Source of the DNA: Trichobilharzia szidati
Lineage: Eukaryota; Platyhelminthes; Trematoda; Strigeidida; Schistosomatidae
NCBI GenBank assembly: GCA_944472155.2
Contig: OX235277.1
Location: 38,140,804-38,204,803 of the forward strand
DNA: 64,000 bases
Direction of reading: 5' to 3'
Shown piece by piece: positions 1 to 64,000 of the stretch. Positions within the stretch are counted from its first letter, which is position 1, and the number at the start of each line of letters is the position of its first letter. Position numbers and translations under genes: made by a program. The notes beneath the pieces were generated by a model, which ran no database searches, had not been told where the DNA came from, and saw only the letters and a program-made list of their open reading frames with translations.

Positions 1-571
1 CAGAATGAACAACAAACACACCTATGGAACACCGGAAGGGAATGATGAAAGCGATATTAATGATTTTTTTCAAATATATATATATATGCAAAAAAGAAAG
101 ATAAAATGTGGGTGTGCCTACAGTACTCTAATTATCGATTCAGAGTAACTTCCACTCAATGTCAACAAGCAACCAAAGAATTGTTTGTTTATCAGTTTGT
201 ATTTTGTTGTTGTTGCTTTTTTTCATTTGCTCTCTGTTATCTGTAAACAAAATTAACAAACTAGTAAGCGAACAGATTGACTTTCTTGTAGTTGAGAGAC
301 TTTATGCTGTATTATATTGATAATGTAGGATTCCTACTTTATCGTACCATTACATGGGGTGTTTTTTCATTTCTGCTTGCATTTTTGAACTGCGCACCCA
401 AGTAACTAGCAAAAAAAATTTCGGTAGTCTGTGTTGATTCAACTCTCTGAACTGATTTGATTCGGGTAGAGCTGACTGATGTACGTGTGGCGTCCAACTA
501 CTCATTTCAACTTATCAGTAGTATATAGAGTCATGCATTTATTAACTCATAGAAAATTCCCTTTGTAACAT
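1..571. other. No recognisable feature
   Basis: This is AT-rich non-coding DNA with a short (AT)n tract near 77-87. I see no gene, RNA or transposon motif. Confidence 0.5.
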
Positions 572-779
572 ATAGAAAATCAAAAACAAGTGATGATTCA
601 GCGAAGAGACTCTTTTCAACGAATTTATCATCAAGCTGTACAATCGTATGTATATGGTTTTTAAGAAGTTATATCCGGTGAGGGAATTGAATCATAGGTG
701 TGAATGCACAAAATAATAATGATAGTAGTAGCATGAAATGTAATTAAAACTAAAATCTTTGTGATTATAATCATAGTTA

Positions 780-1452
780 AGTGTCAAGTGGCAAAGCAAA
801 TTAATGTCATACATAGAATAATTCATAGGATGGATAAAACTTGAAAAGGATGTGCAATTATAAGATTATTAGACATGTCGATACTGTGGAGGATGAGTTA
901 AATCTTTTTAGGAAAATCCTAATAGAAAAAAGGATTTCCACCACGTTTTACAGACAAGAATATGCCTTCAAATCCTATAAAACGTGACTTATCATCCACA
1001 TCCAAGAAAATACTATCCATGTGCTTGGAATTCAAAGGGGACTTAGCTTCCGATATCATGAAAAGAAGGATATCACAGTCCCTGAAAAGAACATTCCCTG
1101 CTGTATCTCTGAGAACAAATAGCCTTTTCTAGTCGACCATTACTGTTCAATAACCTGAAGGACAAGATCCCACTGTTTACCAACTCTATGTGTGTTTATC
1201 AATTCACCTGCTCATGTGGAGCTAGGTATATCGGTTGTTCGACTCGAGTTTCGTCCAAGAAGGTGGAAGAACACTATCCTGCTGGTGGTTACGAAGAGGT
1301 GGAAGTGGAGCAATAAGAAGCGCCATCATTGAACATCTTGTCGATAATGATCACCCTATAATTGCGCACCCTTATCAAGTTCTATCTATCCTATCAAGTA
1401 TTCCATATATGACATTAATTGTTTTGCCAATTAACATTTAACTATGATTATC
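780..1452 (+). pseudogene. PLE fragment: end of reverse transcriptase and GIY-YIG endonuclease
   Basis: Broken frames read VEDELNLFRKILIEK (RT thumb), then an endonuclease stretch from 1192 with Cys-rich start, VYRLFDSS and EHYP-like remnants, then GSGAIRSAIIEHLVDN. It is clearly homologous to the better-preserved - strand copy at 21360-22322. Many stops and frameshifts make it non-functional. Its 3' tail (about 1360-1452) reappears inverted at 764-865. Confidence 0.75.
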
Positions 1453-1594
1453 ATCATTATAAATTATTTAAATAAATCCCAGCGTGTTAAGGAAAAAATC
1501 AAAACAAGATCTGTTTTCTGAACGTTTCACTGTGTAAGCTGCCACAGCTTCTTCAGCAGATTTGTTCGGATTTTTATTAATCATCAAAATATAT

Positions 1595-2450
1595 AGTCAA
1601 AATTTTTTTTACATAAATTGAAGCTACTAGATAATATTATCAATAGAAAGGAGCATAAGGGAAAACAAAAAATTAAAAAATCCCATATCGAAAGGGCACA
1701 GCTGAACAACTTCAAAGACTATTTGCTTCATATAATATTAAAGTCTATGTCAAACCTTCTAGTTCTCTGGAGAAAGCGTTGGTGCATGTCAAAGATGTAG
1801 TTCCCAAAATGTCACAAAGTAATTGTGTCTACAAGATAGTGTTCAGAATGTGTTGCATGCTATATAGGGGAGAGCAGTAGGCGAATGGAGGTCAGAGTGA
1901 ATGAACATAGACTATGCACGAAACGTCCACCTAGAAATGAAGTCTAGAAAGAAGATCAGCTATAGCAATGCATGCGATAGACAGTGGACATAAGATTGAT
2001 TTCGACAATGTTGAAATTCTTGGAATAGGATTTCATTCACATAAAGAAAGATTGACTTCTGAAGCCTTGCACATTTTAACCACATCGAATGCAGTGGATA
2101 GGAAAGAAGGGGGTAGACTCATCACCTATATGGCAAACTCTTATGAAGCAATACAGATGAAAAAACAATAACCACTCTATGAGCCTCCATGACCTTTTAA
2201 AACATGTAATATCATGTTTATCAAGTGTGAATTCACGTATTTTCCACATGACAAATAACATACACTCATACACACTCATACAAAACTAATCTTTACAAAT
2301 CAACTATAGAAAAATTTACACAACAACAATTTGACATTAGTCATTACAAATAAATGTGATGACTGCTTACATATTTCTATTGGTAACAAAAAAATTTCCA
2401 TGGACTAATGACCTTCAAATAGACTGACTTCAATTTATGTAAGTAATTTC
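1595..2450 (+). pseudogene. Second PLE fragment with GIY-YIG endonuclease trace
   Basis: The + strand frames give CYIGESSRRMEVRVNEHR near 1857-1911, the GIY-YIG core of a PLE endonuclease, followed by degenerate sequence. It is flanked by inverted repeats (1451-1594, 2450-2600) that share the cagatcttgttttgattttt motif. It belongs to a different PLE lineage from the enclosing one. Confidence 0.6.
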
Positions 2451-2697
2451 TGACTACATATTTTGATGATTAATAAAAATTCGAATAAATCTGCTGAAGA
2501 AGCTGTGGCAGCTTACATAGCGAAACGTTCAGAAAACAGATCTTGTTTTGATTTTTTTTAACACTCTGGGATGAAATTTAAATAATTTATAATGAATCAA
2601 TCTGACTCGGCGCTCAAATTATTCCAGGAAGTTCGTAACACCTACGGCCTGGAAACCTATAATGTGATTATCATCACAAACATTTTAGTTTTAATTT

Positions 2698-2882
2698 CAT
2701 CGGTGGCACATTGGTTCGGACTCTAGTCGATCATGCACATGGTCCGAGGTTCGATCCCCTGCCGACGCACACCTGATATCAATGATCGGCCTGCAAAATT
2801 TGGGCTACCGATATCGCATGCTGAGAATTCCATACTTGGACCAAAAATACTGTGTGGTTTCAAGCTATAACCAAAATTTTAA
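2698..2882 (+). mobile_element. SINE-C copy (tRNA-headed) inside the PLE arm
   Basis: The head has a box A-like GGTGGCACATTGG and a box B GGTTCGATCCC at about 2750-2760, closed by an acceptor-stem-like gacgca. It interrupts a PLE arm that is continuous in the opposite copy at 736-780. The body after about 2775 is divergent. Confidence 0.6.
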
Positions 2883-3139
2883 AAAAATACTATTATTATT
2901 ATTTTGTGCATTCACACCTATGATTCAATTCCCTCATCGGATATAACTTCTTAAAAAAAACCATATACATACGATTGGACAGCTTGGTGATAAATTCATT
3001 GAAAAGAGTCTCTTCGCTGAATCATCACTTGGTTTGATTTTCATGCATTTATGTTCGCTTTCCTGATTGCTAGTTTGTGTATCAAGAAGACCGCATGTTA
3101 TGATGATAATTGCATGCTACTATATTTCGTGGGTGCTTG

Positions 3140-3345
3140 CACTCAGCATCTTGGTGTAACTGCCACCCTAAAGGAATTCTAGTCTCTTATGGTGATCACA
3201 TGCCAAACTCGACTGACAGAATTCAGTTTGCACCGACACCTAACACTGGTTCCTCTCCAGGAATCAATCGAAGTATCAATTACAGTCCTACAGAACGTCA
3301 ATCCTGAGACGAGTGCCAACAAACACAAAGCCTAGATACTTCTTA
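3140..3345 (+). mobile_element. Degenerate SINE-B
   Basis: Three ordered matches to SINE-B are visible: ctgacagaattcagtttgca (body), agtcctacagaacgtcaat (5' flank of the tRNA head) and gacgagtgccaacaaacac (hammerhead region). The tRNA head between them is lost. Confidence 0.45.
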
Positions 3346-3360
3346 AATTACTTCATATAT

Positions 3361-3690
3361 GGTTACAGGATTTCATCATGAGCTGAAATTGGTTACTGAA
3401 CCATTGGAAAACCCACAGGGAGTACTGGACAGCTGTTTCGTCAGCCTAGTTTGGGACTCTTCATCAGTACGCACCCACCCCGCCGGAGTTCGAACCCAGG
3501 ACCTTCTGGTTACAAGGTGAGCGAGCTCGTAGACCATTCATCAGTCACTGGGACCCGATCCAATGGCCAGTTCATGAATTCTAACTTCTGCCAATTCACG
3601 ATATAGCGCAACCGCTAGCCAACGCGTCTTCGGCGAGTATTTGTCCTCACACCCGACCCACCTGCTGCACCCTACTGGTCACGACTTCAT
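3361..3690 (-). mobile_element. SINE-A copy (tRNA head plus hammerhead-like core)
   Basis: On the - strand the order is 5' region, tRNA-like head (box B ggttcgaact), the GTACTG ATGAAGA GTCC segment, CGAAACAGCTGTC and CAGTACTCC, then the tail ending cagctcatgatgaaatcctg. The hammerhead segment has core position C3 changed to A and a small insertion in loop II. It is a near full-length member of the most abundant repeat in the window. Confidence 0.8.
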
Positions 3691-3784
3691 ATATTTTTAC
3701 ATCCTTGCATATTATTATTCATTCAACAGAATTCACCCAACAATGTATTAAGACACAGGAATATTTTAATAGGGATGACGTTAG

Positions 3785-4108
3785 GGTGACATTTAAACGA
3801 ACCAAATGACTTAGAGATGTGGTCATCTGACCGCAGCACTGGGTGACGTGGGTTCGAATCTCAGAAAGGACATGAGTTCCTTCAAGGTTGCAGATACGCC
3901 TTGCTGACGAGTGCCAACTAGCCCGAAACCTAGGTCCAAGGCTTCCTGCCAATTGCCTCCAACCATCTCATATCATCACAGACAATGTACACCGTGATGG
4001 CGAGCTACCTAGAATGGTGGCCACATTACAACCTGACTGATAGAATTCAGTCTGCACCAAAGAGAGGACTAGACGCATCACACTAGTTACTAGTGTCAAA
4101 TCAGAATA
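3785..4108 (+). mobile_element. SINE-B copy with hammerhead motif
   Basis: A tRNA-like head (box B gggttcgaatc near 3850) is followed by a hammerhead at 3898-3942, then the SINE-B body (tgtacaccgtgatgg, tggtggccacatta, gatagaattcagtctgcacc). The hammerhead keeps a perfect 6-bp stem I (GCCTTG/CAAGGC), core CTGACGA, GAAA and stem III ACC/GGT with a C cleavage site; stem II has one mismatch. Confidence 0.8.
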
Positions 4109-5365
4109 ATGATGTAATATGCTAAATATCATGTGTTCAATATGAGATCATTCTATTGGGGTAGATCAGATTATCGGAAAATGAGGATTTAGTCAGGTTT
4201 AGAATGACTGAACGCACCAAGTTGTATAATTTTAAAGGCAGCCCAACCATTACTAATGCCTACACTTTTATGTAAACACACAATACAGCGGAATTTAAAG
4301 AGTAAAGGTAGATAAAGTGTAATGTAATTAGGTGAAGAGAAAGATCAATTATCGAATCGTTGCTCTCTTCAAAGTCAATACCAAATAATACGTACAATCG
4401 ATATATATGGCTATATATAGAGCGCAATGCAATAAAACGAACAGGTGGGAGTAAGGCTATCTATATAAAGCAATTTGAAGAAAGTCATGTGAACACACAC
4501 ACACACACTCATGTGGTATTAACCATTGAGCAGTAAAAAAAAACTGTGCTCGAAACATTATCAGGCAGTTATTACTAATACTGTCTCATCATTCCATGTA
4601 TTTGTGTGTGTGTGTGCTATTTCAAACAAAGTCAGTTACAAAAAGCAGTAAGTATCTCGTCAGTGGATATCCTCGGCGCAGATATTGATTGGATTCAACA
4701 ATTAACACAAGATTCATTGGATTAGATTTTCAGTAATTGGTCTACTTTACTCTCGGGAGGCACTGAAATACGTAGCGATCCTCACGTTGTTAGTATCCAA
4801 AGCTTTGTGCAACATACTGAGCACGTCATGTGACAAACAGGCTTAATGAAAACAGCAGGCCGATGCAGACTTATCTAACATTAGTTAAAACTGCTTATGC
4901 TTGTATGCTTGCATCTGCTTATAATACTAAAATTTATTTCTTGTGAGACTGATATATGCACTGCCTGCCTAAGAAAGCACGGAAGACAAGTTGAATTTTC
5001 TTGCGTGATGTAATGTACTACTGATTAGGTGATATGAGTAGTTATATCTCATTTACTGAAGTGATCTATACGTCGGACGACTTTTTCACTCGTTTCGAGT
5101 GGAACTCATCAGTGGTATAACTGATTGTTCTGAGTTTAGGCAACTTCGCTTCTAGCTCTCATGAAGTACTTACTGGTTAATGTGAGTGGTATCAAGCAGA
5201 CCACAAGTTTTGTGGTAGTTATGTGAGTAATTCCATTTTCCAACGGCCTGGAAATCCCAAAAAGGGTGACTGTAATTCCTGACAATAACCCCTAACTTCT
5301 ATTGTCAATTAACACTATGTATACTGTACACTTATAAAGTGAAGTTGTGAGAATAGACGGTCTCT
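4109..5365. other. No recognisable gene; microsatellites
   Basis: Upstream of the tetraspanin exons. CA and TG tracts at about 4492-4510 and 4602-4617 are mutually complementary. No element or exon is recognised. Confidence 0.4.
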
Positions 5366-5675
5366 TTGTTGACGGGACGGAGTACTGGACAATTGTTTCA
5401 TCCTAGTCCGGAACTCTTCATAAGTATCCACTCCCTGGGGTTTGAAACAAGAAGATCCCCGCTACGAGGAAAGCTCGTGTTGACAGTAATTGGAATTCAT
5501 GGAATAGCCGGTGGGTCCTAGTGTCTGTCTGAGTGGTCTAACAGGTCACCTCATAATCTAAAGCTCCTTGGTAAGAACGCCGGTGAGTGTGTACTGATGA
5601 AGAGGTATAAAATTGGGCGAAAAGTCTTTCTAGTACTTTCAGATTTTCCAATGGTTGGTTCTCTAACTTACGTAT
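5366..5675. mobile_element. Degenerate SINE-A inverted pair
   Basis: A - strand fragment (about 5370-5475: ggagtactggacaattgttt and the rc hammerhead) is followed by a + strand fragment (about 5485-5672: tRNA-like ctgagtggtctaac, gtactgatgaagag, ttttccaatggttgg). Both are eroded. Confidence 0.55.
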
Positions 5676-6082
5676 TTTCGTAATTTCTTGCTTTTTTCTT
5701 AAGGTATTTAAAAGTTCTAAAAAAATGGCTACAGACATTTTTGTGGCACTCATATGTGAATAACGTAAAATGTAGTCTTTTTTTGGTCATTTCCTTCTAT
5801 TGAAAATAGTTTAAAAATACGCAAAAATCAATAAAACAGAAATGTTTTACTTTTGATATTTATGCTTAATTCTACTTGTATTGTGACAGAGAATGTTTTG
5901 TGTACATTGGCACATGTGGGTACACCAATATAATTTATATATGTATATTATGAAAAGCTATAAGCAGAAATATGTGGGAAGGACATTAAGAGAACTGTTG
6001 GTGAAACTATTGATTCTCTTATGTATTATACTACTGATTTCTGTCTCTTAATTAGTATTAAGTAGATATGTGTAAAATCGGA
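5676..6082. other. No recognisable feature
   Basis: AT-rich sequence without motif hits that I can support. Confidence 0.4.
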
Positions 6083-6903
6083 AGACAGCTGTTGATGGAA
6101 GTCTGTAGTTTGTTCGAAGTGGCCTTCGTGACATGGCGCAGTGCCAAGTCTCTGAACCGTATAGTGAGTAGTGCTGACTTCACATTGCAGTTGAAAATCC
6201 GGATCTTATTTTACACGCTGAGTGTTGACCTCTACACAGACTTGATAATAATAATGAAAGCTTGCCTGGCTTTCCCGATCCTCAAAGCTTTGATATCCTC
6301 GTCAGTTCCGCCTGTAGTTGAAATGATGTTTCCCAGGTCGGTAGGTAAAGGAGATTGCTTCTTTCAGATTTCTCCAATTTATGCAAGTTTTTGTCTGTTG
6401 TCTTGGTTGCTGTTGGCCAGGAATCTTCATCATCAGCAAATCTGTCTTCTTTGTGTTCACCTGGAGGCCTCTCTTTGATGCTGCTTCTGCCAAACTGTTG
6501 CTTCTCACTTGCATATCTTCCAGCTTGTGGAAAGTCAGACATATGTATCATCGGCGAAATCCACAGCCTCCAAGTTTTGTGTCTCCTCGCTGCCCACCGC
6601 TGTCTTTCACATTATTCAGTCTAGGGCAATCAGAACAGAAAATTCATTGGAGATAGAAGGCGGCCTTGTCTTATTCCTGTTTTCACTTCGTAGGATTCCG
6701 TGAGTTTCCCTTTGCGGATTACTTGGCATGCAGCGTTGTTGTACAACTGTTGAATGAGGTGTTTAATTGTTGGCGGCACCCCGTTGTAGTAGCAAAATAG
6801 TTTCCAAACCACCTCTCAATCAACGCCGTCGAAGGCCTTTTCAAAGTCGATGAATTTGAGACAGAGAGCTGAGTGCCATTCCAGGCACTGCTCAATGACA
6901 ATA
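6083..6903 (-). pseudogene. RTE-like LINE fragment, reverse transcriptase
   Basis: On the - strand, scrambled frames give FIDFEKAFDGVD-like, PPTIKHLIQQLYNNAACQVI, GIRQGRLLSPM and then a GKHHFNYR-like stretch, in the normal RT order. It is frameshifted and lacks both ends. It lies just upstream of tetraspanin exon 7093. Confidence 0.75.
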
Positions 6904-7092
6904 TGTATATATAATGTTGCAATGTGACCGATGCACAACTCGTTTCTCTTAAATTCAGCAAAAACTGATTAATAGGCGCAATAAAATAATGATGGGACAC
7001 AGTTGACATTTTATGGTTCTCAATTTCTTGATATGGTTGTTTAACTGATTTTGGTTTGGTTAAATGCAACTTTATTTTTCCTTCACCTCTAG

Positions 7093-7196
7093 CTCCTGTT
7101 GGAATGGCTCTTTTCATATTGGGCGCTGTCTGTACGGGTATATCGGTATTTGGTTATTGTGGTGCTTGTTGCAATATGAAGACATTGCTTTATATC
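7093..7196 (+). CDS. Tetraspanin exon, TM2
   Basis: The exon is bounded by an acceptor ending ctctag and a donor gtaagt. Two bases complete a split codon, then 34 codons read PVGMALFILGAVCTG, FGYCGACCN and KTLLYI. The glycine- and cysteine-rich turn after TM2 is typical of tetraspanins. It ends in phase 0. Confidence 0.92.
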
Positions 7197-10100
7197 GTAA
7201 GTAAAAGCTGTCACTTTTGCATAATTTATATATATATATATATATACTATGGAACTTCCAAAGTAAAATGTAACAACAGAAGAAAAGGGTCAGACAACAG
7301 ATCGTTTATTAAGGAAAATCAACACATATTTATAGATTTTAATGTACATTATTGTAGATTATTGTTAGTATAAAATACAGTCTTTTGATTGGTTGTTTCT
7401 CACAGAAAGTTAACCTTGCATCTCTTTGTGGCTGTGTCAGATCATCCATATGCTAACTGTATCCGCCTACGCAAAGCCTTTGTTCTCATTTTCTCACCAC
7501 CAATATTGGGGACATAAACATTGACGTCAATTACTGTCTACCAACTTTGGCTAGCAGCCAGCTCTCACCACAAAATACCATAGAATAGATACATAGTAAT
7601 TAAATTTTCCAAATAACTTTTTGATTCATTAACTTTACTATATTTCTTCTCTTTGTTTTCTTTCCATGAAGTATGCTCTTCTTGTGGGAATCCTCGCCGG
7701 TGCTGTAATGGTCACATTCAGTGTTTACTTTGCTCGTAAGGATATGGTGAGTAACTTATAATATTAATAATGATAATAATATTAATAATAATATCTAGTA
7801 TTATAAATGGTTAGTGGATACGACCACCAGGGAGTACTGGACAGTTGTTTCGTCAGCCTAGTTTATGATTCGTTGGAAGTACGCAGCTCGAGAGGTACGT
7901 ACCTTCCGATTACAAAGCAGTCTGGTAGAGCATTCGGCCACTGAGAGCTGACTCAATGGGCAATCCAAAATATCTAACTTTTACTACTGAAATCGTCACA
8001 GATGAACTTAACTGCTGGAATCTAATTCGACAGTTGGGCAACCTTGTCTCAGTAAAAAATGAAATCCAGAAGTCCTGATTAAATAAATGTCTAAGATTGT
8101 TTCAAGATTTCATTAGCGGTGAAAATCCTCAGACTCAGAATGACAATTTTCTGTATTCAGCTGAAAATTTATCAACTTTTCTGAGAACCAAAAGTTGACT
8201 GACTATTTTCTGAGTTAGAGAGTTCTATTGAGTCATTTAACATAACGGTTACAGAATATCTTCATTGGTAAATTCTTCTCTAGGCTGCACATTGTTAATG
8301 TGCCTCAGTAATTAAGAGAATTCAAGCTATTTCACTAAATGAGATCAGTTAGGGAACCGTTGGAAACCAGGGCGTTTCACACTCTTCATTATCAACCATC
8401 TATCGTCCTAACATGGCTCAAAACAGGAACTTCAGTTAACGTGGCGAACCAGACGATTTTCTGATCGGGAATCAATGTCAGTAACTGCCAGTACCCAAAT
8501 TTACGTATCCATCGAGTTCAGATAAAAAAAGACATGATGTATTTGAGCAGTACTGTGGTTTGTTTAACTTCACACATACAGAAATAGCATAACTGGAGAA
8601 AACGTTACCTTATGAAACTATCAGAGAGGGGCGACTTAGGACTCTGCAAGAACTGGCGAGGAATTATGCTCCTGTCGACGCCAAGTAAAATCCTGAGTCG
8701 CATCATCCTGGAGAGGATAAAGGACGCACTGGATACAGAACTCCGACCAGAACAAGCTGGATTCAGGAAAGGCAAATCATGTTCTGACCAAATTGCAACT
8801 CTACGCATTGTCATCGAACAAAGCATGGAATGGCAGTCAAACCTCTACCTCAACTTTATAGACTTTGAGAAGGCCTTCGACAGCGTTGACCGCGAAGTAA
8901 TTTGGAAACTACTCGAGTACTACGGCGTACCGCAAATATTCATCAACCTTATTCAACAGCCATACGACAACGGCACATGTCAAGTGATCCACAACGGAAA
9001 ACTCAGCGAAGCGTTTGGAGTAAACACAGGAGTCAGACAAGGGTGCTTATTATCACCAATGATATTCCTAATTGTGGTGGACTGGATTATGCGTCAGACA
9101 GTGGGAAACGAGAAGACACGGATATTCTGGACCGATGTGAACAACCTAGAAGATCTGGATTTCGCGCGTGGATGACTTATGTCTGATGTCACACAAAATC
9201 GAAGACTTACAAACGAAAACCGACAAACTGGTCGAAGAAGCAGCAAAGACAGGACTCCAGGTGAACATAGACAAGACGGAGGTCATGAAAATAACCAACC
9301 AACCATTAACAGCAACATCCAGCGCCAATCACCATCAAAGGGAAGGATTTGAAAGAAGTTACTTCTTTCACTTATCTAGGGAGCATCGTCTCAGCTACAG
9401 GAGGAACAGACGGACAAGGATGTGAAATCGAGAATCGCGAAGGCGAGAAACACATTCATCAGCCTGAAACCAATCTGGAAATCTTCGTCACTCAGCATCA
9501 ACAACAAAATTCGGATTTTCAATACAAACGTCAAGTCAGTTCTTCTATACAGATCAGAAACTTGGAGGGTCATCAAGAATATTTTCAACAGCCTGTTGCG
9601 AAACACCAGATTGGTGAATTATTGTCCTTAGTAGGGGGTTCCAGTAGTTCTTTGGTAGCCAGCTAATCACCCTGTAAGTGATCAAAGTTCCCTTCTAGAT
9701 CAATGCATTCATAAATCTCATTTAGCTAGTAATTATTGGTATTAACCTGCGTAAAGATGCAAAAGATTAGGTGTGATGCACAACAGCAGCAGTGTTGAAA
9801 CTTCAGAGCTCAAGCCCGAAGGCCTATATCCCACCAACTGAAACGTAAAGGATTGAAAATGTACGTGAAGAAATTTCCTTTACGGGCTTCAAGCTATAGG
9901 CTTGAAGTTTCGGTAGCAGTGGTGATTGATTATTTTTACGGGATAGGGTTGCTAGCCATATACCCAACCTTCCCTCTTTACCAGTCTTATTACTGGCTTA
10001 GCGAGGCAAAGTAGTGCGTCAGCTGGTGAGCAAACCCCAGCCCCCGAGTGTAGTCGGCATGCATTCCAGCGCTGTGCCACCGACGCACATCCTGGGCTAC

Positions 10101-13100
10101 TTAACAAATACATACTTTGTTACACTGCGAAGGGCACTAAACACCTTCAGTAGGATAAGTGAAGTGTCGCTAAGCCAACCTTTTTGGCGCTGCTGTGAAC
10201 AGATACTTGAACATATATGCAAGAAAATTAGCGAATATTATCTTGTTAGACCCACAGCACCCTCTATAAATATATATATACTCGAGCTTACCTACTTACA
10301 AATAATTAGTAGGCAGATACAAATAACAATAAATTTATCTATCCATTTATGCTTTTTCCACTTTAATTATTTCAGCTTGGACAAAAAGTGATCGATTTAT
10401 TCAAACAGAGTGTAGACAATTACAAGTCGATGAAAGCAAATACAGTTGACAGCCTGATAGTCGGTTTAGTTTCACCTCAGGTAAGTAGTGACTCTATGGA
10501 TATTCTGTTTTTTTGTGTGAACATGGAGGTTACTCATTGATTCAGCTGATATCTATTGATTATTTATGCTTGTGAACAAACTCATTTGAGCGGCACTAAT
10601 CCGAATAAAAATAGGTTCAATGGCCAGTAAAATAGAGTAGTCAGGCTTTCACCATGCCTCTTGCTTGTACTGTCGTTATATACTAGAGTTGATCGTCATT
10701 TAAATGATGCAGAAGAATCACGTGACTGGACTGACCAAGTGAGGTTGATAGACAGTGGATTACTGAACCTAACTGTCATGAATATTAGTTAAGCTAAGAG
10801 AGAGAGAGAGCTATCATTAGGTATTGATATGACAGGTAATAGTTTCAAATCAGTACTTGATCTATACTTTCGACTCCATCTCAAAGTATAAAAATGACAC
10901 GGAACACTAATATATCAGTTTTGTTGTTCTTATCTTCTTATCTTATTCCTTTAAGTTTCCAGTGGAATATAGAGCTTCAAGCTAGTGCTTTGAAGTTTTG
11001 GTAACAGTGGTGTTCGTTTTTACGGGATAGGGTTGCTAACCTCATGTCCAACATTCCCTTTTTGACATTCCTATTACTAGCTTAGAGAGAGAAAGGCGTC
11101 AGTCCGCTGGGGATTGAAACTCGGACCACCTGCATGGTTAGCAGGCACCCTGTCAATAGCCAGCGACGCCCTGTATGTTTTTACTGACATAATGCTGGAT
11201 TTTGGATTCGTTCTATTAGTACTTCAGCTCACTGCAGCATAAAAATGTTTACTCGACTACTATTCATACACTGACAAGAAACAGAAGACTGACTGACTGA
11301 CTGAATAACTGAAGACGAAAGAAGAAGGAGGCATTAAATTTCCGAAATGGTTGCTAATTATATTATCTATTTCAAATGAACTTTAACCTACGTTAAAGTC
11401 AAATGTCTGGTGTATGGATCACAAAATATGAGAGACACTAACTCATAATATATTTATCCCCTAGTTAGTGTACTAAAAATATCGTGAAGATAACCATAGT
11501 GTTTATTTCACCTTACCGACTTTCACGCAGAGTAGATGCATTGAAGTCTAAGCAGATGTAGGTATTTTCACACGAAGTTTCCATATTGGATAGTCTAAAT
11601 ATTTTATTTTGGTAATGAGCATTTCGAAGAAAGAGAACCAATAGAATTACAGTTCATAAAAGCGTTTGTACAAGTGATAATAGACATAAAAATAAAATAC
11701 AGGTAGGGAAAGAGTCTAAACGACCTTCTTTTGAACTTTTATAAGTTAGCCAGCCTTCTTCAGGTGGATTCCAACTACCTCAGCTAATATATACATAAAA
11801 TACATAAACCAGGATTTCCTTTTCGCCCTGTCCTAGATATATCTAATTCCACCTACCATGGAGTGTCAAAGTGACTAGGTGAACTCCTCCAACCGTTACA
11901 CAAGATGGTAGTAAATCATAGTGTTAAAGACGTTTTTGAATTCATTGCCAACGTAGATGATATCAATGTAAATGGGAAGCAAATGCTATCCTTAGATGTA
12001 GCATCACTGTTCACCAATGTACCACTTATGGAAACTGTGGAATTCATATGCCAACAGATACTAGAAAAACAGTTCCACATCGGAATTTCAGTTATTAGTC
12101 TGAAAGAGATGCTTTTAAGATGTGCTGTGAATGTACACTTCAGATTCAACAACCTTTACTACAGGCAAATCGACGGTATTGCCATGGGTTCTTCATTAGG
12201 GCCAATTTGGCAGATTTCTTTCATCCTACGGTTGAAAGTGGTCCATTGAAAAAAGTAATAGATGAAACTGATTCTTATTTTCGCTATGTTGATGATACGT
12301 TCATTATTCTTGATGTGAAAGCTGACAAGAATGAAATGTTAATAAAATTTAATGATGCACATCCATCGCTCATCTTAACTTGTGAAGAAGAACATGATGG
12401 TAGACTACATTTCCTTGACGTCCAATTGAGCAGAATTGAGGATGGTTCACTCAAGAGAGATGTCAATAGAAAACCTACATCTGTAGGACGACATACACAT
12501 TTCCTCAGTTTTGTACCAATCCGATACAAAATCAATTTTGTCAGATGCCTTACGAATAGAGTAAGACATATTTGTACAGATGACTCCCTAGAAAATGAGC
12601 TAGGATACATCCAAAATACGTTGGTCCAAATGGGTTATTATAGTAAATTTGTAAGGAGACACATGAACACCAAGTACAATAAAGAGAAACTGACAACAGT
12701 TGAAAAGAAACAACTGTTCATGCCCATTGCAGTTTAACGGGGACGTGGCTAGCGAAGTCTTACATCTGAGATTATCGAGAGCGATGAAACGGACTTATAC
12801 TGCCGCCACACTTTCTTTGTCATTTTCCAGCTGCCGACCAATTATGATTGCTCAAGTGAAAGACAAGCTACCTAGCTGTGCCACATCTATGTGTATCTAT
12901 AAATTTAGTTGCTCCTGTGGAGAGAGCTAGCTATATAGGGCAAACAACTAGACAGCTTAACGAACGCATTAATGAGCATCTTCCTTCATGGTTCGGAAAA
13001 GGTCAAATAAAATCCATACGAAGTTCTATTTTGGCTCCTTTGATTGATAGCGGTCACCAAGTGGACAAAAATAGTGCCTTCAAAATAATATGTAATAGAC

Positions 13101-16100
13101 AAACTGTTTGGGGGAAAAATTAAGATCTTTCAGAATACGCTAGATAATTTGAATTACTTTGTTAAAATCAAATTTATATTCAATATCTACAATTTCCGAT
13201 TAAAAGAGAACTACGAATAGACCTTGTGTTGTGCCTTGCTTTTAACCATGCAGGATGAGTGAAAATGACTAAGTTGTATGCCCAATGTAACTGGCTGCAC
13301 AAGAGCCTCTGGGTTAAATTGCAAAACTAAACTTTTGAATAACACTATGAATCTTTGCGTTATTTAGTTCATTCGTCTGTATTTTGTCAGACATCACACG
13401 TTACATGCCAGTCAATGCCTGCAGAAACCAATGAGATATAGGTTTGATAACGAGTTGACAACAGTCAGAGAACCACTGAGAAATTCGGAAGCTACTGAAC
13501 AACTCTCCACTTCTAGCACTGAGCACTCACCAAGGTTCTAGCCGAAGACATCACCGTTACAAAGCGAGCTACAAGCTACTGTGACTCAACCCTTTACTGC
13601 CCATGAATTCCAACTTCTCTTAGTATGCGATATGTTGCTAAGGCATGCAAACACTCAAACTACTCCCCAATTAGACATCAATATAGTTTAATTTAGACAT
13701 ATTACTCATAAAATAACTAATAAGGCTTTATTTAAGACAATATGTGAACACATAGTGTGGTGAGAGCTGTCTGCTATACAAAATCGGTAAACAGCAATTT
13801 ACGTCAATGTTTACGTCCTGTATCTTGGTCACGAGAAAAAAACATAAACAAAGACGAACTCAGCAACCAATCACAGCAGACCTTGCGTGGGTGGATACCA
13901 TCAGTAAATATATGGTCTGACCTTCAAAGAAATGGTCACAAGAGATGACAGATTAACTTTCAGTGAGAAAACGACCAATCAGAAGACGTTGTTTCTCTGC
14001 TAGTAATAACGAATAATAATAATAATAATGTACATAGAAATCTATAAATATCTGTTGATTTTCTCAGTAAACGATCTATTGCCTGGCCCTTGTCTTCTGT
14101 CGTTACAATAGTACAAAAATTCTCAGCGTTCCAAAATATTATTTCGTCGTCGCATAGGATTTAATTGTAAAGTAATCCTCTGAAGTAAATCATGCATATT
14201 GAAGAGAGAACCATATTCTGTAGATTTTTTGTTTTTTCTTCTTCATTTCCATGAAGCACTAGGCAACATTTCATTGAAAACTAATTTTAAATACGCGCGC
14301 GAATCCATATACTGATCAGCTGATATAATTACATGATTAAAACAACACGAAACAGCTAAAGAATCCCGTCAGTTTAGTGAATGGTGACTCTGTTAGTCCA
14401 ATGATTTAAGCAGGCCACCTTTAGTATGTGTATATATGTCTCCGTGTGTATTTGTCTATGTATTTGTATAATGTATGGTTGTGGATTACATAAAACATCC
14501 CAATGATTATAAACTTTTATCTTTCACCTTTACAGCTCCAGTGTTGTGGTGTACAAAATGGATCAGATTTCCAGAAATCAGGCAATTTCGAGAAAAATGA
14601 TACTTATGGTGGTGAAAGCTATTATGGTAAGTTTTTCTTGCTCTCCTCTACTGATTATGTAATTTTCTAATATCGACAGCTGAATTTAATCAATAATTTT
14701 TTTTTAGATCAAGCTGTATGTTATGATCAGAATTTGGTTATTTCATCTTAGTTTGGGAATCATCGGCAATACGCACGCATGCACTGGGGTTTGAACCTAG
14801 GACCTCCCGGTTACAAGGCATGCTCGTATACCATTCAACGGTCAGCCCATGAATTCTAACTTCCACCAATCAGTTATTTTATCGTGACCACCAACCAATA
14901 TTACCGACGGGAACTCCATCCTCACTCGTGACTGTATAGACCCTGTTGTTGATGACTTCTCACTAGAACTCCAGTCAACTTCGTCTCCTGTCAAGTCACT
15001 AGCGAGCATCAGATTAATTTTCAATAGTTGATTTGTAAGGATTAGATTTGGTTGCACGAGTTTTTACCAGGGATGATTCCCAAACTAGGATGAAACAGCG
15101 GTCTGGTAGTACTCCTAGCTGGCTTTCAATGGTTCTCTAACTGATATCATCAATCCGTGGGCAAACTCGTAAAAACAAATCTGATCCTTACAAACCAACT
15201 CTTGAATACAGGTAACCGATCAATGTGTTCTTCGGCATAGATTGTTAAACTCCTCCCAGTAATGGTTGCATATTGCAGAGAGACTGAACAACCGAGAGTG
15301 AAAGAATCCGTGTTATTAGGTGACAATATGTATAAATTATATCAAAAATATGAAAATACCCTATCACTGCCATCCGACAGCAATACACACTCCTAAGATA
15401 TACTCTCCAAAGACAAAATATGTAATTTATAACAGCATTAATTCATCAAAGACGATCATCTTAAATTTTTATATGGAAATCATAAGAAAAAAAGACGTGA
15501 ACATAGGAGGAAAATTTTCTTTTCAACGATTCATTTTCATAAACTACTGTACACAGATGTACCAATCAGATACTGAGATAATTTGTCCTCGAAAAACGTA
15601 TTATTTTGAATGTTAGGTGTAACTTAGATGGGTTGACTAATTGGAAGTTAGAATGAAAGGTAGAGGTCGGTATGACGTAATAAGTGTGAGATAATGACTA
15701 GTTATCATAGTTGTGTAGAATGGACAGGAACTAGTGGAAAGACGATAAAGTGTTTTTATATAAAATCTTTTATATAAAAACTTGGAGGATCTGGACTTCA
15801 CCAATGACAGATGTCTGATTTCCCACAAACTGGAAGATATGCAAGTGAAAAGCAACAAGTTGGCGATAGAAGAAGCATCAAAGATAGGACTTCAGGTGAA
15901 CATAGAGAAAACAGAGGAGGTGATGAAGATTCCTGAGCAACACCACCAATAGCAGCAGCAACAACAACAGACAACAATCAGCATAAATGGGAGAAACCTG
16001 AAAGAAACAACCTCTTTTACCTACCGACCTGGGAAACATCATTTCAACTACAGGTGGACGGAGCTGACGAGGATATCAAAGCAAGAATCGGAAAAGCAAG

Positions 16101-19100
16101 ACAAGCTTTCATTACTCTCGAGTCTATGTGCAGATAACAGCACGCTCAGCATGAAAAATAAGATCCGGAGTTTCAACTCCAATGTGAAGTCAGTGCTACT
16201 TACTATACAGATCAGAGACTTGGTATTGCGCCGTGTCATGAAGGCCACTTCGAACAAACTACAGACTTCCATCAACACACCTATTTTTGCTCAGTACTAC
16301 TTAAAATCAGATGGCTCGCTAGAACAGATCACCAACAAGGAGGGATCTCTGTTGATGAGCGAACCAACCCAGCAGGAACCGATTGTGCACAACAAATATG
16401 CAGGAAGAAATAGAGGTAGGAGGATTGGCCATACTCTGAGAAAACAAGCCATCAAGCGAGTGACATCACATGCCAGACACTCTATCTCTTTCGAGTGGAA
16501 CTCAAATGGAAAGCGGCGAACTGGTCGTCAGTGTGAGGGTGACATGTAGGATGAGGAGGAGGTGATGTGAAGAGGAGATGAAAGCATGTGTACAGACTTG
16601 TGGAGAGAGGCGAAAATGTTGGCAGAGAAGTGAATGCAATGGAGATGTGCGGCTGAAGCCCTAAATTCCTCTAGCAACTAAAGGAGATAATAATAATAAT
16701 AGTAAATGGGACAATAGAAATATGACCAGATACCGTTTGAAGTGAAAACAGAGACAATAAAAAAGAAGGGATAATTATACCTGTCAAATCTCTTCTTCTA
16801 TGCGGCTCAGAAACTTGGCGTGTTTGGCTCTTATCAATACAGAAGACCAGATAAACGGTCCGAAAAGGCTAATCAACAAGTGAATTTGCCAGTCAGCTTA
16901 TCGTCAAACCAATATGGCGAAGAAAATGGAGATAGATTGGGGATACTTGCTGAGGAGACAGTTAAGTGACATCACTTACCTGTCAGTCTCCTAAATGGAA
17001 CGTGAATGCGTAACGACTAGGTGGAAATAACCCCATGTAGGTGACATGAAGGTGACTTTCTGAGTCGGAGATTTCAGCCTATAGGAAATTGTGCAGCTAG
17101 CTAAAGACAAATGCAAAGAATACGATGAAATGGAGATGTGCTGTTGAAGCCCTGTATTCTACTCACGACCTAAGAGAATGATAATAATACTTAATAATAC
17201 TGTGGTCATATTGTTCTAAGCTAATGAACAGTAGCTCTATGGATTACATGTCTTCTAAGACCAATGAATAAGTGACATATTTGATAAATACAGAAAATTT
17301 GAAAATTCCCATTCAGTCATAGAAAAGAAAAGGCGTTCAGCAAAGAGTTACTCTTTTCGGCGATATCATTCTCAAGCTGTACAAACCGCAAATTTATAGT
17401 AATTTTTTTTTCTTGGCAGCAAAAGGAATATTTCCAAAGATGTGTTAATGTAATTGTTAATTTTTTTGACAACAAATTACGTAATTTAGAAGGCGTTAAT
17501 CGGTTAGAAAGTAAAAGTAGAAACTACGAAAGTAGGTTGGGTGACGTAATCTAATTGATAGGGTTCAATGAAGAATGAATGAGAGTCAAGTTAATAATCT
17601 GAGTAGAATTCACTTGAAAATGAATGAGAGTTAAGTTAATAAGCTGAGTAGAATTCGCTTAAAAATAAACGAAAATGGAGTTAGCAACAGTCGTCATAAG
17701 GGTAGAGATTTAATAGAAGGTGGGAGTAGAAAATAATGCAATTAAGAAACAGACAAACAAAGAAGAAAGAGGTAAGATAAAATTACGTATTTGGTGTTAA
17801 TATAGATCAGGACCATTGTAGATTTAGTGACTAAACAAACTTCTTTTGTATGCAGAGTTCAGGATTCAATATGTTAATTGCCATTGCTTCTGCAGTTTGA
17901 AGAAGTTTAATTCGTACTCTTTTGGCAACATTCCCACGTATTGTGTAGATAACTGAGAAGTTGTTTTATGGGTTTGCTTGGTGTCTGGATTCGATCAAGT
18001 GTTCTAGGACAGAGCTGTGGCGTGGGAATCTTCTTTCTCCTTTATAAAACCATGAAGGTAAGTGTTCGCTGATTCGTTTGGATAGCAAACGCTGGGTACG
18101 GCTGACATACCTAGCTCCACATGAGCAGGTGAATTGGTAGATGCACATTGATGAGGCCCGCAGTGGAAGCTTATCCTTCACGTTCGTGCGAATCATTGGT
18201 TTCGTAGAAAAAAACTGCCATATCGTGAATTGAACTGCAATTGGAATTCATGATTCCGGCAATCGGGTTGGGTCCTAGTGGCTTAACGGTCTGCGAACTG
18301 GCTAGCCTTGAGTTCCAACTCCAGGGATTGCGTACTAATAAAGAATCCCAAACAACAAGACTGACGAAACAGCTGACTGTCCAGTACTCCATACTACCCT
18401 TCCAATGGTTTTCTAACCACCACCTGTAACCAATTAGATCAAATCCCTGTTAACGAACAATTGAAATATGAATTTAAAGATTGAGACTGAATAACATTTG
18501 TTGTTTATTTTGGATCATTTATCTAAAATTTTTTCCAGATTTGGCCTATCCTGTTGTATGTTGTAAAATGACTGAAAAGTACGTGATCGTTTCGAAGACA
18601 TGCCCAAAGGAATTTACTGTAGATAACAGTAATTTTAATGTTGGCTGTCAGGAACCATTGAAACACTTTTTCCTAAAGTATATGGACTTTGTGGCCTTTG
18701 GTTTGATCGCTGTATTCATATTACTGGTAAGTAAAGATAGTGAAAACAAAACACTATATATATATATATATATATATATACTATATATAGAAGTAATCGT
18801 TCTTTATTATAAAAATTACTCCTTGTTCTTAGCTACTTAGAATGCGATAAACAGAAAGACCCGAATGACTTCGGTTTCGTGCTTGTTGGCATTTAACAGT
18901 CAGCAAGGTGTGTGTGCCTGTAGCCTTCAAAAGAACGTATATCTTCGGTGAGATTCAAACCTGAGTCAGCCATTATTGCATGTTACCACTGAGCTATTCG
19001 AGCTTGTGACCAACCTCCTCCTGTAGGAACGTAATGAGCACTTTGACTGGACACTAGTCAGTAACCAGTGTGATGTGTCTAGTCCTTTGTTTGGTGCAGA

Positions 19101-22100
19101 CTGAATTCTATCACTAGTTACTGGTGTCCAATCAAAATATTTAATGCAGTCCTACAGGAGGTCAATCGCGAACCTCAGTGGTAACATTTTTGACTGCAAG
19201 TGGCACTGGGTGACCCCCGTTAGAATCTCAGGAAGGTCATGAGTTACTTCAAGGTGGTGAGTGCCAACTAGTACGAAACTTAGGTCAGTTGAGGCTTCCT
19301 GCCGATTGCTTCCAACCATCTTATATCATCAAATCAATGTAGGGGATACTTTGACAATCTCTAAAACGTAACGACTTGAACAGTTTTAATTTCATGCCTT
19401 TTATCGGGTAAAAAGACACAAACAGGGAACCTTAATATTGCAAGTGTGCTGTCAGTGACCTTGGATACGAGTAGTGAACACAGTACTGTGTCACGACCAT
19501 CAAGAAAAGTAATATATTTAATATCAAGTCAGCCGCTAGGGTACACTAGCTAGAACAAAGCTGTCTATAAACGCTAAATAACATCTACATCTATTTAGGA
19601 TCGAGCTTATCAGTGGTGTACCCAGGTTGATTACAATGAGATAGCCTAATCAGTTCGACTCACTTATATGAAGTAAATATTGTTTCATTGGGTCAGAAGA
19701 GGATTGTGGGCAACGGTATATTTGGTCGATGGTTCAGTTTCCATCCGACGAACTCTTAATCCTCACTTAGCCGGTAGTACGCCAGATGAACTGGGAAGGT
19801 TAGGGAGAGGCTGACAACACCACCCCGTTAAAAAACAACACTATGGCTTCTGAGGCTTAAAGCCGTATGCTCCACTTGAAGTCAAATTATTATGAAGTAG
19901 GCGCGTAAACTGCTCAAATAGTTTATGCAAACTTAAACAGTGAAATAGGCAGATCTGTTCAAGTGTTGTAGTAGCAGTAGGAGCCGATATTTTCACCCTG
20001 TTGATCTATGTCCTTGTAAATATTTTGTACACAATGTTATTTGATCGGTAGTAAATAACAATAGAATCCATAATACGCGTTCCATTTTATTCGGAACTAG
20101 CTGTTTGGATCTACTTGTACTACAGAGATTTATTGAATTCTAGTCCTCCATAATACTCTAGCGCAGCGAACTTTTCAAACGCCAAACTGCTGTGCATAAA
20201 AACGTCAACAGTTTTAGCGTAAACGCCAATACTCACTGAGATTGAGATACACCCAGCTGGAGAGTCTCATGTATGTCACTTCGCATTCGGTTTCCACTCA
20301 ATGGCCTGGCATGTGATAACACTCGAATGTCTTGTCAACAATCCCTATGAGAACCTTTGATGTTGCTGGTGAAATCTTGATAATTACACTCTCAGTGTGC
20401 TCGTGATTGACGTCTGCGTGACTGGAATAGGTTACTGACTGTTCAAGTAACGCTGTATCAATTCCACCATACCATATCTTCTTATTTCATCTGCAATCTG
20501 AGATGCCTGAGGCATGGTGAGTACACTCCATGTCCCCAAACTTTTTTTCAACTTTCAGCGGAAGAAAATAAATCGGTCGACCACCTTCCCAAATTTAGAA
20601 GTCTTCTCAATTCCACTAGAAAAAAACAGGCTTACTTCCTCTCAGATTTTTAAGTTTCCATAGACGTGGAGGTGCTGGCCACATATCTCGACATCTCCTT
20701 CTTTCCAGGTTTAAGACCAGCTCAGCTAGACGAGGTTTAATTGATCACACCTGATGTTCAGTGGTCGGAAACCAAACAGTAGGCTTGAGTTTCCAGTAGG
20801 ACACAGGGTTTGAAAGCTTTGAAATTTCACTAGCAGTGGTATTTCGTAAATTCCTATGGGGTAGGGAGACTAGTCTCAGGCCCAACCTTCCCTCTTTCCC
20901 AGGATTATTACCTGCTAGGAGAGATTGAGGAGTATGCGTTATCCGGGAATCGAACTGCAAACTAAGCGCGCGTGATTAGCGAACATTATACCACTGCACC
21001 ACTGATTATAATCGTAGTTAAATGTCAAGTGGCAAAGCAAATTACTGTCATATATAGAATAATTTATAAGATGGATAGAACTTGAAAAAGGGTGTGCAAT
21101 TATAAGATTAGTAGACAAATCGAATAAAATAAAAATGTTACGTAATATTGCGTGAGGTTTGGTAATATAAAATTTAATGTTGCAAGACAGAATTGATTTC
21201 GAATGACAAGTAGAACAATTGAAATAATACCGGGGACAATTAAAAGTGAGAGTAGTAATAGTAACAATTGACTTATTAAGGAAGAGTATACAAATTGAAT
21301 AGACAAAAATGAAAAATTGGTAAAGCTAAAATATGATTGGGGATTACCATACTTTAGCATAGAGGGATTATGACCATGAAAGTTGGAGGGGTTGAACGAA
21401 CTGTTTCTGTACACAGAGATCTGCCTTTTCTGTTTCGATAGCCAAAGGTGGCTTTAGCAATACAGATAAGTTGGATACGCGGTGATTTGGGCAAATTATT
21501 TTTCGCCTTTTTGATGAAATTAAAGGCTGAGGTTGAAGAAATATGGTAACTATTATCGATCACATGTTCAATGATCGCGCTTCTTATTGCTCCACTTCGA
21601 CGTCTTCGTAAACACCATTTAGGATAGTGTTCTTGCACGCTCTTGGACAAAACTCGAGTAGAACAACCGATATGCCTAGGTCCACATAAGCAGGTGGATT
21701 GATTAACACACACAGAAATGGTCAACAGCGGGATCTTGTCCTTCAGGTTATTGAACAATAATGGTCGACTGGTAAAGGCTATTCTCAGAGATGCAGCAGG
21801 GAATGTTCTTTTCAGGGACTGTGATATCCTTCTTTATATGATATCGGAAACTAAGTCTCCTTTGAATTCCAGGCTCATGTGAAGTATTTTCTTGGGTACG
21901 GTTGATATTTCACGTTTTGTAGGATTTGAATGTATATTCTTATCTATAAAACGTGGTGGAAATCCATTTTCTATTAGGATTTTCCTCAAGATGTATAACT
22001 CATCTTCCACAGCATCAGGGCTACATATGCGCCGGATCAGGTTTCGTTTTTGACCAATGAGTATCCAGCTGTAGAAATTTGTCAGTTGACCATTCCACGA

Positions 22101-22520
22101 CAGCTTACGATAGATAGATCTCTTCAGAGTTCCATCGGTCCTCCTTGATAAGTTCACATCGAGGAAATGAATGCTAGACTCGTTCTCCATTTCGAGTGTG
22201 AATTCTATTGCCGGATGGCAACCATAAAATACATCTAATATATTATTCAAGTTACAATCACTATTACAAATAATAAAGGTGTCATCTACATACCTTTTAT
22301 ACATTTGAAAGCTTTGGATCATAGGCTTCAGCTGACCATTATGTAGACTGGAAAGAGTCTCTTTGCTGAATCATTTCTTTTGATTTTCTATAATTGAACA
22401 TTAAATAAACTATTGTTTAAACTCATTCTAATTGTGTATGTTTTAAATTTGTCTATCCTTTTCTTTCAGTTGCTGATCGTTATGTTCGCCTTACTCACAG
22501 TTTGTATTGATTTTGTTTAA
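7093..22520 (+). CDS. Tetraspanin, partial gene, six exons (7093-7196, 7672-7746, 10376-10480, 14536-14626, 18539-18726, 22470-22520)
   Basis: This gene encodes a four-pass membrane protein of the tetraspanin family, which organises protein microdomains; in schistosomes several members are tegument surface proteins. The six exons splice in frame with GT-AG junctions into about 203 residues. Visible in order are TM2 with the FGYCGACCN turn, TM3, a large extracellular loop with the family hallmark CCG (LQCCGVQNG), then a PVVCC pair and two more cysteines (TCP, GCQ), giving six loop cysteines, and TM4 ending in CIDFV and a TAA stop. TM1 and the small loop are missing. The first exon starts in mid-codon, so at least one upstream exon exists; none was recognisable in 1-7092. 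Introns are swollen by PLE, LINE and SINE insertions. The family call is firm. The exact paralogue is not resolved: the loop differs from what I recall of Sm23. Confidence 0.93.
7269..7572. mobile_element. Solo-LTR-like repeat, copy 1
   Basis: This is the reverse complement of the repeats at 13756-14107 and 36660-37004. On this strand it starts TGTAACAACAGAAG and ends GCTCTCACCACA, the TG...CA termini of an LTR. It sits in a tetraspanin intron. No perfect target duplication is visible. No internal retrotransposon sequence accompanies it. Confidence 0.6.
7672..7746 (+). CDS. Tetraspanin exon, TM3
   Basis: These 25 codons run from YALLVGILAG to FARKDM, between an acceptor aag and a donor gtgagt. 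Both ends are phase 0, so it joins directly to its neighbours. The hydrophobic stretch followed by a basic and acidic turn matches TM3 leading into the large loop. Confidence 0.92.
7815..8030 (-). mobile_element. Degenerate SINE-A in tetraspanin intron
   Basis: The plus strand shows ggagtactggacagttgttt, cgtcagcctagttt and agtacgcag in the order of a - strand SINE-A, followed by an eroded tRNA-like head. A further short fragment (gatcagttagggaaccgttgg) is at about 8341-8375. Confidence 0.6.
8031..8340. other. Intron sequence without recognised feature
   Basis: Tetraspanin intron. No motif that I can support. Confidence 0.4.
8590..9640 (+). pseudogene. RTE-like LINE fragment, well preserved reverse transcriptase
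   Basis: An open frame from 8612 reads NWRGIMLLSTPSKILSRIIL, EQAGFRKGKSCSDQIATLRI, FIDFEKAFDSVD, KLLEYYGVPQ, GVRQGCLLSPM and DWIMRQT. It shifts frame near 9165, where the FADD active-site motif would be (LDFA then broken). It continues in other frames with GLQVNIDKTEVMKI, SFTYLGSIVS and KIRIFNTNVKSVLLYRSETW. Both ends are truncated: the endonuclease and 3' tail are absent. This is the best RT of its family here, but broken. Confidence 0.85.
9785..10095. mobile_element. SINE-C inverted pair
   Basis: A + strand tail fragment (9785-9858, cagtgttgaaacttcagagc) faces a nearly complete - strand copy (about 9880-10095). The latter has a tRNA-like head ending in gtgcgtcggtggcacagc on the - strand and the body ctggtaaagagggaaggttg, ggctagcaaccctatcc. 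Confidence 0.6.
10096..10375. other. Intron sequence, unassigned
   Basis: Lies between SINE-C and the tetraspanin exon; only a polypyrimidine tract before the acceptor is evident. Confidence 0.4.
10376..10480 (+). CDS. Tetraspanin exon, first part of large extracellular loop
   Basis: These 35 codons (LGQKVIDLFKQSVDNYKSMK to GLVSPQ) lie between acceptor ttcag and donor gtaagt and encode the amphipathic helices before the CCG motif. The exon is phase 0 at both ends. Confidence 0.92.
10481..10955. other. Intron sequence, no recognised element
   Basis: Contains a short GA tract (about 10797-10810). Nothing else supported. Confidence 0.4.
10960..11175 (-). mobile_element. SINE-C copy in tetraspanin intron
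   Basis: The plus strand shows the rc body (agtttt ggtaacagtggtg, acgggatagggttgctaac) followed by the rc tRNA-like head with ggggattgaaactcgg and ending cagcgacgcc. Confidence 0.6.
11176..11877. other. Unassigned intron sequence
   Basis: Contains a (CTGA)n stretch near 11288-11304. The 11700-11790 part may belong to the upstream end of the PLE that follows, but I see no coding motif there. Confidence 0.35.
11878..13125 (+). pseudogene. PLE: reverse transcriptase plus GIY-YIG endonuclease, frameshifted
   Basis: Successive + frames read VKDVFEFIANVDDIN, MLSLDVASLFTNVPL, DGIAMGSSLGP, then after a frameshift FRYVDDTFIILD (RT active site), LHFLDVQLSR and thumb sequence. After two more shifts comes the endonuclease SCSCGES/SYIGQTTRQLNERINEHL and IDSGHQVD. 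This matches Penelope-like elements, which join RT and GIY-YIG nuclease. The N-terminal part is missing and at least three frameshifts kill it. It sits in the third visible tetraspanin intron. Confidence 0.88.
13455..13650 (-). mobile_element. Degenerate SINE-A
   Basis: The plus strand shows acagtcagagaaccactgag, then eroded rc hammerhead and head sequence, then gcccatgaattccaacttct. Order and spacing match a - strand SINE-A. Confidence 0.45.
13756..14107. mobile_element. Solo-LTR-like repeat, copy 2, with target duplication
   Basis: The 352-bp unit begins TGTGGTGAGAGC and ends TCTGTCGTTACA. It is flanked by ATAG on both sides (13752-13755 and 14108-14111), a 4-bp target duplication typical of LTR integrases. 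A TATAAATA-like box lies near 14043. There is no internal retrotransposon, so it is probably a solo LTR. Orientation is ambiguous because both ends are TG...CA. Confidence 0.7.
14108..14535. other. Intron before the CCG exon
   Basis: AT-rich; a pyrimidine tract precedes the acceptor at 14535. No element recognised. Confidence 0.5.
14536..14626 (+). CDS. Tetraspanin exon carrying the CCG motif
   Basis: After acceptor tacag the frame reads LQCCGVQNGSDFQKSG and on to GESYY, ending one base into a codon before donor gtaagt. CCG is the diagnostic tetraspanin loop motif. NGS and NDT are potential N-glycosylation sequons on the extracellular side. Confidence 0.94.
14735..15165. mobile_element. SINE-A2 copies, - strand then + strand fragment
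   Basis: A - strand variant SINE-A (head with ggtttgaacctaggacc on the plus strand, 5' region to about 15050) abuts a + strand hammerhead/tail fragment (gatgattcccaaactaggat, gaaacagcggtc, ttctctaactgatatc) at about 15070-15160. Confidence 0.6.
15166..15584. other. No recognised feature
   Basis: Tetraspanin intron. The 98-codon open frame here (15320-15616) has no recognisable domain and is probably chance. Confidence 0.4.
15585..15770 (+). repeat. Repeat H, copy 1
   Basis: Matches 24725-24910 on the same strand (for example gacgtaataagtgtgagata and atggacaggaactagtg). Family unknown. In this copy it directly precedes an RTE-like fragment. Confidence 0.5.
15771..16695 (+). pseudogene. RTE-like LINE 3' part with tail
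   Basis: Broken frames include GLQVNIEK-like and SINGRNLKET-like sequence, [14 protein letters not shown] and YAGRNRGRRIGHTLRK, and end in the family 3' tail (gaagccctaaattcctctag then an (aat)n run at about 16690). The 5' part is missing. Confidence 0.75.
16730..17195 (+). pseudogene. Second RTE-like 3' fragment
   Basis: A degenerate copy of the same C-terminal region (ctcagaaacttggcgtgttt, then gaagccctgtattctactca) ends in aataataata. It lies in direct repeat after the copy at 15771. Confidence 0.6.
17300..18205 (-). pseudogene. PLE 3' fragment: GIY-YIG endonuclease and tail
   Basis: On the - strand, 18196-17966 reads VKDKLPLRASSMCIYQFTCS, CGARYVSRTQRLLSKRISEH and LPSWFYKG, a GIY-YIG PLE endonuclease. 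The tail ends in the terminal repeat (17338-17379 region) that carries a hammerhead-like motif. The tail contains a 45-bp tandem duplication at about 17576-17665. RT is absent. Confidence 0.8.
17576..17665. repeat. 45-bp tandem duplication in PLE tail
   Basis: Two copies starting gaatgagagtcaag and gaatgagagttaag are offset by 45 bases, with a few substitutions. Confidence 0.7.
18206..18440 (+). mobile_element. Degenerate SINE-A
   Basis: tRNA-like head (agtggcttaacggtctgcga), hammerhead remnants (gcgtactaataaagaatccc, gacgaaacagctgactgtcc) and tail (cttccaatggttttctaacc) follow in the SINE-A order. Confidence 0.65.
18539..18726 (+). CDS. Tetraspanin exon, end of large loop and start of TM4
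   Basis: Two bases complete the split Asp codon, then 62 codons follow. They include PVVCCKMTEK, SKTCPKEF, VGCQEPL and the start of TM4 (FVAFGLIAVFILL). Four cysteines here can pair with the CCG cysteines. Acceptor ttccag and donor gtaagt are canonical. Confidence 0.93.
18757..18786. repeat. (TA)n microsatellite
   Basis: A dinucleotide run just downstream of a tetraspanin donor site. Confidence 0.9.
18863..19350. mobile_element. SINE-B inverted pair
   Basis: A - strand copy (18863 to about 19125: rc hammerhead ggtttcgtgcttgttggcat, rc tRNA head, rc body) meets a + strand copy (about 19125-19350: agtcctacaggaggtcaatc, tRNA head, gagtgccaactagtacgaaa). Both hammerheads are eroded. Confidence 0.7.
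19351..19695. other. Unassigned intron sequence
   Basis: No motif that I can support. Confidence 0.35.
19696..19880 (+). mobile_element. Degenerate SINE-C
   Basis: Shows the SINE-C body order: aactgggaaggttagggag, ggctgacaacaccaccccgt, then cttaaagccgtatgctccac. The head is eroded. Confidence 0.5.
19881..20745. other. Unassigned intron sequence
   Basis: About 860 bases of tetraspanin intron with no recognised repeat or coding motif. Confidence 0.35.
20746..21000 (-). mobile_element. SINE-C copy
   Basis: The plus strand carries the rc body (tttcactagcagtggtattt, atggggtagggagactagtc) and an rc tRNA-like head with ccgggaatcgaactgc and tataccactgcaccactg. Confidence 0.6.
21005..22335 (-). pseudogene. 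PLE: reverse transcriptase C-terminal half and GIY-YIG endonuclease
   Basis: On the - strand, 22322-21834 reads YKRYVDDTFIICNSDCNL, SIHFLDVNLSRRTDGTLKRS, RKILIENGFPPRFIDKN and SLEFKGDLVSDI. After a frameshift, 21758-21354 reads LKDKIPLLTISVCVNQSTCL, CGPRHIGCSTRVLSKSVQEH, YPKW and AIRSAIIEHVIDN. The YVDD is the RT active site and the CG-RHIG segment is the nuclease core. The N-terminal half of RT is missing. It is homologous to the 780-1452 copy and shares its tail. Confidence 0.88.
22470..22520 (+). CDS. Tetraspanin terminal exon
   Basis: After acceptor tttcag the frame reads LLIVMFALLTVCIDFV and stops at TAA (22518-22520). It completes TM4 and leaves a very short cytoplasmic tail. Confidence 0.9.
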   Translation: MLIVMFALLTVCIDFV

Positions 22521-23396
22521 ACGAGTTGAAAGAAAGCGAAAAAAAGAGGAACATTTCAAAAATGATTGATTAAAGTCAGAATTTCTAAAATATAAAAAAA
22601 GCTTTACAAAAAAACACACACACAAATTTAAAACATACTGATGAAACCTAGCCCTTCTATTCTCTGTCCCTACATGCCTCACTCAATCACCCACTCTCTC
22701 TCTTGCTGTCTCTGCTGTTCACATTCTCTCCAACACATATTTGCACACACACATGCACACTTGTCCACTTCAGTATGTACATTTTCTTCATTTAATATGA
22801 TAAGTAAATAAAACTGACTTTCTATGGAATTCTTCAGAGTGTAGTTATCATCCCAGAACTATGACAGTAGTAGCTCGAGTAGTAGTAAAGAAGTAATCGT
22901 CGCCGTGGTCTCTTCATAGTGATCATGAAGGTTTTTAATTGAGCCTTTCATGGTGAACTGACCTTCGCCATCAGTGATATTTACACTACACTTCTCTGTA
23001 TGTGTTTTAGTATGCGTGTGTGCGTAAGTGTGTTTGTGTGTATGTGTGAATGCGTATGAATGAAAATGTTCTTGCAACAGCGCAATGATTATCAACACTC
23101 CACATAGTCTTTTATTTTGAGGGAGTTTTCATATCATCCAAGAGAGAATTCAGTTTGCTGAAAAATACTGGATTACTTAATCGGTTCCATTTTTCGAGCT
23201 TCATTTCGAGATAATCATCATCATCACTATCACCTTCTTCTTCTTGTTCCTGCCGTTGCACATATCAATAGTCAAAATAAGTTGTTGACTTTTGTCTCTT
23301 TCTCTTTTTGTGTGTTTTTAAATCTGTTTCGTTTCCTTATAATAATAATTTATAAATATTGAATAAGTAACTTGTTTTTCGTTATGTCTGTATGAA

Positions 23397-23427
<31 letters not shown>

Positions 23428-23604
23428 ATGACCAAATTCTCCTCTTCACTTGTAATATTCATTGCTGAAAGTTTGTATTCGTGTGTGTGTGTGTGTGGTT
23501 TGAAGTTGATTCATTCTAAGATTTTTGAAATATATTCATGAATTTGGTAATCTACTTCCCTTGTATACTTTTTAATACTGAGTCACTCTCACATTCATTA
23601 TTAT
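22521..23604 (+). other. Probable tetraspanin 3' UTR and downstream flank
   Basis: This stretch follows the tetraspanin stop and holds no transposon sequence that I recognise. It is rich in CA/GT runs and has an (AT)n tract near 23398-23423. A polyadenylation signal AATAAA is at 22807-22812, 287 bases after the stop, and AT-rich candidates lie further on. The RTE-like element at 23605 marks the end of the clean region. Confidence 0.5.
22807..22812 (+). promoter_or_regulatory. Candidate polyadenylation signal of the tetraspanin
   Basis: AATAAA lies 287 bases downstream of the tetraspanin stop on the same strand. Such hexamers are common in AT-rich DNA, so use of this site is inferred. Confidence 0.4.
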
Positions 23605-24350
23605 TATTATTATTATTATTGTATCCTTTAATTCCTAGAGGAACATAGGGCTTCAGCCGTGCGTCTCTATTGCGTTCGGTTCTCTGCTAGAGTCTTCACC
23701 TGGCTCCAAGTCTGCCCACACGTTTTTACATGACCTCCTCCAAGTCACTCCAACACTGACGACCAACTCGCCGCTTCCCTTTCGGGTTCCACTCGAGCAA
23801 TAGCTTGTCTAGTGATGTCACTTGATGGTTTCCTCAGAGTATGGCCAGCCAACCCATCTCCATTTCTTCTTGCCTATTTGTTTCACAATCGGGTCCTGGT
23901 GGGTTGTTTCGCTCATTGCCAGAGATCTCTGTTGCTGACCTTTTCTGGCCGGCCATCTGATCTTGAGTATTGAGCGAAGACAGCTGTTCATGAAGGTCTG
24001 TAGTTTGTTTAGGATGCTCTTCATGACGCGCAGTGCGAGTCTCTGATCCGTATAGTAGCACTGACTGACTTCACATTGGAGTTGAAAATCTGGATGCTAT
24101 TTTTGATGCTGAGTGCTGTTGACCTCCACACAGACTTGAGAGAGTAGTGAAAGCTTGTCTTGCTTTTCCGATTCTTGCTTTGATATCCTCGTCAGCTCCG
24201 TCCGCCTGTAGTTGAAACGATGCTTCCTAGGTGGGTAGGTAAAAGAGATTGTTTCTTTCAGATTCCTTCCATTTATGCTGATTGTTGTCTGTTGTTGTTG
24301 TTGCTGTTGGTGGTGTTGGCCAGGAATCTTCATCACCTCTGTTCATGTCT
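23605..24350 (-). pseudogene. RTE-like LINE 3' part with tail
   Basis: Reading the - strand: HHQQQQQQTTISINGRNLKE, FTYPPRKHRFNYRR, CVEVNST, ETRTARHEEHPKQT and IGKKKWRWVGWP follow in the usual C-terminal order. It ends with gaagccctatgttcctctag and an (AAT)n run at 23605. It follows the tetraspanin 3' region. Confidence 0.75.
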
Positions 24351-24499
24351 CCCATTAGTATTTTAATGTCACCAGCTGGAGTATTGTCCATTGTTGCCTG
24401 TAGTTGTCTGTAGAATTCTTCTTTCTTTTCGAGGTCTCACATTCATAGATGAAAGAAAAGATTAGATTAGATTTGACCACGGATTGATTACATATATAT

Positions 24500-24720
24500 G
24501 TTAGAGTAGAGAACCATTGAAAACCAGCACTGGAGTACTGAACAGTCGTCAGCTGTTTCATCGTAGTCTCTTGGGAATCATCGTACAGTACGCACCCACT
24601 GCTAGGATTTGGAAGCCAGGATCTTCGGATTACAAGGCGAGCTAGCTCGTATACCAGTCAGCCACTGGGATCCGACCCAAATTTAATGCCCACTCTATGA
24701 TTTCTAACTTCTACGGATTC
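24500..24720 (-). mobile_element. SINE-A2 copy
   Basis: Plus strand order is gagaaccattgaaaaccagc, ggagtactgaacagtcgtca, the rc hammerhead, an rc tRNA head (ggatttggaagccaggatct) and the 5' region. Confidence 0.65.
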
Positions 24721-24724
24721 TGGT

Positions 24725-24910
24725 AAATTTTGTCCTTGGAAAATTGTATTACATAATGTAAGGTGTAAGAAGGGATGACTAATTGTAAGTTAGAAAGGAG
24801 ACAGAAGTTGGCATGACGTAATAAGTGTGAGATAATGAATAATCAGTAAGCCCGTGTAAAATGGACAGGAACTAGTGAAAAGGCTATAAAGTGTTTTTGT
24901 ATAAAATATG
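24725..24910 (+). repeat. Repeat H, copy 2
   Basis: Direct match to 15585-15770. No coding motif. Confidence 0.5.
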
Positions 24911-25039
24911 TATGAAAAGTAATGTTATTAATAAACAGTAATAGAGTGGTAATAAAATGTGGATGATGGGAATAATAATGATAATAAAAGTATTAATGAA
25001 ATAAAATAATAATAATAATAGTGAACTTACATAATTAAG

Positions 25040-25330
25040 GAAAGAAGCAAAATTGTGGTGAGAACTTTACTCTGGCCATGGTAAGGCAAGAGAATGTATG
25101 TATCGCTTTTGGACGCAGAGGTCCGGTTTCAGATCTCGAATAGCTAATGCTTCAGCTATGTACAGATGGCGTATCCGAAGTCCCTTTGCACGACATTGAA
25201 GGACTCTGTGTAGCACTGTGAAGCATTCAAGTGGGGTGCTCGATGTCCAGAAATGACAAGGTGTTCGAGGATCGAGCTGTTGTTATTCTTCTTTTCTCCT
25301 CTGGATAACCAAGCTGAGATTCGGTTGAAC
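25040..25330 (-). pseudogene. PLE endonuclease C-terminal fragment
   Basis: The - strand reads RISAWLSRGEKKNNNSSILE, HLVISGHRAPHLNASQCYTE and VVQRDFGYAICT, homologous to the region after the GIY-YIG core (SSILEHLI-SGH). It is truncated on the 5' side by a SINE-A fragment. Confidence 0.65.
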
Positions 25331-25440
25331 CTCAGTGGGTAGGTAATGCCAATGATTTCCAAATTAGGATGAAACAGCTGGCTGTCCAGTACTCCAGTGC
25401 TGGTTTTCAATGGTTCTCTAACTGAAATCACTCCGTAGTC
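25331..25440 (+). mobile_element. SINE-A2 hammerhead and tail fragment
   Basis: Reads ccaatgatttccaaattagg, gaaacagctggctgtccagt and caatggttctctaactgaaa. The tRNA head is absent. Confidence 0.65.
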
Positions 25441-25449
25441 AAAATAGTA

Positions 25450-26450
25450 AAAAGAAAGAAAAGGCGTTCAGCGAAGAGTTACACTCATCTTTTCGGCGAT
25501 ATCATTCTCAGGCTGTACAATCGTATATATATATATATAGTTAATTTTCTTAGGAACAAAATGAATATTTCCAAAGATTTGTCACCATAATTGTAGATTT
25601 TAGTTAGCAGATTACGTAATGTAGAAAGCGTAGAAAAGAAAAGAAAATTATTAGAATTAAAAGTTATAGATAACAAGCTTCGTTAATTGGTTAGAAACTA
25701 AAGTGACAGAATCTAATTAGCGAAATTGCAACACATTCCGTAGATAACTTTGAAGTTACTTTGTAGGTTAGCTCAATGTCCGGATTCGAATAGAGCATTG
25801 TTCCAGAATAGAGCTTCGTGAGAAAATTTTTCCCCTTTTTGAAACCATGAGGGCAAATGTTAGACGATACGTTTGGATAGCAAACGCTGGGTACGGCCGA
25901 CATACCTAGCTTCACACGAGCAGGTGAATTGGTAGATGCACACTGATAAGGCTGACCAACAGTAGTAGTTTATCCTTCACGTTCGTGCGAATCATTGCTT
26001 TCGTGGTGAAGGTTAGTTGGAGTTCATTCGTAAAGAAGGTTTTCTCGAGTGAGCAGGACAGGCGGTTTCTCAGTATTTATGCTTATGAATCTCCACTGAA
26101 TTGTAGATTCAGGTGAAGAAATCTTTTGAGAGCAGAGAGTGTGGGCGATTTTGGCGGTTTAGGTTTCATAGATTTTGTGATGAAACGTTCTAGGTAGCCA
26201 CTTTCGAGGAGGATTCTCATCAGAGTGTTTAGCTCCTGTTCCATAGTATCAAGGCTGCAAATACTGAGGATTATGTGGCTCAGTGAGCGGGCCAGGTTTC
26301 GTTTTGTATATAGGCGCACCCGGCTGTGAAAGTCAGTAAGCTGTCCGTCCCAAGTTGGCTTTCTGTAGATGGATCATTTTAGTGTCCCATCTTGTTCAAA
26401 TCTTGTAAATTCATAGATGACACTGTAGACAATAAATATACTTAATGTAT
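25450..26450 (-). pseudogene. PLE fragment: RT thumb, GIY-YIG endonuclease and terminal repeat
   Basis: Reading the - strand: RLYTKRNLARSLSHIILSIC, EQELNTLMRILLESGYLERF and LHLNLQFSGDS (26319-26083), then a frameshifted endonuclease with a CEARYVGRTQRLLSKRI-like core near 25930-25870 and HGFKKGKNFLTKLYSGTMLY, and the 3' tail to 25450. The terminal motif at 25469-25515 has the CAGC/GCTG pairing seen in other PLE tails. Confidence 0.75.
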
Positions 26451-27084
26451 CGCGGGTTGGGGGAGGGGGGTGGTGCAACGATTGTTACAACCAGTGCCGA
26501 CACGTTGTGGTATGAACGCAGGAAATCGATCTCTGTGGTCTCCTGTTTACTGAAAAACCTTCTTTGAGACACACATACACACAGTCACAAAACGCTCCAA
26601 AGATAGAAAAGAAAAAAATGATTATTCGTTGCTAGAATGTGTGGTTCCGAAAAATTCAAAGTTGTCTCAAGCTATACACCCCAGCCTAAGTACAAAACGG
26701 GTGTTTACAACCAAGTAGATTATCCCTAACAAGGTGAGGCAGACAACTCTGTCCACAAGAATTACACATCAACACTTCCTACAAATAGTCCAAGGTTAGA
26801 ATGACTTTGTTTCACTCAAACAAAATCGTAGTCATAAAACTACAGATTATCAATGTATCACACAACCACTACCAAGAGGGAAGCATTGAAATTAGAGATT
26901 AACCAGAGGAGAAGGCAGATAATAGGGTCCAAATCAGCATATGACATGTAAATGTCAGAATAATGATATACAGTCTCATATGAAGACGGATAATGATTAC
27001 AAAGTTGGCGGAAACATCCGAATAAGTATTAATATAGAGATTAGATCGTTCAAAAGGGATTTTCCAAACAATTTTTCGTTACAG
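26451..27084. other. Unassigned sequence with G-rich tract
   Basis: A G-rich run lies at about 26458-26471. The 26810-27050 part resembles 28390-28600 weakly, suggesting an old repeat. No coding motif. Confidence 0.35.
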
Positions 27085-27137
27085 GGTTTCATCATGGGCT
27101 GACATTGGTTAGAGAACCATTTGAAAACCAACTGGGA

Positions 27138-27183
27138 GTACTGGACAGTTGTTTCGTTCTAGTCTGGGACTCTTCAGCAGTAT
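27138..27183 (-). ncRNA. Hammerhead ribozyme core, SINE-A type
   Basis: On the - strand: stem I ATACTG/CAGTAC (5 of 6 pairs next to the core), core CTGAAGA (27177-27171), stem II GTCC/GAAC (one C-A mismatch), GAAA (27155-27152), stem III ACA/TGT with a 2-base loop, cleavage base C at 27144. All conserved core positions are canonical. Most other SINE-A copies have A instead of C at core position 3. Activity is unproven. Confidence 0.6.
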
Positions 27184-27479
27184 GCACCCACCGGGGTTCA
27201 AATCCAGGACCTTCTGGTTGCAAGATGCTCACTAGCCACTTGCCCTATTCATGTAGGTCGTTACCTGGGGTTCCAGTGGGAAGTCGTGAACAGTAGGGTG
27301 CAGCAGGTCGGGTGTGAGAACAAATACTCGCCGGAGACATTGGCTAGGGGTCGCGCTATGTCGTGAATTGGCAGAAGTTAGAATTCATGGGCCATTGGAT
27401 AAGGTCCCAGTGGCTTAATGGTCTACGAGCTCGCTCACCTTGTAACCAGAAGGTCCTGGGTTCGAACCTTGGTGGGTGC

Positions 27480-27525
27480 GTACTGATGAAGAGTCCCAGA
27501 CTAGGATGAAACAGCTGTCCAGTAC
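27480..27525 (+). ncRNA. Hammerhead-like core with C3-to-A change, SINE-A type
   Basis: Stem I GTACTG/CAGTAC is perfect (27480-27485 with 27520-27525). The core reads ATGAAGA, so C3 is A. Stem II is GTCC/GGAT (one G-U), GAAA is intact, stem III is ACA/TGT with loop GC and the cleavage base is C27519. Position C3 pairs with G8 in the active site, so this copy is probably inactive. Confidence 0.55.
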
Positions 27526-27639
27526 TTCCAGCTTGGTTTTCCAATGGTTCTCTAACCAATGTCAGCTCATGATGAAATCCTGTAACCAATCAACCAAATC
27601 CCTACAAACCAATACTTGAAAAAAATTTTTCCGTTAAAA

Positions 27640-27890
27640 CGATTATGTCGCACATAACACATTTGGGGATTTGAATTAATTTTAGCCGTTAGATTCCGTT
27701 GGAAAGATCATTGTACACTTGGAAGCACTGGATGAGTGTTTCATTCCACTTACTGCAACTCTTTAGCAATGTACACCTGCGACTCCACAAGTGATCGTAC
27801 TTGAGACCTTTAAGGTTATGAGAGCAAGCTATTTGACGATACAGTCACTTGAATAGGAATTCAATTACCCGATGAGTCCCTCAAGAATGC
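27640..27890 (-). mobile_element. Very degenerate SINE-A
   Basis: Plus strand remnants such as ttggaagcactggatgagtg and actccacaagtgatcgtact follow the SINE-A order loosely. Confidence 0.35.
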
Positions 27891-28660
27891 TATTAGATAG
27901 CTATACAGTTCGAGAATTTCTTAAGTACAAAATAAGTACTGAAAATCTGGCTGGCTGGTTTCAACATAGAACTTGGAAGCGAAGTGCAGCAAATCGAGTT
28001 GCCACTTTCCAAATAGCACACAAAGGTAGACAAGAAAATGAGTGAAGAGAATCAATAGAGTTCTGACAAGTATAAGAGTGAAACAGAATGAGTAGTGGTA
28101 GAAAGGAATATGAAAGATTACAGAAACTGAATACATCTGCGCCACTGACAACAATTTTGAGCCATGTCACCTATTGATTCTTAGTGTCCCGAGGGCGGGC
28201 CCCAACCCGGAAGTCTGCATCTCCCTACCTGACTCAGTTTAACTGTTAGGGATTTCATGGATTGATGCCATGTTTTTGTACTGAAAATCAAATAGAATAG
28301 AGTAAATAAATTGCGATCGAAAGTCTGCCGGCGGTGAGACTTGAACACATCTCCTCCATGACGGCTGAAGGTCATTTATTCCCTATGACATAACCGTGAA
28401 TTCATTTAAACAAAATCACAATCATAGAACAATAACACATTATGATTAACAGTTGACCATCACTCAATGATTAAGGGTACCATTAGAAATAGGAATCAAC
28501 TGCAAACAAGGACTGATAATAAGGATTAAATCAAAAGAAGAAAATCTACACGTTGGAATGATCAAACACAGGATACGAGAAAAAGGGGTTATAACTATAG
28601 AATTAGTTGGAATACTCTTATAAGTGGTAATATTGTAAATATGTTGTTTAGGAGGGATTT
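27891..28660. other. Unassigned; possible tRNA-like remnant
   Basis: The - strand near 28370-28325 has gttcaagtctcaccgccggc, a box B-like sequence, so an old tRNA-derived repeat may end here. Short open frames have no recognisable domain. Confidence 0.3.
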
Positions 28661-29140
28661 GTTGGAGGATTTCATCATGAGCTGACATCAGTTAGACAAT
28701 CATTGGAAAACCAGCTGAAAGTACTGGGCAGCCAACTCTTTCGCCCTAGTTTGAGACTCTTTATCAGTACGCACCCACCTCCAAGGTTTGAGCCCAGGAC
28801 CTTCTGGTTACAAGGCTAGCGAGCTCGTAGACCATTAAACCACTGGGACCCAATCCAATGGTCCATGAATTCTAACTCCTGCCAATTCATGACATAGAGC
28901 GACCACTTCGCAATGTCTTCTTCGATGAGGTATTGTATTGCCTTTAACCTGTTGCACCCTACTGGTCACAGCTTCCCACTGGAACCCTAGGTAACTTCCC
29001 ATCCGAATAGGGCCAGTCGCAAGGGAGCATCAGATGAATTTTCAAGTATTTGTTTTGCAGGGATTTTTGTTTGATTTCATGGAGGATTTCACCATGGGCT
29101 GACATCGGTTAGAGAACCATTGGAAGGAAGAATTTGTTCA
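28661..29140 (-). mobile_element. SINE-A tandem (more than one unit)
   Basis: A full - strand unit (28661 to about 29060) is followed without a break by the tail of a second unit in the same direction (about 29060-29125: gatttcaccatgggctgaca, ggttagagaaccattgga). Equivalent points are about 418 bases apart, which sets the unit length and shows head-to-tail order. Confidence 0.7.
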
Positions 29141-29960
29141 TCAGTTATTCGATCAGAAGTAAGATATTTCTAGTGCTCATATGACAGTTGTGGAGATAGT
29201 GAGAAAAATTAATGAAATGTACGAAAGAAACATGCAAAAGTGATAATAATGAATTCATTTCAAACATTTATTCCGCTCACTTAATGAATTTGAATACGAC
29301 CAGAACAGCAGTTTGTACAGAATAAGATGGTGGTAGACTTTTCATCAGCTGTGTACAGCCTAAAGAGATTATTAAGTTCACGTACAGAACAAGTAAAGCA
29401 TACTTGAGAATTTCAGTTGGCACGAGGCTCCAAACTTAATAAACAGTGTTCACAAAATTACACTGATAAAAGTCTTTACCCGGAGAGTCCAAGAATAAAG
29501 AGGAAATAAATGTGTGCACACCACTGTAAATGAGCTACGTAATATAAGACAAGAGGTAAATACCACTAATCTCAGTTAAATACACATAAGATACTCACAC
29601 CTTCTTCGTAAATAGGAATGAGGCTATATGCTCAAGTTGGACATACTGCGCATATAGTTTGCCATATGTGCATGTCGTTGCGGCTTTCTTGGATTCAGAT
29701 CTAAACTGTAGTATGTTCTCTTTCCTTAAATGTTACTCTTGGATATTTTGAGAAATAGCGAGAGGTGGACACATCAGTATAACACCATGGACAACATTGC
29801 GCTTAGCACCGCAACTAACCAACATGTTCTGGAATGCTTATGAATGGTTAAGTAGTCGACTTGTCAGCCTGAACCAATGAAATCCCGATGCTGCACTACG
29901 GGAAATACAAGAAGGTTCACCAGAAGGTTGGACATTTTATTATTAAATGAACCGCAGACA
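29141..29960. other. Mostly unassigned; repeat F copy
   Basis: The 29390-29530 stretch is the reverse complement of 32850-32980 (shared aacactgtttattaagtttg on the - strand). Otherwise nothing recognised. Confidence 0.4.
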
Positions 29961-30329
29961 ACATTACAAATAGGACATGCCCCCGTGAATCGGTTATTTT
30001 TCTGAAAACGTTAGTATTATCTTACTGTTTCTGTGTATAATAATTAATAATAATAATCTACTTTATTCCAAAAGCAGTATTTATAATAAAGAATGGAATT
30101 CTCAGCATTTGTCACAATATTGCATCTGATTTACTCAAAATATAATTAAAATTAACAACAGGAATTTGTCCACATTCACGGCATAAAGTTAAAAATATTC
30201 GAAGTACAATATGAGAATAATAAATATAATAACAATCATAACAGTGGGTTTGTTTCAAACAGTATTGTCGATTCAGTTTAGAAATTTAAGCATGTTATAG
30301 ATTATTGAACCTAATGTTCTGTTGATATA

Positions 30330-32160
30330 GCATGGCTAGGGGAAAGATAAAAAATAACAGTTATTACACAGCTTAAATGATGTTTACACTTATTATAAAA
30401 TAAACAAAAAATGAGAGGATTATAAATATAAGAACAATAACAATAAAGCTTGGTGGAATAAGGATGGAGAAAATTGTTGATTTACTAGTGCAAAGAAGGT
30501 TAGTTAGTTCATGCCTAACACTATTTTCATCACATAAAATATGTGCCAAATATGGTTTATCGGCGTTTTTATACTTAGATATACGTGCATAAAGTCTTCT
30601 GAAATGACTTCTTGTTTTACCTGAGGAGACACAAGGTTGGAGCTGCGAGTAAAGTGGATGCTCACAGTCTGACAAAATTCCTTTAGCGAATTTGGTGCAT
30701 TAAATCAAGTGCCCATCAATCACGATGTTAACGATATGGCCCAATGGGATACCACTCACCCTACTGACAGTCTTCCGAGTTCTGCGAAATATGACACAGT
30801 CTTTTTTAAGCAATCCAGAAAAGAATAAGGGTGAATAGTAAAGAATAGGTAGGATGCACGAGTTGACGAACTGTAAGAGGAAGGGTTGATTTATGCCTGA
30901 GTGCCTTAACTTCCTAATGAAAAAAATCAGACGAAATATTCTTTTAGAAGTCGCTAAGACATGGGAAGACCAGGATTGGTCAGAAGAAAGAATTAATCCT
31001 AGATACTTAACTTCAGACTTGATTTCTCTATCACTACCATCAATTTTGCAACGGTCCTAGGAACCAACAGCTTCATTTCACTTTCTTTTACATCGGAAAC
31101 TGAAATTAACAGGCTGACATTTGCAAGGATTTAGTTTAAGACCATTTGATGACTCCTGATAGAAAGCTGTTCATCTTAGCTGGGGGTTAACAGACAATGA
31201 AACAGATAGATCGTCCGCATACTTAACAAAGTTCCTTCATCAAGAAGAAAGAAAACAGAAATGGAGAAAGGACAGCGCCTTGAGGGACGCCAGCCTCAGT
31301 AGGCAATGACGTGGACAACTTCCCCTGATATACAGTGTACTTCTTTCATTCTGAGAAATAAGAATGCAGCCATTTGACAACCAAACACTCAGTTTGAGTT
31401 TCATCAAGCTTATTTAACAAAACATCCCTAGGTACTGAGTCGAAAGTAGATGTTTAATCTAGGATTGTGCGGCGAACAAATTTAGCCTCTTTGTCTGAAC
31501 TGGAGACAATGTTATGAAGCAAGACTGCAGCCGCATCTGAAGTACTTCTACTATGTTTTTAGGCGAATTGTTTGGGAGAGTTAAAGGCTTAAGTAAGAGT
31601 AACTTTTCCATAGTTTTTAGAAAATGAGAGGTGATAGCAATAGGTCTGAATTTAAAACATGTTACAGTAGACGACTTAGGTTGAGGTACAGTTTTAATGT
31701 CCTTGCAAACAGCTGACTCGACATTTCTGGAAACAGATTCATTAAATATGTTAGTGAGAGGATAACATAGAATATCTGCACACTTTTTACTAATAAGGCT
31801 AGTCAAACCATCTGGACCTAAGCTACAAGAAAGGTTCACTGACTCGAGACATTTCAGAACACCATTTGTCTTGAAACCAGTGAAGCAGGTTTTATTAACA
31901 TCTGTGACACTACAAAGTTTGGCATTTGTGGAAGAATGCATGAAAGACTTGTTTAGTGTACACATATGAAATGAATAAGGAGTACTGTTTATCTGCTTAC
32001 CACCAGTAATTTCTTTGAAAAGTTTGCATATATTAGAGGCGTTTATACAGGATATAAACTTCTGGTTATAAATTGAATTCAACCTCTGCATTTCAGACTT
32101 GATTAGGATGTTAATTCCTTTCACCCCAATGTTATCCTTCATTTCTTGTTACACTTCATT
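30330..32160 (-). pseudogene. Non-LTR retrotransposon reverse transcriptase (CR1/Jockey-like), degenerate
   Basis: The - strand from 32142 reads QRLNSIYNQKFISC, SLGPDGLTSLISKKCADILC, YPLTNIFNES, VTCFKFRPIAITSHFLKTME and KLL, the start of a non-LTR RT (substrate-selection and FRPIAITS block). After frameshifts a segment near 31320-31260 gives EAGVPQGAVLSPFLFS, and 30675-30373 carries the C-terminal HPLYSQLQPCVSSGKTRSHF. No FADD box was seen in frame. It belongs to a different lineage from the RTE-like copies. The clade name is tentative. Confidence 0.75.
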
Positions 32161-32850
32161 TCTATTTCCATGCCAAAGAGTGAGAGTTTAAAAAAGACTT
32201 TGGTTAATTGTTTCATAACAGAAGCATCTTAAAAGTGAGTTAAAAATTAGAGTGACCTGTGTCTCATTTATTACGTTTTATTAGCCGAAGATTACTCGTT
32301 CCTAACATATCTTGAATAATCGTGATAAATGGGATCCATCACTTGTACTGTTTCAAAGCCTAAAGGGTTAACTGGACTGCAATTAAATTTGCCTTTGTGC
32401 TATGAATAGTTTACTATCTTAGCCTTGTAACTGTGAAGTAGCTCAATGATTGCAGGTTTACCATAATCGTTAACTATCAACATAGAAACTATGAACTTCA
32501 GACTAAAGATAAGCTTACAGTAGCATTTAGTGACAGAAATTGACCTCGTCTCGATATGACGTCCAAAAAACCCTGTAAATTTCATTGGCAAACTTATTCA
32601 CGAAAACGTATAACTAGTCGACACGGCAACCCGTCATGAGTTTAAATATGGATATATCGTCTTTCATGTCTTCATCCTGTCATTTGTTTACGTAATCTTT
32701 AGCCCTAACCTCTCCACCCATTTTACATAGTGTAATTTTGCTACTATCTGGTTCCTGATGTTTTGAGTTGAACTCACTACACTGTTACTCAATTTACTAG
32801 TTACTCATCATCTTATTCGCTTCTCACCTTTATTATGTGACTCATTTACC
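32161..32850 (-). other. Possible upstream part of the LINE
   Basis: On the - strand, scattered frames near 32290-32160 (NSLLRCFCYETINQSLF, WHGNRNEV) connect directly to the RT at 32142, as in the linker between endonuclease and RT of a LINE. No endonuclease catalytic motif could be identified. Confidence 0.3.
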
Positions 32851-32982
32851 TCTGTATGTACACATTTATTTCTTGTTTAAACTTGAACTCACTGGGTATA
32901 GACTTTATAAGTTTAACTATGTGAGCACTGTTTATTAAGTTTGGATCCTCTTGTCAACTGACATTCTCAAGCATGATAATAG

Positions 32983-33310
32983 ATGGTTGAAGGCAATCGG
33001 CAGGAAGCCTCGCCTGACCTAGGTAGGTTTCGTACTAGTTTGCATTCACCAGCCAGCAAGGAGTACTTGCAACCTTGAAGGAAGTCGTGTCCCCTCTGAG
33101 ATTTGAAACCGCGTCATCCAGTGCTACATACAGTCAGAGACGTTACCACAGAGCTATTCGGACTCGCGATCGACCTCCTGTAGGACTGAAGTGTATACTT
33201 TGGTTGGACACTAGTAACTAGTGTGATGTGTCTAGTCCTTTGTTTGGTGCAGACTGAATTCTATCAGTCAGGCTTGCTTCCGAGTGATTGCCTCCAACCA
33301 TCTAATATCT
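32983..33310 (-). mobile_element. SINE-B copy
   Basis: On the - strand: body (gatagaattcagtctgcacc), agtcctacaggaggtcgatc, tRNA head (ccgaatagctctgtggtaac; box B ggtttcaaatc), hammerhead remnants (actagtacgaaacctaccta) and gccgattgccttcaacc. A short + strand gattgcctccaaccatctaa at 33283-33302 closes the other end in inverted orientation. Confidence 0.65.
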
Positions 33311-33329
33311 ACAAAAAGAAACGACTGAA

Positions 33330-33790
33330 TGGGAAAGAGATTAGGATCATTGTAGAATAACAGACGGAACAAACCTTTTCTGAATGGAAAGTTTGAGGTT
33401 ATATTGAAAAAAATTGATAGCGCTTCGGCCACACCATTAGGTCTTACTATGCAAATGACTTTAAAATAAGACTTTTGGGAAGCTGTATGACCTGAATTCA
33501 TTAAGTCTTCCTTTTGGTAATCACACCGGATAATGTTTACAGATGCGTTTGAAAAGTGTTAGCTTTTTGCGGCCAGTATAACTAGCTCCACAGAGGCAAG
33601 TAAATTCACAGATAGACGCTGAAGTCGACACATCCGTCGGTAATATGTCAGCTGTGAAACCATATCCGTTGCTCAGAAGGCTTCTCTCAGTGACCAGGAT
33701 AAGCAGGTTTTCGGAATCTTAGCTGTAATATCATCTTAAAATTCAACATTAATAAAGAGTAACTTCTCCAGCACCAATTAGAATCTAATT
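33330..33790 (-). pseudogene. PLE endonuclease fragment
   Basis: On the - strand, 33630-33530 gives CEFTCLCGASYTGRKKLTLF, a GIY-YIG start, and 33501-33268 gives MNSGHTASQKSYFKVICIVR. Homologous to the other PLE endonucleases; both ends are missing. Confidence 0.7.
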
Positions 33791-34137
33791 TCTATCTTAA
33801 GAAACCACTTTCGAATAATGGTATTGATTATGTCAACCCTCTCGTTCATTACTCAGTATTAGACCACTATATGTTTCGGCACATATAGCACCATTATACA
33901 CCCTCGAAGATGACTTCATCGATGTAGAGAATTTTCTTCGCCAAATTGTCTTTTAACTTCACTAAGAACTAAAAATCTAAGTAGATACTGACTTTTTTGT
34001 AAGATTGAACCTGATAACTACTTACTCAACAATCATCTGTAAGTGACAAGTGAATCTGAAAAATGCGGCTGATACCATCCTCAGATTTCAGCCCACCATG
34101 TCTCAGCTGCTGATTTATTACTGTCAATCTTCATTTG
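33791..34137. other. No recognised feature
   Basis: Nothing supported. Confidence 0.35.
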
Positions 34138-34350
34138 TGTACGCCAGTGGTTCAGCAGTAGAACCCTCGCCAACCACTCAGGTGGTCTGGAGTTTGAATC
34201 CCAGCAGACGCAGTCCTAGAACTCGCTACCCTGTAGTAAGACCAGCAAAGAAGGAAGGTTGAGCCTGTGGCTAGCAACCGAAACTTTAAGCCTCTAGCTT
34301 GGTCACCCTATATTCCACTCGGAAAGTAAGGGAATGAAATAAAATAAATC
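34138..34350 (+). mobile_element. SINE-C copy
   Basis: The head (acgccagtggttcagcagta, box B gagtttgaatccc) is followed by gaaggaaggttgagcctgtg, gctagcaaccgaaactttaa and the tail tattccactcggaaagtaag with an A-rich end. The tail resembles the RTE-like LINE 3' end. Confidence 0.65.
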
Positions 34351-34429
34351 ATCGGTTGAGAGATAACAGTTAAACTGGTGGGATAGCCAGTGAGCATGAC
34401 GGTTTATCCTTACGAGTATAACCATGGGT

Positions 34430-35715
34430 CGGTATCAGTTAGAGAACCAGTGAAAACCAGCTGTGAGTACTGAAAAGTTGTTTCATCCTAGTTTGGGAAT
34501 CATCGAAAATACGCACCCACTTACAAGGCAAGCTCGTATACCATCCAGGCAGTGGGACCCGATTCCTTAATGGCCAGCTCATGAATTTTAACTTCTACCA
34601 ATTCGTGATTTTGGCGCGACCACCAACCAATGTCATTGATGGGAAGTTCATCCTCACATCCTGACTGAATGAACCTCACTGTTCACGACTTCTCACTAGA
34701 ACTCCAGGCAACTCCGTCCTATAGAAAGTCACTAGCAAGCATAAGATTGATTTCCAGTAGTTCGTTTGCGCGTCGGTGGCATAGCGGTTAGGACGCTCGC
34801 CGATCATGCATATGGTCCGGGGTTCGATCCCCGACTGGCGCATTCCTCTAACTTGCTAAACCAGAAATAATGCTGGTGAAGACGAAAGGTCGGGCATGAG
34901 GCTAGCAACCCCATCCTGTTAAATAAACACTGCTACAGAAACTTTAAGCTACTAGCTTGAAGCCCTCTGTTCCGCTGGGGAACGTGAAGGAATAAAAAAA
35001 AGTTGGTTTGTAAGAATTAGATTGGTTAGATAATTGGAACCTATGATCCCAACTGAAAATCACTTATCTAGTGAAACTTCAAATTCCAAGCGCTAATTAT
35101 TAACTTCAATCATTCCCACTTTTCACAGCCAAAGATACTTTAACAAATAATTCGTTTTAATCAAGCTACTTATAAGTAGTATAACGTCAAATGGGCAATA
35201 TTATTTCAACACAGATTTCGTGACAAACCAAGATCAGTTGGCGATCATTAAGAAAACAAGAAATATTCAAATGCTCACACCTGCAACCCTACCACTAGGG
35301 ACCAAATCTCCGCTCTTTAGATCACAAGACTAAGCTTTCTGACCATTTAGCCACATAGAGAGTGACTCAATAACTCATGAATTTTAACCTAGTCAATTGG
35401 TGACATTAGCGATACCAACGACCCATGCTTCCGCTAAGCACCAATTTCACATCTCGACATGGTGGGCTCCACTGATCATTACTTCCCGCTACGGCTTCGG
35501 TGTGTCTACCCACCGGCTATCAGTGTAGATCGAAATTAGTCTAAATTCCTAGAAAAAAATTACTCATAATCAAAATATCAATCTGCAACTTATTCACAGC
35601 CACTGGATGGATGTCCTCAAGCTGTACTGAGTGAGAAGTAGTGACCAGTGGGGTCCACCATATGTTGAGGTGTTGTGGACTTCCATGTATGGGAAAGGTT
35701 AGTGATTACACTTTT
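34430..35715 (-). mobile_element. Composite repeat (SINE-A2 plus repeat D), interrupted by SINE-C
   Basis: On the - strand: repeat D (35715 to about 35036), a short joint, then SINE-A2 (34768-34430). The same D plus SINE-A2 order, uninterrupted, occurs at 43575-44620 on the + strand, so the roughly 1.05-kb unit moves or duplicates as one. Repeat D has its own tRNA-like box pair (agtggctaaatggtcagaaa; ggattcgatccct in the other copy). No protein is encoded. Confidence 0.65.
34769..35000 (+). mobile_element. SINE-C, intact copy with target duplication
   Basis: Box A TGGCATAGCGG (34777-34787) and box B GGTTCGATCCC (34821-34831) form a tRNA-like pol III promoter. The body continues to tctgttccgctggggaac and ends in an A run. 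It is flanked by agttcgtttg (34759-34768) and agttggtttg (35001-35010), a 10-bp target duplication with one difference. It sits inside the composite SINE-A2/D repeat. Confidence 0.82.
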
Positions 35716-35744
35716 TCACAAATAGATAAGAGTAGCAGTCATTC

Positions 35745-35905
35745 ACGAATCATGAATTCCAGTCTAAATGGCTGCATAGACAACGAGGTCGGCGTTGTAA
35801 CGTGAAGTTCCTGAGTCCAACGACTGGTGAAGTCATGGGTTTACGCTGATGAAGGGTCCCAAATTATGACGAAACAGCTGTCCAGTGCTTCCCAATTTTC
35901 ATTCA
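35745..35905 (+). mobile_element. SINE-A fragment
   Basis: Contains gctgatgaagggtcccaaat, gacgaaacagctgtccagtg and a degenerate upstream head. Confidence 0.55.
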
Positions 35906-36480
35906 TGAAAAAATCTACATTGAAATTATTATTATTATCATTATAGCACTAATAATCACAGTACGGAACGACAGTGAATTCTGTTGTAAAAGAGGAACAG
36001 TAACTGGAAAAATCTACCTCATCTCTGGTACACCGCATAGTTAAATAAGAAAGAAAATGTTTTTCGCTACCGTTCGATTAACACTGGTTCGTGAATAAGG
36101 AGCACAGTACAATTTGTTTGCTATCAGACTTTGTGAATCAGCTTACCCTTAACCCTAAGTAACATTGCTTTCGTTGTTAAAATTATTAATCTTTAAGCTT
36201 TGTCGTCAACTTAAACTTGCAATAATCAATCCCTGACAAGGCACACTTCAACAATAAGCTGTTTAGGTCGTAAAGGTTTCTTTTAGAAATGAAAGATTTG
36301 CATAAACCCCGTTAACAAGCTACAAGAAGTATGAGATCAAGGTCAACTTAAATGTCATGCCCGACTGACTGCCGAAATTCACCATCACACTGTAAGTTTA
36401 CTGGAGGGTTATGTCATTTAGTTGAACAGCCTTATTATAAAGCTGACTATTAAACTCTGATAAGTACTAGGGATTTAATG
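35906..36480. other. No recognised feature
   Basis: An (ATT)-rich patch at about 35930-35945. Nothing else supported. Confidence 0.35.
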
Positions 36481-37680
36481 GACTACCTAGAGAATGGTCT
36501 GTTTGAGTCAACTGTCCCATAATTGTAAACTGTACGCAGAATATGTGAACGACCTTTTTATCATTTGTGAGGACAATTATGAACTTGAGCTTTTAAAAAC
36601 TGCCATCCATTGGCGAAATTCACTCTTGAAATAGAAAACGAATCAGAAATGCCTTTTCTTGACGGTGAGAGCTGTCTGCTAGACAAAATTGGTAGACAGC
36701 AATTTACGTCAATGTTTACATCCCATATCTTGGTCATGAGAAAAAAAACAAGAACAAAGGCTAACTCAACAACCAATAATAGCAGACTTTGCGTGGGTGG
36801 ATTCGATTAGCAGATTTATGGTCTGACCTTCAAAGAAACGGCCACAAAGAGATGACAGAATAACTTTCAGTGAGAAAACAACCAATCTGAATACGCTGTT
36901 TTTCTACTAGTTATAACGAATAACAATGTACATAAAATATATAAATATCTTTTGATTTCCTCAATAAGCGATATGTTAGCTTGCTCTTGTCTTCCGTCGT
37001 TACAGCTACAGCTCCTTTTGGAAACCTTCGGAAACCTACATGGGGCAGTCAACTAACAAGTTTCTGAGTTTGGATGCCTACTGAAAAAAGGGAATCGCTT
37101 ATCACATACATCCGACACTCTGGAAGAAGAATTAGACCTCCTGAAAGAAATCTCTATCTAAAAATACATGAACTTTTGTTTTAAGGAAAACGTAACCTAC
37201 AGCATCCTTAGGAGGGAAATTTCAACTTCGTTGAGAAGTAAATCCTTCGCAGTGACCCATTAAGAGTAATGTTCTCCAGTCGTCCAGTGATCTGCAAAAG
37301 TCCTAAAGACAGTATCTCGAAGCTGACAACTTCTGTGTGCATATATCAAGTAACCTGTTCAGGTGGAGCCAAGTATATTGGTCGTTCAATGTGTATCCTG
37401 TCTAAATAGATTCAAGAACACTATCCCGCATAGTTCCAGAAAAGTAGCAGTGGCTCTATAAAGAGTTCTACAATTAAACACCTTGTCAATACTCTTCATT
37501 CTGCATCTACAAACGTGTGCTTCAAAGTAATTTCCAAAGTGAAGAACAACCTGCTAAAGACAATACGCCTTTGCCTCTTTTGCATTCATGAAGCACTAGC
37601 CATTCAGACAGAGAAACTTGAGTTATCCATACAGCCACTTCTATCATGGTTTTCTAATTGTTTGTTAAGCTTCCTCTGAA
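36481..37680 (+). pseudogene. PLE fragment interrupted by a solo-LTR-like repeat
   Basis: The left part gives KFTLEIENESEMPFLDG (RT palm end) at 36610-36663. After the LTR-like insert the frames give thumb traces (SDTLEEELDLLKEI-like at about 37110-37160) and an endonuclease core with CSGGAKYIGRSMC near 37350-37395, then EHYPA and SSTIKHLVNTLHS-like. Many stops. Confidence 0.7.
36660..37004. mobile_element. Solo-LTR-like repeat, copy 3
   Basis: Same family as 13756-14107 (gtgagagctgtctgctagac to gtcttccgtcgttaca). It splits a PLE open frame. No clear target duplication; the left terminus differs slightly. Confidence 0.6.
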
Positions 37681-37904
37681 AACCTACGTAATGTCACATT
37701 TTCGTTCATTCCCATTTGCATTCTGATTATAACTCATTCAGTGAATTATTTATCTTATTACATAACTCTAACAACGTTATTCAACTCCTCCTATCTACTG
37801 ACCAATACTGACAGTCTTCCCACCCACCCCCTCACGTTCAGGAGAGAGCATATGAGTTAACTAACCCTATTTCTTTTCATTGAATGCCATTAGTCATTGG
37901 ACAT

Positions 37905-39505
37905 TATCATTATTATTCCCTTACGTTCAAAGTAGAACATAGGACTTCAATAACACATTCCCACTTTGTTCTGTTTTCTACCGTCCTCTTCAACTGGGTC
38001 CACCAGTGAGCATAATCTAGCATTTCCGCTGCCCCACGCGATCTCCTCCATTTTACCCTCGCGCTGAAGACTCACTCGCTGCTTTCCATTGAGATTCCAC
38101 TTGAGAAATGGCCTGCATTGCACGCAGTGTCATTTGACGGCCTCCTCAATGTATGCCCGATCCATCTCCACATTCTCCTATATATTTGTTGAAAAGTCGG
38201 CTCTTGGTTCGTTTGTTTCCATAGTTTCTTGTCACTAATTCCGTCTGGCCATTTGATCTTCAGTTGTTGATGAAAGTTTGCAGCGGCCTGTTAGAAATCC
38301 TTTTCGTTACGCGTCAAGTTTCTAACCCGTATAGGAGGACCTACTTGACATTAGTGGTGAAAATTTGAATCTTGTTCCTTATGCTGAGTGCAGAAGATTT
38401 CCAAACTGGTTTCAGGTTGATGAAGGCGTTTTTCATCTTTCCGATTCTGACTTTGACACCTTCAGCCGTTCCAACTGCCTGTGGTTGAAACAATGCTGCA
38501 TAAACAGATAAGCAAACAAGTAACTTCTGTCAAATCTCTCTCACTGATAGTAAATGGTGTCGATTGTTGTTGTTGCTGTCGCTGTTGGTTGGTGAGTAAC
38601 TTCATCACCTGCGTCTTCTCTATGTTCACCTGCAGTCCTACATTCTCTGCCTGTCTCGCCTCTTCTGCCACTTTGTTGCTTTTCGCCTGTAAGTCTTCGA
38701 GTTTGTGTGACATTACACATAAATCATCCACGCGTGGAATATAGATCTTGTAGAATCTTCCTATCGGTGGTCCAATGTATTCCTGTTTTCTCGCTCTCTG
38801 TACACAGTTTGACGCATAATCCAGTCCACCAGATTTAGGAATATCATCGTGGGTGAGAATAGGTAGCCAGCTTGTTTTACTCCTCTCTTCACTTCGAACG
38901 CCTCGCTGAGTTCCCCGTTTTGCATCATCTGACACGTGGCAGTCATTGATATATAAGCAGCCGTTGAATGAGGTCGATAACGACTTGGGCATTACACGCC
39001 GTAGTGTTGAAGTTGTTTCCAAATCAATTTCCTGTCAACGCTGTCTATTGAAGGCCTTTTCGTAGTCGATGAAGTTGAGGTACAGGTTTGGCTGCCAACC
39101 TACGCTTTGTTCTATGATGATAATGCGTTGGGTTGCAATTTGATCAGCACACGACTCGCCTTTCCTCAATCCAGCTTGCTCTGGTCGATGGTGCAGAGTT
39201 CTGCATTCAGTTCATCCTTTATTCTCTCCAGGAAGATGCGACTTAGCATTTTACTTGGTGTGGACAGGAGGATTATTCCACACCAGTTCTTGCGCAGGCT
39301 TAAGTCTCCCTTCTTTGGTAGCTTGACAAGGTAGCTGGCCTTTCTTCCAATCGGTAGGCACCTTTCCCTCCTTCCAAACCTTTTGCAATAATGGCGTGAG
39401 CACATCTGCCACAGTCCCTGAGGCCGTGTCATTGAACATAGCCAGAATAAACAAGGCGACGAGTATAACCGAAGATTTCTCCGACTTTCATTTGTTTGTA
39501 TCACA
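37905..39505 (-). pseudogene. RTE-like LINE, reverse transcriptase to 3' tail
   Basis: On the - strand, 39504-39166 and neighbouring frames give TASGTVADVLTPLLQKVWKE, KKGDLSLRKNWCGIILLSTP and SKMLSRIFLERIKDELNAEL. Then come DYEKAF-like, GVKQAGYLFSPTMIFLNLVD, WIMRQTVYRE, VDDLCVMSHKLEDLQAKSNK and GLQVNIEKTQVMKLLTN, and finally the C-terminal region and tail at 37905 (atgttctactttgaacgtaa). It is the longest RTE-like copy here, still frameshifted and lacking the 5' endonuclease. Confidence 0.85.
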
Positions 39506-40174
39506 ACATAATGTAATATTTGGAATTAGATAAAATTCTAAGGAATCCGACAGTGAACACAGATGACAGGACATCATATCAGTCGATAAATTCACACATT
39601 ATTAGACCTTAGTCGAGTATGAAGTCTGTGGGATAGTTAAAAGATCACGCCCCAAAAGCACAAAAATATTTCAAAAGGCTAATCGTTATTGAAAGAATAT
39701 TCTCTGTGATACCGTCTTCATCTGATTCTACTAACATTCATTTTTTATCCGTCATTTGCTACTCTTTCTTTAGTGTTTGATTGCCTACTACTTACGATTA
39801 GTAAGTAGTATGAATATATTTTTTAACTTCTTAAACACGCCTGTGTTTGCTATTGAAGTTTAACTCACTTAAATATATTTCTGCTCTATCTAATTGATGA
39901 ATAGTAATTGGTTCCTTAGAGTTGAACATTATCTGCTGTATATACTTTATTTATGTACTCGTTATTGTTGAGCATTGTTCATATGCATCTCTTTATTCCG
40001 TGCCTGGCATTCGCGCACAGCTCTGCTGCTTTTACTTATTGACTCACGCTGATTGTGCCTTTTGACGGCATTCAGCCACAGACACCTCTCAACTGAGATT
40101 CGTATATGAAATTTCATGTTTTATGTTTAATTTGGCACCGTATTTTAGACAAATCCTGTGTTTTCAGGTTTTAC
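39506..40174. other. Unassigned; may be upstream PLE sequence
   Basis: Lies between an RTE-like copy and the first terminal repeat of the PLE at 40175. No coding motif. Confidence 0.35.
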
Positions 40175-40218
40175 ACGTCACTCAACATGTCATTCACTAT
40201 TATGTATATATAACTATA

Positions 40219-40259
40219 GAACCTGGTGATGAAGTTATCGAAAAGAGTATTCTTTGTTC
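40219..40259 (+). ncRNA. Hammerhead-like motif in the PLE 5' terminal repeat
   Basis: GAAC (40219-40222) pairs perfectly with GTTC (40256-40259) as stem I. The core is CTGGTGA (A6 to G), GAAA is at 40240-40243, and stem III is AAGA/TCTT with a 4-base loop and cleavage base T40255. The 10-base stem II region does not pair well. Related PLE ends elsewhere keep the same layout. Confidence 0.45.
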
Positions 40260-40291
40260 AATAAACATTCTTTTGAAAATTATAACGTGCT

Positions 40292-41012
40292 AGATAGTTG
40301 AAGGTAATCGGCAGGAGCTCTTAAACCTACGCTTCGTGTTAGCTGGCACTCATCAGCAAGGCGTATCTGCAACCTTGAAGGAGCTGATGACCATTCTGGG
40401 ACTCGCACTCGCGTCACCCAGTACTGCGGACAGAGACGTTACCACTGAGCTATGCAGGTTCGCGACTGACCTCCTGTAGGACTGTATTCGATATTTTTGA
40501 TTGCACACTAGTCAGTAACTAGTGTAATGTGTCTAGTCCTATCTTCGGTGCAGGCTGAATTCTATCAGTCATGTTTGCAATGTGGCCACCATGCTAGGTG
40601 ACTCACCATTACGGTGCACTGTGAATTGTTGGTATTAGATGGTTGGAGGCAATCGGCAATCAAAAATATCCAATACAGTCCTACAGGAGGTCAGTCGCGA
40701 GCCTGAATAGCTCAGTGGTAACGTCTCTGACTGCAGTACTGGGTGACGCGGGTGCGAATCCCAGAATGGTCATCAGTTCCTTCAAGGTTGCAGATGCGCC
40801 TTGCTGATGAGTGCCAACTAGCACGAAACCTAGGTCCAAGTGTTCCTGCCGATCGCCTCCAACCATCTAATATCATCACTAACAATGTACACCGTGATGG
40901 TGAGCTACCTAGAATGGTGGCCACATTGCAAACCTGACTGATAGAATTCAGTCTGCACCGAAGATAGGACTAGACACATTACACTAGTTACTGACTAATG
41001 TGCAATCAAAAA
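40292..41012. mobile_element. SINE-B inverted pair inside the PLE
   Basis: The - strand member (40660-40292) starts and ends with the post-hammerhead segment (ctgccgattgcctccaacca and ctgccgattaccttcaacta), so it is slightly longer than one unit. The + strand member (about 40661-41012) starts at tcaaaaatatccaatacagt and ends at gtgcaatcaaaaat, a different permutation. In the + member box A is TAGCTCAGTGG (40708-40718) and box B GGTGCGAATCC (40751-40761). Confidence 0.8.
40798..40842 (+). ncRNA. Hammerhead ribozyme, SINE-B type, intact by inspection
   Basis: Stem I CTTG/CAAG (40800-40803 with 40837-40840; other copies extend it to GCCTTG/CAAGGC). Core CTGATGA is at 40804-40810. Stem II is GTGC/GCAC (40811-40814 with 40821-40824) around loop CAACTA, GAAA is 40825-40828, and stem III is ACC/GGT with a 2-base loop. 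Cleavage is predicted after C40836. Every conserved hammerhead position is present. It follows a tRNA-like pol III promoter, as in the schistosome SM-alpha SINE. Self-cleavage is predicted, not shown. Confidence 0.78.
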
Positions 41013-41879
41013 TTTTAATGTGCGTTTTTAATCAGTTAAACTGCGATGAGTCACCTCTAGCATTGAATGTTTCCATCGAGAACGTAAAGTTTAACGCTAA
41101 GCTTCATGAAACAAACGCTACGCTGGAATTCATCAACAACTGCATCGAATCAAATCACTATCCTGAAGTTTACTACAAGTCTCTACGTCGAAGCACAGTT
41201 CATCCCTATAAGAATACGCTGAAACGATATACATTAAACTAAACAGACTCTTTATCTACATACATACAAGAGAATGAAATGAATATCGCTCGCAGGCAAT
41301 ATGCGGTAGATGAACTGCCAGAAGACCTCAGAACATCTTTTGTGGAATACATTTCTCAAGTAAGTGAACGAAGGGTTCAGAAGAAGCAGATAGAGCTTAT
41401 GAAAGGACTTGAAAGGAAGCCAGAGGCTGGTAAATTTCCAGCAGATCCTAAAAAGTACGTCTACAGATAGAGTAGCGTTGAATTAAATAAGGTGCAACTT
41501 GAAGTACTTTCCCTTGGCCTTAGATTTTGTGACAGACCGAAACGAGCTAATCACTTAGATACTGATAGTGAATTTGAAAACCTATCTAGTCAAACAAGGG
41601 ATCTAGTTCCATCATCCACCCTGGAATTAGAACTCTTCAAATCCAGTCTAGTGGATTGTTGTTATCAGTACAAAAACATCAAATGCGACAGTAAACGTTT
41701 CTTGACAAAGGAGCACAGAGAAGAACTAAAGAAACTGACAATCACAAAGCTTGATAAAGGATCAAAAGTAGTCCTCCTTGATAGAAGTGACTATATTAAA
41801 AAGATGAATGATATATTGAAGGACACACAGAAGTTTCAAGAACTTGAGGAGAAAGAAGATTTCAATAACAAAATAGAGA

Positions 41880-42113
41880 ACGAATTAACCAGAATTTAAT
41901 TGAATTTTGGATTTTCCCGTCGATTGATTGGACCAAAGTGCTCGGTCTCAGGTTCACATGTCGGCTTCTTGAGCAGATGCTTTGACGATGTCTGGGCATT
42001 TAATTAGTATTTAATTGGTGGATGGTGACTGACGAGTCCCAAATAGGACGAAATGCGCATCCTGGATTCCACTGCTAGTCACCGTCCACCAATTAAATAC
42101 GAATTAACCAGAA
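41880..42113 (+). mobile_element. Short insertion (41895-42098) with hammerhead and 15-bp target duplication
   Basis: ACGAATTAACCAGAA occurs at 41880-41894 and again at 42099-42113, splitting the PLE frame between ENELTR and SLKKLRE. The 204-bp insert begins TTTAATTG and ends CAATTAAAT, and its right half is one long hairpin ending exactly at the insertion edge. It has no tRNA-like boxes and no reading frame. Confidence 0.82.
42007..42100 (+). ncRNA. Hammerhead-type hairpin, SM-alpha-like core
   Basis: Core CTGACGA (42029-42035), stem II GTCC/GGAC (42036-42039 with 42046-42049), GAAA (42050-42053), stem III ATG/CAT around CG, cleavage base C42061, then tggattccactgctagtcac, closely like the schistosome hammerhead I recall. 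A 24-bp outer helix pairs 42007-42030 with 42077-42100 (16 perfect, one U-G, 7 perfect). The base of stem I is changed: the usual CCAG partner of CTGG is missing and the outer helix runs into the core, so activity is doubtful. Confidence 0.65.
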
Positions 42114-42499
42114 GTTTGAAGAAACTAAGGGAGTAGGAGATATTTTCTGAAAGTTTATATGAAGAAATCTGGCCAACGGGTGAGTACAGGCGAAGATTGT
42201 ATGGCCTACCTAAAGTGCATAAACCAGAGGTACCGTTAAGACCAATACTTGATACGCGAAATTCGCCCTACCCTGCTCTAGCTCAATAGTTAGTAAATAT
42301 TCTCAAACCTTTGCACGAGAAGATAGTGAAACATTGCGTCAAAGATGTATTTGAATTCGTTGACAAAATCAAAGATATTAATATGAAGGATAAAACTATG
42401 ATATCTTTAGACACAACACCTTTATTCACAAATGTACCTCTAGCAGGAAACGGTTTGTAACAAAAGAAGTTTAGTAAGGACCCTCAGCGGCAGGATTAG

Positions 42500-43155
42500 A
42501 GCTATATGCTCAGAAGAGGTAAATGAAGATGCACTAAGGATTGAATATGACACCCTAATTGAAAACAGCTACCCAGAAAAGTTCATCGACAAACACATGA
42601 CCAAGAAAGCAGAAAAGGACTATTCTCTATCTGAAAATAAGAAGCCTTTATATCTACAACTGCAATTCAAGGGTCACGCACCTCGTGAAATAATTACTAA
42701 CAAGTTAAGAAATTCAGTTCAAAGAACTTTCATTACCGGTAAACTGCAAATCATTTTCTACACAACCGATGGTGATTCCTCGATTGAAAGATGAAGTACC
42801 TATATTGTATTTACCAATTCAACTGCGCTTGTGGTGGAGTGAGTTATATTGACCAGTGCTTTAGGAAATTGATTTTTAGTGCTCTAGAATGTCTGCCAGT
42901 GTGAATAAATAAATGTGTAGTAGAAACCATCATCAGTTCGATGTTACACCACGCGGTCCAGACCGGCTACAAAGCCAGCAATGAAGAATCCTTCTCTATC
43001 ATCTACCGGGTTCTAAATAAATTGCCAATAACACCCAGGTATCGCATACTCCAAACAGGTGTGGCTATCGCGATTCGCGTGAAACAACTCGTGCTCTGTG
43101 TGAAGAAGAAACACCTCGAGCTAGCCACTACCACTGTCCTGGCCGGCCTTCAGTG
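42500..43155 (+). pseudogene. PLE C-terminal part: endonuclease
   Basis: After the internal deletion, frames give thumb-like EVNEDALRIEYDTLIENSYP, then KAEKDYSLSENKKPLYLQLQ, the GIY-YIG trace CACGGVSYIDQCFRKLIF near 42825-42880 and HHAVQTGYKASNEESFSIIY. Frameshifted. Confidence 0.7.
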
Positions 43156-43356
43156 AAGACTATAAATTCATGAATTTCCATTATGAACAACTTCCCAAAT
43201 TTCTCCAATATTCCGTGTGTATTATGTTATGTTGATGCTATTGAACTGTAATCCATTGATATTATTAGTATTATTGATTCGATGTAATTTAAACATTAAT
43301 GTTGTTAGTAACACTAATTCATTCATTCACAATTATGAATGGGTATATAACTTGTA

Positions 43357-43397
43357 GAATCTGATGATGAAGTTATCGAAAAGAGTGTTCTTTGTTC
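43357..43397 (+). ncRNA. Hammerhead-like motif in the PLE 3' terminal repeat
   Basis: Stem I GAAT/GTTC (with one G-U), canonical core CTGATGA (43361-43367), GAAA (43378-43381), stem III AAGA/TCTT, cleavage base T43393. Stem II (43368-43377) pairs poorly. It is the direct-repeat partner of 40219-40259. Confidence 0.45.
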
Positions 43398-43479
43398 AGT
43401 AACCATTCTTTTGAAAGTTTTAATAACTGTTCGATTATCGTCCCGAATTTCTTTTGGAAGATATATATATTTATATGTT

Positions 43480-43595
43480 TTCCATCTCTTTAACTATTTA
43501 TCACTATATAGTATTTTCCTTCAACTGCATGAGATTCAATTGATTTTTCATTGACCTTGACAGTAGATTGACCTGCATATATATATATATATGTG
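43480..43595 (+). repeat. Inverted repeat arm (partner at about 45475-45610)
   Basis: tttatcactatatagtattt through tagattgacctgcatatata is the reverse complement of the 45475-45610 stretch. It starts right after the PLE tail. Confidence 0.5.
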
Positions 43596-44620
43596 ATATA
43601 GGGTAATCCCTAACCTTTTCCGTACATGGAAGTCCGCTACACCTTGACACATCGTGGAATCCACTGCTTACTACTTCCCACTCAGTACAGCTTGAGGACA
43701 TCCATCCAGTGGCTGTGAATAAGTTGCAGATTGATATTTTGATTATGAGTTATTTTTTTCTAGGAATTTGGACTAATTTCGATCTACACTGATAGCCGGT
43801 GGATAGACACGCCGAACCCGTAGTGGGAAGTAAGGATCAGTGGAGCCCACCATGTCAAGATGTGAAATTGGTGCTCAGTGGAAGCACCAAATGACTGGGT
43901 TAAAATTCATGGGTAGTTGAGTCACTCTCTATGTGGCTAAATGGTCAGAAAGCTTAATCTTGGGATCTGAAGGGCAGGGATTCGATCCCTAGTGATAGGG
44001 TTGCAGGTGTGAGCAGTTGAATATTTTTTGGTTTCTTAATGATCGCCAGCTGATATTGGTTTGTCACGAAATCTGTGTTGAAATAATACTGACCATTTGA
44101 CGTTATACTACTTATAAGTAGCTTGATTAAAACTAATTATTTATTATAGTATCCTTGGCTGTGAAAAGTGGGAATGATTGAAGTGAAGAATTAGCGCTTG
44201 GAATTTGAAGTTTCACTAGATAAGTGATTTGCGGTTGGGATGATCGGCTCCGATTATTTAACAAATCTAATCCTTATAAACCAACTTTTGGAAATTAATC
44301 TGATGGTAGCTAGTGTCTTGCTACAGGATGGACTTTCTTGGAGTTCTAGTGAGAAGTCATGACTAGTGAGGTTCATTCAGTCGGGATTTGAGGATGGACT
44401 TCCCACTGATGACATTGGTTGGTGGTCACGCCAACATCATGAATTTTTAGAGTTAGAATTCATGAGCTAGCCATCAAGGAATCGGGTCCCAGTGGCTGAA
44501 TGGTATACGAGCTTGCCTTGTAAGTGGGTGCGTATTGCCGATGATTCACACACTAGGATGAAACAGCTGGCTGTCCAGTACTCCAGTGCTGGTTTTCAAT
44601 GGTTCTCTAACTGTTTTTTA
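43575..44620 (+). mobile_element. Composite repeat D plus SINE-A2, uninterrupted copy
   Basis: Repeat D (about 43575-44262) contains a tRNA-like head (tgtggctaaatggtcagaaa; box B ggattcgatccct near 43980). It continues through a joint (aatctaatccttataaacca) into SINE-A2 (about 44296-44620) with its own head and the hammerhead remnant gccgatgattcacacactag, gaaacagctggctgtccagt. This is the same organisation as 34430-35715, which lies in the opposite orientation. Confidence 0.65.
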
Positions 44621-44799
44621 TAAAGCTACATAACTCAGAAATAAGCTCAAATATATAGAGGGTTTTAAATGTTCAACTATAATACGTGTGACAAAAGATA
44701 CGTTATCTAAGACGGAGATCAGTCCACCTGTGACTTCTTTATTCTTTTTTTAATTCAATCTTGAATTTCCCGTTGACTGCATTCTACCGAGCAGCTAAT

Positions 44800-45150
44800 C
44801 AGGCTCGTGATTGACCTCCTGTAGGACCATAGTGAGTATTTTGATTGGACACTAGTAACTAGTGTGATGTGTCTAGTCCTTTCTTTGTTGCAGACTGAAT
44901 TCTATCAGTCAGGTTTGCAATGTGGCCACCATTCTAGGTAGGTCACCACCACGGTGTACATTGATTTGAGCCCGAATATCTGCTCAGTGGTAACGTCTTT
45001 GACTGTATGTGGTACTCACTGGTTGACGCGGTTTCGAATCTCAGAAGGGATATGAGTTCCTTCATGGCGGTTGCAGATACGTCTTGCTGACTGACTGGTG
45101 AGTGCCAACTAGCACGAAACTTAGTTCCAAGGCTTCCATCTAATATCACC
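44800..45150. mobile_element. SINE-B inverted pair
   Basis: A - strand body (44800-44960) meets a + strand tRNA head plus hammerhead (44965-45150). Stem II GTGC/GCAC is intact but the core is expanded by ctgactg, so it should be inactive. Confidence 0.7.
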
Positions 45151-45640
45151 CAGTGGATTATCTGAATAAATGTTCAAACCACCCCCTTGAAAAGGTGATA
45201 CTCAATTCCAAATTTCTTCATTTTACCTGAGTTTCTAAGTAAACTGCAAATATTCTTTTAAAATGGCCAGAATAACGCCCACAGTATAAAAAATATATAT
45301 ATTCAGAAAATTATTCTTATGTCTAATACACAAACGCAGATATAAACTAAGGCATTATTTAATATAATAATAATAATAGTCGTATTTTCTACTTCGACTG
45401 TACAACAATTAAGTTTGAAAACAAAACAATCAATAGAACTGAAAAGTCACTATTGAAAGGGTGAGTATATATTTATATATATATGCAGGTCAATCTACTG
45501 TCAAGGTCAACCACAGTGACAAAGACCACGTAAGGTTATGAAAAATCAATTGAATCGCATTCAGTTCAAGAAAAATATTTAAATAGTGATAAAAAGTTAA
45601 ACAAATTGAAAAATATTTTCCGTCTTAAATTGATACAACT
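45151..45640. other. AT-rich; contains the inverted arm 45475-45610
   Basis: No coding sequence. The arm pairs with 43480-43595. Confidence 0.4.
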
Positions 45641-46090
45641 TTCACCGATTCGTGATTTTAGCGCTACTGATACTAACCAGTTTCATCGGTAATGTATTTG
45701 TCCCCACTCTGTGAACAGGTGGACCCCTCTGGTCACGATTTTTCACTAGAACTCTGGAAAACTTCATCCTGCAGCTAGTCACCAGAGTGAGTTAGATTCA
45801 TTTCAATGAGTTTCTTGATTTCTCAGTGTTGCTGAAAATCACGAATTGGTTTGATTTAGAATTCATGGGATGACCATTAAGTCGGGTCCTAGTGGCTGAA
45901 TGGTCTACCAGCTTGCTTTGTTACCGGACAGTCCTGGGTTCGAAACCAAGTGGTGGGTGTGTACTACCGGTGAGTCTTCAACTAGGACAAAAGGAACAGC
46001 TGTCTAGTACTCCCGGGTGGTTTTCAACGCTTCTCTAACTGATATCAGTCGGTAGTCAGACATGAAATAAATCAAATCCCTACAAACTTT
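45641..46090. mobile_element. SINE-A inverted pair, 5' regions facing outward
   Basis: A - strand 5' region (about 45641-45800) is followed by a + strand copy (about 45835-46090) with tRNA head (agtggctgaatggtctacca; tgggttcgaaac) and a hammerhead remnant (ccggtgagtcttcaactagg). Confidence 0.6.
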
Positions 46091-46430
46091 TATTATTAGT
46101 AGTATTATTCCTTTGCGTTCCGAGTGGAACATAGGGCTTCAACAACACATCTCCACTTTCTTCTGCCGTCCTCTTCAGCTGCGTCCACGATTGCACATAG
46201 TCTCACATTTCCCTCTCCCCAAACGATCTCCTCCATTTGACCCTCGCTCTCGCGACCCACTAGCCACTTTCCAATCGAGAAATGGACTGCATTGTGCGCG
46301 ATGTCATCCGATGACCTCCTCAGCGTATGCCCAATCCATCTCCATTTTCTCCTACATATTTTTTGAACAATCGGCTCTTGGTTAGTTTGTTCTCATTCAG
46401 AGTTTCTTGTTACTGACATGAAATAGCAGG
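46085..46430 (-). pseudogene. RTE-like LINE 3' end
   Basis: The - strand ends gaagccctatgttccactcg then gaacgcaaaggaataat; upstream are C-terminal codons ([22 protein letters not shown]). Confidence 0.65.
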
Positions 46431-46869
46431 CAGATAGATTTGATATCAGAGAAAGCAGATAATACAGAGTTGCTGAGATATATGGGAGACGTAAAAAGAA
46501 AAAAATATGAAGGAAGGCCAGAATCACCACAACACGAAAGATCTGTGCAAATGGTGATTTGAAGATAAGATGTACATAATATGGTTACACAGCGATAAAC
46601 ACTCCTTTAACAAGTATTTCGTCTCTCACCATTACATTGGTAATACTCAGCTGAACTAAATTTAATAAAGTGAGTCCCAAAGAAGCACCACTGACGTCTA
46701 CATTTGACTTTGCACGATATGTATTCACTTGCCGCTTAGTTCTATTTTCGATAAATCGACTCTTGATGGGACATTAAAACTGATGTCAATTACTGTAAAT
46801 TTGTTTCAGTTTGGCCTCTCTTCAATAATTATCTTTGACGCAAATTAACAAAGTACAATAAGTTATTAA
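46431..46869. other. No recognised feature
   Basis: Nothing supported. Confidence 0.35.
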
Positions 46870-47070
46870 TAAGCACGGCGTGCGTCAGTGATCCAGTGGC
46901 AGAATACTCGTCAACCACGCCACACGTGGTCCCGGGTTCGTCTCTTGGCCGGCGCACTGCTAAACCTCACTTAACCAATGTGTTGACTCAGTAAAGAGCA
47001 AAGGTTTGGGGTAAGACATGAAGCAATCCTATGTTCCACTTAAAAGGCAATGAAACCATTAGACCTGTTA
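46870..47070 (+). mobile_element. SINE-C copy
   Basis: tRNA-like head gcgtcagtgatccagtggca with box B ccgggttcgtctc, acceptor-like ggcgca, then body and tcctatgttccacttaaaag tail. Confidence 0.6.
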
Positions 47071-47254
47071 ACAACTGGAATAGGTACAAACTATGTGGAC
47101 CGGGAATCTAACATCCACAAATCAAAATCAATGCATAAATGGTATATACTACTGACTGATTGATATGAATGAGTAGTAGTTGAGTACCACTCACATCAAC
47201 TAGTAATGCTTGCTAGTCAGCCACATCCCAGTGATTTAAGCATTGGTCATCTGT

Positions 47255-48410
47255 ATCACTCATTTGAAGGCGAGCTGAGAGCCTTGGACGACCAATTCGC
47301 CGCTTCCTTTTCGGGGTCCACTCGAGTAATGGCTTGTCTAGTAATGTCACTTGATGGTTTCCTCAGAGTATGGCCAATCCATCTCCATTTCTTCCTGCCT
47401 ATTTCTTTCACAATCGGTTCCTGGTGGGTTGGTTCGCTCATTGCCAGAGATCTCTGTTGCTGATCTTTTCTGGCCGGCCATCTGATCTTGAGTATTGAAG
47501 GAAGACAACTGTTAATGAAGGTCTGTAGTTTGTTTGAGATGCTCTTTATGACGCGCAGTGCAAGTCTCTGGTCCGTATAGTAGCACTGACTGACTTCACA
47601 TTGGAGTTGAAAATCCGGATCTTATTTTTCATGCTGACGAGTTCTACTGATCTCCACAAACAGGCTTGAGAGTAGTGAAAGCTTCTCTTGCTTTTCCGAT
47701 TCTTGCTTTGATATCCTCGTCAGTTCCGCCAATAGTTGAAACGATGCTTCCCAGGTCGGTAGGTAAAAGAGGTTGTTTCTTTCAAGTTCCTTCCATTTAT
47801 GCTGATTGTTGTCTGTTGTTGTTGTTGCTGTTGATGGTGTTGGCGAGGAATCTTCATAACCTCTGTCTTCTCTGTGTTCACCTGAAGTCCTATCTTCTCT
47901 GGATGCTTCTTCTATCGCCAACTTGTTGCTTTTCGTTTGCATATCTTCCAGTTTGTGGGAAATCAGACATATATCATCGGCGAAATTCAGATCCTCCAAG
48001 TTTTTTGTGTGAGCCCATTTTATGCCTGTTTCCTCACTGCCCGCTGTTTGTCGCATTATCCAATCTACTGCAATCAGGAAAATCATTGGCGATAGTAGGC
48101 AGCCAGCTTGTCTTACTCCTGTCCTCACTTCAAAGAATTCCGTCAGTTTCCCGTTGTGGATTACTTGGCATGCAGCATTGTCGTACAGCTGTTGAATGAG
48201 ATGTATAATTGTCGGTGGCACCCCGTAGTAGCGAAGTAGTTTCAAAATCACCTCTCGATTGACGCTGTCTGTCGAAGGCCTTTTCAAAGTCGATGAAGTT
48301 GAGATAGAGAGGTGACTACCATTCCAAGCTTTGTTCAATGATGATCCGTAATGTGGCGATCTAATCAATGCATGACTTGTTTCTCCTGAATCCAGCCCGT
48401 TCCGGTCGAA
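47255..48410 (-). pseudogene. RTE-like LINE, reverse transcriptase and C-terminus
   Basis: The - strand frame 48368-47622 reads STDSVNREVILKLLRYYGVP, LIQQLYDNAACQVIHNGKLT, GVRQAGCLLSPMIFLIAVDW, IMRQTAGSEE, NLEDLNFADDICLISHKLED and MQTKSNK. FADD is the RT active site. 47441-47256 continues [20 protein letters not shown] and WIGHTLRKP. The tail and 5' part are absent. One of the cleanest RT reading frames here. Confidence 0.87.
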
Positions 48411-48965
48411 GTTATCATATCATAGCAATAAGTAAATCACACATTGTGATCTCATACACTTTCTATTTCCAAAACAAACTCTGATGAAATTCCACTCAAA
48501 CCAAGATCACTGATTTAATAAACTCACTTGCATAAAAAATAAACAGTTAGTTGGACAGTAGTACGTTGATTTGACTTTACTGACCAAGAAGTGTCCAACA
48601 ATAATTGACCACAGACGAAGTGACAAGACACAGACACTTCCCACAACTAGTAGTTCCCTTGAATTAGTTTGAAGAAAGAAAGAACATGAACATACACACT
48701 AGTGGAAACTAGTCACTCTTTCAAAAACTATTCAATATACAAAGAAGAAAACCCACAAAAGCCATTGCCAACAAAAGATTTCAACCCATCCTTCTGTATA
48801 CAGAAAGATATTAGCGTGATCAATCTCTAGCAACCATGGTAACTGTAATTGTTTGGTTCAGATGTGTGTTTGAGATTGTTTTGTTTGATTCTGTTGCGTG
48901 ATATTTCATATACGTCTTCATCAATCTGGAACTAGTTTGCAAATATTCTGCACTTTTTCAGCATA
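48411..48965. other. No recognised feature
   Basis: Nothing supported. Confidence 0.35.
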
Positions 48966-49465
48966 AACAACAAGATTCGGATTCTGTTCAACACAAATGT
49001 GAACTCAGAAACTTGGTTAGAGTGTCACGTAAAGCATTTCTAACAGACTACTGCAGACTTTTATCAACAGGCAGCCAATTTGCCTGCTACATACTCAAGA
49101 TCAAATGACCAGCCGTCCAGAAAGAATTAGCAACAAGAAACTGTGACTGGTAACAAGCCAACCAAAAGCCGATTGCTCAACACATATTTTGGATAAAATA
49201 GAGATGGATTAATTGGGTAAAGGTTGTTGAGGAAGTCGTCGAATGACATCCTCACTTCCAATGTAGGCCATCGGTCTAGTGAAACACGAGTGGAAAGCAG
49301 CGAGTGGGTCGTCGGTGCGAGGGTGACATTGGATGAGATCGTGTAAGGAGAAGATGAGAGATTACGGGCAATCGTGGACCCAGATGAAGAGGACAGTAGA
49401 AAATAGAAGTGGAGGTGTGTTGTTGAAGTCTTGTGTTACACTCGGAATCCAAGGGAACAATAATA
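48966..49465 (+). pseudogene. RTE-like LINE 3' part with tail
   Basis: Begins in agcataaacaacaagattcg (the NNKIRIF region), passes the TSRPERISNKKL-like block and ends in gttacactcggaatccaagg with an AT-rich run. Confidence 0.7.
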
Positions 49466-49599
49466 ACTACTATTATATATTATAACAACCCATCACTTTA
49501 TTGATTGCACAGCTAAAGAAGGAAATGGATTCGCTGGAAACAGCTCCTTCGCTGAACTACGTGTTTTATTTTTATTGTTGTCTGGATGGGGATTATTCA

Positions 49600-49690
49600 T
49601 GTTTGGTGATGAAGACTAGAGATGGAATCGAGGGTGCACATTTCATCCTTTTTGGGATTCATCATACCCGGGTGTACTTGCATTCCCAGT
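49600..49690 (-). ncRNA. Degenerate SM-alpha-type hammerhead
   Basis: On the - strand: gggtatgatgaatcccaaaa, aggatgaaatgtgcaccctc and gattccatctctagtc align with the hammerhead at 42024-42083. Stem II AATCC/GGAT and GAAA survive; core C3 is A and stem III is broken. Confidence 0.5.
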
Positions 49691-49748
49691 AAGTGAGTGA
49701 GCGAGTGATGTATGATGATGTTCCCACTGTGAGACTACAACTCAGTCT

Positions 49749-49767
49749 GTTACCCCCCCCCCCCCCA
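49749..49767. repeat. Poly-C tract
   Basis: A run of C of more than 12 bases, unusual in this AT-rich window. Confidence 0.85.
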
Positions 49768-49889
49768 CCAAGGATTCATACAATTTCCACCTTTTTGATG
49801 ATAATTCACTTTATCGCGAAATCATGATTAAACTGGGTATTAAACCTCCGGCAAGACCTGCCTGAAAAGGGGTGTTACCACCTTCTAGT

Positions 49890-50045
49890 GTTCAGATTAA
49901 TTCAATCTGGCTAAACTTACCCTGGATTCGAACCCCGCTGTGTGGGTGCATGGTGTCTGAGAATCCCGAAATTGAGTCAATACAGCTCTCTAATAATCTC
50001 TGGCGGTTACCAGTGATCCCCTAACCAATGTCAACTAGTAGTGAT
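49890..50045 (+). mobile_element. Degenerate SINE-A
   Basis: Box B-like ggattcgaaccc, gtgggtgcatggtgtctgag, aatcccgaaattgagtcaat and cagtgatcccctaaccaatg follow the SINE-A order. Confidence 0.5.
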
Positions 50046-50209
50046 GTCATCAAAAATGTGAAACAGTGAGGTGCACCAAGTATGTAAAAAAATAGGCGAA
50101 CAGTCACTCGCCAATGACATTCCCCGGGCAGTACTGCATACGGCGGAATTCAAGGGCTGACAAATGGATAGGGCCTAAATGATTGAATGCGTATGGAATT
50201 AACCCTAAG

Positions 50210-51165
50210 TGACTTCAGCGACAGGGAATAATCTCGTTGACTTCGAATATGCAGATGATATAGTCCTACCTGCCTGCTAGGTGAAGACACTGACAAAACA
50301 CAGTCTTCTGAACACCATGAGCTATAATCTGTGAATGTTTCGCATGCGATTTGCTCCCCCGTCAAAATGTAAGATGATGCTACAGGACTGGACTGGACTA
50401 AATCGGCTCACTCCTAGCTTCAAGATAGGCAGGAGTGAAGTGGTAGAGCGTGTTGACCACTTCACTTATTTGGGCAGTTGCATCAGCCAACGCCAGCGGG
50501 TTGATCGCTGACGAAATCTCAACACGGATACAGATGGCTCATTTCGCATATGCCAGTTTACGCCGTCTCTGGTGTAGACGGGATATCCGGCCGGTTATCG
50601 ACCAAAAGGTATGTGTACTACTCAGCAGTCCACTCCGTCCTCCTCCTTTATGGCTGGAAGAGAGACCTGGCCATTGAAAGTGGAAGATATGAAAAACCAG
50701 GATACCTGTCCTTGATCATAGGTGTCTAAGTTGGGTGGTGTATTGGGGTGAGAAATATTGAGGCTAGGCATCGGTCGAGTGCTAGGTAGGTAGGTAGGAG
50801 GGGAAATCAATCGACGAGGTTATGAAGCAGCTGCACCGATTGAAACGGTTAGGACGTGTGTTGCGCACGCATGTCTAGCCATCGCCTTCCTCGACGACGT
50901 CCATTATTAGCTGGCTGGTATTGGATCGATGAGGTTTGAAAAGAGTCAGCTAGTGGTGGTCAAACCAAGACATGACTTCATCAGTCAATGAAATCCGCAA
51001 CAGTTAGTTTAAGCCACGTAGGAAGGTGTTGACTGCCTGACTGTTTGGGGTCTTCGGGACGGTAAAAACCAATGAAGGCTGGAGACAACCGGTGATATGG
51101 CTCAAAATCGTTCCTGGTGGCACAGATGCATCCACTCCTTGTGATTTATAATATCTAATAAAACT
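50210..51165 (+). pseudogene. LINE fragment of another lineage (RT active site to C-terminus)
   Basis: Frames give DFEYADDIVL near 50238-50267 (RT active site YADD), then VDHFTYLGSCISQ (about 50453-50491), FAYASLRRLWCRRDIR and LYGWKRDLAIESGRYEK-like sequence, and a C-terminal TRLTRLRWLGHVLR-like remnant near 50830-50870. Heavily frameshifted. It resembles 60305-60720. Confidence 0.65.
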
Positions 51166-51184
51166 GCTGCATAATCGAGTTCAC

Positions 51185-51300
51185 CACAATGAGAAATATC
51201 GTCGATGACAATAGGCAGCCAGCTTGTCTTACTGCTATATTCATTTTGAAGGCTTTATTGAGTTCTCCGTTGTGGATCACCTGACACATACCTTTGTATG
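51185..51300 (-). pseudogene. Small RTE-like fragment
   Basis: The - strand carries the GKLNKAFKMNI-like and LLSPMIF-adjacent block, in opposite orientation to the copy starting at 51495. Confidence 0.5.
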
Positions 51301-51494
51301 TAGGCGCTCAGCTTTGGATAATTATAACTTTTTTTCCTTTTTGGTTGAATCTTGCTTTCATAATCTTGGAGGACTTAATTTTAGGGCTTTGGCTGCCACT
51401 GGTGACATCATGATAGCCACTCACTGCCTCAGTGATCAAATGGTTGTCGTCTGGGTGACCAGAGCGGAGTGGATTACTGACTCTCCAGTCTAGA

Positions 51495-52068
51495 ATTTGC
51501 TGCATACCAAGTAATCCACAACGGGAAACTCACAGAATCCTTCGAAGTGAGGATAGGAGTAAGTTAAGGCTGCCTACTATCGCCAATGATTTTCCTGATT
51601 GCAGTAGAATGGATAATGCGACAAACAGCGGACAATGAGGAAACAGGCATAAAAAGGACTCACACAAAAAACTTGGATCTGATTTCCCACAAACTGGAAG
51701 ATATGCAAGCGAAAAGCAACAAGTTGACGGTAGAAGAAGCATCAAAGATAGGACTTCAGGTGAACATAGAGAAGACAGAGGTGATGAAGATTCCCGTGTA
51801 ACAACAACAGACAACAATCAGCATGAATGGGAGGAACCTGAAAGAAACAAACTCTTTTACCTACAGACCTGGGAAACATCATTTCAACTACAGGCGGCGG
51901 AACTGACGAGGATATCAAAGCAAAAATCGGAAAAGCAAGACAAGCTTTCACTACTCTCAAGTCTGTTTGGAGGTCAACAGCACTACTTCAGCATCAAAAA
52001 TAAGATCCGGATTTTCAACTCCAATGTGAAGTCAGTGCTACTATACGGATCAGAGACTTGGCGCGTCT
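51495..52068 (+). pseudogene. RTE-like LINE fragment
   Basis: Reads QVIHNGKLTESFEVRIGV, MIFLIAVEWIMRQTADNEET, ISHKLEDMQAKSNKLTVEEA, KIGLQVNIEKTEVMKI and [20 protein letters not shown]. The FADD segment is deleted between NLD and LISHK. It ends abruptly at 52068 against the clean Argonaute 3' region. Confidence 0.75.
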
Positions 52069-52342
52069 CTGTTTTGCATTCCGTTTTACTTTCTTCTCTT
52101 GCTTTGTGTGCTACAAGTAAGGAGTGTGGCGACTTGGACTGCTGGACATCGCTGCAAAGTTCTACGTTGAAAACAGTCAGTCAGTCTGTCAGAGATTGAA
52201 TGCTTACGTACGTACATACCACGTGTTTCTTGTTTTCATTCAAAGATATTTTCATCGGTACACAAGAAGAGAGGAACAAGAAGTAACAATTTCCATTAAT
52301 TGATATATATTGTATATTTATTAGTAAATATTTTTCAGTGAT

Positions 52343-52346
<4 letters not shown>

Positions 52347-52389
<43 letters not shown>
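52347..52389. repeat. (ATT)n microsatellite
   Basis: About 14 trinucleotide repeats near the far end of the presumed Argonaute 3' UTR. Confidence 0.9.
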
Positions 52390-52392
<3 letters not shown>

Positions 52393-55076
52393 ACTATTAT
52401 TACTATAAAGATACTTTGTCTCAAGTAGACAAATTATTGGCATTAGGAGGATATACACAGTCAGTCAATTGAGACTGATGTTAACACAACACAACAACAT
52501 ACACTCACACACGCACACACACACATAAATATATGTAATAAGACAAGCACAACACCGAATAAATGAATATGGTGATGATGATGATTTTGATGATGGTAAA
52601 GCTAAAAAGGCCAGGGTTGGGCAGGACTACATGAGCCACAATTACTACTATTATTAGTTGTAATAGTAGTATTAGTAAAATTGTTAAAGATAATGCAAAT
52701 AATAGTTGATAAGACAGATAAGATATATATGCAAATAGGTATATATATATAAGGAAGACAATCGCTCAGTTAAACAAGTAAAAGTAAACGTCAACAGGAA
52801 CACACAGGCTTCACCCCCCCACACACACACACAAACACACCCTACAATAAAGAATTGTTATATTTCGGCTACGATATTTATAAATATATATTTAACTAAT
52901 TATTATTATTACGTCGTTTATCAGCACATGATGAAGCGAGAAGAAGAATACAGCATTCCAAGTAAAGTTTTGAAAAAAAACAACAAATTGTGATAAAGAT
53001 AAGATAAAGATAAGAGATCAGAGGAAATCCAAGGGACGAGGAGTATATGATTGACTGCTTAATTAATTAACCGATGAGTGTGTGTGTTCAAAACAACATC
53101 ATCAATAATAGTGTACAATTGAGAGACAGAAAGACACAAGAAAAAAGAATTAAGGTAAAGTAAGGCAACAGGTAGTAGCAGCATACTAATACAACATACA
53201 TATATATGTGATATGAGATCGGAAAATTCTGAAGGGAACAAAAAAGAAACGCAGTGCAGAGAGGTGGTGGTGGAGTGAAGAAGTGTATCGTCTTCAAGCA
53301 AGCGCTTGTGTTTTGTGTTATTTTCACCCACCCACTCACTCTCTCTTTCTCTCTCCCTCTGGCATTATATCAAAAAACTGAAGAGACAAGAAAAAAGTCT
53401 CCAAAGCTGATCTTCAATCAGTCTGTGAGTAAAGTAAGTAAGCAAGTAAGTAAGGTAAATTAGTGTACAGAAGAAGAAGACAGAGGTAGGCAGATAACAT
53501 GGACAGGTATCAAGTGACGTGAGGCGTTTGCAGGGACTGCGAGGATGGGCATTTTATATTAAAACAGTATCTATTGCACACATACATATCGTCATATGCG
53601 AGTCCCTCTCTGTGTGTCATATCTGTCGTGCATTTTTCGTTTCTTCTCCTTCTTCATGCTCTTCTTTCCACCTTTTGATGACAAAATAGAACCAGAAGCG
53701 AGAGGCTGGTGTGTTTGTGTGCAAATAAGTAAATAATGATATCAAGCTATTATTCATCAACAAAATCAAAATCACAAATAAGAGAATACATACACCCACG
53801 CACTCACAGTGAATAACCGCTTTCTTTGCAATAACTCGACTGACTGACGACTGGCTGGTTGGTTAGCCAGTTGACTGGTTAGTTTGATTATAGTAGTACA
53901 GAAACTGTCTGTAGTGCACGAGAGGTGATGAGATCTTTAGTTTCAAAACAAACACACACACGTACGCACGCACGCACACACGCACAACATACATACATGC
54001 CAGTCAATCTCAAAAAAATATATTTAGGAATAAAGCTTTGAGATATTTACTTTGGCCAACAGAAATCGTCTTGAGACATGCTAACACACCTTTTTGTATA
54101 ATAATACCGATAAAGAGAACAAAGAAGAAAGAGGGGGGATCCATCCATCCAACCAATTTCGCTGCTCTACACACACACCCCTCAACCACCGCCACCACCA
54201 CAACCACCCCCACCCCACTTTGAATTCGTTAGTGTACATATACAAAGGCATGTGTTTTTTTAAATAATGGTCTGTTTAACAACAATAACTCAAGACGATC
54301 CACTCCAGTACCTTACTGTACAACTGGTCCTATACAATCATCAAAAGAGTATCATTGTTACATGTAACACATCCTCAGGATAGATAGACGGACAGAGAGA
54401 CAGAGACACACACACGCACGCGCGCACGAGCACCCGAGCGTACACGCGCAGAGGAACATTGTTCATTCCGATATATATATGAAAATTTGGAAATGAAAAG
54501 AAGGCTTTACAACTTTAGGAGAAAAAATAAAGAATTGAAAAAATAATAATAATAATAAATTGCCTGGAATATGCATTATAATATAAGTAAATAAAAAGCT
54601 AGATAAACATATATATATATATATGTTTATGTAAATAGACGGTTGTAAGCGTAAAAACACACAGCCTATATGTGAGAAGATTAGCTGATGGATGATTAAT
54701 GAATTCACTGAGAAGTAGTCACACACACACACGCTGCATCATAAGGAAATGATAATTTTTCTAGGCAAAAACAAAATGAAATGATACACATACAGTTAGT
54801 TGGCACATATGGATAAAGGATGGAATGAGGGATAAATATATAATACTAACAGTGACAATAATAATAATGATAATAGTAATTCATGGTATCCAGAAATGCA
54901 GATTACAGGGGAGAGAGGGAGAGAAAGACAACACAACTTCCTTTCTTTCTTTTAATAATTAGAAAAAAAAGGACAATGCACGTTATACAGCTGCCAGATG
55001 AAGTGAATGGAACAGAGAGAGGGAGGAGTATGTTTCAAAGATATCTCTCTCTCCAAAGGTTAAATAACTACTACTA

Positions 55077-55082
55077 TTTATT
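55077..55082 (-). promoter_or_regulatory. Proximal candidate polyadenylation signal of Argonaute
   Basis: AATAAA on the - strand lies about 80 bases after the Argonaute stop. A second candidate at 52317-52322 would give a UTR near 2.8 kb. Neither can be chosen from sequence alone. Confidence 0.3.
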
Positions 55083-55161
55083 GCTATTTATACTACTCAT
55101 TATTAACTGTACATATAATGATGTGATGATGATGTTGATGATAGTGATAATGACGGTGAGA

Positions 55162-55270
55162 TTAGGCAAAGTACATTACACGTAGTGTCTCCGGATGTAC
55201 TGTTACTGCACGCATCATTGCAGTCGGTGTACGTTCATCTGAATTACCAGACTTTTGACTGCCTTCACCA
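55162..55270 (-). CDS. Argonaute terminal exon
   Basis: One base completes Ser, then 35 codons and TAA follow: [20 protein letters not shown] and on to [11 protein letters not shown]. The MYFA ending is the standard C-terminus of AGO proteins. The acceptor is tttcag. Confidence 0.95.
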
Positions 55271-58200
55271 CTGAAATAGAGAAGAGAAAAATCAATAAAT
55301 AAATAAATAACCACAATGAGAAACAGTTTAATTTTCATACTATATAAATGTTATTCCATATTAGAGAAGTTTATTTTTAAATAACACACAGCGATGATGC
55401 AGTATTAACAACTGGATGACAAGGTGGTTTCGAGCATCATATTATTGTCACTCATAATCATTACCAATTTTAGTCACACGTCTTCACAATTTGTCTTACA
55501 CATACTATCTCTCTTTCAGTCTCTCCAACTTCCCGCTTTGTTATTTGTTGCCACTTTCCATATCTCTGGTATAGGCGGCACGTTGCGTCATTCTGATTGT
55601 ATATATGCGGTGTTGCATCGATAAACAAAGCTTCAGTCAGTGATTAACCTCTCTCCATCTCCACCTAAATACATCACATTTTAATACTCTCACCCTGTCC
55701 CACCCACCCTATTTTGTGATTGCACGCAAGTGAATGCACTGCAACGGCTGGGCTCTGTTTTTTCCTAGATTATTTAACTTGGCAGGATTAATCATCATTC
55801 TGGGTGTAGCTAAATTTTTATATTCCAATAATCTAGTTGACCCCGCCCGATCCACTTGTCTATCTCTGGGAGAGTTATTTGCTTGTTTTGAAAGCCATCC
55901 TAATCCCAGCATCATTGAGAATTCTACGTACGGCCTCTGACGTCTCTTCTTTATACGACGGTACTACAAAGGCTTTGGATTCCATATTATTTTCATCACT
56001 TTTGTCGGAATAAATATTGATTAAAAATATAAACGTGTAACATTTGACTCGTTGTCTCAAAAAAGCAACTGACACCCTTTGAAGCGATGAGTAATAGACT
56101 CAAAACCAACACCATTTCTATACTGGTTTCTGTATGCAAATATACCACCATAATTCTTTACACTAAAGATAGAAGCTATCGTTTTAGTGCATAAACACAT
56201 GAGCGGTATTAGTCAGCTGAGATATATTTTAGATCACCACATGGTACTGCCGAGAGAGTGAGTAGACTTCAGTGTTCCTCTTGAAATAATCTCAAGTGAA
56301 CATGTATTCATAGCCTTGCCTTTACCACTCAGGTAAGTTTTATTCATTGCCTTCACACAACTACAGTGTGTTCTTCACAAAAGTTAAGCAATGGCGAATT
56401 CGAAAGTCTGGCACTTACGACCTGGCTGGTTGACAATCCGAAAAGATTGAATGGCATATGAAGCTGTTTTCGCTATTGCCAACCATGGCAATGTAGCTCC
56501 CCTCACACTATTCCACTACCTTGTGGATCACAGACTTTAAGTCAAGAACTCCGGGAGGTCGTGCTCCCTTAAGACAACCACCACTTGCTTTCCACTGACT
56601 GCATCTCCAGGCAGCATTCCAATGCTTGCAAAATCTATGAAATTTTCTGTGGCGCATCTACTGGTGCCCTCCTTTATCTCGCTAATTAACTTCTAGCGTT
56701 TAATGACAAACGCAAATATCTCCATGATATCGTGTCATTTAGCGAACCGTTCAAATCAAGTGAATTTCTAGGCACTACTCATACACCCATACTTAAGATG
56801 ATTCCTGATATTGACTTCCGAAATAGGATATGTGGTCTATGAATCTCAAATAAAAATAATGTAACACTTATGAATACGTGTAGAATGCACACTGTTTACT
56901 ATTTTCTCAATTATTCTATAAATTACACTGAACCCACTGAGTTCGCATACACTGGCAAACTTTGACTGCCATTTAACAATGCGCTCATTGAATATAACAT
57001 AAATCATTCCTACGCGCCCTATTCCCTTTTATAGGAAACAGCAAGAATAATTACCAAATCCAAATGAAATTAGAAGGTATTCAAGTGTTGGTTTGCAGGG
57101 ATTTAATTGGTTTCAGGATTTCATCATGAACTGATATCGCTTAGAGGACCATTGGAAAACCCGCAGGGAGTATTGGACAGCCGGTTCGTCCCAGTTTGGG
57201 ACACTTCACAGTACGTACCCATTGAAGTTCGAACCCAAGATAGGACCTTCTGGTTACAATGCGGGCTCGTAGACCATTAAAGCCAATGGGACCCGATCCA
57301 GTGGTTCATGAATTCCAGCTTCTGCCAATTCATCATATGGTGGCTAGCCTTGTAACCAGAAGGTCCCGAGTTCGAACCTCAGTGGGTGCGTACTAGCTGA
57401 AGAGTCCCAAACTAGGATGATACAGCTGTCCAGTACTCCCATGTTCTACAGTGGTCCTCCAATCGATGTTAGTTCATGATGAAATCCTAAAACATTACAA
57501 GGTATTTGACAAGGAAAATCTACACAAATTTACTAACGTATGATAACAAGTCATTAAACTGTAAGTAAATTAGAGCTAATTAAGACATCTGACATCTTGC
57601 AAACTTGTTACTTATACCTCGAGGATCACCTATTAGTGTGGTTTCAGATTCTATTTCCCAGTAAAAGAGAGAAGGGAAGCAACCTGAAGGTGGGCAAAAT
57701 GTACAAAATGTCATTTCAGATTGGAAAAAACTTATTGTTAGTATAAGTTGAACAGCCAGTTAGATCTCTCGTTGGGATTTTTGAAGTAGAATGAGTACTA
57801 GTCAATGACAACACAGAACCATCTTTCATAGCATTTTTTAAAAAACACGTAGTCACACATAAGCTTGTATTTTTTCTCCATGGGGTCCCTTCGCTGCTTT
57901 TGGTCTTCTCATTGTATTTGTTGTATTCTGTCACAATATGCATCAGTTCCCTACACCTTCTAATGTTCTAAACCACCAGGGAGTACTAGACATCTCTGTT
58001 TCGTCCTAGTTATTGGCAATCTTCAACTGTACACACCCATGACTCCACAGCTGGAGATCGAATCCAGGATGTTCAGGTTATCCGGCAAGCCCCAGTGATC
58101 ACAAGAACTACTCGCTAGAATTGCAGGAACTGTAATGGACAACGTTTTTGGAATATCCCCCCCGGGACGATCTGTTTATAATATTTATATCAATTTAGAT

Positions 58201-61200
58201 ATTTCAACTAACTTCGTAATTAGTCTACATATTTCCCCTAGACTGTGAATAATTAATTTGACATTTGTATACGACATGTTGCTTTTTGACCTTTGTTATT
58301 TACATTTCTCCTTGTGTAACCTTCAATTGTGATGCTGCTGCTTGTGGTTGTGTGTGTACACTGAAAATGTGTTGTTTACAAGGGTGTGAGTTTGTTTGGG
58401 CGAATATGAAGGTCATTTTGACTCGGGAATGTCTGCGAGAAAGCTTGGTGTGTGATTCTTGTGGATAACAGAGCATTTATTAATCCTACCTCGTTCGTTG
58501 CGAATATTCTCCTACTCAACTAATTTTATCTCACAGTACTTGTTTTGTATTTAGAAACCCATATTGCCTGTATGAACTAGCTGCCTACCTCATGACACTG
58601 TTGAGGTGAATTTGAGTTTTAATGTTATTAATGTTTATAATAGAACCACTAAAATATTGAAGAATAATCGTTTAATCCCTGCCGTTGAACCGTTTAATGA
58701 TAGCGCGTATCTCAACAAAGTGTTCTCGGCTACACAGTAGAACGTAGAGATCAGTTTCTTGAGTTCAGAATATACATTCGCTCGCTTTAGTCAATAATGA
58801 GCGCAATACATTAACCTCCAACTGCCACTTAGAAGGTATTTGACATATCTCTTCTCGTCTGACTCCAACGCGGATGGACAGTAAAGTAAAAATGATCAGA
58901 TAATGACACCAAAAGCAAAAACAAAGAAAATGAAAAGAAAAGAAGAAACTCTTGATGAATACTAACCTGTCAATTTCTTTCTCAACTAAATGATATCGTG
59001 CTCGGAATGCAACTAAATGCGCATAATAGGCTGGCGCAGGGATTGAAACAGAACGCGTACAACGTACATATGTGTGACACAGTTGGTAAGTTAAATTTTG
59101 TATATCATCAGCGCTGAATCTATTAATATTAATAATAATAATAACAATTGAATACATTCGTCAGGAGAATAATTATTCACATGTGGTTATTTAAAAAATA
59201 CAGTAAAGATAAATCTCATTATTGGAAAAGCCAACTGTGCACGCTTATTTTTGTTAGTCTACTCAAGAATTTAACGGACTTCATGACGAAAGGATATTAG
59301 CTGAAGAATTATTAGCCCCAGTAAAAGACCCTGGTACGAATATACTTAGGTCCTTGTTCTCTCGAAATGCTCTCACTTGGGACACACGTCCATAGCCTCT
59401 ACCAGGTCCTGACTTCAAGCGGCAACGGTGCTCGTCACAAAAGTGTAAGGGTGGATGGAGGCCAACGTCAAACGCTGACAACCGGAACTTGTGAACATGC
59501 TAGTTCACATAGACCAACTGGAAATCCTGATCCCAAACCTGTGTTGTACATGGGCTACAGTATCCGAAAGGATTAAATGGCAGTGTAACAACATGATTTT
59601 GTCACCGCTAACCCATGGGACGTGGGTCCTGACGCTTCTCCACTGATTTGTAGATTATACTTCAAGTTTAAGGCCTGCGAATGCGGTGCCCCCCCCCACC
59701 AAAAAATAACCACCTGCTTCGGATTGCGCCTCAGGACGATGCCCCAGACCTTGCACAAACCATGAGATTTTGCGTGGCGTATCTCTTGGTGACCATAATG
59801 TACCAAATTTGTGTTTCATAAATAAATAATAAAAAGAGGATTATTGAAAACCATCACATGTACTTCAATAAATAATAAAGGGACATATAAAGTCCAGTTA
59901 TCTATCAAAACACGTGTGTTTTGTGCAGCAGCTCTCTATATTCCCCTCTTTATCGCTGTGATATATGGTTTGTTAAGTGCTATCGTGACACAACAGAACA
60001 CAAGAATGGTTGATAATGGAATGCCTATCTGCAATTTGATATACACATATAGGGAAACTATATATGTACCACATAGTAAAATCGTCACTTGCACAGATCT
60101 CCAGTGTTGTGCCTGCTACTTCTGGCCTTCCTTCGAATTACCTTTCTTTGTCTTCTTCACGTGTCTCCCATGTTTTGCCGATTCATACTGGTTCATCTCT
60201 TCGTATAGACGTTAAATCCATTCCCCCGCTATTCGATATTCTTGTGCCGATGACTGTCTCTACATATACTACTGATAAATCTTGTCAGTAGCACACACCA
60301 CACTATAATATGGTGCTACGCGAGTGCAGGAAGTCAGTTAGTCAATCGGGTAGTGAAGCTACATCGATTAAGATGACAGAAACACGTATTACGCGTGCCC
60401 GCCAAGTCATCGCATCTGTAAGTGAACAATGTTAGCAAGTTCAGGATTAGTCTGGAAAAGAAGTATGGGTGGGTCGACCGAAACCTATCTGTGTGACAGC
60501 TGGTTAGGGTGGCGGTGCTAAAAAGCAATGGTTGAAGAGTATTACTGATATGGATGAAAGCCGTTCTTCACAATGGCTAGTGCAGATGCAATCATTCCTT
60601 TTAAATCTCTTAGATCCACTAAACCCTCAATTTCTTTTTCCATGCTACTATTATCTGTCTAGTGCATATATTTTGCTCATTATACTTCCTCTAAATCTCT
60701 TTTTCACCTCTTTTTTGTCTATACTTTTGCGTACTACATGGAATGTGAAATTCAGTCAGTCAGGAAGCATCGTTTCAACTACTACAGGTGGAACGAATGA
60801 AGATGTCAAAACCAGCCAGTTAGAATCGGAAAGGTAAGACAGTCCAGCATCACTCTGAAATCAGTTTGGAAATCTTTTGCATTCAGCACAATCAACAAAA
60901 TTAGGCTACAGCATTTCATCACGACCTTACAACAACCAGAGAATGGAAAACCAACTGGGAGTACTGGACAGCTGTTTCGTCCCAGTTTGGGACTCTTCAC
61001 GTGGGTGCGTAATGATGGAGAGTTTCAAACTAGGTCGACGAAACAGCTGTCCAGTACTCCTAGTTGGTTTTCCAATGTTTTTCTAACTGATGTCAGCTCA
61101 TGATGAAATCTTATAACCAATCAAACTAAATCCCTACAAATCAATACTTGAATAACAAAATAAGAATTTTCAAAATCAATGTTAAATCGATCAGTTCTTC

Positions 61201-63233
61201 TATACGGGTCTATACTGCTCCCTTCGCTCCATACTGAAGATCAGTTGGCCGGCCAGAAAGAATTAATACCAACAAGAAACTCTGGGAACAAACCAATTAA
61301 GAACTTACTGCTCAACAAATATGCAGAAGAAAATGGAGATGGAGTGGGCACACTCGTCGAATGACATCGTACGCCAGGCAAAACTTCAAGTGCGACCCGA
61401 GTGGGAATCGACGAGTTAGGCGTTGATCAGAGAGTGACATATAGGAGAAATCATGTGAGAAGCAATCGTGAATTGAGCTACAGAGAATAGGGCAGAGTGA
61501 AGACGTGCCATTGAAGCCCCATGTTCCACTCGGAACCCAAGGGAGCAATAATAATTATAATAACAAACAGGTTGGTTAACCAGGCTGTTGTCAGGTACAT
61601 GAGTGAAACACGTTACAATATCTCCCCATCATCATGTCAATGAGATAGCTATCGCTGATAGCAGTAGTGAAAATTCAGTGGAAGAATGCAATTCAAAATC
61701 AAGCGAGTACACACACATTTTTAATATTACCACAAAGTCGGCACCGTATGCTTTGTCAAAACCCTGACTCAAGGTAACATGTATCAAAATTTCTATACAA
61801 GGTAATAACTTATTTCCAATAGAAAGAAAAGGATTGTAAACTACTCTCCCTCCCTGCATAGGTGTGTTAACGCATAGAAGCAGTTACAAATGTCAGCCTC
61901 CAAAGCCTCAGGATGGTCGGGGGTGGGTGCCTTGCGCTGCGGGTTGGCCACCCCTCTGCACACCTCTTGAAATGCTCCCATATGACCAGGCGTCTTACAT
62001 AGCCTCTCCTGAGGAAGTCCTACTCACTGCCTTCACGTGGCGGAGGTGTTCTTCACCAAAATGAGAGGGCGAAAGCGGATACCCGGCGCTCTTCACCGGG
62101 TTGACTGTCCATTGGATGACAGTCTAGGGGAGATGGCTAAACCCTGATTCCAAACCTCCAACGACTGGCGTATGAAGCTCACTGGAGCTCACCGGTAGAC
62201 GTATGGACAAAGGACTTGTTGGATGTCCTGGATGTCTGGCCCCATTCAAAAAGGCGTATGAAACGAACTCCGGTCACCGGCTGCCAATGGATAGTGGACT
62301 CCCTACTCCACTCCTACTGCCTTGTAGGTCACACTTGGTTGTGTAAAGGCTAGAGCTGCACTCTCAAACAAAAGGCCGAGCGATTCTGGGGACATCACTC
62401 GTACCAAATTCCCATGAAACTTCATGAACTCTCGTGCGTCGTCGTTGCTACAACATCAACCAAATTCCAGTACTGGTCCGACAACGTCGCGCCTTCGGTG
62501 GTTTGGCCATGCTCTGACCCGACCAGATGACGATCTGCTCAAATCAGTTCTAAATCCCTCGCCATTACCATCTTGGCGATGTCGCAGGGGTGGACAGCTG
62601 AAAACATGGCTTGGTACAGTCAAGGCTGATATGGAGTGCCTGGGGCTACAAACCGTCTACGGACTCTGTCTGTGGAACAAGAATTGGATAACCCTGTCGC
62701 AAGACCTTGCATCAGATCGCCGCACCTGGGCAGCGATGATTCGAGATGTTCATGAAGCCGGCTCATCCTCCCGTAGGAGATAGCCGAAGTAAAGTAAAGT
62801 AAAAGTAAGAAGCAGTTACAATCAATCAACGAACCTACCCATTTATAACAAACACTCAAACAATCACCCTGGGAGAAATATAGAAAGAAATAAAGAAAGA
62901 AGGAAAAAACAAAAAAGCAGAACTCCAGTTAGTTAGTTAGTTAACTAACCTATTATCATCCCATAATACATGATAATGACTAGGTCTTGAAGTCCCCTGA
63001 ATTCCAGCATGACTGCACAGATAAAAGTCGAATTCTGTTGGATGTGTAATGACCTGATCGACAGTTGTTCCAGCCGGTATATTACCAGATTTACCCATTT
63101 GATCTTTTTTATCAGCACAAAACAGGCGTGTATGATGACGCTTTTGAACAACAATAAATGTTATGCCAGGTTGATAGCCTAATTCCAGTTTAACGCATGC
63201 TTCACGTATAGCACGCAGTTCATGATTTAAAAC
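55162..63233 (-). CDS. Argonaute (AGO clade), C-terminal PIWI portion, three exons (63233-62950, 59119-58967, 55270-55162)
   Basis: This gene encodes the small-RNA-guided silencing protein of miRNA/siRNA complexes. The visible part is about 181 residues of the RNase H-like PIWI domain. It starts [13 protein letters not shown], continues [20 protein letters not shown], then [20 protein letters not shown] and [14 protein letters not shown], then [20 protein letters not shown] and [18 protein letters not shown], and ends RVMYFA with a TAA stop. The SHYH histidine matches the last residue of the DEDH slicer tetrad; the other three would lie in exons beyond the right edge. The exons join in phase 2 at both junctions with GT-AG sites. 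The match to metazoan AGO1/2-type proteins is close and unlike PIWI-clade proteins, whose C-terminus differs. The 5' end is outside the window. Confidence 0.96.
55271..55700. other. Argonaute intron, no recognised element
   Basis: Pyrimidine-rich stretch before the acceptor; nothing else supported. Confidence 0.4.
55701..56040 (-). pseudogene. Possible PLE linker fragment
   Basis: The - strand reads [20 protein letters not shown] and [14 protein letters not shown], resembling the conserved segment between RT and endonuclease in Penelope elements. No GIY-YIG core follows clearly. Confidence 0.45.
56041..56285. other. Argonaute intron, no recognised element
   Basis: Nothing supported. Confidence 0.35.
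56286..56700 (+). repeat. Repeat G, copy 1
   Basis: Shares ordered blocks with 59365-59820 (atccgaaaagattgaatggc, the ccaccacttgctt region, gaaattttctgtggcgcatc). It may be LINE untranslated sequence. Confidence 0.45.
57095..57500. mobile_element. SINE-A inverted pair in Argonaute intron
   Basis: A - strand copy (about 57100-57340) meets a + strand copy (about 57345-57500). The + copy has the canonical core CTGAAGA at 57397-57403 and stem II GTCC/GGAT, but the GAAA is GATA (57419-57422). Confidence 0.75.
57501..57959. other. Argonaute intron, no recognised element
   Basis: The - strand open frame 57943-57716 has no recognisable domain. Confidence 0.35.
57960..58130 (-). mobile_element. Degenerate SINE-A
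   Basis: Plus strand: accaccagggagtactagac, tttcgtcctagttattggca and ggagatcgaatccaggatgt follow the - strand SINE-A order. Confidence 0.6.
58131..58966. other. Argonaute intron, no recognised element
   Basis: AT-rich. The small frame at 58265-58468 is cysteine-rich but has no family signature. Confidence 0.35.
58967..59119 (-). CDS. Argonaute PIWI exon, penultimate
   Basis: One base completes Arg, then the exon reads [20 protein letters not shown] and [20 protein letters not shown] and ends VEKEID with AG before donor gttagt. The acceptor is taatag. This is the most conserved C-terminal block of AGO proteins. Confidence 0.96.
59365..59820 (+). repeat. Repeat G, copy 2
   Basis: Starts ctcacttgggacacacgtcc and ends with an A-rich aataaataataaaa tail, as a retroposed sequence would. 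It shares blocks with 56286-56700. Confidence 0.5.
59821..60304. other. Argonaute intron, unassigned
   Basis: Overlapping frames of 123 and 75 codons here have no recognisable domain. Confidence 0.3.
60305..60720 (+). pseudogene. LINE C-terminal remnant
   Basis: Resembles 50820-51160 (cgggtagtgaagctacatcg, acacgtattacgcgtgccc, aaaagcaatggttgaagagt), the region after RLRWLGHVLR in a LINE. Very degenerate. Confidence 0.4.
60745..61560 (+). pseudogene. RTE-like LINE 3' part, split by a SINE-A foldback
   Basis: The left piece (60745-60905) reads [17 protein letters not shown] and ends in TINKI. The right piece (61155-61560) resumes at [19 protein letters not shown] and runs to the tail gaagccccatgttccactcg then gaacccaagggagcaataat. 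The frame resumes at the point of interruption. Confidence 0.8.
60906..61154. mobile_element. SINE-A foldback inserted in an RTE copy, with target duplication
   Basis: A - strand fragment (about 60920-60995) and a + strand fragment (about 61000-61154) form an inverted repeat of about 60 bp with a very short spacer. aacaaaattag (60894-60904) and aacaaaataag (about 61155-61165) flank it, an 11-bp duplication with one difference. The pair therefore appears to have inserted as one unit. Confidence 0.7.
61561..61885. other. Argonaute intron, no recognised element
   Basis: Nothing supported. Confidence 0.35.
61886..62815 (+). mobile_element. Internally deleted LINE: GC-richer 5' region joined to C-terminal coding end
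   Basis: The left half (61886-62400) is GC-richer than its surroundings and resembles a LINE 5' leader (catatgaccaggcgtcttac, ccggcgctcttcaccgggtt). The right half (62424-62783) is an open frame reading [65 protein letters not shown], the C-terminus of a non-LTR polyprotein, and ends in a (AGTAA)n tail. All RT and endonuclease sequence is missing. Confidence 0.7.
62950..63233 (-). CDS. Argonaute PIWI exon with catalytic histidine
   Basis: This exon has 94 codons plus two bases, from [13 protein letters not shown] to HVLWDDN and AG. The acceptor is tatatag and the donor gttagt. It includes KRHHTRLFC and the SHYHVLW segment that carries the histidine of the slicer active site. Confidence 0.96.
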
Positions 63234-63480
63234 CTATATACAAATAAAAGAAGAAAAATGTTATAATGAATGTAGACAGGGAATTCTACATTTCATACAT
63301 AACAACAATAGAGAATAATGATAATAAGTAGAAGACAAATCAATGATAATCCTAAATGACTTTAAAAATTTAAAAATTAAAACATGACTGACTAGTATTC
63401 ATGATAATTATATAATCAAATTTCTGATTTCTTAAGTATTTGAATTAAATCAACTTCACTTTTGGCCTATGAACTCTTCC
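63234..63480. other. Argonaute intron, no recognised element
   Basis: AT-rich; polypyrimidine tract of the acceptor only. Confidence 0.45.
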
Positions 63481-63780
63481 GAAGGATTGATTGTGTTTAG
63501 GGTGTTGGCTAGCAGCAGAATCCTAGACGGTGGTATCGTCTCATCTGGGATTCATCAGCTGGATGCAACTGCTTTCCAATGACTGAAAGCGGTCCAATGG
63601 ATAACGCTTTGGAATTTCAGGCGATGGTTAATGGGTTCAATTCTTCAATGGGAACACTGTCGAGCTCTCTGGAGAGCAGGTTATACTGATAGCTGACAAA
63701 CCCAAAACATGGAGGAATGTGCCATCAAGGATGCTGCTGCCAGCTACTACCTTCAAAGAAGGATACATGAAGACTAATAT
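63481..63780. mobile_element. Old tRNA-derived repeat with an antisense SM-alpha-like hammerhead
   Basis: On the + strand ggtccaatggataacgcttt and gggttcaattctt resemble tRNA boxes A and B. On the - strand (about 63600-63510) gcatccagctgatgaatccc, agatgagacgataccaccgt and ctaggattctgctgctagcc align with a CCAG-CTGATGA hammerhead including the GTC cleavage triplet; GAAA is GATA and stem II is damaged. Confidence 0.45.
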
Positions 63781-63889
63781 TTTTTGGGATTATTATATTT
63801 TTCAAATAATCAGATGATGACACTGTGTGGCAGTATATAATTGCATATTATCTTTCATTTATTGGATATATCACCACACAGTTAAATTA

Positions 63890-64000
63890 TTATATTATTA
63901 TTATTCCCTTGGGTTCCTAGTGGAACATAGGGCTTCAACTACACGTCTCCACTTGCTTCTGTCTTCTGCCGTACTTTTCACCTGCATCCATTTTAGTCCA
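63890..64000 (-). pseudogene. RTE-like LINE 3' end running off the window
   Basis: The - strand ends gaagccctatgttccactag then gaacccaagggaataataat, the family tail. The coding part continues beyond 64000. Confidence 0.65.

Follow-up and report, generated by a model that had tools for sequence, protein, structure and literature searches.

The window analysed here, a 64-kb stretch of the genome of the bird schistosome Trichobilharzia szidati, contains an old PLE gene interrupted by a 204-bp sequence with a hammerhead ribozyme core, which raises the question of what this sequence is and how it reached its present position. The insert is a fragment of a retrozyme and not a unit element. It is best read, with a probability of roughly 0.8, as a short double-armed retrotransposition product of a retrozyme with the module order A-T-H, made by priming from two sides, for which a PLE enzyme is the likeliest agent. 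The features of the locus are collected in Table 1.

The insert (41895-42098) lies inside the PLE gene between exact 15-bp copies of ACGAATTAACCAGAA, as an earlier reading of the sequence alone (the sequence-only reading) had described. This is the sole exact 15-mer repeated at a spacing of 50-600 bp in the whole 64-kb window; in a shuffled-window control (n=10), no such pair occurs in nine shuffles and two pairs occur in the remaining one. The duplication measures 14 or 15 bp, since the A at 41894 can be assigned to either side. Restoration of a single flank copy had also been said to rejoin ENELTR with SLKKLRE in the PLE frame, and protein comparison bears this out. The PLE frame from 41282 onward, read through with the insert kept, was used as the query, and 10 homologs chosen from 164 protein matches were aligned to it. 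All 10 have a gap of 73 residues (219 bp) at the insert site, which corresponds to the 204 bp of the insert plus 15 bp. The nearest homolog, a protein of Schistosoma rodhaini, reads ENELTRSLKKL across the site. The host copy itself is degenerate, with stops on either side of the insert.

Table 1. Features of the insert, its target site and the surrounding PLE (positions of the 64-kb window)
Feature	Position	Strand	Remarks
Host PLE, inverted pLTR copy, upstream	40291..40657	-	from sequence comparison
Host PLE, pLTR in sense orientation, containing a hammerhead (40800-40840)	40657..41011	+	from Rfam and comparison
PLE protein, N-terminal part, left of insert	41282..41893	+	one internal stop; from frame and homologs
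Target site duplication, left copy, ACGAATTAACCAGAA	41880..41894	.	A at 41894 may be the first insert base
Left arm, part 1: whole module A, antisense, A115 to A1	41894..42008	-	4/115 mismatches against the satellite unit
Left arm, part 2: H in antisense orientation (H70 to H49)	42009..42030	-	from arm fit to the unit
Terminal helix, 22 bp (42009-42030 with 42077-42098)	42009..42098	.	H end in both orientations
Hammerhead-like core (CTGACGAG..CGAAA..ATC)	42024..42067	+	predicted cleavage after C at 42061; stem I lacks its proximal 5' strand
Right arm: H in sense orientation (H2 to H70)	42030..42098	+	1-nt overlap (T) at junction
Target site duplication, right copy, ACGAATTAACCAGAA, then GTTT	42099..42113	.	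first 9 nt match A1-9 at 8/9
PLE protein, right of insert, into RT domain	42114..42460	+	internal stops; from frame and homologs

The parent repeat of the insert measures 326-331 bp and comprises, in order, the modules A (115), T (141) and H (70), with a canonical type I hammerhead. Fitted to this unit, the insert resolves into a left arm (A115-A1 followed by H70-H49) of 137 nt at 96% and a right arm (H2-H70) of 69 nt at 97%. The proposal that it is a small retrozyme-like, non-autonomous element therefore needs to be divided: it is mobile, retrozyme-like and non-autonomous, but its 204 bp are a fragment of the 326-331-bp unit. The hammerhead core that had been noticed is real (Rfam Hammerhead_1, 44.0 bits, compared with 65.8 and 69.1 bits in the satellite array). 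The helix beside it had been given as 24 bp ending exactly at the insert edge; it measures 22 bp inside the insert, and the inverted repeat as a whole (31 nt at 94%) continues through the first 9 nt of the right duplication, since eight of these nine target bases agree with A1-A9 of the unit, perhaps a primer-template match. Since the H end is present twice in opposite sense, the long helix is an inverted repeat and not stem I of the ribozyme. The insert has no module T, which deprives it both of the 5' strand of stem I and of the Pol III-like boxes; to judge from its sequence, the insert would be expected to self-cleave poorly or not at all. A tRNA search made no call in the insert or in the 64-kb window, in agreement with the earlier remark that tRNA boxes are lacking, although the parent unit does have Pol III-like boxes in T.

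The A-T-H repeat occurs both as a tandem satellite and as dispersed copies. In one array (L047, on contig C736), eight complete 331-bp units were compared, of which seven are identical and the remaining one has two differences, and 36 of the 40 T-module matches scored (the best 40 of 1273) sit on this contig. Two hammerheads of the array, those scoring 65.8 and 69.1 bits, have a complete stem I (AUCCAG/CUGGAU), and in the 65.8-bit one an A replaces the first C of CUGACGA. This near-homogeneous satellite is a possible transcription source of multimers. Module T carries TGGTCTAGTGG and GGTTCGAGCC, A- and B-box-like stretches that we take to fit the forms of Pol III boxes; neither cmscan nor ARAGORN called a tRNA. 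The module maps of the inverted copies have no direct terminal repeats, and with a type I Rfam match and duplications commonly of 13 bp the family lacks the traits of plant LTR retrozymes (type III hammerheads in LTRs and a 4-bp duplication). No match to the ribozyme core turned up in a scan of viral contigs.

Dispersed copies were collected by searching the 1.11-Gb assembly, in which the window occupies C7:38140804-38204803, with the insert (best 39 of 4102 matches), the A module (best 40 of 1525), the T module (best 40 of 1273) and T+H (best 40 of 1271), which yields best-matching samples and not counts. The 68 loci from the insert and A-module searches, with the window insert excluded, represent 52 distinct sites by flank comparison. 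The sequence-only reading had envisaged further copies with boundaries and duplications of their own, and these are found. In the two samples (best 39 of 4102 and best 40 of 1525), 49 of the 52 sites are inverted, all head to head, and three are direct (L045, L047 and L061). At each of the 49 inverted sites the left arm is antisense and the right arm sense, so that both 3' ends point outward. An A end is paired with an H end (within 12 nt) at 44 of the 49 inverted sites among the matches listed, two H ends are paired at three (L015, L017 and L035), two A ends at none, and at two sites one end falls short of the module end (L022 and L056). If the ends were independent, about 23 of 46 pairs would be expected to be mixed, against the 44 observed (p ~1e-11); L015 and the partial-end sites L022 and L056 are excluded from this test.

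Because module A was part of both the insert query and the A-module query, which between them gave two of the three retrozyme samples, the third was drawn with T+H. Its 22 non-array sites (from the best 40 of 1271) comprise 17 inverted, four direct (L090, L092, L095 and L103) and one complex site (L091). Among these matches, 16 of the 17 inverted sites have one end at most 20 nt from the A end and the other at most 20 nt from the H end; the exception, L097, ends at A62 and H. The end calls of this sample were read by eye from tables, that of L096 from its flank, and the least clean are those of L093, L094 and L099.

The 49 inverted copies and the window insert (n=50) were fitted against a tandem reference, and an outer arm was recovered on each side in all 50 of these matches. 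An arm exceeds 326 nt in 21 of the 50, which points to a multimeric or circular template, and one direct copy spans 1026 nt. The arms overlap by at least 1 nt at the junction in 35 of the 50, a figure that has no control and may be inflated where local alignments overrun. The position of the junction differs between copies, and at one site (L037) a large middle piece prevents a clean split into two arms. Two short copies at different sites, L019 and L031, have one common junction sequence, so that a short inverted copy may occasionally serve as a source in its own right; the junction sequences of the other short copies differ, several of them joining within a few bases of the position used in the window insert. 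We make no claim that arm ends cluster where the ribozyme would cleave, since most of the first sample was selected with the window insert; arms of L010 (H34), L040 (H35) and L073 (H32) stop near H34. The right end of L056 lies at H38, a few bases beyond the cleavage site, with a 12-nt duplication, and perhaps records priming on a self-cleaved RNA. L062 and L063 have the same flanks, one of them being without an H-to-H stretch, as if this had been lost between direct repeats. The flanks of L015 are mirror images of each other, possibly an assembly palindrome, which is why this site is left out of both the duplication and the end-pair tests.

Target duplications were evaluated at 61 inverted sites, namely 48 of the 49 (without L015), 12 later ones and the window insert. 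Among these matches, exact flank repeats of at least 10 nt occur at 35 of the 61 sites, compared with 0.17% of 1187 mismatched flank pairs. The commonest length is 13 (18 sites). When at most one mismatch is allowed, 54 of the 61 sites pass, some of them weakly, and seven have no duplication; 13 is again the commonest length, within a range of 8-19. With the copies oriented so that the A end is at the left, a target preference emerges for AAC before the duplication and GTT after it: among the matches listed, C occurs at -1 in 30 of 53, A at -2 in 33 and A at -3 in 32, and the following three bases are G in 19, T in 29 and T in 27 of 54. The single-position p values range from 2e-9 to 6e-3 for positions picked post hoc. 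The preference is the same on both strands, which is expected if a symmetric enzyme nicks both. The window insert itself has AGA on the left, where the family prefers AAC, and GTTT on the right.

The host PLE offers a comparison, because its pLTR also occurs in inverted form. Of the best 40 scored candidates, one of which is the window itself, 26 pLTR copies were read, including six places chosen because an inverted second match had been listed for them. Thirteen of the 26 are inverted, namely the six preselected places and seven of the 20 others. Among these matches, 12 of the 13 inverted copies terminate at the tail (unit positions 129-134) on one side and at the hammerhead end (335 to 17) on the opposite side, with L109 as the exception. 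Unit position 129-134 is where the likeness of the host PLE to the pLTR unit stops, at 41011, near the start of the protein frame. Flank repeats of 12-16 nt with at most one mismatch accompany 10 of the 13 inverted copies, and 6 of 156 mismatched pairs reach the same score. Apparent 15-nt repeats at two direct PLE copies (L078 and L079) are largely the unit's own end and were not counted. The AAC/GTT preference is not seen by eye at the inverted PLE copies; GTTT follows in a single case, L085. Two closer links between retrozyme and PLE were considered and set aside. A shared tail was suggested by a 32-nt match (E 0.02-0.04) of the A end of the retrozyme to the PLE at 44749, a match that lies outside the pLTR family; most copies listed in the pLTR search match only from about query position 74 (44793 in the window). 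Common descent of the two units was suggested by 61% identity over 158 nt (E 0.009), which is too weak and lies mainly in the boxes and the ribozyme core.

The window holds further hammerheads, with seven Rfam matches at or above the gathering score. A laxer scan adds four below the gathering score (E <=0.5), and one place is ranked under another hammerhead model. Those on the minus strand at 49664-49614 and 63564-63520 are older and diverged, and are related to module H of the retrozyme. Hammerheads of a third family, which has inverted arms and stretches resembling boxes, are present at 27071-27650, 3355-3690, 57080-57505 and 60900-61155. In one copy of this family ACCAATTAAAT stands at 57101-57111, the same sequence as at the H end of the retrozyme.

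From the dispersed copies we infer an RNA template of circular or multimeric form, priming from two sides and a PLE-type enzyme as the mover. The enzyme would nick both target strands and leave 3' overhangs of the length of the duplication, and each 3' end would then serve as the primer for copying a retrozyme RNA, multimeric or circular, into cDNA. Of the two cDNAs, one would start at the H end and the other at the A end, after which they would be joined. For the window copy, synthesis of the left arm would have covered A and 22 nt of H, and that of the right arm 69 nt of H. The most probable enzyme would be the PLE reverse transcriptase/GIY-YIG endonuclease, because the inverted PLE pLTR copies of the T. 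szidati genome show the same two-ended build, which (at 12 of 13) is expected if PLE-type enzymes prime from both cut strands. The head-to-head shape of the sister copies likewise suggests that Penelope-type enzymes move these ribozyme elements. A unit of 331 bp is too short for a gene encoding the reverse transcriptase and GIY-YIG endonuclease, so the retrozyme could only be a passenger. The involvement of PLE machinery that had been floated for the insert is thus better supported by the inverted pLTR copies, the identity of the mover being probable. Since these copies do not show AAC/GTT by eye, this particular PLE family may not be the driver, which may be a different PLE family or another enzyme.

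A LINE (RTE- or L1-like) could move the same retrozyme family by ordinary twin priming, with no involvement of PLEs. Twin priming by LINEs yields inverted 5' parts and microhomology, the window contains open reading frames that we take to be RTE-like, and the target preference of the retrozyme differs from that of the PLE copies. In LINE twin priming, however, the position of the inner priming site is variable, whereas the retrozyme ends are fixed and different (44 of 49 among the matches listed), and the two-ended build is shared by inverted PLE pLTR copies of the same genome. A LINE mover is therefore considered unlikely. That the 204-bp stretch is instead a complete minimal retrozyme multiplying as a hairpin would fit the 12 of 49 inverted sites among the matches listed that, like the window insert, are short (188-219 nt), as well as the junction shared by L019 and L031 at different sites and the several others that join near that of the window insert. 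The other junctions differ from copy to copy, that of the window insert being unique among the short ones, and the short copies were retrieved with the insert itself as the query, which favours sequences like it. They also resolve into A and H arms just as the longer copies do, and stem I is incomplete. A stand-alone 204-bp element, which is very improbable, was rejected in favour of a head-to-head join of two arms of the 326-331-bp unit.

Even harder to credit is a fold-back DNA transposon (MITE) moved by a transposase by means of the short terminal inverted repeats ATTTAATTG/CAATTAAAT. A 9-bp inverted motif is found at both ends and the copies are internally inverted, but the duplications vary in length (8-19, commonest 13), as do the junctions, the arms exceed one unit in 21 of 50 among the matches listed, and simple truncated copies exist (L061 and L092). 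On these grounds the MITE reading is disfavoured, and two-sided priming of an A-T-H retrozyme RNA is retained as the preferred explanation.

Several known systems resemble parts of this arrangement. Passages of the sources on Sm-alpha and Sj-alpha describe hammerhead-bearing, SINE-like repeats with tRNA likeness, such as the 335-bp W36.2_W001 of Schistosoma mansoni (PMC8490949, PMC2770079). By these descriptions, the T. szidati family is alike in its type I hammerhead with a short stem III, its unit of ~330 bp and its high copy number in a blood fluke; two-ended inverted copies go unmentioned in the same passages (PMC8490949, PMC2770079). Metazoan non-LTR retrozymes are described, in the portions of the sources available, as ~170-400 nt in size with type I hammerheads, tandem copies and duplications of more than 4 bp (PMC7229834, Cervera and de la Pena 2020). 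All of these traits are shared (the commonest duplication here being 13), whereas most of the dispersed copies of T. szidati are inverted pairs, joined head to head and fixed at both ends. No description of head-to-head retrozyme copies was found in the titles, beginnings of abstracts and passages searched, a body of text that includes few subscription papers.

PLEs provide the closer parallel. Those of Adineta vaga are described, in the part of the paper available, with an inverted pLTR on one side, a tail at one end only and duplications of 8-10 bp (PMC3846280). The inverted repeat and one-end tail of such an insertion product are matched, among the copies listed, by the A/H pairs of the retrozyme (44 of 49) and by the pLTR copies (12 of 13). 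For PAc, a PLE of Anolis, both strands are cut and extended in vitro, and synthesis has two start sites within the RNA, one at either limit of a 'tail' (PMC11167929); cutting and extension of both strands and two internal start sites are what the retrozyme copies would call for as well. The retrozyme differs from PLEs in being too short for a PLE gene and in the length of the 'tail' between its ends, which would be module A (115 nt, compared with 30-40). Ribozyme mutants still insert in the Anolis system (PMC11167929), so that self-cleavage need not belong to the insertion step.

According to passages of a 2020 review, metazoan retrozyme repeats have no conserved motif that points to an autonomous mover, and PLEs/Terminons are named there as likely movers on the grounds of co-occurrence and of hammerheads in common (PMC7761336). 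Copy shape is another kind of evidence for a PLE mover and makes the idea testable. With odds slightly better than even, animal hammerhead retrozymes in general would be passengers of PLEs: a PLE dimer would cut both strands ~13 bp apart and copy a circular or multimeric RNA from both 3' ends by means of two initiation sites, a newborn copy would be a head-to-head pair, and the end pairs and duplications would be the genomic record of two-sided target-primed reverse transcription. The retrozyme copies also offer a natural archive of the way in which PLE-type enzymes may insert.
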